Shown here one piece after another: positions 1 to 64,000 of a stretch of 64,000 nucleotides of DNA. Each line of letters begins with the position of its first letter. Position 1 is the first letter of the stretch. The stretch is from Aurantiacibacter odishensis. Lineage in GTDB: Bacteria > Pseudomonadota > Alphaproteobacteria > Sphingomonadales > Sphingomonadaceae. The position numbers and the translations under genes were made by a program. The stretch is taken from contig NZ_QYOS01000021.1 in the NCBI RefSeq assembly GCF_003605195.1, forward strand, positions 62,001-126,000, given 5' to 3'. The notes beneath the pieces were generated by a model, which saw nothing but the letters and a program-made list of their open reading frames with translations, ran no database searches and had not been told where the DNA came from.

Positions 1-1
1 C

Positions 2-2209
2 GGGCAGGTCCTGCTGGGCGAAACCGCGATCCTGGGCCAGCTCGGACGGCTGACAGGCGAAGGCGCGGAACAGCGCGAGGGCCAGCGCGCCTACGCTGGC
101 CAGGCCGGCAACATCTTCGCCCCGCGCGAGAAGCGGGACAAGCCGCACGTGCTGCTGGCGCAGGCAGGCACCGGCATCGGCAAGACGCTGGGCTATCTCG
201 CGCCCGCCTCGCTATGGGCCGAGAAGTCGGGCGGCACCGTCTGGGTGTCCACCTATACCAAGAACCTGCAACGCCAGCTTCGCAGCGAAGCCAGCCGCGC
301 ATGGCCCGACCGCCGCCCCGACGGCTCGCGCCCCGTGGTGGTGCGAAAGGGGCGCGAGAACTACCTCTGCCTGCTCAATCTGGAGGACGCGCTGCAGGGC
401 GGCTTCGGTGGACGCGCGGCAGTGCTGGCGCAGCTGGTGGCGCGGTGGGCCGCCTATTCGCAGGATGGGGACATGATCGGCGGGGACCTGCCCGGCTGGC
501 TGGGCACGCTGTTCCGCCAGCGCGCCATCCGCAGCCTGACCGACCAGCGCGGCGAATGCATCTACGCGGGGTGCCCGCACTACCGCAAATGCTTCATCGA
601 ACGCGCATCGAGAGCGAGCGCGCAGGCAGACCTCGTGATCGCGAATCACGCGCTCGTAATGGTCAATGCCGCACGCGGGCGCGACCACGCGCAACGCCCC
701 ACCCGCATCGTGTTCGACGAAGGGCACCACGTATTCGATGCTGCCGATTCCACTTTCGCCGCTGCGCTGACTGGACAGGAGGCGATCGAACTCAAGCGCT
801 GGATCCTCGGCCCGGAGCGCGGCTCCAAGGGACGCAGGCGGGGCCTCGCCGCCCGTCTGGCGGACGTTGCCAGCTATGACGAGGCCGGCGGCGCGGCCAT
901 CGATGCAGCATGCGAGGCGGCGCAGGCCCTGCCCGGCGAAGGCTGGATCGGGCGATTGGCCGAGAACGAACCATCGGGCGAGATCGAGCGCCTGCTCGCC
1001 GCCGTGCGCGCCGTTGCATACGCTCGCGACGAAAGCGGCGCGTTGGATGCGGGCTACGGAATCGAGACCGAGGCCGCGGGGCTGGAAGGCGATTTCGTCG
1101 AGCGGGCACAGATGGCGGCGCAGGCGCTGGCAGAAATCCGCACGCCGCTGATCAAGCTCGGCGTCCGGCTGGAAGCAATGCTGGAAGACCCGCCCGACTG
1201 GCTGGATGGCCAGGGCCGTGCGCGGATCGAAGGCGCGCGCTTCTCTCTCAGTTGGCGGATCGATACCCTCGCGGCCTGGGAAGCGCTGCTGGGGCGGCTC
1301 GGCGGCCCGGCGGACCCGGAATTTGTCGACTGGCTATCCGTCGAGCGCAACGAATCGCGCGAGTTCGACATCGGGCTCCACCGCCGCTTCCTCGACCCGA
1401 TGAAACCCTTCGCCCGCGTCGTGCTTGAACCCGCACATGGCGTGATGCTGACGAGCGCGACTCTGACAGATCGGTTGGAAGATGGCCCGGACTGGCCCAG
1501 CGCAGTGGCGAAATCCGGCGCTCCGCATATCGAGGTGCAGCCGAAACTGGCCGATGCCATCAGCCCGTTCGACTACGCATCGCGCGCGCAGGTGCTGATC
1601 GTCACCGACGTGAAGAAAGGCGACCTGGCCAGCCTTGCCGGAGCCTACGCCCGCATCATCGAGGCCAGCGGCGGCGGCGTGCTCGGCCTTTTCACCGCGA
1701 TCAGGCGCCTGCGCGCAGTGCACGGCCGCATCGCAGACCGGCTTGCGCGCGAGGGCCTGCCGCTGTTCGCCCAGCACGTCGACCCCATCGACACCGGCAC
1801 ACTGGTGGACATTTTCCGCGACGACCCGCGCGCCAGCTTGCTGGGCACCGATGCCCTGCGCGACGGGGTGGACGTTCCCGGCCATTCGCTGCGCTGCGTG
1901 GTGATGGAGCAGGTTCCCTGGCCCAAGCCCAGCATCCTGCACCGCGCGCGCCGTGCTGCGGGCGGCGGCAGCGCCTATGACGATTCGATCATTCGCGGAC
2001 GCCTGGCGCAGGCCTTCGGCCGTCTGATCCGCAGCCGCGAGGACTCAGGCCAATTCATTGTCCTGTCGCCCGCCTTCCCTTCCCGCCTGCTGTCCGCCTT
2101 CCCTCCCGGGGTGCCTGTTATCCGATTGACGCTGGACGAGGCTTTACAACGCGTCGCGGCAGGTGTTTCGTGCGCCGACACCACATTGAAAGAGGACGCG
2201 CGCGAGTGA
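2..2209 (+). CDS. DinG-like ATP-dependent DNA helicase (5' end outside window)
   Basis: This is a superfamily 2 iron-sulfur helicase of the DinG/XPD type, expected to unwind DNA forks, R-loops or recombination intermediates in the cytoplasm. The reading frame is open from base 2, so the gene starts before the window; about 735 residues are visible. A Walker A motif (AGTGIGKT) lies at 167-190. A DEGH box (VFDEGHH) stands in for DEAH at about 710-730. A Cys cluster (GECIYAGCPHYRKC, plus an earlier YLC) could hold a 4Fe-4S cluster. The C-terminal helicase half ends with a QAFGRLIR motif VI. Its TGA overlaps the GTG start of the next gene (GTGA), which suggests translational coupling. Confidence 0.85.
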   Translation, partial: GQVLLGETAILGQLGRLTGEGAEQREGQRAYAGQAGNIFAPREKRDKPHVLLAQAGTGIGKTLGYLAPASLWAEKSGGTVWVSTYTKNLQRQLRSEASRAWPDRRPDGSRPVVVRKGRENYLCLLNLEDALQGGFGGRAAVLAQLVARWAAYSQDGDMIGGDLPGWLGTLFRQRAIRSLTDQRGECIYAGCPHYRKCFIERASRASAQADLVIANHALVMVNAARGRDHAQRPTRIVFDEGHHVFDAADSTFAAALTGQEAIELKRWILGPERGSKGRRRGLAARLADVASYDEAGGAAIDAACEAAQALPGEGWIGRLAENEPSGEIERLLAAVRAVAYARDESGALDAGYGIETEAAGLEGDFVERAQMAAQALAEIRTPLIKLGVRLEAMLEDPPDWLDGQGRARIEGARFSLSWRIDTLAAWEALLGRLGGPADPEFVDWLSVERNESREFDIGLHRRFLDPMKPFARVVLEPAHGVMLTSATLTDRLEDGPDWPSAVAKSGAPHIEVQPKLADAISPFDYASRAQVLIVTDVKKGDLASLAGAYARIIEASGGGVLGLFTAIRRLRAVHGRIADRLAREGLPLFAQHVDPIDTGTLVDIFRDDPRASLLGTDALRDGVDVPGHSLRCVVMEQVPWPKPSILHRARRAAGGGSAYDDSIIRGRLAQAFGRLIRSREDSGQFIVLSPAFPSRLLSAFPPGVPVIRLTLDEALQRVAAGVSCADTTLKEDARE

Positions 2210-2739
2210 AACGCCTGGGCCTGCTGCGCCACGCCAAATCAGACTGGGACGATATGAGCCTGCGCGATTTCGACCGCGGGCTCAACGATCGTGGCCGTAA
2301 GGGCGCGCGATTGATGGGCGATCACATCCGCCAGCAGGGCGGCGCGTGGGACATGGTTCTTGCGAGCCCCGCAGAGCGGGTGAAGCTGACACTCGAAGCC
2401 AGCGGGCTCGAAATGCCGGTTCGCTACGAGGAGAGCGCTTATCTCGCCGACAGCGCCACCTTGATCCAGCTTCTGAACACCTGCGACGACGAGGCAGATG
2501 CGATCCTGCTGATGGGTCACAATCCCGGCCTTCAGGAACTGGCGCTGGACCTTGTCGCGCCTGATGCGGAGAACGATCTGTTCTCGGAAGTCATGCAGAA
2601 GTATCCGACAGCGGCATACGCCGTCCTCGAACTTGCCATCGATAGCTGGTCCGACCTTGCGCAGGGTTGCGGCAAACTGGTTCATTTCGCACGGCCGAGA
2701 GACCTCGATCCCGAACTTGGTCCGGTCCGCGTAGGCTAG
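2206..2739 (+). CDS. SixA-like histidine phosphatase
   Basis: A 177-residue histidine phosphatase family protein. The catalytic RHA motif (LLRHAKSDW) sits at residues 6-14 and a second conserved His (MGHNPG) about 100 residues later, as in SixA. SixA dephosphorylates phosphohistidine in phosphorelay proteins; the substrate here is unknown. I chose the GTG at 2206 rather than the ATG at 2170 because it places the beta-strand and RHA motif at the very N-terminus, as usual for the family, and overlaps the upstream stop as GTGA. It converges on the merR gene across a 33-bp gap. Confidence 0.8.
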   Translation: MKRLGLLRHAKSDWDDMSLRDFDRGLNDRGRKGARLMGDHIRQQGGAWDMVLASPAERVKLTLEASGLEMPVRYEESAYLADSATLIQLLNTCDDEADAILLMGHNPGLQELALDLVAPDAENDLFSEVMQKYPTAAYAVLELAIDSWSDLAQGCGKLVHFARPRDLDPELGPVRVG

Positions 2740-2772
2740 GCGGCTTTCGCCGGCGCCCTCTTCTGCAAGGCT

Positions 2773-3189
2773 CTATTCCGCGAGCGCGCTGGCAAGCCGG
2801 TCGCGAATTGATTGCAGACCCGCCAACGCTTCGGAACGGTTTTCGTCACGCTCGAAAAGGGTTTGCCGGGGCGATTCGGCCTCGCTGGCGGTGGTTGAGC
2901 CGCCCCCTGTCCGCCCACCTTCCTGCAATGCCTTTTTCGCACCTTTCAGCGTGTATCCCTGCTGTTTAACCAACTGGTTGATACGCTCGATCAGCGATAT
3001 GTCCTCGGCCCGGTAAAGCCGCCGTCCACCGCTGCGTTTCAGCGGCCTGAGCATCGGGAACTGCTGCTCCCAATAGCGCAGGACATGCGGCTTGATGTGA
3101 AAGGCAGCCGAGACTTCGCCAATAGTACGCATCGCGTCCGGCGCCTTGCCGTCGTCAAAGCGCGTGCTGCTGGGCGGAACCCCGCTCAT
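2773..3189 (-). CDS. MerR-family transcriptional regulator
   Basis: A 138-residue protein with an N-terminal winged helix-turn-helix of the MerR type: [20 protein letters not shown], then RLYRAEDI and a coiled-coil-like segment. The tail is Ser/Thr/Gly-rich and shows no metal-binding Cys pattern. A gene of this type commonly follows ihfA in alphaproteobacteria. The ATG at 3189 overlaps the ihfA stop (ATGA), so it is probably coupled to ihfA and is the last gene of the rpmF-plsX-fabH-ihfA operon. A second in-frame Met (MRTIGEV) is a possible shorter start. The regulon is unknown. Confidence 0.8.
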
Positions 3190-3494
3190 GAAGCGTTCGC
3201 GATTCGCTCTTTCAGTTTCTGGCTTGCCCGGAAAGTCATCACCCGGCGCGGCGTGATCGGCACCTCGACACCCGTTTTCGGGTTGCGGCCGATGCGCTCC
3301 TTCTTGTCGCGCAGCACGAAGCTGCCGAAACCGGAAATCTTCACATTCTCGCCGTCCGACATCGCGTCGCACATCTTTGCCAGAATGGCTTCGACCAAAT
3401 CGAGGCTTTCGGCGCGCGAAAAACCCATTTTGTGATTGATGGTCTCAGCAAGGTCGGCGCGCGTAAGCGTACCAACGGATCGCATAACATTCAT
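3186..3494 (-). CDS. ihfA: Integration host factor subunit alpha
   Basis: A 102-residue HU/IHF-family DNA-bending protein. IHF is normally a heterodimer of IhfA and IhfB that kinks DNA at specific sites and assists replication, recombination and transcription. The N-terminal dimerisation helices are followed by the beta-ribbon signature ([19 protein letters not shown]) at about residues 54-72, with the intercalating Pro (RNPKTG). The first residues ([11 protein letters not shown]) are typical of the alpha subunit. The start at 3494 is supported by a GGAGGAG sequence 8 bases upstream. It is the fourth gene of the lipid-synthesis operon, 93 bp after fabH. Confidence 0.92.
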
Positions 3495-3587
3495 GCGTCC
3501 AACTCCTCCAATGCTTACGACCCGAACAGTTTTATGTAGGAAATCAGTCGGGAACGCAAGGTCGCCCTGTCCTGACCGGGAAAATTC

Positions 3588-4553
3588 CTATGCACGCAGC
3601 AGGCTGGCGCCCCAGGTGAAGCCGCCGCCCATCGCTTCCAGCATCACGAGATCGCCCTTCTTGATGCGTCCGTCTTTGCGCGCAACGTCGTAGGCGAGTG
3701 GCACCGATGCGGCGGAGGTGTTGGCGTGCTGGTCCACGGTTACCACCACTTTCTCCATCGGCAGTCCTAGCTTGCGAGCCGTGGCATCGAGAATGCGGAA
3801 GTTGGCCTGATGCGGCACCACCCAGTCGATATCGGCAGGTTCGTGGCCTGCCTGTTCCAGGACCTCTTTCAGGACGCTGGAGAGGTTGGCCACGGCATGA
3901 CGGAACACTTCGCGCCCCTTCATCCGCAGCTTGCCGACTTCGCCCGTGGTCGAAGGTCCGCCGTCGACGTAGAGCATCTCGCCATGCTCACCGTCGGCAT
4001 GGAGGCGCGAGGCGATGATGCCCGCTCCGTCCTCGGCTACATCCTGCGCCTCGATAACGAATGCGCCGGCGCCGTCGCCGAACAGGACGCAGGTGGTGCG
4101 GTCATCCCAGTCCAGGATGCGGCTGAAAGTCTCCGCCCCGATAACGATCGCGCGCTTCGCCATTCCCGACCGCAGCATCGCGTCCGCCGTGGTCAGCGCG
4201 TAGAGAAAGCCGGAGCACACCGCTCCGACATCGAAAGCCGGGAAACCCTTCCCGCCAAGCCGCATCTGCACCTGCGTAGCGGTGGCCGGGAATGTGTTGT
4301 CCGGCGTGGCCGTCGCCAGCACGATCAGGTCGATATCGGCAATGGTGAGACCCGCATCGTCCAGCGCGGCCTGTGCAGCCGCGGCACCGAGCGAACCGGT
4401 GGTTTCGCCTTCGGCGGCGATATAGCGCTGCGTGATGCCCGTGCGTTCACGAATCCATTCGTCGCTGGTGTCGACGCGCTTCGCCAGCTCTTCATTGCTG
4501 ACGCACGCCTTGGGAAGGGCCGAGCCGGTACCTAGAAGGACGGAACGGATCAC
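3588..4553 (-). CDS. fabH: 3-oxoacyl-[acyl-carrier-protein] synthase III
   Basis: A 321-residue KASIII that condenses acetyl-CoA with malonyl-ACP to start type II fatty acid synthesis. The catalytic triad is visible: Cys113 (VGAVCSGF), His248 (VPHQAN) and Asn278 (HANTSAAS). Length and start ([14 protein letters not shown]) match the family. The ATG overlaps the plsX stop (ATGA), as in many bacteria where plsX and fabH are translated together. The following gene is ihfA. Confidence 0.96.
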
Positions 4554-5620
4554 TTGGTGTTCACCGGCTCTGCCGATGCCGTGCCATTTCCGCTCAATGC
4601 TTCCTCGCCCATCTTGCCGAGGTCGGCAGCGATACGGTCGGTCAGGTCATCCTCCAGCAGGCGCGCGGTAACAGCCACGGCGTTGGCGACGCCGTGGGCA
4701 TTGGCGCTGCCATGCGATTTCACGATAACGCCATTCAGGCCGAGGAAGACCCCGCCGTTATGATTGTTCGGATCAAGATGGTGTTTCAGCAATTCGGTAG
4801 CAGGACGCGAGACCAGGAAGCCGATCTTCGAGCGGAGCGAACTGGTGAAGGCGGACTTCAGCAGATCCGTAACGAACCGTGCCGACCCTTCGATGGCCTT
4901 CAGCGCGATGTTGCCGGAGAAGCCGTCTGTCACCACCACGTCCACTTCGCCGCGATTGATCTTGTCGGCCTCTACGTAGCCGTCGAAACGCATGTCGAGG
5001 CCTTCTGCATCCTTCAGCAGTTGCGCCGCACGCTGCAGGTCGTCGGTGCCTTTGATGCTTTCGGTACCGATGTTCAGCAGCCGCACACGCGGCGTACGGC
5101 CCTTGTTGACAATGCGGGAATAGGCGGCGCCCATGATCGCGAACTGCACGAGGTTGCGGGCGTCGCAATCGGTGTTCGCGCCAAGGTCGAGCATGATCAC
5201 ATCATGCTCCTCCAGGGTGGGAAGCAGGGCGGCGAGCGCAGGCCGGTCGATCCCCGGCATCGTGCGCAGGGCCAGCTTGCTCATGGCCATCAGCGCGCCG
5301 GTATTCCCCGCGCTGACGGCAGCACCGCAGGAGCCATCCTTCACGGCCTGGATCGCCAGGCCCATGCTGGTGGTCTTGGCACGGCGAAGCGCGCGGCTGG
5401 GCTTCTCGTCGCCCGATACCACGTCGTCGCAATGCAGGATTTCGGATGCTTCGCGCATGCCGGGGTGATCTTCGAGCGCCTTCTTGATGCGCTCCTCGTC
5501 ACCTACCAGCAGGAACTTGAACTTGTCGTGCTGGCGCCTTGCCAGCGCCGCGCCGGACACCATGACGCGCACGCCATGATCTCCGCCCATCGCATCAACC
5601 GCGATACGGGGCAGGCTCAT
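4550..5620 (-). CDS. plsX: Phosphate acyltransferase PlsX
   Basis: A 356-residue acyl-ACP:phosphate acyltransferase that makes acyl-phosphate for PlsY, the first step of phosphatidic acid synthesis. The N-terminus ([11 protein letters not shown]) and the conserved NTGALM, LLNIG and GFSGNIALK blocks are typical. It sits 30 bp after rpmF and overlaps fabH by 4 bp, the standard rpmF-plsX-fabH arrangement. It acts on the inner face of the cytoplasmic membrane. Confidence 0.96.
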
Positions 5621-5650
5621 GGGCGTACGCTCCTTGGTCCGGTTTGGACT

Positions 5651-5833
5651 TTACAGGCCCTTGGGCTCGATCACCTGGCGGCCGTTGTAGTGGCCGCAGG
5701 CGTTGCAAAGCATATGCGGGCGCTTCAGCTCGCCGCAGTTGGAGCATTCGTGGAAGGCTTCAACCTTCAGCGAATCGTGCGACCGGCGATTGCCCCGGCG
5801 ATGCGGTGATACTTTTCTCTTAGGGACAGCCAT
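5651..5833 (-). CDS. rpmF: 50S ribosomal protein L32
   Basis: A 60-residue bL32. The N-terminus is basic ([20 protein letters not shown]), followed by two Cys-containing zinc knuckles (CSNCGE and [10 protein letters not shown]), so this is the zinc-binding form. It is first in the rpmF-plsX-fabH-ihfA-merR run on the minus strand. About 195 bp of non-coding DNA separates it from the divergent MAPEG gene and probably carries both promoters. No yceD/DUF177 gene lies directly upstream in the window. Confidence 0.97.
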
Positions 5834-6028
5834 GGCGGCACCTGTTCCTTGAATTCGTTCAAAATCTGTGTCGGAGCCGCCCTAGGCCAAGCCAGTCCGC
5901 TGCGCAAGCGCGCCGGAAGACCCATTCGAGGATGCGGCGAAGGCGCGCTCTTTAGCGATTTCTCACGCAGTTGCAAGCGCGCCGGGCTCGTTATAGCGAT
6001 GACTTGGGACGAACGGGGGATATTATCA

Positions 6029-6424
6029 ATGCTGGAACATCATATCGGTCTGCTCAGCGTGGCGATTGCCGCATTGATCAATTTATGGCTTTCGTGGCGG
6101 TGCGGGTCTGCGCGCGGGAAATCGAAGGTGCTTCATGGCGATGGCGGCGACATCGCTTTGCAACGCCACATGCGTGCCCACGCCAACTTCACGGAATACA
6201 CGCCGATCGCACTGCTGCTGATCCTGGTGCTGGACTATTCGGACCAGAACCCCTGGCTGCTGGCCATCACGGCCCTCGTCTTTCTCGTCGGCCGCATTCT
6301 TCATGCCATCGGGATGCAGGCAGACAAGCCCAGTATGCCGCGCATGACTGGCATGCTTACGACGCTGGTCCCCTACCTTATCTGGATCGTCTGGGTAGTG
6401 CTGGTGGTGTTCCAGGTGGTCTAG
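6029..6424 (+). CDS. MAPEG-family membrane protein
   Basis: A protein of about 131 residues with four hydrophobic segments and a polar loop carrying GDGGDIALQRHMRAHANFTEYTP, the signature of the MAPEG (membrane-associated eicosanoid/glutathione metabolism) family. Bacterial members are often glutathione-dependent membrane enzymes; the substrate here is unknown. I placed the start at the ATG at 6029 because a GGGGGA sequence lies 8-9 bases upstream; an in-frame ATG at 5999 would add ten residues. The 3' end overlaps the convergent metallo-beta-lactamase gene by 4 bp. Confidence 0.8.
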   Translation: MLEHHIGLLSVAIAALINLWLSWRCGSARGKSKVLHGDGGDIALQRHMRAHANFTEYTPIALLLILVLDYSDQNPWLLAITALVFLVGRILHAIGMQADKPSMPRMTGMLTTLVPYLIWIVWVVLVVFQVV

Positions 6425-7086
6425 CTACGCGCCATCGCGGCATCGCTCACATAAGGATTGGTCTGCCGTTCCTGCCCGAAGGTACTGGTGGGACCATGTC
6501 CCGGCACGAAGGTGACGTTGTCGCCCAGAGGCCACAGCTTCTGGGTGATCGCGTCAAGCAGGTCCTGGTGATTGCCCATGGGGAAATCGGTGCGCCCGAT
6601 GCTTCCCTGGAACAGCACGTCGCCCACGAAGGCAAAGCCGGTGGCGCGGTGGAAGAACACCACGTGGCCCGGCGTGTGGCCGGGGCAATGCAGCACTTCC
6701 ATCGTCACCTCGCCGAAGCTGACGGTATCGCCGTCGTTCAGCCAGCGATCGGGCTCAAAGATCTCGCAGGCCATCTGGAAACGCGGACCGTCGTCCTCCA
6801 GCCGGCTGATCCAGAACCGGTCGTCCTCGTGTGGCCCCTCGATGGGAAGGCCAAGCTCCTTCGCCAGCATCCCTGCCTGCCCGCAGTGATCGGCGTGGCC
6901 GTGGGTGAGCAGAATCTTCTCCAGCGTCACCCCGGCGCGCTGCACCGCGTCCTTCAACTTGTCGAGATCGCCGCCGGGATCGACCAGCACGCCGCGCATG
7001 GTCTTCGAACACCACACCAGCGAGCAGTTCTGCTGGAACGCAGTGACGGGAATGATGGCGGCGCGGATTGGGGCTTCGTGTGTCAT
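6421..7086 (-). CDS. MBL-fold hydrolase (YcbL/glyoxalase II-like)
   Basis: A 221-residue metallo-beta-lactamase-fold protein with the HxHxDH zinc motif (THGHADHCG, His62/His64/Asp66/His67), a GHTPGH motif and a later GHGPTSTFG carrying another metal-ligand His. Length and motifs fit the YcbL-type glyoxalase II family, which hydrolyses thioesters such as S-lactoylglutathione. It stands alone on the minus strand between the MAPEG gene (4-bp convergent overlap) and a divergent GNAT gene. The exact thioester substrate cannot be read from sequence. Confidence 0.85.
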   Translation of the reverse strand: MTHEAPIRAAIIPVTAFQQNCSLVWCSKTMRGVLVDPGGDLDKLKDAVQRAGVTLEKILLTHGHADHCGQAGMLAKELGLPIEGPHEDDRFWISRLEDDGPRFQMACEIFEPDRWLNDGDTVSFGEVTMEVLHCPGHTPGHVVFFHRATGFAFVGDVLFQGSIGRTDFPMGNHQDLLDAITQKLWPLGDNVTFVPGHGPTSTFGQERQTNPYVSDAAMARS

Positions 7087-7138
7087 GGCATGCTAGTTGG
7101 CGGTGACGCGGAAGCCTTGCAAGACTAGACAGTGCAGC

Positions 7139-7600
7139 ATGACCGCCCTCACCTACCGCGATGCCACGCCTGATGACCTGCCTTTCATAGCCGCCCTCGG
7201 CGATGCAGACGAAGTCGCCGCTGCCCGTGATCCGGCACGTGCTACCATTGCCGAAGAGCAGCGAAAGGCACTCGCGGCAATCACCACCGATCCGAATCAC
7301 CGCCTGCTCGTGGTGGAGCGCGACGGAGAGCGAGTGGGCAGCTTCCAGCTCAGTTTCATCCCCGGGGTATCGCGACAGGGCGCCTGGCGCGGCCAGATAG
7401 AGAGCGTGCGCGTAATCGATTCGCTCCGCGGCCAGGGCATTGGCGAGGCGATGATGCGATGGGCGATCGACCGCTGCGCGGAGAAAGGCTGCGGCGTGGT
7501 GCAATTGACGAGCGACCGCCAGCGCGATGCAGCGCACAGGTTCTACGAGAGGCTGGGCTTCGAGCCGACACATACCGGCTTCAAGATGAAGCTTCTCTAG
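7139..7600 (+). CDS. GNAT-family N-acetyltransferase
   Basis: A 153-residue Gcn5-related acetyltransferase. The acetyl-CoA-binding motif A (VRVIDSLRGQGIGEAMMRWA) and motif B (HRFYERLGFEPTHTGFKM) are clear. The start MTALTYRDATPDDLPF is the usual N-terminal beta-strand and acidic helix, so I chose the ATG at 7139 over the upstream in-frame ATG at 7097. The acceptor substrate is unknown. It converges on the S24 repressor gene with a 3-bp gap. Confidence 0.85.
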   Translation: MTALTYRDATPDDLPFIAALGDADEVAAARDPARATIAEEQRKALAAITTDPNHRLLVVERDGERVGSFQLSFIPGVSRQGAWRGQIESVRVIDSLRGQGIGEAMMRWAIDRCAEKGCGVVQLTSDRQRDAAHRFYERLGFEPTHTGFKMKLL

Positions 7601-7603
7601 CGG

Positions 7604-8236
7604 CTAGACCCGCCCACTTTTCCACACCACGCGCCCGATGATGGCAAATTCATCCGCGCTCACGTCGATCGGGGGATAGGCGAGGTTCTGGCTGAGGAGC
7701 GAGAAGCGTCCGCCACCCTTGCTCGCGACGCGCTTTACCAGCAGCAATTCGTCGAGCCGGACAACGTGCACACCGTCGCGGAATGGTTGGTCGCGGCGGT
7801 CCACAAGGACTTCGTCCCCTTCGCGAAGGAGCGGTTCCATTGAATCGCCCACAACCCGGATGGCGGACAGTTGCGCGCCTTCCAGGCCCTGCTCGGTCAG
7901 CCAGCGCTTCGAGAAGCGGAAGGCGTCGAACACCTTGTCGTGTCCATCCGCCGCACCGGGGCCGGCGGAAGCATCCACTTCCAGCCGGGGCACCTCAACC
8001 CAACGGCCATCGCCCGGACGGTCATAGGATTTATCCTTGGGGCCGCCGAGTTCCGAATCGTCCACCCCGAGGAACTGAGCGAGAAATCGGCGGTCCTCTT
8101 CCTCCAGCTTCCTGGGGCTGCCCTTGGTAATATATTGCTGAAGATAGGTAGGATTACGCGAGAGCATACGCGAAAGCGAGGCGAGGCTCGTGCCTCGCTC
8201 TTTCGCCAGATCTGCCAGTTTCTCACGAGGATCCAT
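7604..8236 (-). CDS. S24-family LexA/CI-like repressor
   Basis: A 210-residue protein with an N-terminal helix-turn-helix-like region (TSLASLSRMLSRNPTYLQQYI, residues 17-37) and a C-terminal S24 peptidase domain. The Ser-Lys dyad is at Ser132 (GDSMEP) and Lys168 (LLVKRV), and an Ala-Gly pair at residues 91-92 could be the autocleavage site. Proteins of this type repress stress or phage-like genes and self-cleave with RecA. It is not a canonical LexA, because the DNA-binding part is different. It is divergent from a small gene at 8380; the 143-bp intergenic region has a CCTAC/GTAGG inverted pair that may be an operator. Confidence 0.82.
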   Translation of the reverse strand: MDPREKLADLAKERGTSLASLSRMLSRNPTYLQQYITKGSPRKLEEEDRRFLAQFLGVDDSELGGPKDKSYDRPGDGRWVEVPRLEVDASAGPGAADGHDKVFDAFRFSKRWLTEQGLEGAQLSAIRVVGDSMEPLLREGDEVLVDRRDQPFRDGVHVVRLDELLLVKRVASKGGGRFSLLSQNLAYPPIDVSADEFAIIGRVVWKSGRV

Positions 8237-8267
8237 GCTGTGCTTCCTATACTGTGACGAAATTTCC

Positions 8268-8301
8268 TCCTACACGATGTATTTTTCCTAGACAAGTAGG
8301 A
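8268..8301. promoter_or_regulatory. Possible operator: TCCTAC...GTAGGA inverted pair
   Basis: TCCTAC at 8268-8273 and GTAGGA at 8296-8301 form an inverted pair with a 22-base AT-rich spacer, between the S24 repressor start and the divergent small gene at 8380. Spacing and AT content suit an operator/promoter overlap, but there are only two half-sites and no other copy was found in the window. Confidence 0.3.
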
Positions 8302-8379
8302 TTTCGGCGGCAACACAACGTCCAGCGAGTCGCACAAGTGTCTCGGACAACAAGGGAAACTGGAAGAGGGGTTCGCACC

Positions 8380-8568
8380 ATGCTCATCCGCAAGATCGAA
8401 GTATTTCTGCGCCACACGCGCATGCCGCCCACCAAGTTCGGCCGCCTGGCCACGCGCGATCCGCGATTCGTCCTGGATCTGCGCAATGGACGCACCCCGC
8501 GAGCCTCTACGGAAAAACGGGTGGAACATTTCATGAACAAATATCGGGAGACCACTGGTGCATACTGA
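8380..8568 (+). CDS. Small HTH-like protein divergent from S24 repressor
   Basis: A 62-residue basic protein. Residues 15-40 (MPPTKFGRLATRDPRFVLDL, then RNGRTPR) resemble the short helix-turn-helix of Cro-like or pathway-specific DNA-binding proteins, and about a quarter of the residues are Arg or Lys. A GAAGAGGGG stretch upstream of the ATG at 8380 is a good ribosome binding site. It is divergent from the S24 repressor and overlaps the next gene by 11 bp. I do not recognise a named family. The context suggests a partner or target of the repressor. Confidence 0.6.
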   Translation: MLIRKIEVFLRHTRMPPTKFGRLATRDPRFVLDLRNGRTPRASTEKRVEHFMNKYRETTGAY

Positions 8569-8914
8569 TCCGATCACCCCTCCCCCGGCAAAGCGCCGGG
8601 GCCAGCGCGGTCCGCGCGAACAGATGGCCGATGCCTTGCGCGCACTCGCAGACGGCAAGGGCCGGATCACGCGGCATTCGGAGAAAAGCTGGGCCAGCAT
8701 TACTTTCGCGGGGGCACGTCACCGCTTGGAAATTGTTTTCGAGGGCGAGGATGCAGTCGAGGCAGGAGAGTGCTTCATCGCCTTCCTGCCCGAACACGAG
8801 TTCGCCATTCGCGGCCAACTGGTAGCCGATGCCGCCGTGGTGGAGGCAAGCAGCACGACCCAGCCGCCGAAACTGTCCGTGACTTGCGAAGTGCTGCTTC
8901 TCGAAGAAAGCTAG
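8558..8914 (+). CDS. Conserved hypothetical protein
   Basis: A 118-residue soluble protein with a GTG start at 8558 inside the end of the previous gene, suggesting coupled translation. It opens with a Pro/Arg-rich segment, then a helix (REQMADALRALADG) and beta-rich blocks (WASITFAGARHRLEIVFEG, then a C-terminal VTCEVLLLEES). I recognise no domain. It is the second gene of the small unit divergent from the S24 repressor, and its 3' end overlaps the convergent ALDH gene by 4 bp. Confidence 0.6.
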   Translation: MHTDPITPPPAKRRGQRGPREQMADALRALADGKGRITRHSEKSWASITFAGARHRLEIVFEGEDAVEAGECFIAFLPEHEFAIRGQLVADAAVVEASSTTQPPKLSVTCEVLLLEES

Positions 8915-10350
8915 ATCCGCCGGATCACGAGATTCCGGATCTCGGTCATGTCTTCCATGGCAAAGCGGATGCCCTCGCGGCCGAGACCGGAATCCTTCAC
9001 GCCGCCATAAGGCATGTTGTCCACGCGGTAGCTGGAGACATCGTTCACTACCACGCCGCCGACATCCAGCGTGTCCCACGCATCCAGAACCTTGTGAATG
9101 TCGCGCGTGAAAATGCCCGCCTGTAGGCCGAACTTGCTGTCGTTCACCTGGTCGAGAGCGTCATAGAAGTCAGAGAACTTCGACAGGTTCGCCAGCGGAC
9201 CGAAGGCCTCTTCCTTGCTGGCATTGCAGTCGCGCGGCACGTTCTCCAGCAAGGTCGCTTCCAGCATGTTGCCGTTTGAAAGGCCGCCGCCGCACAACAG
9301 TTTAGCACCTGCCTCAACGGCCTCGTCGATCCAGCCTTTCAGTCGCCCGGCTTCCTTGTCGGAGATCATCGGACCGATGAAGGTATCCCGATCCTTGGGA
9401 TCGCCCGCGACGAGGGTCCTGGTCTTGGCCACCAGCATATCCTTGAATTCGTCGTAGATATCCTCGTGGATGATGATGCGCTGCACGCCGATGCAGCTCT
9501 GGCCGCTCTGGTAGAAGGCGCCGAATATGATGCGTTCAAGCGCATGATCGAGGTCTGCGTCCTTGTCGACCACCACAGCCGCATTGCCGCCAAGTTCGAG
9601 GATGACGGGCTTCTTGCCGGCCTTCGCCTTCAGATCCCAGCCCACGCCGGGAGAGCCTGTGAAACTGAGCAGCTTCAGGCGCTCGTCTTCTGTAAAAAGG
9701 TCCGCCCCGTCGCGACTGGCGGGCAGGACCGAGAACGCCCCGTCGGGCAGGATATCGCATTCAGCCAGCACTTCGCCCATGATGATGGTGCCGAGCGGCG
9801 TTTTCGAGGCTGGCTTGATGATGAATGGGCAACCCACCGCAATGGCAGGCGCGATCTTGTGCGCGGCAAGGTTCAGCGGAAAGTTGAACGGGCTGATGAA
9901 GCTGCACGGCCCGATCGGCACGCGCTTCCACATGCCCATGTAGCCTTTGGCGCGCGCGGATATGTCCAGCGGCTGCACTTCGCCATAGTTGCGCGTCGAT
10001 TCCTCGGCAGCGATACGGAAAGTGTCGATCAGCCGGTCGACTTCGCCCTCGGCATCCTTGATCGGCTTGCCCGCCTCCACGCACAGCGAATAGGCGAGCT
10101 CGTCGTAACGTTCGCGGAACCGCTCGACACAGTGTTGCAGCACGGCCTGCTTCTCATAGCTGGCCAGTTTCGCCATCGGCTCCGTCGCCCGCACCGTTCC
10201 AGCAATCGCCTCCTCGATGATGTCGGGCGTGGCCAGCGCGGTGCGAAAGGCGACCTCGCCCGTGTACTTGTCGGTCACTTCGAGGTCGGTGTTGGGCTGC
10301 GCCGCCTTGTTGTTCAGGTAGAGCGGATAAACGTCCTTGAGTTCGGGCAT
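8911..10350 (-). CDS. Aldehyde dehydrogenase family protein
   Basis: A 479-residue NAD(P)-dependent aldehyde dehydrogenase. Asn156 (SPFNFP), the catalytic general base Glu252 (LELGGN) and nucleophile Cys286 (SGQSCIG) are all present, with the C-terminal PYGGVKDSGLGREG block. I chose the ATG at 10350 (MPELKDVYPLYLNN); an upstream in-frame ATG would add 12 residues with no family support. It lies 22 bp after an acetolactate-synthase-like gene, so the two are probably co-transcribed. The substrate is unknown; the pair suggests oxidation of an aldehyde or ketol related to 2-oxoacid chemistry. Confidence 0.88.
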   Translation of the reverse strand: MPELKDVYPLYLNNKAAQPNTDLEVTDKYTGEVAFRTALATPDIIEEAIAGTVRATEPMAKLASYEKQAVLQHCVERFRERYDELAYSLCVEAGKPIKDAEGEVDRLIDTFRIAAEESTRNYGEVQPLDISARAKGYMGMWKRVPIGPCSFISPFNFPLNLAAHKIAPAIAVGCPFIIKPASKTPLGTIIMGEVLAECDILPDGAFSVLPASRDGADLFTEDERLKLLSFTGSPGVGWDLKAKAGKKPVILELGGNAAVVVDKDADLDHALERIIFGAFYQSGQSCIGVQRIIIHEDIYDEFKDMLVAKTRTLVAGDPKDRDTFIGPMISDKEAGRLKGWIDEAVEAGAKLLCGGGLSNGNMLEATLLENVPRDCNASKEEAFGPLANLSKFSDFYDALDQVNDSKFGLQAGIFTRDIHKVLDAWDTLDVGGVVVNDVSSYRVDNMPYGGVKDSGLGREGIRFAMEDMTEIRNLVIRRI

Positions 10351-10372
10351 GATGTCCTCCTGACGATACCAC

Positions 10373-12028
10373 TCAGAGCTTGGCACTCAGTTCCTTGATG
10401 TCGTGATTTAATATCTGGTCGTTCTCGGAATAATCCACCGGGCAGTCGATCAGGTGCACGCCGTCGGTCGACAGGCAATGAGCCAGCAATTCCTTCAGGT
10501 GATCGGCGCTTTCTACGCGGTGGCCTTTCGCTCCGTAGCTTTGCGCGTATTGCACGAAATCGGGATTGCCATAGGTCAGGCCCCAATCCTTGAAGCCCAT
10601 GTTCGCCTGTTTCCAGCGGATCATGCCATAGGCATCGTCGCGCAGAATCAGCACTGTCATGTTCAGGCCGAGGCGCACCGCGGTTTCCATCTCCTGGCTG
10701 TTCATCATGAACCCGCCATCGCCGCAGATTGCCATCACCTTGCGGCCGGGATAGACCATCGCGCTCATCATGGCAGAGGGCAGCCCGGCCCCCATCGTGG
10801 CGAGCGCATTGTCGAGTAGCACGGTGTTGGGCAGGTATGCGGTGTAATTACGGGCGAACCAGATCTTGTAGACGCCGTTGTCGAGGCAGATGATCCCGTC
10901 TTCCGGCATGGCATCGCGGATCTGCTGCACGAGATGTGGCGGGAAGATCGGGAACCGCGCATCGTCCGCCAGCGATGCGGTGTGGTCCTTCTCGGCCGTG
11001 CGGTAGGCCAGCATGTGGTCGAAGTTCCACTTGCCCTGCGGCACCACGTCTTCCTTTATCTGCCAGATGGCATTGGCGATATCGCCGATCACCTCGATCT
11101 GCGGGAAATAGACCGGGTCCACTTCGGCGGTCTTGGTAGAGACGTGGATTACGGTGGGCCCGCCCGGCTTCATGAAGAACGGCGGCTTCTCGATAACGTC
11201 GTGGCCGATGTTCACGATGCAGTCCGAATCCTCGATTGCGCGGTGGACGAAGTCTCCGGCCGACAGCGCCGCGCAGCCGAGGAACAGCGGATGCCGCTCG
11301 TCGATCACGCCCTTGCCCATCTGAGTGGTGACGAAGGGGATGCCGGTCTTCTCGATGAACTGGTGCAGCATGCGCCCGGTCATCTTGCGGTTGGCACCCG
11401 CGCCGATCACCAGCACCGGCGACTTCGCTTCCTCCAGCGCCTGTACCGCCATCCGCACCGCCTTCGGCTCGGCCGAAGGTCGACGCGCGACCGAGCGCGG
11501 GATCGGCCGGCTGTCGGTCATTTCCTCTGCAATGTCCTCGGGAAATTCGAGGTGCACGGCGCCGGGCTTTTCCTCCTCGGCCAGCCGGAACGCCTCGCGC
11601 ACGCGGCTGGGGATGTTGTCCCCCGCGGCAAGCTGGTGTGCGAACTTGGTGATCGGTCCCATCATGTCGACCACGTCGAGGATCTGGAAACGGCCCTGTT
11701 TCGACTTCTTGATCGGTTTCTGCCCGGTGATCATCATCATCGGCATCCCGCCAAGCTGGGCATAGGCGCCTGCGGTCACGAAGTTGGTCGCTCCCGGCCC
11801 CAGTGTCGCGATGCAAACGCCGGTTTTGCCGGTATGCCGCCCGTAGGTCGCGGCCATGAAGCCCGCGCCCTGTTCGTGGCGCGTCAGCACCAGTTTGATC
11901 TTGTCGGAGTTCGAAAGGCTTTCGAGGAAATCGAGGTTTTCCTCCCCCGGCACGCCGAAGATGTATTCGACGCCTTCTTCCTCAAGGCATTCGATAAAAA
12001 GGTCTGATGCTTTCTGCTTGTCTGCCAT
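10373..12028 (-). CDS. Acetolactate synthase-like ThDP-dependent enzyme, large subunit
   Basis: A 551-residue thiamine-diphosphate enzyme of the acetolactate synthase family. Glu52 (LTRHEQGAG) activates the cofactor. The ThDP/Mg motif begins at GDGGFMMNSQEMETA near residue 440. The C-terminal VDYSENDQ resembles catabolic AlsS (VDYSDN) more than biosynthetic IlvB, and no small regulatory subunit (ilvN/ilvH) follows. It would join two pyruvates to 2-acetolactate, but related family members use other 2-oxoacids. The start at the ATG at 12028 gives MADKQKASDLFIE, a standard N-terminus. It is followed by an ALDH gene. Confidence 0.8.
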   Translation of the reverse strand: MADKQKASDLFIECLEEEGVEYIFGVPGEENLDFLESLSNSDKIKLVLTRHEQGAGFMAATYGRHTGKTGVCIATLGPGATNFVTAGAYAQLGGMPMMMITGQKPIKKSKQGRFQILDVVDMMGPITKFAHQLAAGDNIPSRVREAFRLAEEEKPGAVHLEFPEDIAEEMTDSRPIPRSVARRPSAEPKAVRMAVQALEEAKSPVLVIGAGANRKMTGRMLHQFIEKTGIPFVTTQMGKGVIDERHPLFLGCAALSAGDFVHRAIEDSDCIVNIGHDVIEKPPFFMKPGGPTVIHVSTKTAEVDPVYFPQIEVIGDIANAIWQIKEDVVPQGKWNFDHMLAYRTAEKDHTASLADDARFPIFPPHLVQQIRDAMPEDGIICLDNGVYKIWFARNYTAYLPNTVLLDNALATMGAGLPSAMMSAMVYPGRKVMAICGDGGFMMNSQEMETAVRLGLNMTVLILRDDAYGMIRWKQANMGFKDWGLTYGNPDFVQYAQSYGAKGHRVESADHLKELLAHCLSTDGVHLIDCPVDYSENDQILNHDIKELSAKL

Positions 12029-12155
12029 GGTCGCTGTTCCCCCGGTTGCAGCGAATGCTTCCCACAGCATCCGCCAATCCCTCACTCGCGACCCGCCGAC
12101 CCTTGCCGGGCCTGACCGCACAAGGCGTATCAGACCTGCGAAAGCCTGTCAGTTC

Positions 12156-13094
12156 CTAATATCCGCGCGCCAGATCGACTTCTCCCTCCAGAGGCTCCCC
12201 GGCCCGGAACCGCTCGCAGTTGTCGAGGAAGCGCCTCGCCGCCCGTTCGCGGCTGGCTTCGTTGGGAATGCCGCAAAGGTGCATCGTGATCTGCACGTTC
12301 TCGAGATCCCACAACCTGTGCTCCGGCGGCAGCGGTTCGGGCAGGGTGAGATCGAGAATGGCACCGCCGATACTTTCGGCTTCCAGCGCTGCGATCAGCG
12401 CATCCTGGTCCACCACTTCGGCGCGGCCGTAGTTCACCAGCACTGCGTCCTGCTTCATCGCGGCGAACTCGTCCGCACCGAGCATCCCCGTGGTTTCCGG
12501 CGTGTGCGGCAGCGACAGGACGATCCAGTCGAACTCACCGAGCTGCCCGCACCATTCGTCGGGGCCGAGCACGCCGTCGCCCGGCGAACTGCGCACCGGG
12601 ACGCATTCGACATCGAAACCAGCCAGCATACGCGCGATGGCCTGCCCGATGGAGCCGTACCCCAAGATCAGCGCCCGGCTGCCCGCCATCTCGCGCGTGG
12701 AGGGCGGGCGCGACAGCCACTCGTGGCGGTCCGCCGCGCGGATAATCTCGGGGTAGCCGCGCGCGAAGCTGAGCATCGACATGACGGCGAATTCCGCCAC
12801 CTGTCCCGCCGCCAGCCCAGCCCCGCACGAGAGCCTGACGCCGCGCTGCTGCAAGTCGCCCAGCGGCATCCAGTCGACCCCGGCATAGGCGGAGTTGAGC
12901 CATTCCAGCTTGCGCGCTTTCGCCATGGCTTCAAGCGCAGGGGCCTTCACATGCAGGTCGAACCAGCCGATCTCGGCCTCAGGTGCGAGCGCGAGAAGCT
13001 GCGCCTCGTCATCCCACCATGTGGCATCGACCCAGTCCGGCAAACGGCTTTGCAGCCGCTTGCGCATCCAGCCGGGGAGGACGGCGCGGGTCAC
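12156..13094 (-). CDS. D-2-hydroxyacid dehydrogenase
   Basis: A 312-residue NAD-dependent D-isomer-specific 2-hydroxyacid dehydrogenase, similar in layout to glyoxylate/hydroxypyruvate reductases. The Rossmann motif is ALILGYGSIGQAIA, and the catalytic Arg (NYGRAEVVD), Glu (TLPEPLPPEH) and His (MHLCG) are visible. The GTG start overlaps the cysS stop as GTGA, so it is coupled to cysS. The metabolic link to cysteinyl-tRNA synthesis is not obvious. The substrate cannot be told from sequence. Confidence 0.82.
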   Translation of the reverse strand: MTRAVLPGWMRKRLQSRLPDWVDATWWDDEAQLLALAPEAEIGWFDLHVKAPALEAMAKARKLEWLNSAYAGVDWMPLGDLQQRGVRLSCGAGLAAGQVAEFAVMSMLSFARGYPEIIRAADRHEWLSRPPSTREMAGSRALILGYGSIGQAIARMLAGFDVECVPVRSSPGDGVLGPDEWCGQLGEFDWIVLSLPHTPETTGMLGADEFAAMKQDAVLVNYGRAEVVDQDALIAALEAESIGGAILDLTLPEPLPPEHRLWDLENVQITMHLCGIPNEASRERAARRFLDNCERFRAGEPLEGEVDLARGY

Positions 13095-14530
13095 AGCTTC
13101 CAGTCCCAGCCCAGCGGATCGCCGTCCATCACCTCGACACCTTTCGCCGCGAGTTCATCGCGGAGGGCATCGGACGCGGCAAAGTCTTTCTCCGCCCGGG
13201 CAGCCTTACGGCGTTCCAGCGCGCCCTCGATCTCCGCCTCGGTGATCGTCGCGGCCTTGGGTCGCAAGCGCAGGTCGCTGCGCGAGAGGTCCATCATGCC
13301 GAGGCCCAGCACCGCGTCCATCCGCTCCACTACCGCGCGCTTCACGCCCGCATCGACCTTCTTCATCGCCAGCGCGTCTTCCAGCGCGGTGAGCGCGATG
13401 GCGGTGTTGAGGTCATCGCTGATCGCGGCGTCGAACTTCTCCAGCAGAGGCGCGAACTTTGGATGATCGGCTTCGCCAGCCGCCGCGTCCTTCAGCCGCT
13501 CGGCCTGCATCACCATGCGCTTCAAGCGCGTGAGCGCTGCACCCAGTCCGTCCCAGCTGAATTCCAGCTCGCTGCGGTAGTGCGCCTGTAGGCACATCAT
13601 CCGGTAGGCAAGCGGGTGGTAGCCCTTGTCGATCAGCAGTTGCAGCCGCAGGAATTCGCCCGACGACTTGCTCATCTTGCCACTGCGTTCGACGAGGAAG
13701 TTGTTGTGCATCCACACTTTCGCGCCGCTGTTCACAGCATCGGACAGCCCGCCGCAGCCGCAGAAGGCCTGGTTCTGAGCGATTTCATTGGGGTGGTGGA
13801 TTTCGCGGTGGTCGATGCCGCCGGTGTGGATGTCGAAGGGGAAGCCGAGCAGCTTGCCGCCCATCACGCTGCATTCCAGGTGCCAGCCGGGCGCGCCCTT
13901 GCCCCAGGGGCTGTCCCATTCCATCTGCCGCGTCTCGCCCGCCGGGGTCTTGCGCCAGATGGCGAAGTCGGCGGCGTTGCGCTTGCCTTCCACCGCGTCG
14001 ATCCGGCCCTCGCCCTCCTCCGTCACGGCGCGGGCTAGCCTGCCGTAGTCCTCCACGGTCGAGACATCGAAGTAGAGGCCGCTTTCCAGTTCGTAGCAGT
14101 GCTTGTCCGCGATGGTTTTCGCGAAGTCGATCATCTCCTCGATGTAGTCCGTCGCGACGGACCAGTGCGCGGGCTGGCGGATGTTGAGCGCCTTCACGTC
14201 GGCCCAGTAGGCCTCGGTATAGTGCTTCGCGATGTCCCAGATCGACTGCGCCTTTTCCGCCGCCATCTTCTCCATCTTGTCCTCGCCCGCGTCGGCATCG
14301 TCGGTGAGATGGCCGACGTCGGTGATGTTGATGACGTGGGTGAGCTTGTAGCCCTTGAAGGTCAGCGTGCGGCCCAGCACGTCCGCGAACACGTAGGCGC
14401 GCATGTTGCCGATGTGCGGGTAGTTGTAGACCGTTGGGCCGCAGGTGTAGACGCGCGCCTCGCCGGGGTGGACGGGCACGAACGGCTCCTGCCGCCGCGT
14501 GAGGGAGTTGAAGAGTTCGAGGTCAGCCAT
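13091..14530 (-). CDS. cysS: Cysteine--tRNA ligase
   Basis: A 479-residue class I aminoacyl-tRNA synthetase that charges tRNA-Cys. The zinc-ligand Cys (YTCGPTVYNYPHIGNMR) sits next to the HIGN motif near residue 30, and the KMSKS motif (SGKMSKSSGEF) is present, as is the C-terminal DALRDELAAKG region. It is the first gene of a two-gene unit with a 2-hydroxyacid dehydrogenase (GTGA overlap). A 35-bp element shared with folP lies 58 bp upstream of its start. Confidence 0.96.
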   Translation of the reverse strand: MADLELFNSLTRRQEPFVPVHPGEARVYTCGPTVYNYPHIGNMRAYVFADVLGRTLTFKGYKLTHVINITDVGHLTDDADAGEDKMEKMAAEKAQSIWDIAKHYTEAYWADVKALNIRQPAHWSVATDYIEEMIDFAKTIADKHCYELESGLYFDVSTVEDYGRLARAVTEEGEGRIDAVEGKRNAADFAIWRKTPAGETRQMEWDSPWGKGAPGWHLECSVMGGKLLGFPFDIHTGGIDHREIHHPNEIAQNQAFCGCGGLSDAVNSGAKVWMHNNFLVERSGKMSKSSGEFLRLQLLIDKGYHPLAYRMMCLQAHYRSELEFSWDGLGAALTRLKRMVMQAERLKDAAAGEADHPKFAPLLEKFDAAISDDLNTAIALTALEDALAMKKVDAGVKRAVVERMDAVLGLGMMDLSRSDLRLRPKAATITEAEIEGALERRKAARAEKDFAASDALRDELAAKGVEVMDGDPLGWDWKL

Positions 14531-14588
14531 TGCGCGCCTCGCTTAGAGCGCGCCAGCGCGAGGGACAAGCCGCGAGGTGCGCGGCAAA

Positions 14589-14623
14589 TCCAACTAACCT
14601 GGAACACATGGAACAGGGTCCTG
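14589..14623 (-). repeat. 35-bp dispersed element, copy 1 (upstream of cysS)
   Basis: This 35-bp stretch matches 56836-56870 at 32 of 35 positions. Read toward cysS it contains TGTTCCATGTGTTCCA, i.e. two direct TGTTCCA units separated by TG, followed by TTAGTTGGA. It lies 58 bp before the cysS ATG in a 221-bp non-coding gap that otherwise shows nothing I can support. Both copies have the same orientation relative to the downstream gene, which suggests a regulatory or promoter-linked element. Confidence 0.7.
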
Positions 14624-14751
14624 GATCGAAAAACCGGATCGGCTGGCCCGCAGCATGGAAAGGGCCTTGCGAAGAATGGCGGGCGCGATGTGCTGGAGTG
14701 AAAGCCATGTCCCGTGCTCAAGCATGGCAATAACGGTGTAGGACACCAAAG

Positions 14752-15249
14752 TCAGGGCAGTTCGAACCCCGTCAGCACCCAGCCAAGGCCGTCGCGCTCG
14801 AAGATCAGGTCGGGCGCCTCGGTGCCATCGGCCAGCGTACCGACCGCGCGGAAGTGATCCAGCCCCTCCCGCTCGATATCGAATTCCAGCGGCGGGCCTT
14901 GTAGCGCTTTGGGCATCAGATCGCTGGCGAGGCTTTCGGAGAGCAGGATATCGACCATCTCGTTGGGCGTCGGCACGGACTCGCCGTCGCTCCGCCGCAG
15001 TACTTCGCCCGCCAGATCGCGCAGGTCACGGATGCTCACCCCCTCCTCGATCCGGCGACGGGCAAGCTCGGTCAGCTGGTCGGCGGCAGAGGCGCGCAAT
15101 GCGGGAAAGTCGACGCGCCGCTCGATCTCCGCCCGGTCTCCGCTGCGCACAGCGTCCTGCAACCCGTTCAACGCGAGATAGGGCGAAGCGAAATACCACC
15201 CGCCGAACGCAAGGCCGACGAGAAGCAGAAGGGTGAGGAGTTTTTTCAC
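14752..15249 (-). CDS. DUF2939 domain-containing membrane-anchored protein
   Basis: A 165-residue protein with an N-terminal signal anchor ([19 protein letters not shown]), then [17 protein letters not shown] and [14 protein letters not shown], which match the DUF2939 family. The remainder is a small periplasmic domain. Function is unknown. Its ATG overlaps the cobT stop (ATGA), so the two are expressed together. Confidence 0.75.
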
Positions 15250-17054
15250 TCCACCTCGAACAGGTCGGCAAGCTGCTCGATGATCGTGCCGCCCAGTTGT
15301 TCTGCGTCCATGATCGTCACGGCGCGCTTGTAGTACCGGGTCACGTCATGGCCGATGCCGATGGCGACAAGCTGGACGGGCGAGACCTTCTCGATCCACT
15401 CGATTACCTTGCGAAGATGCGCTTCGAGGTATCCGGCGTTGTTCACCGACAGGGTGGAATCGTCCACAGGCGCGCCGTCGGAAATCACCATCAGGATGCG
15501 GCGGTCCTCCGGACGGGCGAGCAGGCGTTCGTGCGCCCAGAGCAGTGCCTCGCCGTCAATGTTCTCCTTCAGCAGCCCTTCGCGCATCATCAGGCCGAGG
15601 CTGCGGCGCGCGCGGCGCATGGGCTCGTCGGCTTTCTTGTAGATGATGTGGCGAACATCGTTCAGGCGGCCGGGGTTTTCCGGGCGGCCGTCGGCCAGCC
15701 ATTTCTCGCGGCTCTGCCCGCCTTTCCAAGCGCGGGTGGTGAAGCCGAGAATCTCGACCTTCACCCCGCAGCGTTCCAGCGTGCGGGCGAGAATGTCCGC
15801 GCTGATCGCGGCGATGGAAATGGGGCGGCCGCGCATGGAGCCGGAATTGTCGATCAGCAGGGTGACGACGGTGTCCTTGAAGTCCTGCTCCTGCTCCTGC
15901 TTGTAGCTGAGCGAGGATCCGGGGCTGACGATGACGCGGGCAAGGCGCGCTGCATCCAGCAGACCCTCTTCCTGATCGAAATCCCAGCTGCGGTTCTGCT
16001 GCGCCATCAGGCGGCGCTGGAGCCGGTTGGCAAGCCGCGTCACCACGCCCGCAAGGCCCGCAAGCTGGCTGTCGAGGTAGGCGCGCAGGCGGTCCAGTTC
16101 CTCGAAATCGCACAGCTCTGTAGCTTCCACCACCTCGTCGAAAGTGGTCGTGAAAGGCTTGTAATCGAAAGTGTTCGGAATGTCCTGCCACGGCGCGTTC
16201 TTACGCTGGGGCAGCTGCATTTCCTGCCCGTCGTCGCCGGGATCGCCTTCGGCCAGCTCATCCTCGCCGGGGGTCTGCTCGCCTTCCTCGCCCTCGCCTT
16301 CCTCGCCCTCGGCACCTTCGGCGCGGGTTTCCGGCTGGTCGGACTGGTCGGCGCCGTCCTCGTCCTGCTCGTCCTGCCCGTCCTCGGAATCGTCGTCGTC
16401 GAAGCCGTCGTCCTCGTTCTCCGGCTCCATCGGCACCATGTCGAGATGGCGCAGCATGTCGAGGCCCAGCTTCTGGAAGGCGGACTGGTCGTGAAGCGCG
16501 CCCGTCAGCTGCTCGAAATCGTCGCCGGTGCGGCTTTCCACGAATTCGCGGACCATCTCCACGCCTTCGCGCGCGGCTTCGGGGATCGGCTGGCCGGTCA
16601 ACTGCTCGCGCAGCATCAGGCCCAGCGCGGTATGCAAAGGCACGTCCTCGGCGGACTGGGCAGTGGTGATGGGATCGCCCGCCAGCCGCTTTTCCTGCAT
16701 CACCTCCATGTTGACGCGCATGCCGGAATACTCGCTCTCGCCGATGGCTTCGTAGCGAGCGCGCTCGATGGCATCGAAGCAGGCGCTGGCGGCGGCATCG
16801 CCGGGGCGCATCTTCGAATGCAGGGCGGGATTGTGATAGCGCAGGCGCAGCGCGAAACTGTCGGCAAAGCCGCGCGCCTCGCGGGCCTGCTCTGCCGTGA
16901 CGTCGCGGCCCGGCATGGGCACGCGCGCCATCTTGCCCTGCTGATTCGGCTGGTCCGCCGTCCAGCCGATCTCGGCTTCCCGGTCGTGCGCAATGGCGCG
17001 CGCCGCGCCGGTCAGCGCGGTCTTGAAACGGTCGAGGGGGGATTCGTCAGACAT
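15246..17054 (-). CDS. cobT: Cobaltochelatase subunit CobT-type VWA protein
   Basis: A 602-residue protein of the CobT family, the third subunit of aerobic CobN/CobS/CobT cobaltochelatase, which inserts Co2+ into hydrogenobyrinic diamide. The N-terminal helical domain is followed by a strongly acidic linker (about residues 210-285, mostly Asp/Glu). A C-terminal von Willebrand A domain carries the metal-binding DNSGSM motif and a later SDGAP. No cobN or cobS lies in the window; orphan cobT genes with cobS elsewhere are common in alphaproteobacteria. The 3' end overlaps the DUF2939 gene by 4 bp. Confidence 0.88.
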
Positions 17055-17110
17055 TCGGCAGCTTTCTCGTCGCGCTGCCTAGAGACAGTCCCGCCCCCTA
17101 TGCAAGGGAC

Positions 17111-17818
17111 TTAAAGGGCACCCTGCGCACCGAACACGCCGATCAGCACCGGATCGTTGGTGGAGCGCGGGTTGCGGCGGATCTCGCTTTCCTCGAAGCC
17201 CATCTCTGTCCAGATGACATCGTCGATGGCGCCCGCGAAGTTTCGCGCCACGCCGCCAACGTCGATGCCGGTCAGGCCCGCCAGCAGTTCGCCCACCAGC
17301 GGCTCGTTTGCCAGGCGCATGGCATCGCCGAGTTCGGGCACCATCGCTTCCACCAGCGTTTCGCCCATGCTGCCGCGCAGGAACTGCGTTGCTGCCGTCG
17401 GGCCGCCGTTCACCAGCGCCAGCGCGTTGGAAATGCCGATCACCCGCACCGCGTCGGCAACGATGGGCGCAGCGCGATTCGCGCCTTCGATGGCAATATC
17501 GGCGAAGGCATCCTCCAGCCGGTTCTTGAAAAGGGTGGAGGTGAGGATGTTCGCCAGCACGCCGCCGCGCGATCCGATCACGTTGTCGAGGCCAAGCTGC
17601 GCCACCTGCTCGTCCCAGAAGCCGCCGGGCTGGGTCAGGCGCAGGAAGGCGCGCTCGCTGGAAACATAGAGCAGCTGCCGGATCGCGTCGGTCAGGCTCC
17701 ATCCGCCAAGGCTCTGGCACGCGGGCAGCAGCAGCGCGCCGGAGGCGAGCGCCCCGCCCATGAAGCGGCGGCGCCCCATGATCGCGGTTTTGCTGGCAGA
17801 TGTGGTCAATTCGGTCAT
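17111..17818 (-). CDS. DUF4197 family lipoprotein
   Basis: A 235-residue secreted protein. The N-terminus combines a twin-arginine-like motif (GRRRFMGG), a hydrophobic stretch and a lipobox (LLPAC), so it is probably a TAT-exported lipoprotein. The body (FWDEQVAQLGLDNV, ANILTSTLFKNRLE, APIVADAVRVIGISNAL) matches DUF4197, of unknown function. I chose the ATG at 17818, which leaves 53 bp to the divergent priA gene. Confidence 0.75.
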   Translation of the reverse strand: MTELTTSASKTAIMGRRRFMGGALASGALLLPACQSLGGWSLTDAIRQLLYVSSERAFLRLTQPGGFWDEQVAQLGLDNVIGSRGGVLANILTSTLFKNRLEDAFADIAIEGANRAAPIVADAVRVIGISNALALVNGGPTAATQFLRGSMGETLVEAMVPELGDAMRLANEPLVGELLAGLTGIDVGGVARNFAGAIDDVIWTEMGFEESEIRRNPRSTNDPVLIGVFGAQGAL

Positions 17819-17871
17819 AAGGCACTTCCTCTTCTTGCAGCCGGGCTGTTGCACCGCCCATATGGCTGGCA

Positions 17872-20043
17872 ATGCCCGCAACCCGCGTCCGCCTCCTCGT
17901 CATGAACGCCGCTCTCGGCCCGCTCGACTATCGGGTGCCCGAAGGCATGGCGGTCGAACACGGCTGTGTCGTCGTCGCGCCGCTGGGGCCGCGTCAGGTG
18001 ACAGGCATAGTCTGGGAAGATGAACGCCTGCCGACCAATCCTGTGCCCGAGGAAAAATTGCGTCCGCTGCTGGGCGTGCTGGACGTGCCGCCGATCGGTG
18101 CGCCACTGCGGCGGCTGATCGAGTGGACCGCGGACTACTACGTCGCCCCGCTGGCGGCGGTGGCGCGCATGGTAATCGCCAGCGGCGGGGCTCTGCGCGG
18201 CCCTGCCACGATGACCGAATACCGGCTGACCGGCGGCACGCCCGAACGCATGACCCCGCAGCGCGCCGCGGCCATAGAGGCGCTGGACGGCGAGCAGGCG
18301 ACGATCCGCGAACTGGCGGGCATCGCGGGCGTATCTGAAGGCGTGCTGCGCGGCCTCGTGAACCAGGGTGTGCTGGAGCCTGTGGAAGTGGACGTCGACC
18401 GCCCCTACCCCCGTGCCGCCGCGGACCATCACCTTCCCGATCTTTCCGATGATCAGCGCGAAGTGGCCGATCGACTGGTGGAACTGGTGGAGGCGCGGGA
18501 ATTTGCCCCCGTCCTGCTCGACGGCGTGACCGGCTCCGGCAAGACCGAGACCTATTTCGAAGCCATCGGCGCGGCCATCGCGCAGGATCGGCAGGTGCTG
18601 GTGATGCTGCCCGAAATCGCGCTGACCGAGGCGTTCCTCTCGCGGTTCGAGGAGCGGTTCGGCGCCCCGCCCGTCGTCTGGCATTCCTCGCTCAAGAGCA
18701 CCGAACGCCGCCGCGCCTGGCGCTCCATCGCCAGCGGGGAGGCGCAGGTGGTGGTCGGCGCGCGCTCAGCCCTGTTCCTGCCTTACGCAAACCTCGGCCT
18801 GATCGTGGTGGACGAGGCGCACGAAATCAGTTTCAAGCAGGACGACGGCGTGCGCTACAACGCCCGCGACGTGGCCGTGATGCGCGCCCGGTTCGAGAAA
18901 TTTCCGGTCATCCTCGCCAGCGCCACGCCCGCGCTGGAAAGTCTGCACATGGCCGACACCGGCATCTACGAGAAGCTGGTGCTGCCGAGTCGTTTCGGCG
19001 GAGCGCAACTGCCCGAGATCCACCTCGTCGACCTTACCGAGGAAAAGCCCGGCTCCGGCCAGTGGATTGCCCCGCCGCTGCGCCGCGCGCTGTTCGACCG
19101 GCTGGAGAAAGGCGAGCAGTCGCTGCTGTTCCTCAACCGGCGTGGCTATGCTCCGCTGACCCTGTGCCGCCACTGCGGCTTTCGCTTCCAGTGTCCCAAT
19201 TGCAGCGCATGGCTGGTGGAACATCGGCTGAGCAAACGCTTGGCCTGCCACCATTGCGGCCACGAAACCGCGCCGCCCGAGAAATGCCCCGAATGCGGAG
19301 AACCCGACTGCCTCGTCGCCTGCGGCCCCGGCGTGGAACGCATCGCCGACGAGGTAGCCGAAATGCTGCCCGAGGCGCGAGTGGCGGTCGTCACCTCCGA
19401 CACCCTCAACTCGCCCGAAAAGGCTGCGGAATTTGTCGCCATGGCAGAGGCCAAGGCCATCGACGTGATCGTGGGCACGCAGCTTGTCACCAAGGGGTTC
19501 CACTTTCCGGAATTGACGCTGGTGGGCGTAATCGACGCCGACCTTGGGCTTGAGGGCGGAGACCTGCGCGCAGCCGAACGCACCTACCAGCAGGTGGCAC
19601 AGGTGGCGGGCCGCGCCGGACGCGGCGCGAAGCCGGGCGAAGTGCTGATCCAGACGCGCCATCCCGAAGCTGCCGTGATCGCAGCCCTCGAAGCAGGCGA
19701 CCGCGACGCCTTCTACGAGGCCGAGACCGAAGCGCGCCGCTATGCCCAGGCCCCGCCCTTCGGCAGGTGGGCCGCGATCATCATCTCCAGCGAGGACGAG
19801 AAGGAAGCGCGCGAGGCGGCGCAGCGGCTGGGCGATACCCGCCCGATCCTCGATGATGTGCAGGTGCTTGGCCCTGCGCCTGCCCCAATGGCCCTGTTGC
19901 GCGGTCGCTACCGTTTTCGCCTACTGCTGAACGCACGTCGCAGCGCGGAACTACAGCAGGTGATTCGCGTTTGGCTTTCAGGGATCGATCATCCCCCGGG
20001 AATCCGGATCGGGGTGGATATCGACCCTTACAGCTTTGTCTGA
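17872..20043 (+). CDS. priA: Primosomal protein N' (replication restart helicase PriA)
   Basis: A 723-residue PriA that reloads the replisome at collapsed forks. The N-terminal 3'-end-binding domain is followed by Walker A (GVTGSGKTE), the DEAH box (VVDEAHEISFKQDDG), and two zinc-binding Cys clusters (CRHCGFRFQCPNC and CHHCG...CPECG). The helicase C-domain ends with QVAGRAGRG. Length is normal for the family. Codons near its 3' end (19947-19971) also spell a perfect EcfG-type promoter consensus for the downstream LOV kinase. Confidence 0.95.
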   Translation: MPATRVRLLVMNAALGPLDYRVPEGMAVEHGCVVVAPLGPRQVTGIVWEDERLPTNPVPEEKLRPLLGVLDVPPIGAPLRRLIEWTADYYVAPLAAVARMVIASGGALRGPATMTEYRLTGGTPERMTPQRAAAIEALDGEQATIRELAGIAGVSEGVLRGLVNQGVLEPVEVDVDRPYPRAAADHHLPDLSDDQREVADRLVELVEAREFAPVLLDGVTGSGKTETYFEAIGAAIAQDRQVLVMLPEIALTEAFLSRFEERFGAPPVVWHSSLKSTERRRAWRSIASGEAQVVVGARSALFLPYANLGLIVVDEAHEISFKQDDGVRYNARDVAVMRARFEKFPVILASATPALESLHMADTGIYEKLVLPSRFGGAQLPEIHLVDLTEEKPGSGQWIAPPLRRALFDRLEKGEQSLLFLNRRGYAPLTLCRHCGFRFQCPNCSAWLVEHRLSKRLACHHCGHETAPPEKCPECGEPDCLVACGPGVERIADEVAEMLPEARVAVVTSDTLNSPEKAAEFVAMAEAKAIDVIVGTQLVTKGFHFPELTLVGVIDADLGLEGGDLRAAERTYQQVAQVAGRAGRGAKPGEVLIQTRHPEAAVIAALEAGDRDAFYEAETEARRYAQAPPFGRWAAIIISSEDEKEAREAAQRLGDTRPILDDVQVLGPAPAPMALLRGRYRFRLLLNARRSAELQQVIRVWLSGIDHPPGIRIGVDIDPYSFV
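19947..19971 (+). promoter_or_regulatory. EcfG-type promoter match (GGAAC-N16-CGTT)
   Basis: GGAAC at 19947-19951 and CGTT at 19968-19971 are separated by exactly 16 bases. This is the known consensus for the alphaproteobacterial general-stress sigma factor EcfG. It lies inside the 3' end of priA, 187 bp before the LOV kinase ATG, on the same strand. A match of nine fixed bases is expected about once in 130 kb per strand by chance, so location is part of the argument. Confidence 0.5.
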
Positions 20044-20158
20044 GCGCCCCTCGCAATCGAGGTCGGGATTGCCATATGTCATAGCTTGAAGTCGATTTGT
20101 TGCTTAACCGGGCAATGAACGATCGGGGTTGAAGAATTTGCAGGAAACCGAAAAGACG

Positions 20159-21247
20159 ATGAACAAGTCGCTCAGTGAACAGAAGCTTCACCCGGCAATC
20201 GACCCCAAGAATCCGCCTCCCTTCCCCGAGGGCATTTCGCGAGAGACGATGGAAGACCTGCCTTTTGCGCTGGTCATCGCGGACGCGCAGCTAGAAGACA
20301 TGCCGCTGATCTACGTCAACAGTGCGTTCGAGCGGATCACGGGATACGATCGCAGCGCGGTAATCGGGCGCAATTGCCGGTTCCTGCAGGGCGAGAATAC
20401 CAATCCCGAAGACGCGAAGGACATTCGCGAAGCGCTGGAAGACGGGCGCGAGATCACTGTCGACATTCTGAACTACCGTTCCACCGGCGAAGAGTTCATC
20501 AACCGGCTGCTGATCTCTCCGATGAGGCAGAACGGCACGATCACGCATTTCCTGGGCATCCAGTCCGAACAGCCCAAGGATCGCGCCATGGCGGAACGCG
20601 CGGCGAAGCTGGACGAGCAATTGCGCGAAGTGCAGCACAGAGTGAAGAACCACCTTGCCCTGCTGCTCTCGCTGATCCGCATGGAATCGAAGAAATCGAC
20701 CGATACCGGCAGTTCGCTGAAAGTGCTGGCCAACCGGGTCGAAGCCCTGAACATGCTCTACGACGAGTTCTCGCGTGCCGGCAGTTCGGGCGCGGACTCC
20801 ATCGCATTGGGCGCCTATGTCTCGCGCGTGTGCAGCGCGCTCAACATGCTCGACGGCAAGCGCGAAGTGCGCATGAACCTCGACATGGAGGAAACCCGCG
20901 CCTCGCTCGATTCCGCGTCGCAGGTGGGCCTGCTGGTCTCCGAGCTGCTCACCAATGCGTTGCAACACGCTTTCGAGGCTCAGCACGAAGGGGTGGTCAA
21001 CGTGCGGCTTTGGCGCGACGACACGGACAAGAACGTGTGCCTCGTCGTGAAAGACAACGGCAACGGCATTCCCGACGATGTCGACTGGCCCAACGACGGC
21101 AGCCTGGGCGCACGCATCGTACGTGAACTGGTGAAGCGGCTCGACGGAAAGCTGGACGTCGACACCGGCAAGGACGGCACCGAGGTGACGATCACCCTGC
21201 CGCTCGCCACGCTCACTGCCGACATCGAAGAAGAGGCCGGGGGCTAG
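20159..21247 (+). CDS. LOV-domain blue-light sensor histidine kinase (HWE/HisKA_2 type)
   Basis: A 362-residue soluble photoreceptor kinase. A LOV/PAS domain (about residues 25-140) contains GRNCRFLQG with the flavin-adduct Cys73. A HisKA_2/HWE dimerisation domain has the phospho-acceptor His160 (QHRVKNHLAL), and the HATPase domain has the N-box (SELLTNALQH, Asn266) and NGNGIP. Blue light should form a flavin-Cys adduct and change autophosphorylation, as in the Erythrobacter litoralis LOV kinases it resembles. There is no transmembrane segment. I chose the ATG at 20159; a TTG at 20129 is the alternative. A photolyase gene follows 15 bp later. No response regulator is adjacent. Confidence 0.92.
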   Translation: MNKSLSEQKLHPAIDPKNPPPFPEGISRETMEDLPFALVIADAQLEDMPLIYVNSAFERITGYDRSAVIGRNCRFLQGENTNPEDAKDIREALEDGREITVDILNYRSTGEEFINRLLISPMRQNGTITHFLGIQSEQPKDRAMAERAAKLDEQLREVQHRVKNHLALLLSLIRMESKKSTDTGSSLKVLANRVEALNMLYDEFSRAGSSGADSIALGAYVSRVCSALNMLDGKREVRMNLDMEETRASLDSASQVGLLVSELLTNALQHAFEAQHEGVVNVRLWRDDTDKNVCLVVKDNGNGIPDDVDWPNDGSLGARIVRELVKRLDGKLDVDTGKDGTEVTITLPLATLTADIEEEAGG

Positions 21248-21262
21248 CGCGCTCTTCGCATC

Positions 21263-22822
21263 ATGGCGCAGCCCGTACTCGTCCCGGTGCTGGGAGACCA
21301 GCTGACCCGCAACCTTGCCTCGATCCGCGGTCGCACCAAGGACGATACCGTCATCCTGATGATGGAGGTGTGGGACGAGGCGACCTACGTGCGCCACCAC
21401 AAGCAGAAGATCGCCCTGATCTTTTCCGCCATGCGACATTTCGCCGCCGAGCTGCGAGATGCGGGCTGGCAGGTCGATTACATCCGCCTGGATGACGAGG
21501 ACAATTCCGGCAGCTTCACCGGTGAAGTCGCCCGCGCCGTGGAGCGCCACGATCCGCGCGCGATCCGCGTGGTGGAAGCGGGCGAATGGCGCGTGCAGCA
21601 GGCCATCGAGGAATGGCCGGACAAGTTCGATTGCGAGGTGGAAATCCTGCCCGACGACCGCTTCATCGCCTCCATCGCCGAATTCCGCGAATGGGCGGAA
21701 GGCCGCGACACCTTGCGGATGGAGTTCTTCTACCGCGAGATGCGACGGAAAACCGGCCTCCTCATGGACGGCGACAAGCCCGAGGGCGGCGAGTGGAACC
21801 TCGACAAGCAGAACCGCGAATCGCCCGAAGACGAGATGGACCCGCCCGAGCGCGCCAAGTTCGAGCCGGACGAGATTACCTGCGAAGTAATCGCGCTGGT
21901 GGAGGAAAAGTTCGCCGACCATTTCGGTAGCCTCGACACCTTCCGCTGGCCCGTGACCCGTGACGAGGCAGAAGAAGCCGCCGACCGGTTCTTTGCCGAG
22001 CGGATCGAGAAGTTCGGCCCCTACCAGGACGCGATGGTGCACGGGCAGGACGACCTCTACCACTCGATGCTGTCGACCAGCATCAACCTCGGCCTGCTCG
22101 ACCCGCTGGAGCTGTGCCAGCGCGCGGAGAAAGCTTACCGCGACGGCAAGGCGCCATTGAACAGCGTTGAAGGATTCATCCGCCAGCTGATCGGCTGGCG
22201 CGAATACGTGCGCGGCTTCTACTGGTATTTCATGCCGGGGCTGGAAAGCGACAACAAGCTGAACGCCCAGCGCGGCCTGCCCGAATTCTACTGGACGGGC
22301 GAAACCGACATGCGCTGCATGGCCGATTGCATCCGCTCCACGCGCGACAATGCCCATGCCCACCATATCCAGCGGCTGATGGTGCTGGGCAACTTTGCCC
22401 TGCTGGCGGGCATCAACCCGCGCGAGGTGCAGGACTGGTATCTGGTGGTTTACGCCGACGCCTATGAATGGGTGGAACTGCCCAACGTGGCGGCGATGAT
22501 CCTCTACGCCGATGGCGGCAAGCTGGCGTCCAAGCCCTATGCGGCGAGCGGCAATTACATCAACAAGATGTCCGATTACTGCCGCGAATGCCGATATTCG
22601 GTGAGCAAGAAGACCGGCGAGGACGCCTGCCCCTTCAACCCGCTCTACTGGCATTTCATGGACCGTCACCGCGAACGGCTGGAACAGAACCACCGCATCG
22701 GGCGCATCTATTCCACGTGGGACCGGATGGATGAGGCGAAGCGGCAGGACTACCTCGACAGCGCGGAGGCCTTCCTCGATACGCTGAAGCCGGCAGGTAA
22801 AGGCTGGGCGCGCGAGGAATAG
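21263..22822 (+). CDS. phrB: Iron-sulfur bacterial cryptochrome / (6-4) photolyase
   Basis: A 519-residue member of the FeS-BCP (deoxyribodipyrimidine photolyase-related) family, which repairs (6-4) photoproducts using FAD and light. The N-terminal Rossmann-like domain (VLVPVLGDQLTRNL) is typical. Four cysteines, Cys352, Cys440, Cys443 and Cys456, sit in the pattern that holds the 4Fe-4S cluster in Agrobacterium PhrB. The C-terminal FAD domain (GWREYVRGFYW, NAHAHHIQRLMVLGNFALLAG) is intact. It starts 15 bp after the LOV kinase and is almost certainly in its operon. Cryptochrome-like signalling is an alternative or added role. Confidence 0.93.
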   Translation: MAQPVLVPVLGDQLTRNLASIRGRTKDDTVILMMEVWDEATYVRHHKQKIALIFSAMRHFAAELRDAGWQVDYIRLDDEDNSGSFTGEVARAVERHDPRAIRVVEAGEWRVQQAIEEWPDKFDCEVEILPDDRFIASIAEFREWAEGRDTLRMEFFYREMRRKTGLLMDGDKPEGGEWNLDKQNRESPEDEMDPPERAKFEPDEITCEVIALVEEKFADHFGSLDTFRWPVTRDEAEEAADRFFAERIEKFGPYQDAMVHGQDDLYHSMLSTSINLGLLDPLELCQRAEKAYRDGKAPLNSVEGFIRQLIGWREYVRGFYWYFMPGLESDNKLNAQRGLPEFYWTGETDMRCMADCIRSTRDNAHAHHIQRLMVLGNFALLAGINPREVQDWYLVVYADAYEWVELPNVAAMILYADGGKLASKPYAASGNYINKMSDYCRECRYSVSKKTGEDACPFNPLYWHFMDRHRERLEQNHRIGRIYSTWDRMDEAKRQDYLDSAEAFLDTLKPAGKGWAREE

Positions 22823-22912
22823 CCGGAAAAGGCGAAAGTTCAGGTTTCAATCAAAATCGGTCTCTCTAAGGTAGCAACTTCATCGAATCGCTGACTTTTA
22901 GGGACTATTGTC

Positions 22913-24508
22913 ATGCGGCTGCTGCTTACCGCCTTTGCTTTCCTGTTCGTGTCCAGCCCGGCCGCTGCCGAGTGGTGGCGGGCGGAAACGAACAACTTCG
23001 TCATCATCTCGGATGACAGCGAGGACGAGGTGCGGCTGTTTGCGTCCGAACTGGAACGGTTCGACATGGCTCTTCGCTACCTGCAGAACATGCCGATCGG
23101 AGAGCCCCAGCCCACCGATGCCACCAAGCTGACCGTCTATCGCTTCGGCGATGTCGGCGACATCGGCCGCATGGCGGGCGCCTCGGGCGTCGCTGGCTTC
23201 TATATCCCGCGCGCAGGCGATTCGGTGGCTTTCAGCCCGGCGCGCGAGGAACGTCGCCGCTCGATGACGGTGGTGAACGTGGATCGCAGCCGTAACCGTG
23301 CCGCGCGGCTGGATGCCGTGAGCGTGTTGCAACACGAATACGTACACTATTTCATGATGCAGCATTTCCCCGCCGCCTATCCCGCCTGGTACGTGGAAGG
23401 ATACGCGGAGCTGCTGGCCACCATCCGTTTCAACGATGATGGATCGTTCCACGTCGGCGATCCGCCGCAATACCGTGCACAGCAGATCTTCCAGCTGCGC
23501 CAGTTCCCGATCGAGGACATGCTGGACCAGGAGCACGAGCTTTCGGGCTACGAGGGTTACCAGTTCTACGGCACCGGCTGGCTGCTGACGCACTACCTCA
23601 ACTTCGATCCAACGCGCCTCGCGCAGCTGAACGAGTATCTTGTCGCCATCGGCCAGGGCGAAGACAGCCTGACTGCCGCGCGCCGCATCTTCGGCGATCT
23701 CGACCAGATCGACCGCGAACTGCGAGAATACCGCGAAGGAAACTTCCCCGGCTACGACGTGACCACGCCCGGCTATGTCGAACCCCAGCCGCAGATGCGC
23801 CGCCTGACGGAGATCGAGGAAGAGCTGATCCGCGAGGAGATGGAACTGCGCCGCGGCGTCGGCAAGGACGACGCCGCCAAGATCGCGCGCGATATCATCC
23901 GCAAGGCAGGCGGTGGCTCCATGCCCGGTCAGTCCCACGCGCTGGGTCTGCTGGCCCGCGCCTATTACTATGCCGAGGACTACGATAACGCCCTGGCCGT
24001 GGGCGAGAGGCTGATGGAGGTGGACGACACGAACATCCTCGGTCCGCTGGTCGCCAGCTGGGTCGCTGCCGAACGCTCCGAAGACGATCCCGCGTGGCAG
24101 GAGCGCGCCGTTCAGTATGCCGCCGATGCGCTGATGATCGACGAGCACGATCCGCGCACCCGCATTGCCTATTACTACAGCTTCCTCGCCGCCGACATGG
24201 AAGTGCCCGAAAATGCGGTGATCGCGCTGGAACAGGCGTTCGACACCGCCGGCAGTGACCCGACCTATCGCGTGTTTCTGGCGCGGCAGCTGCTCTTCGA
24301 AGATCGCCTGGGAGACGCGAAAGCCGTGCTCCAGCCCATCGCCTTTCGAGGTCACAACCAGGGATCGAGCGACGACGATGAGGAGCGCGACCCCACCAAG
24401 CGTCCGCCGAATCTCGACGAGATCATGGCCGAGATCAACAAAGGCGACCGCGATGCTGCGCTGGCGATGATGGACGAACTTATCGACTGGGAAGAGGACG
24501 ACGCTTGA
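22913..24508 (+). CDS. Secreted HExxH protein with C-terminal TPR-like helices
   Basis: A 531-residue exported protein with a cleavable signal peptide (LLLTAFAFLFVSSPAAAE). Residues 141-145 form HEYVH, followed by VEGYAELLA whose Glu could be a third zinc ligand, as in gluzincin metallopeptidases. The first 100 residues (ETNNFVIISDDSEDEVRLFA) resemble the DUF1570-like front of such proteins. The last 200 residues are helical and TPR-like (GLLARAYYYAEDYDNALAVGERL). It is probably periplasmic. Peptidase activity is inferred only. It converges on ada with a 9-bp gap. Confidence 0.7.
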   Translation: MRLLLTAFAFLFVSSPAAAEWWRAETNNFVIISDDSEDEVRLFASELERFDMALRYLQNMPIGEPQPTDATKLTVYRFGDVGDIGRMAGASGVAGFYIPRAGDSVAFSPAREERRRSMTVVNVDRSRNRAARLDAVSVLQHEYVHYFMMQHFPAAYPAWYVEGYAELLATIRFNDDGSFHVGDPPQYRAQQIFQLRQFPIEDMLDQEHELSGYEGYQFYGTGWLLTHYLNFDPTRLAQLNEYLVAIGQGEDSLTAARRIFGDLDQIDRELREYREGNFPGYDVTTPGYVEPQPQMRRLTEIEEELIREEMELRRGVGKDDAAKIARDIIRKAGGGSMPGQSHALGLLARAYYYAEDYDNALAVGERLMEVDDTNILGPLVASWVAAERSEDDPAWQERAVQYAADALMIDEHDPRTRIAYYYSFLAADMEVPENAVIALEQAFDTAGSDPTYRVFLARQLLFEDRLGDAKAVLQPIAFRGHNQGSSDDDEERDPTKRPPNLDEIMAEINKGDRDAALAMMDELIDWEEDDA

Positions 24509-24517
24509 GGCGACCGG

Positions 24518-25552
24518 CTACTTCTTCTCGCGCTCGCGCCGCAGAAGTTCGGCCTTGATCTTGGTGCCATAGGCATAGCCGCCCAGCCTGCCGTCCGCCG
24601 CGATCACCCGGTGACACGGGATCAGCACGGCGATGTTGTTCGCCCCGTTGGCCCCGCCCACCGCGCGGCTGGCCTTGGGTGAGCCCAGCGCAGCCGCGAG
24701 TTCACCGTAGCTGCGCGTCTCTCCCGGCGGGATGCGGCGCAGTTCGTCCCATACGCGCTGCTGGAATGCCGTGCCCTGCACGTCCAGCGGAATGTCCTGT
24801 CCCGTGCCGGGTTTCTCGACCGCCGCCGTTACTTCCTCGAAAAGGGCAGTGAACGAGGCGTGCCCCTCCATCAGCTCGGCGTTGGGGAAGCGCGCCCGCA
24901 GGTCGTCCTCGCCTTCGTTGAACGACAGGCGGCACACCCCCTTCTCGGTCGCGGCCACCAGCATCGGCCCCAGCGTCGTCTCGATCAAGGCAAAATGGAC
25001 CTTTTGTCCTCTGCCACCATCCCGGCGTTCGCTCGCTGCCATGCCCTGCCCTTTCATGTCCTCGTAAAACCGCGAGGGTCCTGAATATCCTGCTGCATAT
25101 ATCGCGTCCGTCACCCGCTCCCCGCCGACCAGCGCCTCTCCCGCCCGCTCCCGCCGTAATGCGCGCGCGTAGGAGGCGGGAGACAGGCCGACGGCGCGGG
25201 TAAACACCCGTTGCAGGTGCGTGGGCGAATAGCCGGTGATCGCCCCCAGTTTCTCCAGCGACACCGGCTTTGTCGCATCGCGGAGCAATTCCAGCACCCG
25301 TAACACGGCTGCTTCCTCGCGCGATTGCTGGTCCGGCGCGCACCGCTTGCACGGGCGCAGACCCGCCGCCTCGGCATCGAGCGGGGTCGCATAGAAACGC
25401 ACGTTCTGCCGCTTTGGCGCACGGGCCGGACACGAGGGACGGCAATAGATGCCGGTCGAATGCACGCCCGTAACGAAGGCGCCGTCGAAGCGGCGATCCT
25501 TCGCCAGAGCAATGCGCCAGCGGTCTTCATCGGAAAGGTCGTGGTCGGTCAT
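24518..25552 (-). CDS. ada: Bifunctional DNA-repair methyltransferase/transcriptional regulator Ada
   Basis: A 344-residue protein with all Ada parts. The N-terminal zinc domain carries the methylphosphotriester acceptor Cys region (GIYCRPSCPAR, then CKRCAPDQQ). An AraC-type helix-turn-helix follows (ITGYSPTHLQRVFTRAVGLSP). The C-terminal O6-methylguanine methyltransferase has PCHR (LIPCHRVIAADG). It repairs alkylated DNA and, once methylated, activates the adaptive response. It is divergent from a protease gene, with 82 bp between starts. Confidence 0.93.
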   Translation of the reverse strand: MTDHDLSDEDRWRIALAKDRRFDGAFVTGVHSTGIYCRPSCPARAPKRQNVRFYATPLDAEAAGLRPCKRCAPDQQSREEAAVLRVLELLRDATKPVSLEKLGAITGYSPTHLQRVFTRAVGLSPASYARALRRERAGEALVGGERVTDAIYAAGYSGPSRFYEDMKGQGMAASERRDGGRGQKVHFALIETTLGPMLVAATEKGVCRLSFNEGEDDLRARFPNAELMEGHASFTALFEEVTAAVEKPGTGQDIPLDVQGTAFQQRVWDELRRIPPGETRSYGELAAALGSPKASRAVGGANGANNIAVLIPCHRVIAADGRLGGYAYGTKIKAELLRREREKK

Positions 25553-25634
25553 GCCATCTATATGTCAGCTCGCCGCAGGCTGCGCGTCCCGAAGCTTGCG
25601 GTCAATGCACACTACTATAGAAGCGCGGGCCTAT

Positions 25635-27209
25635 ATGCATCGCATCCTTGCCCTTTTCGCCCTGCTGTTCGCAGCCTTCACGCTCACCTCCGCGCCAGCT
25701 TCCGCCGATCCGGCGGATATCGACGCGGCCGCGCGCGGCGTGGTGCGCGTGATCGTGATCGGTCATGACGGGGAGGAAATCTTCCCGGTCTCGCACGGCA
25801 CCGGCTTTGCCGTCGGCGGCGCGCGCGTCGTTACCAATGCTCACGTCGTGCAGGAAGCGATGGACGACGACCGGCTGGATATCGGCGTGGTGCCCGCAGA
25901 GGGCGAACAGGCCGTCTATGCCCGCATCGTGTCGGTCAGCCCGCGCAACGATCTTGCCCTGCTGGAACTGACGGAGCCGCTGGGCCTGCCCCCGCTTACC
26001 ATTGCGGGCAACCCGCCGCAGTCGGGTGCGGTGACGGCTGTCGGCTATCCCCTCAACGTGGACCGGGCGCAGGGCCTTGGCCAATCGGACATCTTCCGGG
26101 CTCAACCGCCCGTTACCGCCACCGGCTTCCTCTCCGGCCGTCGCCCCAGCCGCGAGTTCGATACCATCCTGCACACAGCGCCCATCGCGCGCGGCAATTC
26201 GGGTGGCCCGCTGCTGGACGATTGCGGCCGCGTCATCGGCGTCAACAGCTTCGGCACCGAGAGCGCAGGTTCCGATGCGGAATTCTTCTTCGCCATCAGC
26301 ACGCGAGAGCTGCTGCCCTTCCTGCGCGCCAACGACGTGCAGCCGCGCATCAACTCGCTCACCTGCCGCAGCCTGGCTGACCTGGAGGAAGAAGAGATCG
26401 CCCGCGCGGAGGCACAGGCCCGCGCCGAGGCCGACCGCGCCGAGCGCGAGGCCGAGGCGCTCGCCCAGCAGACGGCGGAAGCGCGCCGCACCATTACCTT
26501 CGAGGTCATGGATTCGCGCACCAACGGCATGGCGCTGTCGCTGCTTCTTCTCATGATCGCACTTACCGCCGGCGGCGTGGCGGCGTTCGGCCACATGCAG
26601 CGCGACATGCGCCTGCGCGCCATCGGCGGCGCGGCCGCACTGGTGGCGATCCTGGGCGCGCTCGTCGCGTGGGTTTCGCGCCCTGCCTTTGCCGAGATCG
26701 ACGAGCGGGTGCAGGAAACCCTGCGCGAAGGCGCGGTGGACGAAGGCCCCAGCGGCACCATCACCGCGCCGGAGCCGACAGCCTCGGGCGCGGCCAATCT
26801 CACCTGTGTGCTGGAAACCGATCGCAGCCGCGTGGTGGGCGACCCTGCGGAAGACATCGACATAGAATGGTCCGGCGATGGCTGCATCAACGGGCGCACC
26901 CAGTATGGACTTACCAGCGGACGCTGGACCCGCGTATTCGTGCCCGCCAACGAAGCCGCCGTGTCGGTCAACCGGTTCGACCCCGAAGCGGGCGAGCTGG
27001 TTATGGAACGCTACCTGCTGGACCTTGCCGCCATGCGTGAAGCGCGTGCCGCCCGCGGCGAGTTCGTCGCGCCCGAGTGCGGCGCCGACGAGGCCGCCGC
27101 GCTCGACCTCGCCAGCAACCAGGGCGCGATCATCAATGCCCTGCCCCAGCGACCCAACGAACGTCTCGTCTATCGCTGCGGCCCGGCGATGGGTGCGGCG
27201 GAGGAATAG
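25635..27209 (+). CDS. Trypsin-like serine protease with transmembrane and C-terminal domain
   Basis: A 524-residue exported protein. The signal peptide (ILALFALLFAAFTLTSAPASA) is followed by a chymotrypsin-fold protease with the catalytic triad His70 (TNAHVV), Asp106 (RNDLALLEL) and Ser189 (RGNSGGPL), resembling the DegP/HtrA catalytic domain but without a PDZ. Next comes an Ala/Glu-rich coiled coil (about 255-290), a hydrophobic membrane segment (about 305-325), a second hydrophobic stretch, and an unrecognised C-terminal domain with several Cys. The start is placed at the ATG at 25635 because it opens the signal peptide. The substrate is unknown. Confidence 0.78.
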   Translation: MHRILALFALLFAAFTLTSAPASADPADIDAAARGVVRVIVIGHDGEEIFPVSHGTGFAVGGARVVTNAHVVQEAMDDDRLDIGVVPAEGEQAVYARIVSVSPRNDLALLELTEPLGLPPLTIAGNPPQSGAVTAVGYPLNVDRAQGLGQSDIFRAQPPVTATGFLSGRRPSREFDTILHTAPIARGNSGGPLLDDCGRVIGVNSFGTESAGSDAEFFFAISTRELLPFLRANDVQPRINSLTCRSLADLEEEEIARAEAQARAEADRAEREAEALAQQTAEARRTITFEVMDSRTNGMALSLLLLMIALTAGGVAAFGHMQRDMRLRAIGGAAALVAILGALVAWVSRPAFAEIDERVQETLREGAVDEGPSGTITAPEPTASGAANLTCVLETDRSRVVGDPAEDIDIEWSGDGCINGRTQYGLTSGRWTRVFVPANEAAVSVNRFDPEAGELVMERYLLDLAAMREARAARGEFVAPECGADEAAALDLASNQGAIINALPQRPNERLVYRCGPAMGAAEE

Positions 27210-27340
27210 TTCCTCGCCACCGGGTTGCATGAATCAAACCTCGGTGCTAGGCGCGCGCCAGCCTTAAGGGACGGTTTTGCTGCGCCCGCTAACAAGGCAT
27301 CCAGTTTTTCCGTTACTCGGACCTTGAAGGACACTCGCGC

Positions 27341-27898
27341 GTGGAGCTTTCCGCCGGTATTCAGGCCAGCCTGGCAGGGCGTTATGCCTCGGCCCTATTC
27401 GATCTCGCCAGTGAAGCTGGCACGGTAACCGCAGTCGAGTCCGATCTCGACACGCTCGATTCCGCCTTGCGCGAATCGGCGGATCTTTCTGCGGTCATCA
27501 CCAATCCCGAAATCAGCCGTTCGCAGCTGTCAGCCATCATGGCGGGCGTTGCCGATCACCTCGGCCTTTCGGCGCTGACGAAGAACTTCCTCGGCGTGCT
27601 GGCGCAGAACCGCCGGGTGTCGAAACTGCCGGGCATGATCCGCGCCTTCCACACCATCGCCGCTGCCCAGCGCGGCGAGGTGCAGGCCGAAGTCGCCTCC
27701 GCCCATGCACTCACCGATGCCCAGTTGCAGGAACTGGAAAGCAAGCTGCGGATGCGCGAAGGCCGCACGGTGAAATTGAAATCGCGCGTCGATCCCGAAC
27801 TTCTGGGCGGGCTCGTCGTCACCATCGGTTCGAAGCGCATCGACAGCTCGATCCGTACCCGTCTCAACTCCCTCGCCCAGGCCATGAAGACCGCCTGA
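27341..27898 (+). CDS. atpH: F1F0 ATP synthase subunit delta
   Basis: A 185-residue delta (OSCP) subunit linking the F1 head to the peripheral stalk. The N-terminal helical bundle ([18 protein letters not shown]) and the C-terminal [24 protein letters not shown] signature are typical. The start is a GTG at 27341. It is the first gene of the F1 operon atpH-A-G-x-D-C; as usual in alphaproteobacteria, the F0 genes are elsewhere. The 131-bp gap upstream probably holds the promoter. Confidence 0.95.
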
Positions 27899-27927
27899 GT
27901 AGCCATATCTGAAGAAGGCTGATTGCA

Positions 27928-29457
27928 ATGGATATCCGCGCCGCAGAAATCTCCAAGGTCATCAAGGACCAGATCGCCAATTTCGGCACCGAAGCCGAAG
28001 TGAGCGAAGTCGGCTCCGTTCTCTCGGTGGGTGACGGCATCGCCCGCATCCACGGCCTCGACAAGGTGCAGGCCGGCGAGATGGTGCAGTTTTCGAACGG
28101 CATTCAGGGCATGGCCCTGAACCTCGAAGCCGATAACGTCGGCGTCGTGATCTTCGGCTCCGACGCCGAGATCAAGGAAGGCGACAGCGTCAAGCGTACC
28201 GGCACCATCGTGGACGTTCCGGTCGGCAAGGGCCTGCTGGGCCGCGTGGTGGACGCGCTGGGCAATCCGATCGACGGCAAGGGCCCGATCACCGATGTGA
28301 AGCGTATGCGCGTTGAACAGAAGGCCCCCGGCATCATCCCGCGCAAGTCGGTTGACGAGCCCGTGCAGTCCGGCCTCAAGGCCATCGACGCCCTCGTCCC
28401 TGTCGGCCGCGGCCAGCGCGAACTGATCATCGGCGACCGCCAGACCGGCAAGAGCGCCGTGGCGATCGACACCTTCATCAACCAGAAGGATGCGCACGCC
28501 GGCGACGACGAAAAGAAGAAGCTCTACTGCATCTACGTTGCCGTGGGCCAGAAGCGCTCCACCGTCGCGCAGATCGTGAAGAGCCTCGAGGAAAACGGCG
28601 CGATGGATTACACCATCGTGATCGCCGCCACCGCGTCGGAGCCCGCTCCGCTGCAGTACCTCGCGCCCTACACCGGCGCCGCCATGGGTGAATTCTTCCG
28701 CGACAACGGCATGCACGCCGTGATCGTTTACGACGATCTTTCCAAGCAGGCCGTGGCCTATCGCCAGATGTCGCTGCTGCTGCGTCGTCCTCCGGGCCGC
28801 GAAGCCTATCCGGGTGACGTGTTCTACCTGCACTCCCGCCTGCTGGAACGCGCCGCCAAGATGAACGACGAGAACGGCGGTGGCTCGCTCACCGCGCTGC
28901 CGATCATCGAAACGCAGGCTGGCGACGTGTCGGCCTACATTCCGACCAACGTGATCTCGATCACCGACGGCCAGATCTTCCTCGAAACGGATCTGTTTTA
29001 CCAGGGCATCCGTCCCGCCATTAACGTCGGCCTCTCGGTGTCCCGCGTGGGCGGTGCCGCCCAGACCAAGGCGATGAAGAAGGTGGCAGGCTCGATCAAG
29101 CTGGAGCTGGCGCAGTACCGCGAAATGGCGGCCTTCGCGCAGTTCGGCTCGGACCTCGACCCCTCCACGCAGAAGCTGCTGAACCGCGGCGCGCGCCTGA
29201 CCGAGCTGCTGAAGCAGCCGCAGTTCTCGCCGATGCCGGTGGAAGAGCAGGTCGTGTCGATCTTCGCAGGCACCAACGGCTACATCGACTCCGTTCCTGT
29301 GGACCGCGTGACCGAATACGAAGCCGCGATGCTCAGCTATATGCGCAACGAACACGCCGACGTCCTGAAGACGATTGCCGACACCGGCAAGTTCGAGGAC
29401 GACACCCGTGAAAAAGTGAAGAGCGCGCTCGACACTTTCGCCAAGCAGTTCGCCTGA
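27928..29457 (+). CDS. atpA: F1F0 ATP synthase subunit alpha
   Basis: A 509-residue non-catalytic nucleotide-binding subunit of F1. Walker A is [10 protein letters not shown], and the conserved [13 protein letters not shown] and [23 protein letters not shown] blocks are present. It lies 29 bp after atpH and 31 bp before atpG. Length and start ([16 protein letters not shown]) are normal. Confidence 0.97.
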
Positions 29458-29488
29458 ACCGGTAACTCGAGAACGATAGGGAGCCGAA

Positions 29489-30358
29489 ATGGCTAGCCTC
29501 AAGGAACTCAAGGACCGGATCAAGTCGGTCAAGTCCACGCAGAAGATCACCAAGGCGAAGCAGATGGTCGCCGCGGCGAAGCTGCGCAAGGCGCAGGCCG
29601 CCGCCGAAGCCGCACGCCCCTATGCGGAGCGGCTGGCCGGCGTCATGGGCTCGCTCGCCAGCAAGGTGAGCGGCGACAGCGCACCGCTGCTGCTGCGCGG
29701 CACCGGCTCCACCCAGCGTCACCTGCTGGTGGTGGTCAACACTGACAAGGGCCTGTGCGGCGGTCTCAACGCGAACATCGTGAAAGAGGCCAAGAAGCAG
29801 GCGCGCGCGCTGATTGCCGATGGCAAGGACGTGACCTTCTACCTCGTCGGCAAGAAGGGCCGCGCCCCGATCAAGCGCGACTACGCCAGCAAGATCGAGC
29901 ACCACTACGACACCAGCGAGATGCGCAATCCCGGCTTCGAGGAAGCGGAAAAGATTGCCGATGACCTGGTGGCGCGGTTCGAGAAGGGCGAATTCGACGT
30001 CGCCCACCTCGTCTACCCGATCTTCAAGAGCGCGCTGGCGCAGGACCCGACCACGGTGCAGCTGCTGCCCGTGCCGGCCCCGGAAGACACGCCCGCATCC
30101 GACGCTGCCGTGGAATACGAGCCGGACGAGGAAGAAATCCTCGAAGACCTGCTGCCGCGTTACATCAAGACGCAGCTATTCGGTGCCCTGCTGGAACGCG
30201 AAGCCTCCGAACAGGGCGCCTCGATGACCGCCATGGACAACGCCACGCGCAACGCGGGTGAACTGATCGACAAGCTGACGATCCAGTACAACCGCAGCCG
30301 CCAGGCCGCGATCACCACCGAACTCATTGAAATCATCGCGGGCGCCGAAGCCCTTTAA
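29489..30358 (+). CDS. atpG: F1F0 ATP synthase subunit gamma
   Basis: A 289-residue central stalk subunit. The N-terminal coiled-coil helix ([30 protein letters not shown]) and the C-terminal [32 protein letters not shown] helix are diagnostic; the latter two clamp inside the alpha-beta ring. Unlike most operons, atpD does not follow directly: a lipoprotein gene starts 16 bp downstream. Confidence 0.96.
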
Positions 30359-30374
30359 CACCGGAAAAGATCTC

Positions 30375-30710
30375 GTGAAAAAGCTCCTCATCGCCCTCCC
30401 GATCATCGCTCTGGCCGCTTGCGCCGAACCCGCTCCCGAGCCCGCTCCGGTGGAAACGGCAACGCCGGAACCGACCCCGTCGGCACCCGCGCCGGACCAG
30501 GCGCTGTTCTCCGAGCTTTACGCCGCTGCCTGCCCGGACAATGAAGCCGTCAACGAATCCATCTGCCAGCGTGCGATGGGTGCCGACACCGCCTCGTGCG
30601 AATTCAGCCTGGGCGACGACGAATACCTGCGCAACGATGCGACGCTCGAACTCGACGAAACCGGGGAAGCCTGGGTCCTCGCCGACGCCGAAGCCGTCTG
30701 CACCCAGTAA
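30375..30710 (+). CDS. Small lipoprotein encoded within the ATP synthase operon
   Basis: A 111-residue protein with a GTG start, a lysine-led signal peptide and a lipobox (ALAACAEP, Cys16), then a Pro/Glu/Ala-rich linker. A short domain follows with four cysteines (ACPDN, ICQRA, SCEF and a C-terminal VCTQ), which could form two disulfides in the periplasm. It lies between atpG (16-bp gap) and atpD (47-bp gap), all on one strand. I recognise no family. The position in the operon is the notable feature; a role in ATP synthase is not shown. Confidence 0.7.
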   Translation: MKKLLIALPIIALAACAEPAPEPAPVETATPEPTPSAPAPDQALFSELYAAACPDNEAVNESICQRAMGADTASCEFSLGDDEYLRNDATLELDETGEAWVLADAEAVCTQ

Positions 30711-30715
30711 TTTGA

Positions 30716-32215
<1,500 letters not shown>

Positions 32216-32220
32216 GTATC

Positions 32221-32478
32221 ATGGCACTGCACTTCGAACTGGTCACGCCGAGCAAGCTGGTCCGCTCCGAGGACGTCCACATGGTGGTCGTGCCCGGCGC
32301 GGAAGGCGAATTCGGCGTGCTGGAGGGCCACGCGCCCTTCATGTCGACCGTGCGCGACGGCACGGTGCAGGTCTACAAGACCGAGGGCGCCGCGCCCGAG
32401 AACATCGAAGTGCGCGGCGGCTTTGCCGAAGTGGGCGACAAGGGCCTGACCGTGCTGGCCGAGCACGTCGAGGACTGA
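32221..32478 (+). CDS. atpC: F1F0 ATP synthase subunit epsilon, short form
   Basis: An 85-residue epsilon subunit. It contains the N-terminal beta-sandwich ([50 protein letters not shown]) that binds gamma and the c-ring. It stops where the C-terminal helical hairpin would begin; many bacterial epsilons are about 130-140 residues. That hairpin inhibits ATP hydrolysis in E. coli and Bacillus, so inhibition here would have to come from elsewhere, such as the alphaproteobacterial zeta subunit, which is not in this window. Confidence 0.94.
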
Positions 32479-32509
32479 TCGTCCTGTTGATCGGACACCG
32501 ATTTACGAG

Positions 32510-32541
32510 AAGGGTCGCGGCGAAGGCTGCGGCCCTTTTTG
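32510..32541 (+). terminator. Rho-independent terminator after atpC
   Basis: AGGGTCGC (32511-32518) pairs with GCGGCCCT (32529-32536, one G-U), with a 10-base loop, and is followed by a run of five T's starting at 32536. It lies 33 bp after the atpC stop and ends the F1 operon before the methyltransferase gene. Confidence 0.8.
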
Positions 32542-32606
32542 CTTGGCGCAGAGTTCTTTGCCCGGATCATTTGGATCGCACCGTGCGAAACGGCGTTTCC
32601 CAAAGG

Positions 32607-33182
32607 ATGCGACCTCACCTCTTGCTATCCGCTATCGCCAGCCTGACGCTGACCTCCTGCGTCGATACCAGCCAAGATATTCATTACATTCCCACGCCGC
32701 CAGCCGTGGTGAGCGAGATGCTGCGGCTTGCCGAGATCGAGAAAGGCGACGTCCTCTACGATCTGGGATCGGGCGACGGGCGCATCCCCATTGCCGCTGC
32801 GCGCGACTACGGCATCCGCGCTGTCGGTATCGAGATCGACGACGGGCTGCTCGAACGCGCCCGGCAGAACGCGCGTGAGGCGGGTGTCGAGCACTTGGTG
32901 GAGTTCCGCAAGGAAGACCTGTTCGCGACAGACCTGACCGATGTCGATGTGCTGGCGATCTATCTCGGCACGACGCAGAACCTGCGCCTTCGCGCGCGGA
33001 TCATGGACCAGATGGAACCGGGCTCCCAGGTTGTCAGCCATGCATTCGGCATGGGCGGGTGGGTCCCTGATGTCGAAAAGGAGGTCGAGAACCGCAAGGT
33101 TTTCAAGTGGACCGTTCCCGAAACCTTCATCGACGGTTTTCCCAGCACCGTTCCCCCGGACGAGGCAACGCCAGTCGACTAA
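32607..33182 (+). CDS. Lipoprotein-like class I SAM methyltransferase (FAM173-type)
   Basis: A 191-residue methyltransferase with an unusual lipoprotein-type signal (LLLSAIASLTLTSC, Cys18). The front (IHYIPTPPAVVSEMLRLA), the AdoMet motif (VLYDLGSGDGRIPIAAAR) and VGIEID resemble the FAM173 (ATPSCKMT/ANTKMT) group. In animals that group methylates lysines of ATP synthase subunit c or the ADP/ATP carrier. The gene lies 128 bp after atpC, past a terminator. I chose the ATG at 32607; an upstream frame from 32487 would bury the signal peptide. Whether the enzyme is exported, and its substrate, are not known. Confidence 0.72.
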   Translation: MRPHLLLSAIASLTLTSCVDTSQDIHYIPTPPAVVSEMLRLAEIEKGDVLYDLGSGDGRIPIAAARDYGIRAVGIEIDDGLLERARQNAREAGVEHLVEFRKEDLFATDLTDVDVLAIYLGTTQNLRLRARIMDQMEPGSQVVSHAFGMGGWVPDVEKEVENRKVFKWTVPETFIDGFPSTVPPDEATPVD

Positions 33183-33250
33183 TGTCAGCGATGGTGGCTC
33201 AAGCAAGGCGATTAGCGGAACTGTAACCGACAGGCTGCTAAGACTGTCGC

Positions 33251-33577
33251 ATGCTCACCGGGATCGCTATTGCCGCCGCGCTCGGTAGCGCGCTTGTTGA
33301 AGAAGCTGACCGGCTCAACCTCGCGTACACGCAGTGCCTGTTCGAACAGGTACGGGCATCGCGCGAGGCAAGGCTGCCGGAAACGACCATGCTGGCGCGG
33401 CTGGACAGCGCCTGCGAGGCAGAGCGGATCGCGCTGGAAACCGTCACGATCGCCATTGGGCAACAGCGCGGCGAAAGCGAGACACAGGCTCGGGCAAACT
33501 GGAGCAGGGTTCACGCGAACAGTATCGAGGCAGTCCGCCGCGCCTACTCGCTGAGGCTGGATGAACAGCAACCCTAG
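33251..33577 (+). CDS. Hypothetical exported protein
   Basis: A 108-residue protein with a short N-terminal hydrophobic stretch (LTGIAIAAALGSALV) that could be a weak signal peptide. The rest is charged and helical (ADRLNLAYTQCLFEQVRASREARLPE, then LDSACEAERIALETV) with two cysteines. I recognise no family. It follows the methyltransferase by 68 bp and overlaps the convergent HNH gene by 4 bp. Confidence 0.55.
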   Translation: MLTGIAIAAALGSALVEEADRLNLAYTQCLFEQVRASREARLPETTMLARLDSACEAERIALETVTIAIGQQRGESETQARANWSRVHANSIEAVRRAYSLRLDEQQP

Positions 33578-33855
33578 CGCTTTCGCCTGGTCGGCGCGTG
33601 AAAATCCGGCGGCTTGTCTGCGATCCAGCCAAGAAACTTCGCAACTTCATCATTCGCAAGCAGAGGCGCGCGTTCCCCATCGATCCGTGCCAGCTCTGCG
33701 TTCGTGAAATGAAGGTGGATCGTGCGGTGGCAGATCGGGTGGACCGGCACGGTTTCGCGCCCCTTCTTAGCCTTGGGCACGGTGTGATGCCACTGAACGC
33801 GCCGCCCCAGCAACCTTTCGCAGAGCCAGCACCTGTCCGGTTTTTCCGCAGTCAT
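33574..33855 (-). CDS. Small HNH endonuclease-like protein
   Basis: A 93-residue protein with a CxxC pair (CWLCERLLG), the HNH-type core WHHTVPKAKKGRE and a later CHRTIHLHF. The pattern fits a stand-alone HNH nuclease fold with a structural zinc. There is no neighbouring methylase, phage or mobile-element gene, so it may be a housekeeping or cryptic nuclease. It is divergent from the membrane glycosyltransferase gene at 33894 with a 38-bp gap. Confidence 0.7.
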   Translation of the reverse strand: MTAEKPDRCWLCERLLGRRVQWHHTVPKAKKGRETVPVHPICHRTIHLHFTNAELARIDGERAPLLANDEVAKFLGWIADKPPDFHAPTRRKR

Positions 33856-33893
33856 AATCGGTTCTTAACCATGTTCGCGCAAGGCTGGCCACC

Positions 33894-35429
33894 ATGTCCG
33901 CAGATGCGACCATCGATGTTGCGCCAAAGACCCGTGCCGTGCCTGCATGGTTGCGCGGAGATGCGCCCTGCCTTCTGCTGCTCGCGGCGTTCACCTTTGC
34001 CCACCGCGCCGTCTGGTTCGGCGATCCGGTGGCCGATTTCGACGAGCAGCTCTACAGCTTCATCGGCTGGCGGATGCAGTTTGGCGAGGTGCCATTCGTG
34101 GACTGGTGGGACCGCAAGCCGTTCGGCCTGTTCGCCATCTTCGGCCTGATCCATGCGTTACTGGGACCGAGCGCGCTTGCCTATCAACTCGCAGCGGCAG
34201 GGTTCACCTTCGTCAGCGGCTGGCTGACGTTCCTTCTCGCCCGCCGCTGCGTGGACCGGACAACGGCGACTTTTGCGGCGGCCATCGCGGTGATGCTGGT
34301 CGCCGCCTACGCCAACTATTCCGCTAACAGCGAGGTGTTCTTCGCACCGCTTGTGCTGGGCATGGCGGTGCTGCTGGTGGATGCCGAACACCCGCAATTC
34401 ACCCGGCGGGCGATGCTGGCCATGCTGCTGGGCGGGCTGGCATTGCAGGTGAAATACACTGTGCTGCCGCAGTGCGCATTCTTCGGTGCGTGGGCGCTGT
34501 GGGTGGAGCATCGGCGCGGCCGAGCGATCGGATCGCTCGCGAGTCTCGCGGCGGCATTCGCGCTGCTGGGCCTCATGCCGACGCTGGGTGTGGCCCTCTT
34601 TTACGCTGCTATCGGACAGTTCGAGGCGTTCTGGTTCGCCAACTTTGCCAGCTTCTTCGAGCGCGCTGCCGGGCCGCAGGGCCGCTGGGCGTCGAACTTC
34701 TATGTCGGGGTGTCCCCGCTGGTGGTGCTAAGCGCGGGAGGAATATACGCAGCGTTCCGGATGAAGCGGCCCGAGCCTTTCGCCGCATGGGCCTTCTTCG
34801 CTGCGTGGGCGCTGTCGGCGCTGGCCAGCGTGCTGCTGCCGAGCACTGTCTATCTCTATTATTACGCCGCGCTGGCGGCTCCGGTCGCGCTGGTGGCCTT
34901 GCCGCTGCTGGACCGCACCGGTCCCTTGCGCATCGCACCAGCCATCCTGCTCTCTGCCGCGCTCCTGTTCCTGCTCTCCTTACCGGCCCGCTACGAACAG
35001 TCGCTCGACCAACGAGAGGCTGCGCACCAGCTTGCTGCCACGATCGCGCCGCATGTGGACGGCAAGGACAATTGCCTGTGGGTGTGGGACGGGCCGACCG
35101 TGCTCTATCGCCTGTCAGGAAGCTGCGTGCCCACCCGCTATGTCTATCCCGATCACCTCAACAACGCGCTGGAAACGAATGCGCTGGAAGTAGACCAGCT
35201 GGCAGAGGTCCGCCGTGTGCTGGCGACGCGGCCCGGCGCTATCGTTACGGCAGACAGGGGCATGACCATCCGCAACCCGGAAGCAATGGCACTGGTGGAG
35301 GCGAGCCTGCGGAGAAATTACGAACCGCGTCTCACCGTCACCATGCACGAACGCCAGGTTACCGCGTGGGTAAGGTCTTCATCTTCCGCACGCGCGTCTG
35401 CCACCACAGGAACAGCCCCGCGCCGATGA
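33894..35429 (+). CDS. Multi-spanning GT39/ArnT-like glycosyltransferase
   Basis: A 511-residue polytopic membrane protein with about ten hydrophobic segments. Near the N-terminus an acidic motif (GDPVADFDEQLYSFIGWRM) and VDWWDRKP match the first periplasmic loop of GT-C enzymes (PMT/ArnT/GT39), whose Asp/Glu is catalytic. The C-terminal 130 residues form a soluble, probably periplasmic domain. It would move a sugar from a polyprenyl-phosphate carrier onto an envelope acceptor. Its 3' end overlaps the convergent EamA gene by 71 bp, and its last 20 residues are low complexity. Confidence 0.7.
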   Translation: MSADATIDVAPKTRAVPAWLRGDAPCLLLLAAFTFAHRAVWFGDPVADFDEQLYSFIGWRMQFGEVPFVDWWDRKPFGLFAIFGLIHALLGPSALAYQLAAAGFTFVSGWLTFLLARRCVDRTTATFAAAIAVMLVAAYANYSANSEVFFAPLVLGMAVLLVDAEHPQFTRRAMLAMLLGGLALQVKYTVLPQCAFFGAWALWVEHRRGRAIGSLASLAAAFALLGLMPTLGVALFYAAIGQFEAFWFANFASFFERAAGPQGRWASNFYVGVSPLVVLSAGGIYAAFRMKRPEPFAAWAFFAAWALSALASVLLPSTVYLYYYAALAAPVALVALPLLDRTGPLRIAPAILLSAALLFLLSLPARYEQSLDQREAAHQLAATIAPHVDGKDNCLWVWDGPTVLYRLSGSCVPTRYVYPDHLNNALETNALEVDQLAEVRRVLATRPGAIVTADRGMTIRNPEAMALVEASLRRNYEPRLTVTMHERQVTAWVRSSSSARASATTGTAPRR

Positions 35430-36273
35430 TGATCGCCGCGCCCAGCAGCGCCACGGTATCGGGATAATCGTCGAAGAAGATGGCTCCCAGCGCAACGGCC
35501 ATCAGCAACTGGCCGTAGGTCATGGGCGCAATGGTGCCAGCCCCTGCTCGCGCCGTGCCCATGTAGATCAGCCATTGCGCCAGAGTGGCAGAGCAGCCGA
35601 TGAAGGCGCAGCGGGCGATGATGGTCCAGTCCGGCCAGTGCATGGTGAAGCCTTCCACGCCGCTGAAATGGCCCGCCGCCGTCGCGAAGATCAGGAAGAC
35701 CATTGCCGTCGCGGACATCCAGTACTGCATCGAGAGAACGCTGGCGCGCCCGTGAACCTTGCGGTTGAGGATGATGGCAATGGCCATGCCGGCCGCCCCC
35801 ACCAGCGGCAGGAGGACGCCCCAGCCCGCCGTCTCGAACGTGGGCCGCAGCACGATGAACACGCCGATGCTGGCCGCCAGCGTCGCCAGCCAGGTGCCCA
35901 GCTTTGCCCGCTCCCCCAGAAACAGCATGGCAAGCACCGCCGTGATGATAGGCTGGGTGAAGAAGATCGACGTCGCCTCCGACAGGGGCATGGCCCACAC
36001 CGCCAGGAACATGCCGACGGCCGAACAGCTGATGGCAATACCGCGCATCCATTGCAGACCGGATTTGGGCGGTGCCAACGAGGCAAGGCCATGATGCCGC
36101 GCCATCATCACGGACAGCACCAGCGTGCCCACGATATAGCGGGTCGCCGCCATGGCCGTTGCAGGCCACTCGCCTGCCATGCCCTTGATAATCGCATCGC
36201 CGATCGAGAGGGTGCAGAACCCTGCGAGGGCAAACAGCAATCCCGCCCTGTCCGATTCCTCCATCGCGTTCAT
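35359..36273 (-). CDS. EamA-family (DMT) transporter, tandem copy 1
   Basis: A protein of about 304 residues with ten hydrophobic helices and two EamA repeats. It is a clear paralogue of the next gene (shared DRAGLLFALAGFCTL, SEATSIFFTQP versus TEAIALVFTQP, and APMTYGQL). The family exports or imports small metabolites such as amino acids or nucleosides; the substrate is unknown. The start is uncertain: the ATG at 36273 has AGGA 5 bases upstream, and an ATG at 36264 is also possible. Confidence 0.85.
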   Translation of the reverse strand: MNAMEESDRAGLLFALAGFCTLSIGDAIIKGMAGEWPATAMAATRYIVGTLVLSVMMARHHGLASLAPPKSGLQWMRGIAISCSAVGMFLAVWAMPLSEATSIFFTQPIITAVLAMLFLGERAKLGTWLATLAASIGVFIVLRPTFETAGWGVLLPLVGAAGMAIAIILNRKVHGRASVLSMQYWMSATAMVFLIFATAAGHFSGVEGFTMHWPDWTIIARCAFIGCSATLAQWLIYMGTARAGAGTIAPMTYGQLLMAVALGAIFFDDYPDTVALLGAAIIIGAGLFLWWQTRVRKMKTLPTR

Positions 36274-36321
36274 CCCCATCCTGTCACGTTGCCGCTTAAG
36301 GACACGGGCGCTCGCCTGCAA

Positions 36322-37227
36322 TCAGCCCCGGTCCTTGGCGATCCGCTGCACGCGGCCGTCGCGCCACAGCCACAGGCCCGCCGCGATGATCAGCGCGGCA
36401 CCCATCATGGCGACCAAGTCCGGCACTTCGGAAAAGAACAGGTAGCCAACCAGCGAGGCGGCGATCAGCTGGCCGTAGGTCATGGGCGCGACCCGTGCTG
36501 CGCCCGCCCTCTCCGTTCCCATGTAGATCAACCAGTGCGCGGTGCTGGCGGTGACGGCAATGATCGCGATGCGCGCGGGGATATGCCATTCCGGCCAATG
36601 CAGCCTCAGCTCGGCCATGCCGCTGAAATGGCCAAGCAGCATCGCCGCAACCAGGATCACGCTGGCGAAGATGGCGACATAGGCCTGCATGGCAAGTGCC
36701 GATCCGGTGCCTGCCACGGCGCGGTTGGCGGTGACGAGGATCGACATGCCGAAGCCCGCGCCCAGCGGCAGCAGCGCGGCCAGCCCGATCTCCGCAAAGT
36801 TGGGACGCAAGACGATCAGCACGCCGACGAATGCCACCAGCGTTGCCGCCACGGTCTGCCAGCGCAGCTTCTCGCCCAGGAATACGGCAGCGAGGACGGC
36901 GGTAAACATCGGCTGGGTGAAAACCAGCGCAATCGCTTCTGTCAGGGGCATCAGCCAGACCCCTGCGAAGAAGCAGACCGTCGCGATGCCAACGCCCGCC
37001 CCGCGCAGCCATTGTACGCCGGGCCGGGGAATGTCGATGAGCGCGCGCGGTCCCTCTCGCCACACCAGCAGCAGCGACAGGCCGAGGGCACCGAGGCAAT
37101 AACGAAAGGCCGCAATCGCCGTGGGTGCCCAGGCTCCGCCGATACCCTTCACGATACTGTCGCCGATGGTGAGCGTGCAGAACCCGGCCAGCGCGAACAG
37201 CAGCCCTGCCCGATCGGATTGTTGCAT
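36322..37227 (-). CDS. EamA-family (DMT) transporter, tandem copy 2
   Basis: A 301-residue ten-helix drug/metabolite transporter, closely related to the neighbouring gene at 35359 and in the same orientation, so the pair arose by tandem duplication. The start at 37227 (MQQSDRAGLLFALAGF) aligns with the start region of the paralogue. It is upstream of copy 1 and probably co-transcribed. It is divergent from a GT2 gene, with a 163-bp gap likely holding both promoters. Substrate unknown. Confidence 0.87.
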   Translation of the reverse strand: MQQSDRAGLLFALAGFCTLTIGDSIVKGIGGAWAPTAIAAFRYCLGALGLSLLLVWREGPRALIDIPRPGVQWLRGAGVGIATVCFFAGVWLMPLTEAIALVFTQPMFTAVLAAVFLGEKLRWQTVAATLVAFVGVLIVLRPNFAEIGLAALLPLGAGFGMSILVTANRAVAGTGSALAMQAYVAIFASVILVAAMLLGHFSGMAELRLHWPEWHIPARIAIIAVTASTAHWLIYMGTERAGAARVAPMTYGQLIAASLVGYLFFSEVPDLVAMMGAALIIAAGLWLWRDGRVQRIAKDRG

Positions 37228-37390
37228 TGCGACCTGTCCTTCGTCCTCGAAGGGGCCGCTTAGGAGCATGAGCAAGGCCGGGCAATCGCTTTCCCATGCC
37301 TTCCGGCGCCCGACTTTTACGAAGCGTTAAACGGTCATGCTTAACAAAGCCCTATGGCGTGCCTTCGCGTGCGCCGAAGCCGGGGGCCCA

Positions 37391-38404
37391 ATGACCAAGC
37401 TGATTATCCAGATTCCCTGCCTCAACGAAGCGGAGACCCTGCCGACGACGCTGGCGGCCCTGCCGCGCCGCGTCGCGGGTGTGGACGTGGTGGAGTTTCT
37501 CGTGATCGACGATGGCAGCGACGATGGGACAGCGCAGGTCGCGCGCCAGTGGGGCGTGCACCACGTGGTTTCCCATCGCCGCAACCGGGGCCTTGCCGCC
37601 GCATTCCGCAGCGGCGTGGACCGCGCGCTGACGGAAGGCGCGGACATCATCGTGAATACCGACGGCGACGGGCAGTACGAGGGCGGCGACATAGAGGCGC
37701 TGGTTACGCCTATCCTGCGCGGGACAGCCGACATCGTGATCGGCGATCGCGGCGTTTCCGACAACGCGCATTTCTCTCCGCTCAAGCGGATGATGCAGCG
37801 TGTGGGGAGCGGCGTGGTGCAGCACCTTGCCGGGACCAGGGTTTCCGATGCTGTCAGCGGGTTTCGCGCGATCAGCCGCGATGCCGCCCAGCGCATCAAC
37901 ATCACCACCGAATTCAGCTACACCACCGACATGCTGATCCAGGCCGGGCGCAAGCGCATGGCGATTGCCACGGTTCCCGTGCGTACCCACGCCGCCGCGC
38001 GCCCCAGCCGTCTGTTCAAGTCCATCCCGCGCTTCGTAATGCAAACAGGCATCACGATGGCGCGCAGCTTCACAGCCTACAAGCCGCTGCGCGCTTTCGT
38101 CGGCACCGGTTCGATCATTGCCTTCATCGGCATGTTGCCTATCGTGCGCTTCCTGTGGTTCTGGAGCCAGGGCGACGGCGGCGGACACGTGCAATCGCTG
38201 GTGATCGGTGGTGCACTGCTGGTGCTGGGAACGCTGGTGGCGATTATGGGCATGGTGGCAGACCTTGTCGCCGCGAACCGCAAGCTGATGGAAGAGAACC
38301 TCGCTCGCACGCGCAAGCTGGAAGACATGGTGGCTGCGCTCCATCACCAGCGCGATGAGGCCGCAACGGTCCCGGTCAAGCCGAGCCACAAGGATGCCGC
38401 GTGA
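37391..38404 (+). CDS. GT2 family glycosyltransferase (polyprenyl-phosphate sugar synthase-like)
   Basis: A 337-residue protein with a GT-A domain: IPCLNEAETLP, LVIDDGSDDGT, NRGLAAAFRSG and the metal-binding TDGDGQY. This is typical of dolichol/undecaprenyl-phosphate mannose or glucose synthases (DPM1/GtrB type). Two C-terminal transmembrane segments (about 240-300) and a helical tail follow. It could make the lipid-linked sugar used by the GT-C-like protein encoded next, whose GTG start overlaps this stop (GTGA). I chose the ATG at 37391, which starts the GT2 fold; an in-frame ATG lies at 37337. Confidence 0.85.
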   Translation: MTKLIIQIPCLNEAETLPTTLAALPRRVAGVDVVEFLVIDDGSDDGTAQVARQWGVHHVVSHRRNRGLAAAFRSGVDRALTEGADIIVNTDGDGQYEGGDIEALVTPILRGTADIVIGDRGVSDNAHFSPLKRMMQRVGSGVVQHLAGTRVSDAVSGFRAISRDAAQRINITTEFSYTTDMLIQAGRKRMAIATVPVRTHAAARPSRLFKSIPRFVMQTGITMARSFTAYKPLRAFVGTGSIIAFIGMLPIVRFLWFWSQGDGGGHVQSLVIGGALLVLGTLVAIMGMVADLVAANRKLMEENLARTRKLEDMVAALHHQRDEAATVPVKPSHKDAA

Positions 38405-40083
38405 CAGCCGAAACGCTTAAAGCGCCGCTCCTGCAACGCGCGCGCGTGACCTTGCCGGGACGTGACGCCATGGTCTGGCCGCTGCTTGCCCTTTTACTGA
38501 TAACGGGAATGCATCTTTCCATCGCCCTGGAACGCGCGATCAATTGGGACGAATTCTGGCACTATTCCCAGATTCACGCCCGCCTGGCAGGTGAATTGCG
38601 CGCGCCGCTGCAAACCTTGCACGCGAGCCTGTTTGCCTGGGCACCCTCCCTACCCGGCGATAATATCGATCACCTGATTGCGTTGCGCAACGTGATGCTG
38701 GCGTTCCTTCTTGTAACGGCTGCAGCAACCTGGCTGGTTGCAGAGAAGTTCGCCGGACGGACGGCGGGAATCTTCGCCGCCCTGCTCTATCTTTCTGCAA
38801 GTTTCGTGATCGAGAACGGATCCTCCTTCCGTGCCGATCCGATGGCAGCCGCGGGCCTGATGGCAAGCCTGGCGCTGCTGGCGCGCGGAAAGCTGGCGAC
38901 GGGGCCGACGCTCGCCGCCGGTCTCTGCGCCGGCTTTGCCGCTGCCGTAACCATCAAAAGCGTGTTGTTCGCCCCTGCTTTCGCAGGGATCTGCTGGTGG
39001 CTGCTGCAAACCCGCCCTGACACGCTCGATACCCTCAAGCGGCTCTTAGTGTTCGCGGCGTGCGCGCTTGCGAGTTTTGCGGCCTTTTTCCTCTGGCATA
39101 GCGCCGGACTGGCGCAAGGCACGGAAACGGCGGCCCACAGTACCGTTTCGCGTTCGTGGTCGCACATGCTTGGCGTAGGAGACCTGCCTTATCTGTGGCA
39201 CAACGCCGCCGGGGCGATACGCTCACCGGTCTTTACTGGCATAATTCTGGCCGGGATCGCCACGATTGTGTTCACGCGCAAACAGCGGCCCGGCGCGGAA
39301 ACGTTTGCCATTGCCTGCCTGATGGCGCCGATCCTGTCGATTTTCTTCTACCACAATACTGCACCCTACTTTCACGTCTTTATCCTGCCGCCTGTCGCGG
39401 CCGGGAGCGCGATTGCTGTTCCGCTGATCTGTAAACGTTACGGGTCTGCATCACTCGCGGCTTTGCTAGCGCTGAGCGCATTCGCCACCTGGGCCGCAAG
39501 CGAACGCGGCGTGCTGGAGAAGCAACGCACACTCGTTCTTGCCGCCGACACCATCTTTTCCGAACCGGTCGCCTATTTCGATTTTCCCGCCATGCTGGGC
39601 TCCTATCCCAAGGCCAACGGTTTCATCACGCCGATGGGCCTGCGCAAGTATCTTGATGGCACTGAACCCGGCATGGCGGAAACGATGCGCGCGGTGCCGG
39701 TGCCGCTGGTGCTGGAGAACGACCCCATCCTGTCGCAGGCTCTTGGAGACACGGGCCAAACCGCATCGTTGCTGCCTGAAGATATAGCCGCCCTGCGCGA
39801 GAATTACGTTCGTTTCTGGGGGCCTTTCTGGCTTGCCGGACGTGACGTCAATGCTGCGGATGGCCCGCATGTCACCGAGTTTCTGGTGCCCGGTCCCTAC
39901 ACCGTGCAGCACAATGCGATGATAATCGACGGCAAGGTGCACGAACCCGGCAGTGTGGTCATGTTGGGAAGAGGCCGCCATACGCTCTCTGCAAGAGATG
40001 GAGCCGCCCGCTTGCTGTGGGGAAACAAGCTTTCCCCGCCGCCTTTCGCACCGCCTGTGGAGCCATACTGGTCACAGTTCTAG
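38401..40083 (+). CDS. Multi-spanning GT39-like membrane glycosyltransferase
   Basis: A 560-residue polytopic membrane protein beginning with GTG, overlapping the GT2 stop. About ten to eleven hydrophobic segments are followed by a soluble C-terminal region of about 180 residues. An acidic pair in the first loop (ALERAINWDEFWHYSQIHA) matches the catalytic loop of GT-C enzymes. Together with the GT2 it looks like a lipid-linked sugar synthase plus transferase pair acting on an envelope glycan, protein or lipid. The acceptor is unknown. It ends 16 bp from the convergent DUF354 gene. Confidence 0.72.
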   Translation: MTAETLKAPLLQRARVTLPGRDAMVWPLLALLLITGMHLSIALERAINWDEFWHYSQIHARLAGELRAPLQTLHASLFAWAPSLPGDNIDHLIALRNVMLAFLLVTAAATWLVAEKFAGRTAGIFAALLYLSASFVIENGSSFRADPMAAAGLMASLALLARGKLATGPTLAAGLCAGFAAAVTIKSVLFAPAFAGICWWLLQTRPDTLDTLKRLLVFAACALASFAAFFLWHSAGLAQGTETAAHSTVSRSWSHMLGVGDLPYLWHNAAGAIRSPVFTGIILAGIATIVFTRKQRPGAETFAIACLMAPILSIFFYHNTAPYFHVFILPPVAAGSAIAVPLICKRYGSASLAALLALSAFATWAASERGVLEKQRTLVLAADTIFSEPVAYFDFPAMLGSYPKANGFITPMGLRKYLDGTEPGMAETMRAVPVPLVLENDPILSQALGDTGQTASLLPEDIAALRENYVRFWGPFWLAGRDVNAADGPHVTEFLVPGPYTVQHNAMIIDGKVHEPGSVVMLGRGRHTLSARDGAARLLWGNKLSPPPFAPPVEPYWSQF

Positions 40084-40099
40084 TTCGCCGCATTCGGGT

Positions 40100-41128
40100 T
40101 CAGATGGCGTGCCGGTCGATCGCATCGACGATGAATTCTGCAAGGTTGCCCTTTCCGGCCAGATACCCTTGGCGCGCTGCTTCGAAACTTTCCTGGACTG
40201 CGGGCTCCAACAGGCGCTCCACTTCACCCAGCAAGGCACTTTCACCCGGCTGCCGCAGCGCCATGACCAGGCCATTCGCGGCAAGATCGCGGGTCGTGCC
40301 CGGATGGTCCGCCCCGTCATAGATTGCTGGCGTACCCAGTAACGCCGCTTCGTGCGCCATCGTCGCGCTCTCACCCACGTATAATGCGCATTTCGCCATC
40401 AGGTGATGCAAATCCTTCGCGTCGCCGCGATAGAGGTATGGCTGCAAGGCGGGAGACAATTCCCTCTCGGTGGAAAGGATGACCTTGCCGCGCGCAGCGA
40501 GAAATTCCACCAGCGCGGCAAGCGTTTGATCGCTCCAGCCGGTCTTGCCAATATCGTGATTGGCACCCCAGGCCACGGTGCGGATCAGGAAACAGTCCTT
40601 CTCCGGTTGCCACCCTGCCTTTCGCGCGCGATGCTCATCGATCGTGAAATTGTCGGGGTGGAAATAGGACAGTTCCTTGATACCCGGAAACCGCGTCGTG
40701 CGGCCCTCGGGCGTTTCTCCTTGATAGACTTCGGGCACGTACAGATGGGTGATGAACGGCCAGGTCAACCGGGTTTGCAGCTTGGCCGTGTCAGCGGCGT
40801 AAAAGGCGATGGAAGGGCGTCCCGTCAGCCAGCCGGCATGGGCGATCGAAACGCCGCCAAGACCGATCATGACATCGGGCCGAAAACGCCGGACTTCGCG
40901 CCACATACCGAAATCGCGCTGCGCCAGCTCCCGCGCCAGTCCCAGCGTACCGCTTCCCTTGGCCGAGATCGTGCGATGCACGATACCCAATTCATCGAGC
41001 AGGCGACAGGCGACGTCCTTCTCGCGCGACACCACGAGCACTTCGTCCCCTCGCGCCCGCAGTCGCGCCATGGGGTGATGGAACAGCAGTACATCTGCCG
41101 GATGAACGATATCGAAAAGCACGCGCAT
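40100..41128 (-). CDS. DUF354 family GT-B-like protein
   Basis: A 342-residue protein of the DUF354 family, which has a GT-B fold related to UDP-GlcNAc 2-epimerase/MurG-like enzymes. The N-terminus (VLFDIVHPADVLLFHHP) and the C-terminal ALYVGESATMAHEAALLGTPAIYDG nucleotide-sugar-binding-like block are characteristic. The family is thought to act in polysaccharide synthesis, but its reaction is not settled. It follows the UPF0104 gene with no gap (stop at 41129, ATG at 41128), so the two form one operon. Confidence 0.75.
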   Translation of the reverse strand: MRVLFDIVHPADVLLFHHPMARLRARGDEVLVVSREKDVACRLLDELGIVHRTISAKGSGTLGLARELAQRDFGMWREVRRFRPDVMIGLGGVSIAHAGWLTGRPSIAFYAADTAKLQTRLTWPFITHLYVPEVYQGETPEGRTTRFPGIKELSYFHPDNFTIDEHRARKAGWQPEKDCFLIRTVAWGANHDIGKTGWSDQTLAALVEFLAARGKVILSTERELSPALQPYLYRGDAKDLHHLMAKCALYVGESATMAHEAALLGTPAIYDGADHPGTTRDLAANGLVMALRQPGESALLGEVERLLEPAVQESFEAARQGYLAGKGNLAEFIVDAIDRHAI

Positions 41129-42010
41129 TCAGGCATTCTCCTTCGGCCGCATTCCCGCCGCGGCCACCACCGCCAGGGCCGCCGCGAGGCCGACGACCCG
41201 GTTTATCGAAAGCGCCAGGAACGCATTCGCGGGAGAGGCTTCGATGAGAAGGGCCAGAACGGATCCCATCGCTTCGGTAACGCCGAGGCCAGCAGGCACA
41301 ATGCCGACGAGGGTGCCCACCACAGATACGCCTGAATAGGCGACAGCCGGCATCCAGCTGCCGGGCAACCCGATCGCCAGAAAAATGACAAGGATACGCA
41401 GAATGGTCAGCCCGATCAGAGCAAGACGGATCATGGTCAGGCGAAGGGCAAACGAGGCCGGTCCCAGCTTCGCCAGCCATACAAGGCTGACCGCCGTACC
41501 GCACAGCGCCGCCGCCAACGGCAAGACAGCGAAGGGCCAGGGCAGGACTGCCGCCAGTGTCACCGCTACGGCGAGCGTGGCCCACAGTGCACCGCCGGCC
41601 ACGATCGCCTGGCTGCTCTTCCCTGCTCCTACCCCCAGCGAATGGAGCTTGGCTCCCCGCAGGATCGCTCCGCCGGGCAATGGAAGCAGGTTCGCCAGCA
41701 TTGCCCAGCAAGTCACCTGCATTGCGCTGCCCAGGGATATCTCACTGTCCAGCATTTGCGCGGTAACCCGCAGTTCAATTGCGTTGAGCGCGAGCGCAGG
41801 GAAAATCAGGGCGATCAGCGCCAGCATCCAGCCCCAATCGATCGCGGCAAGGGAAACCCTGGTTTCTCCCAGCGCCCAGACGATTCCCGCTGCGAACAGC
41901 GCCATCGCCGCCAGCGTTGCGATGCCGCGGTGCTGCGCCAGTCTCTCCCGCACCGCTATTACGCGCTGCACCAGCGAAGGAGAGACGAGCCGCTGGGCCT
42001 TGTCTTGCAT
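41129..42010 (-). CDS. UPF0104/lysylphosphatidylglycerol synthase TM-region family protein
   Basis: A 293-residue protein with about eight hydrophobic segments. The motif LLPLPGGAILRGAKL and VGIVPAGLGVTEAMG near the C-terminus match the flippase-like UPF0104/AglD/MprF transmembrane family, often next to glycosyltransferases and proposed to move lipid-linked products across the membrane. I chose the ATG at 42010 because GAGGGAAGGGG lies 7 bases upstream. It is directly followed by the DUF354 gene. Confidence 0.75.
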   Translation of the reverse strand: MQDKAQRLVSPSLVQRVIAVRERLAQHRGIATLAAMALFAAGIVWALGETRVSLAAIDWGWMLALIALIFPALALNAIELRVTAQMLDSEISLGSAMQVTCWAMLANLLPLPGGAILRGAKLHSLGVGAGKSSQAIVAGGALWATLAVAVTLAAVLPWPFAVLPLAAALCGTAVSLVWLAKLGPASFALRLTMIRLALIGLTILRILVIFLAIGLPGSWMPAVAYSGVSVVGTLVGIVPAGLGVTEAMGSVLALLIEASPANAFLALSINRVVGLAAALAVVAAAGMRPKENA

Positions 42011-42178
42011 TGCTTTGGCCCCTTCCCTCAATTCAGGTCCCTTTATCGCGCAATCCACGCGCCAGCTACGGAAGTGGCCGAAGATCAGATCATCGTTCCT
42101 CGATGACGAACTGAGGCCTTCATCCAGTGGCGATCGGCCGTAGCGACCGCACCCGAGGGCGACCTTAGCTGCACAAAC

Positions 42179-42193
42179 TTAACCAGTTCTTCA
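42179..42193 (+). promoter_or_regulatory. Near-match to a CtrA site upstream of cpaF
   Basis: TTAA-N7-TTCA at 42179-42193 differs by one base from the CtrA consensus TTAA-N7-TTAA and lies 86 bp before the cpaF ATG, in the 269-bp gap that also serves the divergent UPF0104 gene. CtrA controls pilus genes in Caulobacter. The match is imperfect and could be chance; the rest of the gap shows nothing else I can support. Confidence 0.25.
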
Positions 42194-42279
42194 CCTAAAT
42201 TCGCAAGAAGCAGCATTCAGGAAATCCGCCGAAATCTTCGCGAAGACGGCCAGACTGGAATTTTAGGGGGTTTGCGAGA

Positions 42280-43809
42280 ATGAGCGCATTCGGACGCAAG
42301 AGTGGCGCAGGCGGCATGTCCAAGGGTGCCCGCCCCAGCTTTGGCGTGGCAAAGCCCATGCGCGGCGGAAGCAGCCAGCCCAGCGGTCATTCCGCCGAAG
42401 ACCAGGGCGCGCCCGTGCCCGGCGGCGATCAGTTCCCGCCCGTGCCTGCCGAAGGCGCACCGGTAGACGGCAAGCAGGGCGATGCGATGAGCCGGCTGGC
42501 CGATCGCTCCAACGCCGTTCACGACAACACCAGCGAACTCGGCGGGTTCGAAGCCAGCGTCCACAAGATCAAGGAACAGGTGCTGCCGCGCCTGCTGGAA
42601 CGCGTCGATCCCGAAGCAGCGGCCACGCTGACCAAGGAGGAGCTTTCCGAGGAATTCCGCCCGATCATCATGGAAGTGCTGGCCGAGCTGAAGGTCACAC
42701 TGAACCGCCGCGAACAATTCGCGCTGGAAAAGGTGCTGATCGACGAACTCCTCGGCTTCGGCCCGCTGGAAGAGCTGCTGGGCGACCCGGACGTGTCCGA
42801 TATCATGGTGAACGGGCCGGACCAGACCTACATCGAAAAGGGCGGCAAGCTGCAGCTCGCCCCGATCAAGTTCCGCGATGAAAGCCACCTGTTCCAGATC
42901 GCCCAGCGCATCGTGAACCAGGTCGGCCGTCGCGTGGACCAGACGACGCCGCTTGCCGACGCCCGCCTGAAAGACGGTTCACGTGTGAACGTGATCGTGC
43001 CGCCGCTGTCCCTGCGCGGCACCGCGATCTCGATTCGTAAGTTCTCCGAGAAGCCCGTCACCCTCGATAATCTCAAGGGCTGGGGTTCGATGAACGACAA
43101 GATGTGCACCGCGCTGAAAATTGCGGGTGCCTGTCGCATGAACATCGTCATCTCGGGCGGTACGGGTTCGGGCAAGACGACCATGCTCAACGCCCTGTCC
43201 AAGATGATCGATCCGGGCGAACGCGTGCTGACGATCGAGGACGCGGCCGAACTTCGCCTGCAGCAGCCGCACTGGCTGCCGCTGGAAACGCGCCCGCCGA
43301 ACCTTGAAGGCCAGGGTGCCATCACCATCGGCGACCTGGTGAAGAACGCCCTGCGTATGCGACCTGACCGCATCATCCTGGGTGAAATTCGTGGCGCCGA
43401 GTGCTTTGACCTTCTCGCCGCCATGAACACCGGCCACGACGGCTCGATGTGTACGCTCCACGCCAACTCCCCGCGTGAGTGCCTGGGCCGTATGGAGAAC
43501 ATGATCCTGATGGGTGACATCAAGATCCCCAAGGAAGCCATCAGCCGCCAGATTGCCGAATCGGTCGACCTGATCGTGCAGGTGAAGCGCCTTCGCGACG
43601 GATCGCGCCGCACTACCAACGTCACCGAGGTAATCGGCATGGAAGGCGACGTGATCGTGACGCAGGAGCTGTTCAGTTTCGAGTATCTGGACGAAGGCGA
43701 CGACGGCAAGATCATCGGCGAACACCGTTCGTCCGGCCTGCGTCCCTACACGCTGGAAAAGGCCCGCCAGTTCGGTTTCGACCAGGCGTATCTGGAAGCC
43801 TGCTTGTAA
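42280..43809 (+). CDS. cpaF: CpaF/TadA-type secretion ATPase
   Basis: A 509-residue type II/IV secretion ATPase of the Flp-pilus (tad) system, which powers pilin assembly at the inner membrane. After a Gly/Pro-rich N-terminal extension of about 85 residues come the GVSDIMVNGPD-like block (DVSDIMVNGPD), Walker A (GGTGSGKTTMLNAL), the Asp box (VLTIEDAAELRL), Walker B (LGEIRGAECFDLL) and the His box (TGHDGSMCTLHAN). No other cpa/tad genes adjoin it; in many sphingomonads the locus is split. Downstream lies a cluster of palindromes. Confidence 0.92.
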   Translation: MSAFGRKSGAGGMSKGARPSFGVAKPMRGGSSQPSGHSAEDQGAPVPGGDQFPPVPAEGAPVDGKQGDAMSRLADRSNAVHDNTSELGGFEASVHKIKEQVLPRLLERVDPEAAATLTKEELSEEFRPIIMEVLAELKVTLNRREQFALEKVLIDELLGFGPLEELLGDPDVSDIMVNGPDQTYIEKGGKLQLAPIKFRDESHLFQIAQRIVNQVGRRVDQTTPLADARLKDGSRVNVIVPPLSLRGTAISIRKFSEKPVTLDNLKGWGSMNDKMCTALKIAGACRMNIVISGGTGSGKTTMLNALSKMIDPGERVLTIEDAAELRLQQPHWLPLETRPPNLEGQGAITIGDLVKNALRMRPDRIILGEIRGAECFDLLAAMNTGHDGSMCTLHANSPRECLGRMENMILMGDIKIPKEAISRQIAESVDLIVQVKRLRDGSRRTTNVTEVIGMEGDVIVTQELFSFEYLDEGDDGKIIGEHRSSGLRPYTLEKARQFGFDQAYLEACL

Positions 43810-43831
43810 GCAGGCCCCTCAAGCGCCGGGC

Positions 43832-43935
43832 GCGATGCGTCCGCATCGCTCTCCTCGCAAAAGCTCGGGCGGGCGTTCGCAGCGGGCGCAGCTTGCTGCG
43901 CATCTAGCGAGGACGAAAGCGCGGAGGCGCTTTCG
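43832..43935. repeat. Cluster of three perfect palindromes (REP-like or terminator region)
   Basis: Three perfect inverted repeats follow cpaF: 8-bp arms at 43832-43839/43842-43849, 7-bp arms at 43886-43892/43895-43901, and 9-bp arms (CGAAAGCGC) at 43914-43922/43927-43935. None has a T-run, so they are not standard intrinsic terminators, though they may act as bidirectional ends for cpaF and the convergent gene at 43948. They resemble extragenic palindromic elements; no second copy was seen in the window. Confidence 0.6.
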
Positions 43936-43947
43936 CAAACCGACAAT

Positions 43948-44181
43948 CTAGGCTCCGCCGATCCACCCAACTCCGGCAAAGGCCATCAGGGCTAAGCCGG
44001 CGAAGCCTGTAAGCGCACCGATATCGCGCCACGGCATGATGCCCACGCGGTCGATATCCTTGCGCCCTCGCCGTCTGTGCTCTCGCCATGAGGCGAAGGC
44101 GGATATGGCCAGCAGCGCCCCGCCCCACATTCCGTAGATCGTCGCTTCACTGGCGAAGAGGATGAAATCGGGCAGGTGCAT
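43948..44181 (-). CDS. Small two-helix membrane protein, hypothetical
   Basis: A 77-residue protein with a first hydrophobic segment (IYGMWGGALLAISAFASW), a basic loop (REHRRRGRKDIDRVG) and a second hydrophobic segment (IGALTGFAGLALMAFAGVGW). The positive loop places both termini in the periplasm if the positive-inside rule holds. I recognise no family. The start at 44181 is chosen because it begins just before the first helix. It is divergent from an EamA transporter with a 65-bp gap. Confidence 0.55.
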   Translation of the reverse strand: MHLPDFILFASEATIYGMWGGALLAISAFASWREHRRRGRKDIDRVGIMPWRDIGALTGFAGLALMAFAGVGWIGGA

Positions 44182-44246
44182 CGGTCGCGCGCATATGGGT
44201 AAGCCGCCGTGCGCTGACAACGCTTGATCGCATCCGGCCAGGGCCT

Positions 44247-45188
44247 ATGGCCCGGGGCATGACTTCCGCCGCAAGAGACGATTCCAGCGACCGGCCCATG
44301 CTGGCGCTGCTGATGCGGCTGGCAGGCGTTGCAGGCTTTGCGCTGATGGCCGCCCTGATCAAGCTGGCGTCGGAAACCGGCATCCACATCGCCGAATTGC
44401 TGTTCTGGCGGCAACTCGTTTCCATACCGATCCTGCTGGGCTGGGCCGTGTTGGCAGGCGGCATCGTGCAGCAGCTTTCCACCAGCAGGCCGAAGGCGCA
44501 CGGGGTCCGCGCGCTCTACGGCATCGTGGGCATGGTGCTGAATTTCGGCGGGGTGATCCTGCTGCCGCTGGCGGAGGCGACAACGCTGGGCTTCACCGCG
44601 CCGATGTTCGCCGTGATCCTGTCAATCGTCCTGCTGCGCGAGAGCGTGGGCATCTGGCGCTGGTCCGCCGTGGCAGCGGGTTTCGTGGGGATCGTGATTA
44701 TCGCGCAGCCGGGCGGTGGGCACCTGCCGCTCTACGGCGCGGCCGTGGCTCTGGGCGGGGCCTTCATGATCGCCCTCATTTCCATCCAGATCCGAGACCT
44801 ATCGCGCACGGAAACGCCGCTGGTGATCGTATTCTGGTTCGCCGCCGCTTCCGTCGTCGCGACATTTCCGTTCATGCTGTTCGTGCATGAACCCCTGTCC
44901 GCCCACCAGTGGATGTTGGTGATCGGCATCGGCCTCGCGGGCACATGGGGACAGGTGATGATTACCAGCGCGCTGCGGTTCGGAAAGGTCTCCAGCGTGA
45001 TTGTGATGGACTATTCCAGCATCATCTGGGCGACGATCTACGGCTGGCTGTTCTTCAGCAACCTGCCGCCCCTTACCACCTGGATCGGCGCTCCGCTGGT
45101 GATCCTGGCCGGACTGATCATCAGTTGGCGCGAGCACGTCCTCGCCCGCCGCGCATTCGTTGACCAGCGACAAGCCACAGGAACCTGA
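44247..45188 (+). CDS. EamA-family (DMT) transporter
   Basis: A 313-residue transporter with ten hydrophobic helices and two EamA repeats (GFALMAALIKLASETGIHIAELLFWRQ; LPLAEATTLGFTAPMFAVILS). It is the third EamA protein in the window but is clearly more distant from the tandem pair at 35359-37227. The substrate is unknown. The last codons (45180-45188) overlap a possible EcfG promoter for the following lipoprotein gene. Confidence 0.87.
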   Translation: MARGMTSAARDDSSDRPMLALLMRLAGVAGFALMAALIKLASETGIHIAELLFWRQLVSIPILLGWAVLAGGIVQQLSTSRPKAHGVRALYGIVGMVLNFGGVILLPLAEATTLGFTAPMFAVILSIVLLRESVGIWRWSAVAAGFVGIVIIAQPGGGHLPLYGAAVALGGAFMIALISIQIRDLSRTETPLVIVFWFAAASVVATFPFMLFVHEPLSAHQWMLVIGIGLAGTWGQVMITSALRFGKVSSVIVMDYSSIIWATIYGWLFFSNLPPLTTWIGAPLVILAGLIISWREHVLARRAFVDQRQATGT

Positions 45189-45204
45189 TTCAATCTGGGC
45201 GGTT
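45180..45204 (+). promoter_or_regulatory. EcfG-like promoter upstream of the entericidin gene
   Basis: GGAAC at 45180-45184 is followed after 16 bases by GGTT at 45201-45204, one base off the GGAAC-N16-CGTT general-stress consensus. It lies 49 bp before the ATG of an entericidin-like gene, a family often under EcfG control in sphingomonads. Confidence 0.45.
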
Positions 45205-45252
45205 GATAGGCGCAGTGACCTAAATGATTGGTCCGCAAAAGGAGAAGCCCCC

Positions 45253-45378
45253 ATGCGCAAGACGCTTACCGCCGTAGTGGCTGCCGTTTTCGTCCTCTCG
45301 ACCGCCGCCTGCAACACCGTTCGCGGTGCCGGTGAAGACCTCGAGTCCGCCGCCGACGCCGTCGACGAGGAAACCTGA
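45253..45378 (+). CDS. Entericidin-like small lipoprotein
   Basis: A 41-residue lipoprotein precursor with signal peptide and lipobox (LSTAAC, Cys20), then a short mature part (NTVRGAGEDLESAADAV) typical of the entericidin A/B family. These are cell-envelope lipoproteins linked to stress and bacteriolysis in stationary phase. A GGAG sequence precedes the ATG, an EcfG-like promoter lies upstream, and a strong hairpin follows, so it is probably a monocistronic stress gene. Confidence 0.85.
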   Translation: MRKTLTAVVAAVFVLSTAACNTVRGAGEDLESAADAVDEET

Positions 45379-45408
45379 TCCCAAAGAGCCCTTTTCCAGG
45401 GTCGCAAG

Positions 45409-45438
45409 CGCCCGCCGACTGGTTTCGGCGGGCGTTTC
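45409..45438 (+). terminator. Hairpin terminator after the entericidin gene
   Basis: GCCCGCCGA (45410-45418) pairs perfectly with TCGGCGGGC (45425-45433), six-base loop, followed by a short GTTT. It lies about 30 bp after the entericidin stop and abuts the 3' end of the convergent methyltransferase gene. Confidence 0.65.
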
Positions 45439-46036
45439 ACGTTCGGCGGTAGACCAGCATCAGGTTGTTCGCCGGCATCGCGTGGCGCGCCGTGCGGCGT
45501 AGTCCATTTGCTTCCGCCACGGCGTCTATCCATGAGAGGTCGCGCAGTCCCCATTGCGGATCGCGCGCTCTCAGACTGGCATCGAAATCGAGGTTCGACT
45601 GCGTCGTCTCGACATCGGCTTCAAGGAACGGACCGTAGATTATCAAGGGCGCGGCAGGGTCAAGCAAGCGACCGGCAGCAGAGAACAGCCCCTTGGTGGC
45701 GGCGCGCGGGCTGATGTGGGTCATGTTGACGCACAGCATGGCATCGGCCCGCTCCACCGGCCACTCGGACGCGGACGCATCGAGTTGCACCGGCGGCAGG
45801 AGGTTTGCGCCCCCCTCTTCGTCCCGCCAGACCGCGATCGAGGCGATTGCCTCGGGATCGGGATCGGTAGGCTGCCATTGCCAATGCGGGAAAGCGTTCG
45901 AGAGGTAGACGGCGTGTTCGCCGGTCCCCGCCGCAATTTCCAGCAGCAGCCCGCCGCGCTCGGGCAGTTCCTCCTTCAGCACTTGCCGGATGGGTTCTCG
46001 GTTACGCTCTGTCGCAGGCGCGTACTTCTTGCTCAT
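45437..46036 (-). CDS. DUF938 family SAM-dependent methyltransferase-like protein
   Basis: A 199-residue protein matching DUF938, with KYAPATERNREPI at the N-terminus, the AdoMet motif (LLEIAAGTGEHAVYL), PTDPDPEA and NMTHISPRAATKGLF. The substrate is unknown. The ATG at 46036 overlaps the upstream gene's stop (ATGA), so it is coupled to the ABA4-like gene. It is last in a minus-strand run beginning at 47479. Confidence 0.82.
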   Translation of the reverse strand: MSKKYAPATERNREPIRQVLKEELPERGGLLLEIAAGTGEHAVYLSNAFPHWQWQPTDPDPEAIASIAVWRDEEGGANLLPPVQLDASASEWPVERADAMLCVNMTHISPRAATKGLFSAAGRLLDPAAPLIIYGPFLEADVETTQSNLDFDASLRARDPQWGLRDLSWIDAVAEANGLRRTARHAMPANNLMLVYRRT

Positions 46037-46503
46037 GACCTGATCCGTGCTCCCTTGCGTCCGGTTTTGCGTGCTCGTCTCTCGCGAATGATGAACCATA
46101 GCAGCAGGCCAGCAGGTCCGGCCACGAACGTCAGCAGCAGGACGGGAGCCTGCACCCAGCGCGAGAACTGTTTCTGGTCCGCATCCTTGGCAATCCAGAG
46201 CCCGGCGAACAGGTCCAGCGCGAGGTAGTGGATCCAACCCACCGTCACCCCGCCATCGGACATGAAGATGCCGCGCACGCCCTCAATCGTGGTGAAATTC
46301 GCGCCGCCACCGCCATCCACGGCATTCGCGTCCACGAAGCCGCCCGTCACCAGCACCAGGAGGACCGCGTAAGCAAGGCACAGCAGCCCCACGCCAGCGT
46401 AGAACACCACGCTCTGCAAGAAAGCACCGCGCGGCAGCAGGATCAGCGCGGCCCAGCAGGCCATGGCCCAGAGGTTGGCAAGTCCGAAAAGGCTATCCCA
46501 CAT
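46033..46503 (-). CDS. ABA4-like (DUF4281) membrane protein
   Basis: A protein of about 156 residues with four hydrophobic segments and motifs LFGLANLWAMACWAALILLPRG and GWIHYLALDLFAGLWIAKDA, which fit the ABA4-like family. In plants ABA4 is needed for neoxanthin synthesis; bacterial members have no settled role, though carotenoid-making sphingomonads carry them. I chose the Met at 46503; an in-frame ATG at 46512 is also possible. It overlaps the bile-acid symporter gene upstream and the DUF938 gene downstream. Confidence 0.75.
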   Translation of the reverse strand: MWDSLFGLANLWAMACWAALILLPRGAFLQSVVFYAGVGLLCLAYAVLLVLVTGGFVDANAVDGGGGANFTTIEGVRGIFMSDGGVTVGWIHYLALDLFAGLWIAKDADQKQFSRWVQAPVLLLTFVAGPAGLLLWFIIRERRARKTGRKGARIRS

Positions 46504-47479
46504 CGTTTTCACTCCTGGCTTGCCGCGCCCAGATACCGGCGAGGAATGAGCCTATCACCACATGATAGACCGATGAAATGGCCGATGGCACAGGCGCGAG
46601 CGCCGCCTGCATCGGATTGGAAAACTGGCTGACGAAGCTGGGGGCAGAAGCCAGACTGGCCCCCAAGCCTGAATTCTGCATCCCCACCTCGATGCTGAGC
46701 GTGCGGCATTCGGGCGCGGCAAACCCCAGTAGCCGTGGTAGCAGGTAGCCGAGCGTGAAGCCTACGACATGCAAGGCGAAGACGGCCAGCAGCAGCACGC
46801 CGAAATGCGCCTCGATCAGCGATTTCGATACGCCGACAATGCCACCCACGATCAGCACCACGACGACGACGGAAACCAGCGGCGAGACCTTTGCCACCTT
46901 CCGCGTGATGACGGGCAGCAATCGCCGCATGGCCACGCCCAGCACGACCGGCACGAGCACGATCGCCACCATCTGCTGGAACAGCGCCCAGCGGTCGATG
47001 GCGATGAAGACACCGCCCAGCCAGCCTGTCAGCAGCGGCGTCATCACGATGGCCACCAGTGTGGAAGCCATGGTCATCGTCACCGATAGCGCGAGATTCG
47101 CCCGCGCCAGGTAAGCAACGACGTTGCTGGCCGTGCCGCCGGGGCAGCAGGAGACGAGGATCAGGCCCACGGCTAGGCCCGTCTCCAGCCCGCTCATCAG
47201 CGCCAGCGAAACGCCCGCCAGCGGCATGACCGTGAATTGCAGCACCACGCCTGCGGCAACGCCTCTCGGCATTTTCAGGACGCGGGCGAAGTCTTCCACA
47301 GTCAGCGTCAGGCCCATGCCCAGCATGATGATGCCGAGCAGCACGCTGATCAGAGACTGCCCCGCCACCTGCGTGGTGGTGATCCATGTGAAGTGCGCAG
47401 GGACGATCCATGCCCAGCCAACGCCGAGCACGGTCCAGACGGCAAACAGCGCCGTGGCGCGCTCGACAATCCGTTGCAT
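46493..47479 (-). CDS. Bile acid:sodium symporter (BASS) family transporter
   Basis: A 328-residue protein with nine to ten hydrophobic helices and the family motifs VSCCPGGTASNVVAYLA and ECRTLSIEVGMQNSGLGASLA, which form the sodium and substrate site in BASS transporters. Bacterial members carry organic anions such as pantoate or 2-oxoacids; the substrate here is unknown. It is the first gene of a three-gene overlapping unit with the ABA4-like and DUF938 genes. Confidence 0.87.
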   Translation of the reverse strand: MQRIVERATALFAVWTVLGVGWAWIVPAHFTWITTTQVAGQSLISVLLGIIMLGMGLTLTVEDFARVLKMPRGVAAGVVLQFTVMPLAGVSLALMSGLETGLAVGLILVSCCPGGTASNVVAYLARANLALSVTMTMASTLVAIVMTPLLTGWLGGVFIAIDRWALFQQMVAIVLVPVVLGVAMRRLLPVITRKVAKVSPLVSVVVVVLIVGGIVGVSKSLIEAHFGVLLLAVFALHVVGFTLGYLLPRLLGFAAPECRTLSIEVGMQNSGLGASLASAPSFVSQFSNPMQAALAPVPSAISSVYHVVIGSFLAGIWARQARSENDVG

Positions 47480-47499
47480 CCCCCTCCCCCCGTTGTGCT

Positions 47500-48213
47500 T
47501 TAGCCCGACTGTGTTGCGACCTTTTCTGCCAGCGTGCGCCTGAAGTCCCGGATCAGCCGCATTATCGAATCGTGCTCGTGCACGAACTGCCCGCCAGCCT
47601 TCTGCATCGCGCAGGCGAGAGCCGCATCGGCCACGTCTATTGCCTTGATCGAGCGATACTTCGCCTTGGAGCCTTGCAGGAAAAGGTCGCCCAGCGGCGC
47701 GGCGACTTGCCCGAGCTTTTCCAGCGGGCGCAGGTCATTCTGCCTTTGTCCGCGCAGCAGGCTTGGGCGAAGGATATCCAGCCGTCGCAGTTTCAAGGCA
47801 CGCAGATCCTTTTCCGCCTCGCCTTTCACCTTCAGGTAGGCGTTGCGGGAGAAGGGATCGGCACCCACGGACGAAACCTGCACGAAGTTCTTCACGCCCG
47901 CCGCCTTGGCCGCCTTGCCCACTTCCAGCACGAGATCGTGATCGACCTCGCGAAATGCCTCGTCGCTTCCCGCCTTCTTGCGCGTCGTGCCGAGCGCACT
48001 GATGATGGCGTCGGGCTCCAGCTGGGTGATGATCCCCGGCCATTCGTCGCTTTTCGCCAGCACCAGTTCCATGCGTACGCCGGGCGGGAATGGAATCTCG
48101 CGCCGCGCCAGCCCTTGCAGGCTGATACCGCCTATATCGGGAGAGCGCGCGATGATGGTGCGGCCGATCAGGCCGGTCGCTCCCACCAGCAGGATGCGCC
48201 GCGGGTCAGACAT
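47500..48213 (-). CDS. NAD(P)-binding oxidoreductase (HTATIP2-like)
   Basis: A 237-residue Rossmann-fold protein with ILLVGATGLIGRTII at residues 7-21 and VQVSSVGADPFSRNAYLKVKGEAEKDL, a pattern shared with HTATIP2/atypical SDR proteins. The SxxG...YLKVKGE segment supplies the expected Tyr and Lys. The substrate is unknown. The start at 48213 overlaps the end of the dGTPase gene by 8 bp, so the two are probably coupled. Confidence 0.8.
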   Translation of the reverse strand: MSDPRRILLVGATGLIGRTIIARSPDIGGISLQGLARREIPFPPGVRMELVLAKSDEWPGIITQLEPDAIISALGTTRKKAGSDEAFREVDHDLVLEVGKAAKAAGVKNFVQVSSVGADPFSRNAYLKVKGEAEKDLRALKLRRLDILRPSLLRGQRQNDLRPLEKLGQVAAPLGDLFLQGSKAKYRSIKAIDVADAALACAMQKAGGQFVHEHDSIMRLIRDFRRTLAEKVATQSG

Positions 48214-49366
48214 TGGATAACCCTTCCGGCCGCTCGCCATAGACGCGCGAATATTGGTTCATGGCAAAGCGATCCGTCATACCGGCGATGAAATCGGCAA
48301 TGTGTCGCGCCCGCTCCGGCTGCGCGTCGGGCAGCGTCTCGCTCCAGCCGGAATTCATCAGCGCCGGCTCCTGATCGTAGGCGACGTAGAGCTTGGCGAT
48401 GACGCTGCGGGCGGCCTGCGCGGCGCGCTTCTGCGCCTCATGGTGATAGAGATTAGCGTACATGAAAGTCTTCAGCGTGCGTTCCTGCTTCGCCATGTCG
48501 GGCGAGAAGGTGGCGAGCGCGCATCCCGCGCCGCGCACCTGCTCGATGCTGTCGATACCTTTCAGGTTGGCCCGCGTCGTTTCCAGCAGATCGTTCACCA
48601 TCACTCCAATCTGCGACCGCACCATTTCGCGCAATTGCTCATCGCGGCGGGCATTGGGGAAGCGTTTTTCGACATCGCGCCACAGGTCGGCGATGAAATC
48701 CAGTTCCAGCAACTGGTCGAGTTCCAGAAACCCAGCGCGCAGGCCATCGTCGATGTCGTGATTGTCGTAGGCAATGTCGTCCGCCAGCGCCGCAACCTGC
48801 CCTTCCAGAGAGGACCATTGCGACAGTTCCAGCGGGAAAGCCGCGTTCAGTTCCGTCAGCGCCCAGCCCGGCTGCGCGACCGGGCCGTTGTGCTTGGCCA
48901 GCCCCTCCAGCGTTTCCCATGTCAGGTTGAGGCCGGGACAATCGCAGTAAGGCGCGTCCAGTCGCATGACGGTGCGCAGGGCGTGCTCGTTGTGATCGAA
49001 CCCGCCGTGTCTTTGCAGGGCTTCATCCAGCGCGTTCTCGCCCGGATGGCCGAAGGGTGGGTGGCCGAGATCGTGGCTGAGGCACAGGGCCTCGGTCAGG
49101 TCCTCGTCCAGCCCCAGCGCGCGGGCAATCACCCGGCCAATCTGCGCCACTTCCAGGCTGTGCGTCAGGCGAACGCGATAATGGTCCCCATCGGGCGCGA
49201 CGAAGACCTGCGTCTTGCCCGCCAGGCGGCGGAAGGCGATGGAATGGATGATCCTGTCCCGGTCGCGCTGGAACGCGCTGCGCGGCCCACGTGCACCGTG
49301 GCCCGGCTGGTCGAATTCGCGCCCGCGCGTCTTTGCGGGATCGGCGGCGTAGGGCGCGCGGGACAT
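48206..49366 (-). CDS. dgt: Deoxyguanosinetriphosphate triphosphohydrolase-like protein
   Basis: A 386-residue HD-domain dNTPase that splits dNTPs to nucleoside and triphosphate, controlling dNTP pools. Motifs are RDRIIHSIAFRRLAGKTQVF, the metal-binding HD (LSHDLGHPPFGHPGENALDE) and DDIAYDNHDIDDG. This is the shorter class common in alphaproteobacteria. I chose the ATG at 49366 (MSRAPYAAD); a start at 49381 would add five residues. It is followed by the NAD(P)-binding gene with an 8-bp overlap. Confidence 0.9.
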   Translation of the reverse strand: MSRAPYAADPAKTRGREFDQPGHGARGPRSAFQRDRDRIIHSIAFRRLAGKTQVFVAPDGDHYRVRLTHSLEVAQIGRVIARALGLDEDLTEALCLSHDLGHPPFGHPGENALDEALQRHGGFDHNEHALRTVMRLDAPYCDCPGLNLTWETLEGLAKHNGPVAQPGWALTELNAAFPLELSQWSSLEGQVAALADDIAYDNHDIDDGLRAGFLELDQLLELDFIADLWRDVEKRFPNARRDEQLREMVRSQIGVMVNDLLETTRANLKGIDSIEQVRGAGCALATFSPDMAKQERTLKTFMYANLYHHEAQKRAAQAARSVIAKLYVAYDQEPALMNSGWSETLPDAQPERARHIADFIAGMTDRFAMNQYSRVYGERPEGLSNV

Positions 49367-49457
49367 GGCTAGTGGCGACATGGCTGCTGGCTAGGTGAGC
49401 GCAGGCAGGCAGGCAACGGGAACAGCGCGGGAACGCCGCGAAATAGCGGCTGTTCGT

Positions 49458-49490
49458 CGCCGATTATCCGCCGATTATTCGCCGATGATC
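49458..49490. repeat. Three tandem copies of an 11-bp unit across the racemase stop codon
   Basis: CGCCGATTATC (49458-49468), CGCCGATTATT (49469-49479) and CGCCGATGATC (49480-49490) are adjacent near-identical units. The racemase stop codon lies at 49475-49477, inside the middle unit. Gain or loss of one unit would change the C-terminal residues of the protein. Confidence 0.75.
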
Positions 49491-50167
49491 CACCGGGCCG
49501 CCGCATCGGCGTGGATGCCCGTGCAATCGTAGATCGGCAGGATGTTGGCATCCACGTCCACCACAAGCTGCAATTCGGTGCAGGCGAGGATCACCGCCTG
49601 CGCGCCATCCTTCTGCAGGTTGGTGAACATGGAGCGCAGGGAACGCTGCGCATCACGCGTCGCACGCCCCACCATCAATTCTTCGTAGATGATGCGGTCC
49701 AGTTCCTCGACGTAGTTCATGTCCGGGGGCAGCAGGTCGACGCCGTGCGATACCAGGCGGCGGCGATAGAAGCTTTCAGTCATCACGTTGCGCGTGCCGA
49801 TCAGGGCCGCGCGCTCGATGCCGTCGGCCTTCATCTTCTCGCCCACGCATTCGGCGATGTGCAGGATCGGGGTGGAGACGCGCGCTTCCACGTCACGGTA
49901 GACCTTGTGCATGGAATTCGCGCCGATCACGATCATTTCGGCACCCGCGTCGGACAGGCGCTGCGCACTCTCGGCGATCACGTCGGTGGCGTGCTCCCAG
50001 TCTTCCTTGCTCTGCGCCCGGTAGACGCGCGCAAAATCCAGGCTTTCGATCAGCATCGGTGCAGACGAGGTCGCACCCACCTGCCGCTGCACGAAGCGGT
50101 TGATGCGTTCGTAGTAGGTGCGGGTCGAAACCCAGCTCATGCCGCCGATCAGGCCAAGTTTGCGCAA
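49475..50167 (-). CDS. Aspartate/glutamate racemase family protein
   Basis: A 230-residue racemase of the YgeA type. The start is a TTG at 50167, giving MRKLGLIGGMSWVSTRTYY, the standard N-terminus; no ATG or GTG fits. The second catalytic region keeps its Cys (VILACTELQLVVD). At the first, where YgeA has Thr in CTNTMHK, this protein has Ala (GANSMHK), so two-base racemisation may be altered, although similar GAN-type sequences occur in the wider family. It might make D-Asp or D-Glu. A possible EcfG promoter lies 77 bp upstream and an 11-bp tandem repeat spans the stop. Confidence 0.8.
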   Translation of the reverse strand: MRKLGLIGGMSWVSTRTYYERINRFVQRQVGATSSAPMLIESLDFARVYRAQSKEDWEHATDVIAESAQRLSDAGAEMIVIGANSMHKVYRDVEARVSTPILHIAECVGEKMKADGIERAALIGTRNVMTESFYRRRLVSHGVDLLPPDMNYVEELDRIIYEELMVGRATRDAQRSLRSMFTNLQKDGAQAVILACTELQLVVDVDANILPIYDCTGIHADAAARWIIGE

Positions 50168-50243
50168 GGTCAGGATGCCCCCGTCTGGTGTTTGGTCAGG
50201 TATGTGATTTCGTCTGGCCGGATTGGCCTGCGCCAATGTTCCG

Positions 50244-50269
50244 AACGTGCCATCGGCTTGACTTGTTCC
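50244..50269 (-). promoter_or_regulatory. EcfG-type promoter match (GGAAC-N17-CGTT) upstream of the racemase
   Basis: On the minus strand GGAAC (50269-50265) and CGTT (50247-50244) are 17 bases apart, within the spacing accepted for EcfG promoters. It lies 77 bp before the racemase TTG start, in the 106-bp gap after pntB. No other supporting signal is present. Confidence 0.35.
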
Positions 50270-50273
50270 AGCC

Positions 50274-51725
50274 TCAGTCCAGCGCCTTGACGATTTCCTC
50301 GACCATCTTCTTGGCATCGGACAACAGCATCATGGTCTGGTCCATGTAGAACACGTCGTTGTCGACGCCTGCATAGCCAACGCCCCCCATCGAGCGCTTG
50401 ATGAAGAACACCTGCTTGGCCTTGTCCACGTCGAACACGGGCATGCCGTAAATGGGGCTGGACTTGTCAGTCTTGGCCGCCGGGTTCACCACGTCGTTCG
50501 CGCCGATGATGAAGGCAACGTCGGCCTGTGCAAATTCGGAATTGATGTCTTCCAGTTCGAACACCTTGTCGTATTCGACCGAGGCCTCCGCCAGCAGCAC
50601 GTTCATGTGCCCCGGCATGCGGCCTGCGACCGGGTGGATGGCGTATTTCACTTCCACGCCGCGCTCTTCCAGCAGGTCCGCCATTTCGCGAAGGGCGTGC
50701 TGCGCCTGAGCAACGGCCATGCCGTAGCCGGGGATGATGATGACCTTCTCGGCCTGCTCCAGCATGTAGGCCGCATCCGCCGCGCTGCCCTGCTTGTAGG
50801 GGCGCTGCTCGCGCGGTTCGCCGCTGCCGCCGCCGCTGTCGTCCGCGCCGAAGCCGCCCGCGATCACGCTGATGAAGCTGCGGTTCATGGCGCGGCACAT
50901 GATGTAGCTGAGGATCGCGCCCGAGGAGCCGACCAGCGCGCCGGTGATGATCATGGCGGTGTTGCCCAGCGTGAAGCCCATCGCCGCTGCGGCCCATCCG
51001 GAATAGGAGTTCAGCATCGAGACCACGACCGGCATGTCCGCCCCGCCGATGGGAATGATCAGCAGGAAGCCGATCAGGAACGCGAGCACCGTTACCGCCA
51101 CGATCAGCGGCAGGGTGTCGGCAGGCCCGGCGAGGGCAAACAGCGCGGTCAGCACGATGATCGCGCCCAGCACGCCCAAGTTGATAACATGGCGACCGGG
51201 CAGCAGGATCGGCGATCCGCTCATCTTGCCCGAAAGCTTGGCAAAGGCGATCACGGAGCCGGAGAAGGTGATGGCACCGATGGCAATGCCGAGGCCCATC
51301 TCCACCTTGCTGACGGCGGAGATGCCGTCCCCCACCAGCAATCCGAACGCGCCGGGGTTGAGGTAGGCCGCCCACCCCACAAGCACGGCGGCAAGGCCCA
51401 CCAGCGAGTGGAAGCCCGCCACCAGTTCGGGCATGGCTGTCATGGCGATCTTGCGGGCGATGGTGACGCCGATGATGCCGCCCAGGAAGATGGCGATGCC
51501 GATCTCCACGATGTTGGCGATGTCGTGCGTCACCAGCGTGGTAATGACGGCGATGGCCATGCCGATCATGCCGTTGCGATTACCTGCACGGCTGGTCGCC
51601 GGGCTGGAAAGCCCGCGAAGGGCGAGGATGAAGAACACGCCGGCAACGAGGTAGGCGAGCGCCACCCAAGGATTTACCGGACCGTGCGCGCCAACATCGG
51701 CGGCAGGAGCGAGGAAGGACAACAT
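50274..51725 (-). CDS. pntB: NAD(P) transhydrogenase subunit beta
   Basis: A 483-residue subunit with nine transmembrane helices and a C-terminal NADP(H)-binding domain (IIPGYGMAVAQAQHAL, HPVAGRMPGHMNVLLAEA, GANDVVNP). With the alpha parts it couples proton flow to hydride transfer from NADH to NADP+. I chose the ATG at 51725 because AAGGA lies 9 bases upstream; a GTG at 51731 overlapping the pntAb stop is the alternative. It is the last gene of the pnt operon. Confidence 0.95.
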   Translation of the reverse strand: MLSFLAPAADVGAHGPVNPWVALAYLVAGVFFILALRGLSSPATSRAGNRNGMIGMAIAVITTLVTHDIANIVEIGIAIFLGGIIGVTIARKIAMTAMPELVAGFHSLVGLAAVLVGWAAYLNPGAFGLLVGDGISAVSKVEMGLGIAIGAITFSGSVIAFAKLSGKMSGSPILLPGRHVINLGVLGAIIVLTALFALAGPADTLPLIVAVTVLAFLIGFLLIIPIGGADMPVVVSMLNSYSGWAAAAMGFTLGNTAMIITGALVGSSGAILSYIMCRAMNRSFISVIAGGFGADDSGGGSGEPREQRPYKQGSAADAAYMLEQAEKVIIIPGYGMAVAQAQHALREMADLLEERGVEVKYAIHPVAGRMPGHMNVLLAEASVEYDKVFELEDINSEFAQADVAFIIGANDVVNPAAKTDKSSPIYGMPVFDVDKAKQVFFIKRSMGGVGYAGVDNDVFYMDQTMMLLSDAKKMVEEIVKALD

Positions 51726-51727
51726 GC

Positions 51728-52009
51728 TCACTTATCCTTCTTCTTGTACATCGCGAGCATCCGCTCGGTAACGGCAAAGCCGCCGAAGATGTTGACGCTG
51801 GCGAGCACCACAGCTGCCAGCCCCAGCCACTTAGCAACATCGCTGCCTGCCTCCGCCGAGGCGATCAGGCCGCCCACGATGATCACCGAGGAAATCGCAT
51901 TGGTCACCGCCATCAGCGGCGTGTGCAGCGCGGGCGTGACCGACCAGACCACGTAGTAGCCGACGAAGCACGCCAGCACGAAGATCGAGAGGATTGATAT
52001 GAAGTCCAT
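51728..52009 (-). CDS. pntAb: NAD(P) transhydrogenase subunit alpha part 2
   Basis: A 93-residue membrane protein with three hydrophobic helices and the conserved FVGYYVVWSVTPALHTPLMAVTNAISS and SVNIFGGFAVTERMLAMYKKK blocks. In the split form of transhydrogenase it corresponds to helices TM2-TM4 of E. coli PntA. It starts 2 bp after the stop of a 36-codon gene and is followed directly by pntB. Confidence 0.95.
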   Translation of the reverse strand: MDFISILSIFVLACFVGYYVVWSVTPALHTPLMAVTNAISSVIIVGGLIASAEAGSDVAKWLGLAAVVLASVNIFGGFAVTERMLAMYKKKDK

Positions 52010-52011
52010 TG

Positions 52012-52122
52012 TCAGGCGCCCCCTTCCGCGCTCTCGGTCGTCGTCATCCAGCGCCCCAGGTTCTGGCCGCCGATATAGGCGATGATCGCGACCAGGATGA
52101 GCACGATGACGAAGATCACCAT
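52012..52122 (-). CDS. 36-residue single-helix membrane microprotein in the pnt operon
   Basis: This small gene lies between pntAa (14-bp gap) and pntAb (2-bp gap) on the same strand. It has an ATG, a GAAGGG ribosome binding site about 4 bases upstream, and a single stop. The product begins with about 17 hydrophobic residues (MVIFVIVLILVAIIAYIGG) followed by a short polar tail (QNLGRWMTTTESAEGGA). In E. coli PntA a helix called TM1 precedes TM2-TM4; split enzymes such as that of Thermus lack it. This protein could supply such a helix or act as an assembly factor. That role is inference. Confidence 0.65.
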   Translation of the reverse strand: MVIFVIVLILVAIIAYIGGQNLGRWMTTTESAEGGA

Positions 52123-52136
52123 GATACCCTTCCCCT

Positions 52137-53255
52137 TCACGAAGCCGCCTGTAGACGCGGGTTCACCACTTCGCCGGCGCGTGTGAGCCTGATGGCATCG
52201 CCGATTTCTTCGTCAAGCACCGGCTTGCCCGCGTCCTCGTCCCAGAAGGCGTTGAGGAAGTTGAACAGGTTGCGGCTGAACAGCGCGCTGGCATCGGCGG
52301 GAAGGTGGGCGGGTGTGTTGGAGAAACCCATGATAGTCACGCCGTGCTTCTCGACCAGCTGATCGGGCACGGAGCCTTCCACGTTGCCACCCTGCGCCAC
52401 GGCGAGATCGAAGATGACGCTGCCCTGCTTCATGCTGGCGATCTGCGCGTCGGAAACGAGGCGCGGCGCGGCGCGTCCGGGAATCAGCGCGGTGGTGATG
52501 ACGATATCCTGCTTCGCGATGTGGTTCGTCACCAGTTCGGCCTGCGCGGCTTTCTGCTCATCAGTCAGTTCGGCGGCGTAACCGCCCTCGCCAGAGGCTT
52601 CGAGCCCCTCGGCGAATACCGGCTTACCGCCGAGGCTCTTGATCTGCTCGGCCGTTTCAGGGCGCACATCGGTGGCGGAGACCTGCGCGCCCAGACGCTT
52701 CGCCGTGGCGATGGCTTGCAAGCCCGCAACGCCGACGCCCATCACGAAGACCTTGGCTGCCGAAATCGTGCCTGCCGCCGTCATCATCATCGGGAAGGCG
52801 CGGCCATACTGGTCCGCCGCCGCGATCACGGCCTTGTATCCGGCAAGGTTGGACTGGCTGGAGAGCACGTCCATCGACTGCGCGCGGGTGATGCGCGGCA
52901 TGAATTCCAGCGACAGCGCCTCCAGCCCAGCCTTGGCATAGGCTTCCACGCGTTCACGCTGGCCGAAGGGGTCGAACGTGGCGGCAACCCACGCGCCCGG
53001 CTTCGCGCCGGACAATGCGGCAACGTCGGGCGCCTGCACGCCCATCACCATGTCGGCACCTGTCACCACCTTGGCCGCCGGGCCCACCTCGGCACCGGCC
53101 TCGGCATAGGCGGCGTCGGGGATGGCAGCGGCCTCGCCAGCGCCCTCTTCCACCGCAAGGCTCGCGCCCAGGGCAGCAAGCTTCTTGACCGTTTCGGGCG
53201 TGGCAGCGACGCGGGTCTCGCCCGCAGCGCGCTCTTTCAGGACCGCAATTTTCAT
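52137..53255 (-). CDS. pntAa: NAD(P) transhydrogenase subunit alpha part 1
   Basis: A 372-residue soluble NAD(H)-binding subunit related to alanine dehydrogenase. It starts MKIAVLKERAAGETRVAATP and carries RITRAQSMDVLSSQSNLAGYKAV, the Rossmann motif (KVFVMGVGVAGLQAIATAKRLGA) and ITTALIPGRAAPRLV. It lacks transmembrane helices, as expected for the split form. It lies 17 bp after a 40-codon gene and starts the transhydrogenase genes proper. Confidence 0.95.
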   Translation of the reverse strand: MKIAVLKERAAGETRVAATPETVKKLAALGASLAVEEGAGEAAAIPDAAYAEAGAEVGPAAKVVTGADMVMGVQAPDVAALSGAKPGAWVAATFDPFGQRERVEAYAKAGLEALSLEFMPRITRAQSMDVLSSQSNLAGYKAVIAAADQYGRAFPMMMTAAGTISAAKVFVMGVGVAGLQAIATAKRLGAQVSATDVRPETAEQIKSLGGKPVFAEGLEASGEGGYAAELTDEQKAAQAELVTNHIAKQDIVITTALIPGRAAPRLVSDAQIASMKQGSVIFDLAVAQGGNVEGSVPDQLVEKHGVTIMGFSNTPAHLPADASALFSRNLFNFLNAFWDEDAGKPVLDEEIGDAIRLTRAGEVVNPRLQAAS

Positions 53256-53272
53256 CCCCCCCATGCGGCGCC

Positions 53273-53395
53273 TCAGGCGATCAGGATGATGACGAATAGT
53301 GCGATGACGCTGATCAGCGGCACCGACCACTTGAGGGTGCCGATAAAGCTCTCGTAAGTGCCCTTCGCCGCCTTCATGTCGTGCGGGTTGCTCAT
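53273..53395 (-). CDS. aa3-type cytochrome c oxidase subunit IV-like small protein
   Basis: A 40-residue protein with a polar N-terminus (MSNPHDMKAAKGTYESFIG) and one transmembrane helix (LISVIALFVIILIA). It matches the bacterial aa3-type cytochrome oxidase subunit IV family, in which a short polar N-terminus with YESFI precedes a single helix. No oxidase genes are nearby: it heads the pnt operon, 17 bp before pntAa. Its true partner may therefore be transhydrogenase or oxidase; sequence alone does not decide. Confidence 0.75.
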   Translation of the reverse strand: MSNPHDMKAAKGTYESFIGTLKWSVPLISVIALFVIILIA

Positions 53396-53564
53396 GGTAT
53401 GTCTTCCCTTTGGGGTTTGAACTGTTGCCCGATGTCCTATCGCTGCTTTCCTGTCTGCTCAAGTGCACAAAAGCGAAAGAACTGCCTTAATCGGCTCTTT
53501 ACCCCCTGCTGCTAGGCCACGGGTTCGACTTCCCGCAAACGGCGGGCCAAGAGGATGGACGCGC

Positions 53565-54989
53565 ATGGTAGAGCCCGAACAGCGACTGCTGATGCTGATC
53601 GACAAGGATCCGGCGCAATGCCGCCTTGTCGGCGCGCTTGCAGGCCGTGAAGGCTGGCGCATGATGTCAGTGCAGGACAGCGAGACGGCGATTGCGACGC
53701 TGGGCACCCGCCAGGGTATGCAGCTTTCCGCCATAATCCTCGACCAGAGCGTGCCGGGCGACCGCGCCTGCGAACTGATCGCAGAACTCAAGTCGCGCCG
53801 CCCTGCCCTGCCAATCCTGATGCTGACCGGCAGCACCAGCCCGCAACTGGCCGTAGAAGCCATGCGCGCGGGCGCGACCGATTACCTGGTCAAGCCAGTC
53901 TCGCCCGACCGGCTGATGCAGGCCCTGCGCAACGCAACCACGCGGGAGGCACCGGGCGACGAACTTATCCCGATGTCGGAGAAGATGTCCTCACAACTGG
54001 ACTTCGACACGATGGTAGGCACCGCGCCCGCCTTCCGTGATGCGCTGGCCAAGGCGGCCAAGGCCGCGCGCGGACATGGTCATGTGCTGATCGAGGGCGA
54101 AAGTGGCACCGGCAAGGAAATGCTGGTGCGCGCCATGCAGGCCGCCAGCCCGCGGGCAAAAACGGCGTTCCGCATGATCAATATCGCCGGGATTTCCGCC
54201 AACAGCCTCGAATCGCACCTGTTCGGCCACGAAAAAGGCGCTTTTGCCGGCGCTTTCGACAGGCAGGACGGTGCTTTCCAGCATTGCGACGGCGGCACCC
54301 TCGTGCTCGACGAGATCGACCGGCTTTCGCTGGAAATGCAGGATCGGCTTGTCACGGTGCTGGAGAGCGGCAGCGTGAAGCCGCTGGGCGCGCAGTACGG
54401 TTTCAAGGTCGATGTCCGCGTGATCGCTGCCAGCAACCTTCCGCTGGCGGACATGGTGGCCGCCGGACATTTCCGCGCCGAACTGCTGGCTTTGCTTTTG
54501 CGCACCTACATCGTTCTGCCGCCGTTGCGCGAACGCGACCGCGATCTTGGCGCGCTGGCCCGCTATTTCCTCCACCAGATCGGCCAGCAGCCGGGCCTGC
54601 GCCCGCTCGGCATCACAGGCGATGCGCTGCGGCTTCTCGGGGCCTTTGAATGGCCCGGCAACGTGCGACAGCTTCAGGCCGTGCTGTTCCGCGCCGCCGT
54701 GTTCTGCGACGGGGACGCGCTGACCGCCGAGGATTTTCCGCAATTGCGCGAGTTGGTCGGAGAAACTGAACAACCGGTGCGTAATGGCCCCATCCGCGAA
54801 AGCGCCGGGGTGCAGCTTTACACCGAGGACGGCAACCTGCGTCCGCTGGAAGATATCGAGGCCGATGTCATCCGCCTCGCCATCGGCCATTACCGTGGCC
54901 GGATGACCGAAGTCGCGCGTCGCCTCGGCATCGGGCGCTCGACGCTGTACCGCAAGCTGAGCGATCTCGGCATCGACAACGCTGCATAG
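53565..54989 (+). CDS. NtrC-family response regulator with degenerate sigma-54 activation motifs
   Basis: A 474-residue protein with a receiver domain (acidic IDKDP, phospho-acceptor Asp60 in LDQSVPG, Lys110), an AAA+ domain (Walker A GESGTGKE at 178-185, Walker B LVLDEID) and a Fis-type HTH (GRMTEVARRLGIGRSTLYRKL). The sigma-54-contacting GAFTGA loop reads GAFAGA (225-230). In the arginine-finger segment the first Arg is kept (Arg304) but the second position is Leu310. It may therefore act without sigma-54, as some alphaproteobacterial NtrC and TyrR-type proteins do. No histidine kinase adjoins it. The ATG at 53565 begins the receiver domain. Confidence 0.85.
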   Translation: MVEPEQRLLMLIDKDPAQCRLVGALAGREGWRMMSVQDSETAIATLGTRQGMQLSAIILDQSVPGDRACELIAELKSRRPALPILMLTGSTSPQLAVEAMRAGATDYLVKPVSPDRLMQALRNATTREAPGDELIPMSEKMSSQLDFDTMVGTAPAFRDALAKAAKAARGHGHVLIEGESGTGKEMLVRAMQAASPRAKTAFRMINIAGISANSLESHLFGHEKGAFAGAFDRQDGAFQHCDGGTLVLDEIDRLSLEMQDRLVTVLESGSVKPLGAQYGFKVDVRVIAASNLPLADMVAAGHFRAELLALLLRTYIVLPPLRERDRDLGALARYFLHQIGQQPGLRPLGITGDALRLLGAFEWPGNVRQLQAVLFRAAVFCDGDALTAEDFPQLRELVGETEQPVRNGPIRESAGVQLYTEDGNLRPLEDIEADVIRLAIGHYRGRMTEVARRLGIGRSTLYRKLSDLGIDNAA

Positions 54990-55052
54990 ACAAATATCAT
55001 AAAAGCCGCGTAGTTGCGTGGAACTCAAGTGAATTTGGCGCGCTTTCACAAC

Positions 55053-55694
55053 ATGGTTAAACCTCGATACGCACTGGCAATTGCCGCAGCTTCGCTCGCC
55101 CTTGCGTCTTGTGGGGATAGCGATCCCGGCGCTGGCGAACAGCCGCCGGAGACTCTCGCGACACGTTCATCTGCCGCCATGCAGAGCGGCACCCTCGGGC
55201 CTTTCACCTACGAATTCGACCAGGATGCCCTGACCGCGGCGGATGTCGAAATGCGGATCCCGCCGACATACGAAGAGTCCATGCCGGTCACCAAGCTGAT
55301 CCCCGAAGCCCGCGCTCAGCAGCTTGGCGAACAGGCATGCCGGTATGGCGAATCCGGACAGGTGAGCGAGTGCAACGCGCGGCAGGAGATCGGCCTTGCC
55401 TTGGCATTGCTGCCCCGCCCGATCGACGAATACCGCGCGGCTTTTTCCGAAGAGGGTATTGGCAGCGCCGACCTTCCGGCTGTCAGCCTGGACGGCGCCG
55501 ATGGTTTCGCCTTCACCGCCGAGGCCGAGGGTGCCGGCACCGAATACCAGTTCTACGGCTTCGACAATCGCACCATACTCCTAGCTAGGCGGTTCGACGG
55601 GTCGAGCGATGACGCGGAGACTGAAGAGGCAATGGACGACGTGATGCGCAGCCTCGCGCAATCGTTGAAGGAACAGCGCGAACTGGCGGGCTGA
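55053..55694 (+). CDS. Hypothetical lipoprotein
   Basis: A 213-residue protein with a signal peptide and lipobox (ASLALASCGDSD, Cys about 20), a short linker, then a soluble domain with two Cys (QACRYGE, ECNARQE) and Phe/Tyr-rich C-terminal strands (AGTEYQFYGFDNRTILLARRF). I recognise no family. The ATG at 55053 gives a proper signal peptide; a TTG 39 bases earlier is less likely. It lies 63 bp after the NtrC-like regulator and 10 bp from the convergent folP. Confidence 0.65.
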   Translation: MVKPRYALAIAAASLALASCGDSDPGAGEQPPETLATRSSAAMQSGTLGPFTYEFDQDALTAADVEMRIPPTYEESMPVTKLIPEARAQQLGEQACRYGESGQVSECNARQEIGLALALLPRPIDEYRAAFSEEGIGSADLPAVSLDGADGFAFTAEAEGAGTEYQFYGFDNRTILLARRFDGSSDDAETEEAMDDVMRSLAQSLKEQRELAG

Positions 55695-55704
55695 GCGCTG
55701 AGCG

Positions 55705-56817
55705 TCACTCGCCCAGCATCGCGAAATCAGTGAGCGCCGCGTCGCGCAAGCCGCGCCATACGTTGCGCGCCTGCACCGTCTCCGCCACGTCGTGCACCCG
55801 CAGCAGTTGAACGCCTGCATCCATCCCGACCTGCGCAATCGTCAGCGAGCCGCCGAGCCGCTTGTGCGCCGGTGCCTCGTTCGAGAGCGCGCCGATGAAA
55901 CGCTTGCGACTGGCGCCCAGCAGCAGCGGCTGGCCCAGCGCGTGGAACAGCGGCAGCGCGTTGAGCAAGGCGAGATTGTCGCTCAGGGACTTGCCGAAGC
56001 CGATGCCGGGATCGAGGACGATCTTCTCGCGCGCGATCCCTGCCCCGATGGCCCTGTCACGCGCATCCTTCAGGAAGTCGAACACGTCGAACACCACGCT
56101 GGTATAGTCCGGGTCCGCATGCAGGTCCGTGCCCTTGCCCGGCGCGTGCATCAGCACGACGGGAGCGCCGGAGGACGCCGCGAACTCCAGGCTGCGGGGG
56201 TCGTAACGAAGGGCGGAGACATCGTTGATGATGTGCGCGCCTGCATCCAGCGCGGCCTCCATCACGGCCGGGCGGCGCGTATCCACACTGACAGCCGCGC
56301 CCATGCCGACGCAGTGACGAATGGCGGGCTCGACGCGCTTGATCTCCTCGCCTTCCCACACCTCTTTCGCACCGGGCCGCGTGCTCTCGCCGCCGATGTC
56401 GATGATCGCGGCGCCCGCCTCGTGCATGGCGGCAGCCTGTGCCTGCATGGCATCGGGCTTGTCCATGAACTCCCCGCCGTCGGAGAAGCTGTCTGGCGTG
56501 ACGTTGAGTATGCCCATCACCTGCGGCTGGTCGAGCCGGATCGTGCGTGCGCCAAGCTCCAGCGGGGTGTGCGCCATGCGCAGGTTCGACCACTGCGCTT
56601 CGCCTTCCGCGCCGACCTCTTCGGGCAGGGCCGCCAGCACATCGTCGATAGTGGAGCGCGTGACGATGCGGCGTTCGATCACCTGTCCGTCGCGCCGCAG
56701 CATCACCGCGAACTCGCGGGCGTAGACCATGCCGCCCGCCAGCCGCACGGCCTCACCCTCCACGGTCTGCGGTCCGGGCACGAAGGTCAGCGGCTGGATG
56801 TAGATCTGGTCGGCCAT
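55705..56817 (-). CDS. folP: Dihydropteroate synthase (with N-terminal extension)
   Basis: A 370-residue DHPS that joins p-aminobenzoate to dihydropterin pyrophosphate in folate synthesis; it is the sulfonamide target. The core begins near residue 100 with VMGILNVTPDSFSDGG and continues with IIDIGGESTRPGAKEV, VSVDTRRPAVMEAAL, DPGIGFGKS and LLGASRKRFIG. The usual enzyme is about 280 residues; here about 95 extra N-terminal residues precede it, with no domain I recognise. A 35-bp element shared with cysS lies 18 bp upstream of the start. Confidence 0.93.
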   Translation of the reverse strand: MADQIYIQPLTFVPGPQTVEGEAVRLAGGMVYAREFAVMLRRDGQVIERRIVTRSTIDDVLAALPEEVGAEGEAQWSNLRMAHTPLELGARTIRLDQPQVMGILNVTPDSFSDGGEFMDKPDAMQAQAAAMHEAGAAIIDIGGESTRPGAKEVWEGEEIKRVEPAIRHCVGMGAAVSVDTRRPAVMEAALDAGAHIINDVSALRYDPRSLEFAASSGAPVVLMHAPGKGTDLHADPDYTSVVFDVFDFLKDARDRAIGAGIAREKIVLDPGIGFGKSLSDNLALLNALPLFHALGQPLLLGASRKRFIGALSNEAPAHKRLGGSLTIAQVGMDAGVQLLRVHDVAETVQARNVWRGLRDAALTDFAMLGE

Positions 56818-56835
56818 TCAGGGTCTCTCGTCATT

Positions 56836-56870
56836 TCCAACTAATGTGGAACACATGGAACAGTGTCCTG
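56836..56870 (-). repeat. 35-bp dispersed element, copy 2 (upstream of folP)
   Basis: This stretch matches 14589-14623 at 32 of 35 positions. Read toward folP it runs from CAGGACACTGTTCCATGTG into TTCCACATTAGTTGGA and ends 18 bp before the folP ATG, so it covers or abuts the ribosome-binding region. The 174-bp gap upstream of folP also has a 7-bp-arm palindrome (CCAAGGT/ACCTTGG) at 56905-56921 with no T-run. Confidence 0.7.
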
Positions 56871-56991
56871 AAGCAAGAAAGTCCCCTCGTGTCACTGCCC
56901 GCGTCCAAGGTGTCACCTTGGGCCGGGAACTGGGCCGAGAGGGACTTGTCATCCCGCCCCCAGTGGACCACCCGACGCCCGGTAGGAAACC

Positions 56992-58155
<1,164 letters not shown>

Positions 58156-58164
58156 TTATCCACA
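58156..58164 (+). promoter_or_regulatory. Perfect DnaA box upstream of ccrM
   Basis: TTATCCACA at 58156-58164 is identical to the strongest E. coli DnaA-box consensus. It lies 18 bp before the ccrM start codon. A nine-base match is expected about once per 130 kb on both strands by chance, so position beside a cell-cycle methylase gives it weight. Confidence 0.5.
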
Positions 58165-58171
58165 GGGGTGT

Positions 58172-58313
58172 GAGTCCTTCGAGTCCGCGGGTCAAGGTGC
58201 AATTTGGCCGCACCTGTCCAGCCTTCGTAGGGAACGAAAAGAGTCCGCCACAAGATATTGAGTCCCCTGCCCTTTGCAGGACTCGACATTGTGTGGTGTG
58301 GCCGCGAGGACTC
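58172..58313. promoter_or_regulatory. Six GAGTCC (GANTC) sites upstream of ccrM
   Basis: GANTC sites occur at 58172, 58181, 58241, 58260, 58280 and 58309. All six are the same hexamer GAGTCC: four on the plus strand and two (GGACTC) on the minus. About 0.6 GANTC sites would be expected in 142 bp of random sequence. The region fills the gap between ccrM and the upstream gene's stop and probably contains the ccrM promoter. Confidence 0.75.
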
Positions 58314-58337
58314 GCACATCCGGAAATGCCGAAAAAA

Positions 58338-59702
58338 TCAGCTATCCGCTTCTGGATACCTGGTTTCGGCCATTACCGTCGGTGACTTTTCCCGGCTGGA
58401 CAGGAACAGCCACGGCACCACGCCGGGCTGGAAGCGGCTGCGATCATTGCGGTCGAAGAACGGCGGGAAATGGTCGCCCACCACCAGCACGTCTGTCGGC
58501 GGCAGGTCGGGGTCCATCGCCATCGCGTCCAGCGCGTCGGCAAGCTGGCCCTGCAGCAGGAACAGACGGCATAGCTGCGGGTTGGCGCGCGCCCATGCCT
58601 CTCCGCCAAGGCGGCAGTTGTCTGTGCCCAGCGCGGCGTCGCTCTTGATCGGCAGGTGGGTGTTGAGGGTAAGGAAATAGACGAGCTGCGGCGCATCGGC
58701 CTGTTTCAGTCGATGCGTTATCAGCGCGGGCACTTCGCGGTCGCAGGCTCCAGCAAACACGCCGTCACAGTGCGAGATGCCGCGCCCGGTCAGGTCGTCA
58801 CGAAACGCGAAATCGTCGAAGCCTATCTGGGGATACCATTGTTCGCGCGAGAAGAAATTGCGCGAGAAGCCGTGGTAGGCGGACGTCTCATAACCGGCAT
58901 CGCGATAGCGCGCGGGCAGGCATTCTCCAGCGAACTGGCCGACCTGCGAATAGGCGGCATAGCGGCCGCACAGCTCGCGCAATTCGCCGCTGGTGGTGGA
59001 TCCGTAGAAAGGCACAGCGCCATGGGTCACGTCATAGCGATCGCGCCATTCGGGGCGGTTCCAGGCCCGCTGGAAGATGGCTTCCTCGGTATCGCCCACG
59101 GGCACGCCCCAGCCTTCCACCATCACGATGACGAGGTGACGCCCAGCCTCGCCCGGCCGCATCACGCTGGCGAGCGTGCTGGCAGAAGTGAACTGCGCGC
59201 CTTCGGGCGGCACTCGGCTGTAAGTGCTGCGGGTGTCCTTCGTGGCGATGTAGTCTGCGGTGAGCAGGCCCATGGTGCCCAACACGGCGAGGCAATAGGA
59301 CATGGGCGAGGCAAACCGGCGCACGTTCGGTGCCTTGACCAAGGCCAGCCCGGCGGTGGCGACAAAAACCACGAAAGCGACAATATATTCCGGCGAACGG
59401 AACGGCTGGATTTCCAGCAGGAACGGCAGGAGTGAATCGAACTTGCCGGTATCGAGGTTGAACAGCACGCAGACGTAATAGAATGCGGCGTAACCGATCA
59501 GCCCTGCCAGGATCAGCCGCTTGGGCCAGGTCCAGGGCAATTGCGCGGCGACCACGGCAATCACCGCCCACAGCGCGAAAACCGGCACCATCGGCGGGCC
59601 GCCCACGAACCACATCAGCATGAAAGCAAGGTTCGGGATAATCATCCAGAACAGGAACCAGCGCGCCGGGAAGTCTTTCAGGATCGCTGAATTCGCGGAC
59701 AA
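58338..59702 (-). CDS. Membrane-anchored sulfatase/LTA-synthase-fold protein
   Basis: A protein of about 454 residues with five or so N-terminal membrane helices and a C-terminal alkaline-phosphatase/sulfatase-fold domain (HLVIVMVEGWGVP, FYGSTTSGELRELCGRYA, YHGFSRNFFSREQWYPQIGFDDF, FLTLNTHLPI, LVVGDHFPPFFDR). Such proteins transfer or remove phospho-groups on envelope glycans or lipids. The start is inferred as a TTG at 59702, because GGAGGA lies 6 bases upstream; no ATG gives a sensible N-terminus. Thr/Ser in STTSGE could be the nucleophile. The substrate is unknown. Confidence 0.75.
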   Translation of the reverse strand: MSANSAILKDFPARWFLFWMIIPNLAFMLMWFVGGPPMVPVFALWAVIAVVAAQLPWTWPKRLILAGLIGYAAFYYVCVLFNLDTGKFDSLLPFLLEIQPFRSPEYIVAFVVFVATAGLALVKAPNVRRFASPMSYCLAVLGTMGLLTADYIATKDTRSTYSRVPPEGAQFTSASTLASVMRPGEAGRHLVIVMVEGWGVPVGDTEEAIFQRAWNRPEWRDRYDVTHGAVPFYGSTTSGELRELCGRYAAYSQVGQFAGECLPARYRDAGYETSAYHGFSRNFFSREQWYPQIGFDDFAFRDDLTGRGISHCDGVFAGACDREVPALITHRLKQADAPQLVYFLTLNTHLPIKSDAALGTDNCRLGGEAWARANPQLCRLFLLQGQLADALDAMAMDPDLPPTDVLVVGDHFPPFFDRNDRSRFQPGVVPWLFLSSREKSPTVMAETRYPEADS

Positions 59703-59836
59703 AATTGTTCCTCCGTTGGCGGTCCGCAATCTGTAGGAAATCTTGGTGAACAGCCGGTAAAGATCACCCCTGTTGAAGGGCGTTGCCGCGCGGGCAGGCT
59801 TAAGGCACACTCCCGCGCTACAGGGGGGTATTACGC

Positions 59837-60529
59837 ATGACACTCGAAGTGATCGCCGCAGGGCTTGGCCGCAACGCCACGTTCTCGATGAAGTTCGCGC
59901 TGGAACGCCTCGGCTTCGGCCCGTGTCACCACATGAGCGAGGTTTTCGCCGATGGTCGCAGGCAGGTGCCCTTGTGGATCGAGGCATCGCGGGGAAATCC
60001 CGACTGGGACGCGATCTTTGCCAACTTCCGTTCCTCCAGCGACTATCCATCAGCCAGCTACTGGCGCGAACTGGCGGAGTACTATCCTGATGCCAGGGTG
60101 GTGCTGACCACGCGCGATCCCGACGACTGGTTCGATTCCGTCAGCGAGACGATCTTCTCGCCGCGCATGATGGATTCGCTGAAAGGCTCACCCGTCGAGG
60201 TAATGATGAACGGCGTGATCTTCGACCACTTCAACGGAGACATTACCGACCGTGCTTTCATGACAGACTGGTACGTGAAGCGGAACCGGGAGGTCGTTGA
60301 CACCCTGCCGCCCGAGCGACTGCTGCAATTCCACCCGAAGATGGGCTGGCAGCCGCTGTGCGATTTCCTGGGCGTGGAGGTGCCGGACGTGCCCTTCCCC
60401 CGCGTCAACAGCCGCGACGAACTCGGCGCGGCAAGTGACGAGATGGGCGGCATTCCGGCAGACCCCGACGAGGCCGAACGCTTCGGCCGCGAATACATCC
60501 AGCAGTTGCGGGCAAAGGCCTTCGGCTAG
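59837..60529 (+). CDS. Sulfotransferase family protein
   Basis: A 230-residue protein of the bacterial sulfotransferase-like family. The N-terminal IAAGLGRNATFSMKFALERLGF takes the place of the 5'-phosphosulfate loop, and VVLTTRDPDDWFDSVS holds the 3'-phosphate-binding Arg. The C-terminal WQPLCDFLGVEVPDVPFPRVNS is characteristic. It should use PAPS as donor if active; the acceptor is unknown. It stands alone, with 134 bp to the divergent sulfatase-fold gene and a 12-bp gap to the convergent SDR gene. Confidence 0.82.
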   Translation: MTLEVIAAGLGRNATFSMKFALERLGFGPCHHMSEVFADGRRQVPLWIEASRGNPDWDAIFANFRSSSDYPSASYWRELAEYYPDARVVLTTRDPDDWFDSVSETIFSPRMMDSLKGSPVEVMMNGVIFDHFNGDITDRAFMTDWYVKRNREVVDTLPPERLLQFHPKMGWQPLCDFLGVEVPDVPFPRVNSRDELGAASDEMGGIPADPDEAERFGREYIQQLRAKAFG

Positions 60530-60541
60530 GCCAGATTAAAC

Positions 60542-61453
60542 CTAAGCAGGCGCGAGGCCGGGGTCGATTCCGGTCAGTTCTACCGACTTGTCCCACAGCC
60601 GCGCGGCCAGCTCTTCGTCCTGCGCACGTTTGCTCTGCACCGCCCGGCCAGAGGTCTTGCCGCCCGTTTCCTTGAAGCCATAGGGGCCGTAGTAATCGCC
60701 ACCTTCGGCTGCGGGGTCCGTGGCCGCCTGGAGCGCGGGCAAGGCGCCTTCTTCCGAGGTGTTGAGCACGGTACCCACGATGGAGGAGAAGAACTTCCCG
60801 CCCTTGATGTGGCGCGTCAATTCGCTCGCCGCGATGCCGGGGTGGCTGGCCAGCGCATGCGCTTTCGACCCGGACTTGCGCAGACGGCGGTCCAGTTCGT
60901 TGGCGAACAGCAGGTTCGCAAGCTTGCTCTGCCCGTAGAACTTCGTCTTGTCGTAGCCCTCGCTGCCGTCGAGATTGTCGAAATCGATATCCGCGCCGCG
61001 GTGCGCGATGCTGGATTGCATCACCACTCGGCCACCCTCTTCCGAAAGCTTGTCCAGTAGCAGCGAGGTAAAAGCGAAGTGGCCAAGGTGGTTCACGGCG
61101 AACTGCAATTCGCAGCCAGCCGTCGCGGTGGAGAACGGGGGCATCATCACGCCCGCGTTGTTCACCAGCATGTCGATCCGCTCTTCCTTCGCGGCCTTTT
61201 CCGCTGCTTCGCGCACGCTGGCGAGGTTGGCGAGGTCGAGGTGCAGGTACTCGGTCTCCCCGCCCTGCTCTCGCCCGCCGTCGATGCGGGCGATGGCGTC
61301 TGCCGCCTTGTCGCCATCACGGCAGGCCAGCAGCACGCGCGCGCCCTTGGCGGCCAGAGCGCGGGCGATTTCGAACCCGATGCCGGTGTTGGCGCCGGTG
61401 ACGATAGCCGTGCGGCCCTGCTGGATCGGAATATCTCCGAAAGTGAAACTCAT
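60542..61453 (-). CDS. Short-chain dehydrogenase/reductase
   Basis: A 303-residue SDR with cofactor motif TGANTGIGFEIARAL (residues 20-34), NNAGVM, and the active-site YxxxK (FYGQSKLANLL). The layout resembles retinol-dehydrogenase/WWOX-like SDRs, which are longer than classical ones. The substrate is unknown. Its ATG overlaps the rnhB stop by one base (TGATG), so it is coupled to rnhB. Confidence 0.87.
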   Translation of the reverse strand: MSFTFGDIPIQQGRTAIVTGANTGIGFEIARALAAKGARVLLACRDGDKAADAIARIDGGREQGGETEYLHLDLANLASVREAAEKAAKEERIDMLVNNAGVMMPPFSTATAGCELQFAVNHLGHFAFTSLLLDKLSEEGGRVVMQSSIAHRGADIDFDNLDGSEGYDKTKFYGQSKLANLLFANELDRRLRKSGSKAHALASHPGIAASELTRHIKGGKFFSSIVGTVLNTSEEGALPALQAATDPAAEGGDYYGPYGFKETGGKTSGRAVQSKRAQDEELAARLWDKSVELTGIDPGLAPA

Positions 61454-62088
61454 CAGAACATCTCCATTTGCGCGACCGGCGCGAAGCTGCGGCGGTGCAG
61501 CGGCGTCGGTCCATGTGTGCGCAATGCTTCGAGATGCTCTTTCGATCCGTAACCTTTGTTCCGCTCCCACCCGTAATGCGGATGCGAGCGCGCGGCCTCG
61601 GCCATCATCCGGTCGCGGTATTCCTTGGCGATGATGCTGGCAGCGCCGATGCACGCCTCCTTCCCGTCGCCGCCCACGATGGCGCGCGCGGGCCAGCGCC
61701 ACTCGGCGCAACGACCCGCAGGCGTGAGGTTGCCGTCGATCAGCGCCTCCAGCCGGTCCTCCCGCAGCACCGCGCACAGGTTCTGCATGGCAAGGCTCAT
61801 CGCCAGCATGGTCGCGCCGAAGATGTTGAGCCGGTCGATCGCCTCCACGTCCACCACGCCGATGCCGAAGGCGCAGCGGCGGCGGATCGCCACTTCCGCC
61901 TCGGCCCGCGCCTTCGCGGTCAGCTTTTTCGAATCGCCTACGCCCTTTGGTCGGGGCTTGCACAGCAGCACCGCCGCCGCCACAACCGGCCCGGCAAGCG
62001 GCCCGCGACCCGCCTCGTCAACCCCTGCCACAAGGGGGCCGGGGCCAAGCGAGGCACAAAATTCGTTCGAGGGAGTTCCGGAGAGCAT
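61453..62088 (-). CDS. rnhB: Ribonuclease HII
   Basis: A 211-residue RNase HII that removes ribonucleotides and RNA primers from DNA. The signature GVDEAGRGPLAGPVVAAAV carries the first catalytic Asp and Glu, and GVGDSKKLT, ALIDGN and GAASIIAKEYRDRMM supply the rest. I chose the ATG at 62088 (MLSGTPSNEFCAS), just before the catalytic fold; longer in-frame starts exist upstream. That ATG overlaps the start codon of the divergent sugar dehydrogenase gene within one CATG. Confidence 0.92.
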   Translation of the reverse strand: MLSGTPSNEFCASLGPGPLVAGVDEAGRGPLAGPVVAAAVLLCKPRPKGVGDSKKLTAKARAEAEVAIRRRCAFGIGVVDVEAIDRLNIFGATMLAMSLAMQNLCAVLREDRLEALIDGNLTPAGRCAEWRWPARAIVGGDGKEACIGAASIIAKEYRDRMMAEAARSHPHYGWERNKGYGSKEHLEALRTHGPTPLHRRSFAPVAQMEMF

Positions 62089-63289
62089 GCGTAACAAAGT
62101 CCTGACCGCCATCATATTCCCCACCGTCGCTCTCGCAAGCTGCAACAGCGCCGCAACCGGGGATACCGCTCCCTCCGCCAGTGCCACGGAAGAAACCGTT
62201 ACCGCTGTTGCGGGTGGTGAGCCTGTGGAACTGCAATCCACCTCTCCTTTCGACGCAGCCAGCTACGGCGCTTTCAACGAGCCCTGGGCTCTGGCGTTCG
62301 AACCCGGCACCGGCGTGATCTTCATCACCGAGAAGCCCGGCACGATGAAGTTCTACGATCCCGCAAGCGGCCGCATGGGCACGGTTACAGGAATGCCGTC
62401 CGTCGCCTATCGAGGCCAGGGCGGGCTCGGCGCGCTTGCCTTCGCGCCGGACTACGCCACCAGCGACACGATCTATCTCTCGTGGGCGAAGGAATCGGGC
62501 GAAGGCACAAAGGCCGCCGTCGGGCGCGGGACGCTGGTGTGCGACGCAGCGGATGCCTGCCGCGTCGACGGCCTTACCGAAATCTGGGAGCAGAGCCGCG
62601 CGGGTGAGCGCCCGGGCCACTACTCCCACCGCCTCGCGTTCTCGCCCGATGGCCAATACCTGTTCGTCTCCAGCGGAGACCGGCAGGAGCAGGACCCCGC
62701 GCAGAACCTGGAAAACAACCTTGGCACCGTGGTGCGCCTGAATCTCGACGGCACGCCCGCTGCTGGCAATCCCTTCGCCGACCGCGGCAGCCCGACCGAC
62801 CAGATCTGGTCCTACGGCCAGCGCAACATGCTGGGGCTGGAGTTCGATTCCTCCGGCAACCTGTGGGCGCTGGAGCATGGTCCGGCCGGCGGGGACGAGC
62901 TGAACCTTGTCGAGCCCGGTAACAACTACGGCTGGCCCACCCGCTCCAATGGCGACAACTACTCCGGCAGCGACATTCCCGATCACACTGCGGACGATCC
63001 CTTCGTGAAGCCCGCGATCAGCTGGAACCCGGTGATCGCGCCGGGCGGCATGACCTTCTACACCGGCGACATGTTCGCCGACTGGCAAGGCCAACTGCTA
63101 ATCGCCAACCTGCGCACCCAGTCGATCAGCCGCGTTACCGTGAACGCCGCCGCCAATTCGGCGGATGAAGCCTCTCGCTACGAGTTCCCGCGCCGCCTGC
63201 GCGACATTGCACAGGCACCGGACGGTGCCCTCTGGGTGATCGAGGATGGCGCGGAAGGTCGCCTGATCCGTCTGACGCCCAAGGGTTAA
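62087..63289 (+). CDS. PQQ-dependent aldose sugar dehydrogenase-like lipoprotein
   Basis: A 400-residue exported protein with a signal peptide and lipobox (FPTVALASCN, Cys about 19). The body is a six-bladed beta-propeller of the soluble glucose/sorbosone dehydrogenase type (YliI/Asd): PWALAFEPGTGVIFITEKPG, GGLGALAFAPDY, HYSHRLAFSPDGQYLFVSSGDR, SYGQRNMLGLEFD, LWALEHGPAGGDELNLVEPGNNYGWP and PGGMTFYTGDMF. It would oxidise aldoses in the periplasm using PQQ. The ATG at 62087 overlaps the divergent rnhB ATG. Confidence 0.87.
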   Translation: MRNKVLTAIIFPTVALASCNSAATGDTAPSASATEETVTAVAGGEPVELQSTSPFDAASYGAFNEPWALAFEPGTGVIFITEKPGTMKFYDPASGRMGTVTGMPSVAYRGQGGLGALAFAPDYATSDTIYLSWAKESGEGTKAAVGRGTLVCDAADACRVDGLTEIWEQSRAGERPGHYSHRLAFSPDGQYLFVSSGDRQEQDPAQNLENNLGTVVRLNLDGTPAAGNPFADRGSPTDQIWSYGQRNMLGLEFDSSGNLWALEHGPAGGDELNLVEPGNNYGWPTRSNGDNYSGSDIPDHTADDPFVKPAISWNPVIAPGGMTFYTGDMFADWQGQLLIANLRTQSISRVTVNAAANSADEASRYEFPRRLRDIAQAPDGALWVIEDGAEGRLIRLTPKG

Positions 63290-63352
63290 GCGAAAAGGTA
63301 TCGCGCGAAACAGTTGCGCCTGTGGGCGCGCCGCCCTATCGGCGCGCCCCCT

Positions 63353-63871
63353 ATGACCGACGTTACCGCCACCCTGATTCCGCTCGCCGAAGTGGACCCC
63401 GCCATGGTCGAGGAATTGCTCGACCGTGCCTTTGGCGAGGATCGCCAGTCTCGCACGGCCTACAAGGTGCGCGAGGGGACGGACTGGCTACCCGCATTGA
63501 GCTTCGCCGTGGTGGACGACAACCGCTATCTCGTCGGCACCATACAGGTGTGGCCCGTCGCGCTGACGGACGATCAGGGCCGCCGCCACCCGATGCTGAT
63601 GGTCGGCCCCGTCGCCGTGGTGCCCGAACGGCATAACCAGGGGTTCGGGCAGGCGCTCTTCGCCGCCATGTTCGATGCGATGAATCCGTCCGCCGCGCTG
63701 CCGCAGGTGCTGATCGGCGACCCGGAATACTACGGCCGGTTCGGATTCCACGGCGCGCCGACGCAAGGATGGGACCTGCCCGGTCCCTTCGAGCGGCATC
63801 GTCTGCTGGTCCGCACGGACAATCCCGGCGTATTGCCCGACCACGGCACTTTGGGCCCTTGGCTTGGCTGA
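63353..63871 (+). CDS. GNAT-family N-acetyltransferase (COG3153-like)
   Basis: A 172-residue acetyltransferase. It opens with TLIPLAEVDPAMVEELLDRAFGEDRQS and carries acetyl-CoA motif A (VGPVAVVPERHNQGFGQALFAAMFD) and the C-terminal GDPEYYGRFGFHGAPTQGW, the pattern of YhbS/COG3153 proteins. The substrate is unknown. The ATG at 63353 fits the family start; an in-frame start at 63314 is less likely. Confidence 0.85.
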   Translation: MTDVTATLIPLAEVDPAMVEELLDRAFGEDRQSRTAYKVREGTDWLPALSFAVVDDNRYLVGTIQVWPVALTDDQGRRHPMLMVGPVAVVPERHNQGFGQALFAAMFDAMNPSAALPQVLIGDPEYYGRFGFHGAPTQGWDLPGPFERHRLLVRTDNPGVLPDHGTLGPWLG

Positions 63872-63896
63872 CATCAATGGCCATCTGGTATGAACC

Positions 63897-64000
63897 ATGG
63901 CCTACGATATCCCGCCCGACCTTGCCGGAATGAACCTGCTGGAAATTGCCGAGCAGGTCGAAGCGCGCAAGCTGCCTCCCGTCGATACCTGGAAGCCGGA
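63897..64000 (+). CDS. DUF1285 domain-containing protein (3' end outside window)
   Basis: The first 34 codons of a gene cut by the window edge. The visible product (YDIPPDLAGMNLLEIAEQ, then ARKLPPVDTWKP) matches the start of DUF1285 proteins, of unknown function. It begins 25 bp after the GNAT stop on the same strand and may share its transcript. Confidence 0.7.
   Translation, partial: MAYDIPPDLAGMNLLEIAEQVEARKLPPVDTWKP

What the first reader, a model, noticed from the sequence alone, without database searches (positions are those of the whole stretch)
20159..22822. LOV photoreceptor kinase and iron-sulfur (6-4) photolyase in one operon
A soluble LOV-HWE kinase with its flavin Cys73 and phospho-His160 intact is followed 15 bp later by a PhrB-type photolyase with all four cluster cysteines (352, 440, 443, 456). 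Seen directly: the adjacency and motifs. Known: LOV-HWE kinases in Erythrobacter and Caulobacter can feed the PhyR/EcfG stress pathway, and FeS-BCP proteins repair (6-4) lesions or act as cryptochromes. Inferred: a light-sensing and light-repair module in which blue light signals in parallel with photorepair, or the cryptochrome and LOV proteins act in one pathway. The kinase's response regulator is not adjacent.
Basis: partly seen in the sequence, partly recalled or inferred. Interest (0 to 1): 0.7.

Follow-up and report, generated by a model that had tools for sequence, protein, structure and literature searches.

The report
Light-sensing kinase beside UV-repair photolyase gene
Two intact light-related genes, a blue-light sensor kinase and a light-powered DNA repair enzyme, sit next to each other in this bacterium, but relatives show that they mostly share the same changeable stretch of chromosome and touch directly in only a few species, so a dedicated partnership is possible but not shown.

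Summary
In detail: an intact LOV-HWE histidine kinase (20159-21247; Cys73, His160) ends 15 bp before an intact iron-sulfur (6-4)-type photolyase (21263-22822; four cluster cysteines and nine other checked PhrB positions kept). The kinase belongs to a sister subfamily of EL346, not to EL346 itself. In the 40 held genomes of the genus the kinase occurs in 15 and phrB in 27, without association (both in 11; Fisher p=0.73). The kinase goes with priA rather than phrB: it lies downstream of priA in 14 of 15, including four genomes without phrB, and directly precedes phrB in 3 of 11. In other genomes phrB follows priA, a TPR-like gene or something else. The pairing is therefore real but lineage-limited, in a high-turnover priA-ada interval. 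Two results keep a coupling alive: the three genomes with direct adjacency, and none of the other 35 compared, carry an EcfG-type (general stress) promoter-like motif at one place in the priA 3' end; and in two relatives a different LOV sensor (LOV-LuxR) lies near phrB (chance P about 0.06). Best reading: a light sensor and a repair enzyme acting independently, probably co-transcribed here, possibly under the stress sigma factor. Transcription, light response and phosphotransfer are untested.

The parts
17872..20043 (+). priA (primosomal helicase); the fixed anchor of the locus; the kinase lies downstream of it in 14 of 15 kinase-bearing genus genomes
   Evidence: Pfam PriA_C, PriA_3primeBD; gene order
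19947..19971 (+). EcfG-type promoter-like motif GGAAC-N16-CGTT inside the priA 3' end, 212 bp before the kinase ATG; same place in G157 and G174 only (3 of 38 genomes compared)
   Evidence: pattern match; background 4 of 372 other genes; function not shown
20159..21247 (+). LOV-HWE/HisKA2 histidine kinase, 362 aa, Cys73 and His160; sister subfamily of EL346
21248..21262 (+). 15-bp gap between kinase and photolyase
   Evidence: no + strand terminator-like site; RNA fold of the junction not better than shuffles, z -0.04
21263..22822 (+). phrB, iron-sulfur (6-4)-type photolyase (FeS-BCP), 519 aa
   Evidence: Pfam PF04244, PDB 4dja 630 bits, 13 of 13 checked PhrB positions
22913..24508 (+). TPR-like secreted protein ('TPR-A'); found downstream of phrB only; a distant relative ('TPR-B') lies upstream of phrB in other genomes
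   Evidence: Pfam TPR_12 below its cut-off; tree; order
24518..25552 (-). ada-type O6-methylguanine methyltransferase, far border of the variable interval
   Evidence: Pfam; gene order

Best explanation
In this strain a blue-light sensor kinase and a (6-4) photolyase are neighbours and probably share a transcript, but they act independently. Inferred: the kinase forms a flavin-Cys73 adduct in blue light, autophosphorylates His160 and passes phosphate to receivers encoded elsewhere (PhyR at G000:C20:264966-265760; the LovR-like receiver on contig C25), feeding the EcfG general stress response; the photolyase uses blue light itself to repair (6-4) photoproducts. Shown: both are long-term tenants of one gene-turnover interval between priA and ada; the kinase is tied to priA, phrB's upstream neighbour changes repeatedly, and direct contact is lineage-limited. 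If there is coupling here, it is joint transcription, possibly from an EcfG-type promoter in the priA 3' end.
For: Intact domains and residues. Kinase downstream of priA in 14 of 15 genomes (a 299-aa ORF intervenes in one, G185), including 4 without phrB. phrB upstream neighbour: kinase 3, TPR-B 5, five genes then kinase 2, elsewhere 1 among the 11 genomes with both; priA at 21-34 bp 4, TPR-B 9, other 3 among the 16 with phrB only. Fitch on a 30-tip PriA tree: 6 changes of phrB's upstream neighbour, 3 of kinase presence at priA. No co-occurrence: 11/4/16/9, p=0.73. PhyR and a receiver next to a second LOV kinase exist in the genome.
Against: The priA-end EcfG-type motif is found in exactly the three genomes with adjacency (3 of 38), and LOV-LuxR genes lie near phrB in G161 and G050, both of which would fit a selected link. 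Several nodes of the PriA tree are weak (0.11-0.48), so the number of origins of the adjacency is uncertain. No transcript, flavin or phosphotransfer data.
Confidence: 0.6

Rival explanations
1. Dedicated module: selection keeps a blue-light sensor with phrB so that photorepair is raised when light is sensed. An EcfG-type promoter in the priA end drives kinase and phrB together; the kinase phosphorylates PhyR, which frees EcfG: a self-amplifying loop.
For: EcfG-type motif in the priA end in the 3 adjacency genomes and at an unrelated intergenic place 170 bp before the kinase in G178 and G185; background 4 of 372 other genes; the same motif lies 56 bp before phyR in this genome. A different LOV sensor beside phrB in G161 (103 bp) and 1.9 kb from phrB in G050. 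Precedent for LOV control of a photolyase gene through LitR in Pseudomonas (PMC9758184, passages).
Against: Adjacency in 3 of 11 genomes; no co-occurrence; kinase kept without phrB in 4 genomes; no LOV signature in 78 phrB neighbourhoods across the class; PhrB relatives in 0 of 80 named LOV-kinase loci. Motif and proximity counts are small (P about 0.06 for proximity), and the priA-end motif lies in coding sequence.
Confidence: 0.25
2. Mere neighbours: each gene has its own promoter and the 15-bp gap is accidental.
For: phrB keeps its place beside priA, TPR-B or others without the kinase; gaps in the three adjacency genomes differ (15, 51, 36 bp).
Against: Same strand, 15 bp, no + strand terminator-like or sigma-70-like site in the scanned region.
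Confidence: 0.1
3. The photolyase homologue is a cryptochrome-like receptor that acts with the kinase in one light-sensing pathway.
For: CryB-like members exist in the FeS-BCP group (PMC3204975, passages; PDB 3zxs hit).
Against: All repair residues checked are kept, including His368 (PhrB His366) and Tyr426 (Tyr424), and it scores higher to PhrB than to CryB (630 against 560 bits). No association with the kinase.
Confidence: 0.05

Closest known systems
EL346 of Erythrobacter litoralis (blue-light-activated histidine kinase 2, PDB 4r3a)
   Same: Same LOV - HWE/HisKA2 - HATPase layout, aligned over residues 28-353 with few indels, 305 bits; LOV Cys and phospho-His kept; orphan without adjacent regulator, as reported for EL346 (PMC4438053, passages).
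   Different: Not the ortholog: three genus members (G157, G177, G180) carry a second kinase besides the priA-linked one; the G157 one scores 484 bits to 4r3a and it and the G180 one branch apart from the priA-linked kinases. Oligomeric state and light response unknown.
PhrB of Agrobacterium fabrum (FeS-BCP, (6-4) photolyase)
   Same: 630 bits over almost the whole length; 13 of 13 checked positions identical.
   Different: Antenna chromophore and activity untested; sits in the priA-ada interval here.
LovK-LovR / LOV-HK to PhyR general stress systems
   Same: HWE LOV kinase; PhyR in the genome; a second LOV kinase followed 31 bp later by a receiver.
   Different: This kinase has no adjacent receiver; partner unknown.
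SB-LOV / LitR / phrB light-inducible genes of Pseudomonas mendocina
   Same: A LOV sensor controls photolyase expression (PMC9758184, passages).
   Different: There a short LOV acts through LitR and another photolyase; no histidine kinase. The G050 neighbourhood (phrB, amine-oxidase-like, folE, LOV-LuxR) resembles that gene set more than the window does.

Membership tests
EL346-like LOV histidine kinases | LOV core with adduct-forming Cys (NCRFLQ) | tested here: met
   GRNCRFLQG, Cys73; invariant in 9 aligned relatives
EL346-like LOV histidine kinases | HWE/HisKA2 dimerisation box with phospho-His and HATPase | tested here: met
   HisKA_2, HWE_HK and HATPase_c over cut-off; His160 invariant in 9
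EL346-like LOV histidine kinases | Orthology to EL346 itself | tested here: not met
   305 bits to 4r3a against 484 for the second kinase of G157; separate clade
EL346-like LOV histidine kinases | Flavin binding, light-driven autophosphorylation, monomeric state | not testable with these tools
   needs purified protein
FeS-BCP prokaryotic (6-4) photolyases | Four cluster cysteines with the family spacing | tested here: met
   352/440/443/456; spacing as described in PMC3204975 (passages)
FeS-BCP prokaryotic (6-4) photolyases | Repair and electron-transfer residues His366, Trp342, Trp390, Tyr424, Tyr430 of PhrB | tested here: met
   368 H, 344 W, 392 W, 426 Y, 432 Y; roles from PMC4619345 (abstract and passages)
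FeS-BCP prokaryotic (6-4) photolyases | (6-4) repair in light, DMRL antenna | not testable with these tools
   needs enzyme assay
Conserved kinase-phrB operon | Adjacency kept across relatives that have both genes | tested here: not met
   3 of 11 in the genus; not adjacent in G062 and G099 of the family
Conserved kinase-phrB operon | Co-occurrence of the two genes | tested here: not met
   11/4/16/9 of 40, Fisher p=0.73
EcfG regulon | EcfG-type promoter upstream of the kinase | tested here: inconclusive
   motif present at 19947 but inside priA coding sequence; 3 of 38 at that site; background 4 of 372

The most novel reading that the evidence does not exclude
In this group of Sphingomonadales blue-light sensors of different build (EL346-type LOV kinase; LOV-LuxR regulator) are repeatedly drawn to phrB, and in three species an EcfG promoter at the end of priA drives a kinase-phrB transcript, giving a self-amplifying light -> kinase -> PhyR -> EcfG -> kinase plus photolyase loop that raises photorepair before damage builds up.
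Probability: 0.15. Interest if true: 0.6.

Novelty: new member of a known kind. Interest (0 to 1): 0.35.

Why it matters
If the coupling were real it would tie photorepair to the alphaproteobacterial general stress response through a light-gated kinase, which is directly testable with simple reporter assays. If not, the case is a useful caution: two light-related genes 15 bp apart look like a module, yet relatives show independent tenants of a changeable interval. The separation of a priA-linked sister subfamily from EL346 also gives new homologues for the open question of which LOV kinases are monomeric.

Tried and rejected
Conserved operon: rejected on gene order and co-occurrence. An early reading that the TPR-like gene hops across phrB was dropped when the tree split it into two distant families, TPR-A downstream and TPR-B upstream of phrB. 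A conserved regulatory element between priA and kinase: the alignment showed none. A hairpin at the junction: not better than shuffles. sigma-70 promoter: 0 found against 0.5 expected. Photolyases near other LOV kinases: PhrB relatives in 0 of 80 named loci; photolyase-type FAD-binding genes in 3 of 80 flanks (L219, L230, L181), too few to claim a pattern and in one (L181) beside a LOV protein without kinase domains. Class sample: kinase in 5 of 289 (E <= 1e-30), phrB in 84 of 289; of the three genomes with both, only the window's has them adjacent. In some searches only 13 or 7 candidates per genome were scored, so those kinase counts are lower bounds. No paper joining a LOV histidine kinase and a photolyase in an operon was seen in searches (held open-access library only; listings, and passages of the papers cited). 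PMC6703928 and PMC6421462 are not held. Structure prediction, fold search and the large protein search were not run.

Full report
OBSERVATION. The window lies at G000:C21:62001-126000 of a 3.19-Mb genome. The kinase (20159-21247) and the photolyase (21263-22822) are intact, on one strand, 15 bp apart. The kinase has PAS_9, HisKA_2/HWE_HK and HATPase_c domains; its nearest solved relative is EL346, 4r3a (305 bits). It stays below the NCBIfam cut-off for blue-light histidine kinase (178.9 against 450 bits). The photolyase matches PhrB 4dja at 630 bits and keeps 13 of 13 PhrB positions checked: the four cysteines and Ile51, Trp342, His366, Leu370, Trp390, Tyr391, Tyr424, Tyr430, Tyr460. The roles of His366, Trp342, Trp390, Tyr424 and Tyr430 come from PMC4619345 (abstract and passages). 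It is therefore most likely a working (6-4) photolyase (inference).

WHICH KINASE. Three other genus members (G157, G177, G180) carry, besides the priA-linked kinase, a second one 43-46% identical to the window's. The second kinase of G157 scores 484 bits to 4r3a, and in a tree the G157 and G180 ones stand apart from the priA-linked clade (the G177 one was not called and is not in the tree; one node in the EL346 part has support 0.002, the split of the priA-linked group with its G062 relative has 0.82). The window kinase is thus a sister of EL346, not its ortholog.

GENE ORDER IN THE GENUS. All 40 held genomes were searched: kinase at E <= 1e-60 in 15, phrB in 27, priA in 38. Both kinase and phrB: 11; kinase only 4; phrB only 16; neither 9; Fisher p=0.73. 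Seven of the 40 are below 90% completeness or above 5% contamination (33 of 40 pass), so some absences may be gaps. The kinase lies downstream of priA in 14 of 15 (a 299-aa ORF intervenes in G185; the exception is G171, with a 55%-identical kinase elsewhere). Among the 11 with both genes: kinase directly before phrB in 3 (window 15 bp, G157 51 bp, G174 36 bp), TPR-B between in 5 (kinase-TPR-B 150-231 bp, TPR-B-phrB 136-258 bp), five genes between in 2 (G159, G168), elsewhere in 1 (G171). In the four kinase-only genomes the order is priA-kinase-ada (G160, G167, G183) or priA-kinase with no called ada (G182). Among the 16 phrB-only genomes, phrB directly follows priA at 21-34 bp in 4, follows TPR-B in 9 (in G103 at another place in the genome, away from priA), and other sequence in 3. 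TPR-A (downstream of phrB) and TPR-B (upstream) are distant families. On a 30-tip PriA tree, Fitch parsimony needs 6 changes of phrB's upstream neighbour and 3 of kinase presence at priA; G000 is sister to G178+G185 (support 0.97), which have TPR-B between, while nodes joining G157 and G174 are weak (0.11, 0.48). The three adjacencies are thus not one well-supported clade: old arrangement kept, independent losses of TPR-B, or exchange of a block are all open.

BEYOND THE GENUS. In 149 genomes of the family phrB is in 83 and close full-length relatives of this kinase in three, G000, G062 (56%) and G099 (47%); in the last two the genes are on different contigs or about 0.6 Mb apart. In 289 genomes of the class: kinase 5, phrB 84, adjacency only in G000. 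Among 80 named LOV-kinase loci (best of a capped list) PhrB relatives lie in 0 of 80 flanks of up to 6 kb.

IS THERE A PULL BETWEEN LOV SENSORS AND phrB? A DNA signature for the LOV core was scanned in the family and genus. Leaving out the priA-linked kinases, LOV genes lie within 5 kb of phrB in G161 (LOV-LuxR protein, 103 bp downstream, same strand) and in G050 of another genus (LOV-LuxR, 1.9 kb downstream, with an amine-oxidase-like gene and GTP cyclohydrolase I between). That is 2 against 0.41 expected, P about 0.06 (distances read by eye). In 78 of the 84 phrB neighbourhoods of the class sample (the other six not fetched: G000 and G041 already known, G410, G440, G441 and G214 left out) no LOV signature was found within about 4 kb (some regions cut by contig ends). 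So the pull, if any, is weak and local.

PROMOTER. A GGAAC-N16-CGTT motif, the EcfG type (PMC6599016 gives GGAAC-N17-20-GTT for Sphingomonas melonis; passages), lies at 19947-19971 inside the priA 3' end. At this place it occurs in G000, G157 and G174 and in none of the other 35 genomes compared (29 of the 40 genus genomes plus 9 of the family). G178 and G185 have an unrelated intergenic copy about 170 bp before the kinase. The strict motif stands within 250 bp of 4 of 372 other genes of these loci and of 3 of 15 kinase entries (the G157 and G174 starts were called too far inside, so their sites fell outside). In this genome the same motif stands 56 bp before phyR and 81 bp before the receiver gene beside it. 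Against: the site is coding sequence, 212 bp from the kinase ATG, and the 64-kb window holds one more copy at 50269 on the other strand.

SIGNAL PARTNERS. The genome holds 24 receiver matches, among them PhyR (NCBIfam PhyR family 367 bits; PhyR_sigma2) and a receiver 31 bp after a second LOV-HWE kinase on C25. EL346 phosphorylates PhyR and LovR in vitro and is itself an orphan (PMC4438053, passages); transfer of this to the window kinase is inference.

VERDICT. The pair is real and both proteins look functional. The evidence favours independent function with probable co-transcription in a few species over a conserved module.

Noticed in passing
L248:4898-5485 (G161), phrB at 5589-7145: A 196-aa LOV-LuxR regulator (EL222-like layout) lies 103 bp downstream of phrB in another species of the genus; in the window's genome a similar LOV-LuxR gene is elsewhere (L144:558-1160).
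   Followed up: partly
L253:4996-8950 (G050): phrB, amine-oxidase-like gene, GTP cyclohydrolase I and LOV-LuxR regulator together, resembling the LitR-controlled light gene set of Pseudomonas.
   Followed up: partly
L219:5887-8267 (Jannaschia sp. LMIT008): A LOV-HWE kinase is followed 50 bp later by a 416-aa protein with only the photolyase FAD-binding domain (PF03441), a possible cryptochrome-like half; a relative lies 2.4 kb from a LOV kinase in L230.
   Followed up: partly
L181:1125-4683 (Hellea MAG): A LOV protein aligned to the kinase but without HisKA/HWE or HATPase matches, beside a distant photolyase-like gene and Crp-like regulators (the last by eye).
   Followed up: partly
window 17872-25552 and relatives: The priA-ada interval is a site of gene turnover: two distant TPR-like families, a four-gene block and other genes come and go while the borders stay.
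   Followed up: partly
G000:C25:15031-16339 (L072): Second LOV-HWE kinase with a single-domain receiver gene 31 bp downstream, LovK-LovR-like.
   Followed up: no
G000:C11:396058-396642 (L242): The genome's only PF03441 match, a class-I-like photolyase of 483 aa, is followed by a methyltransferase-like gene (the latter by eye).
   Followed up: no
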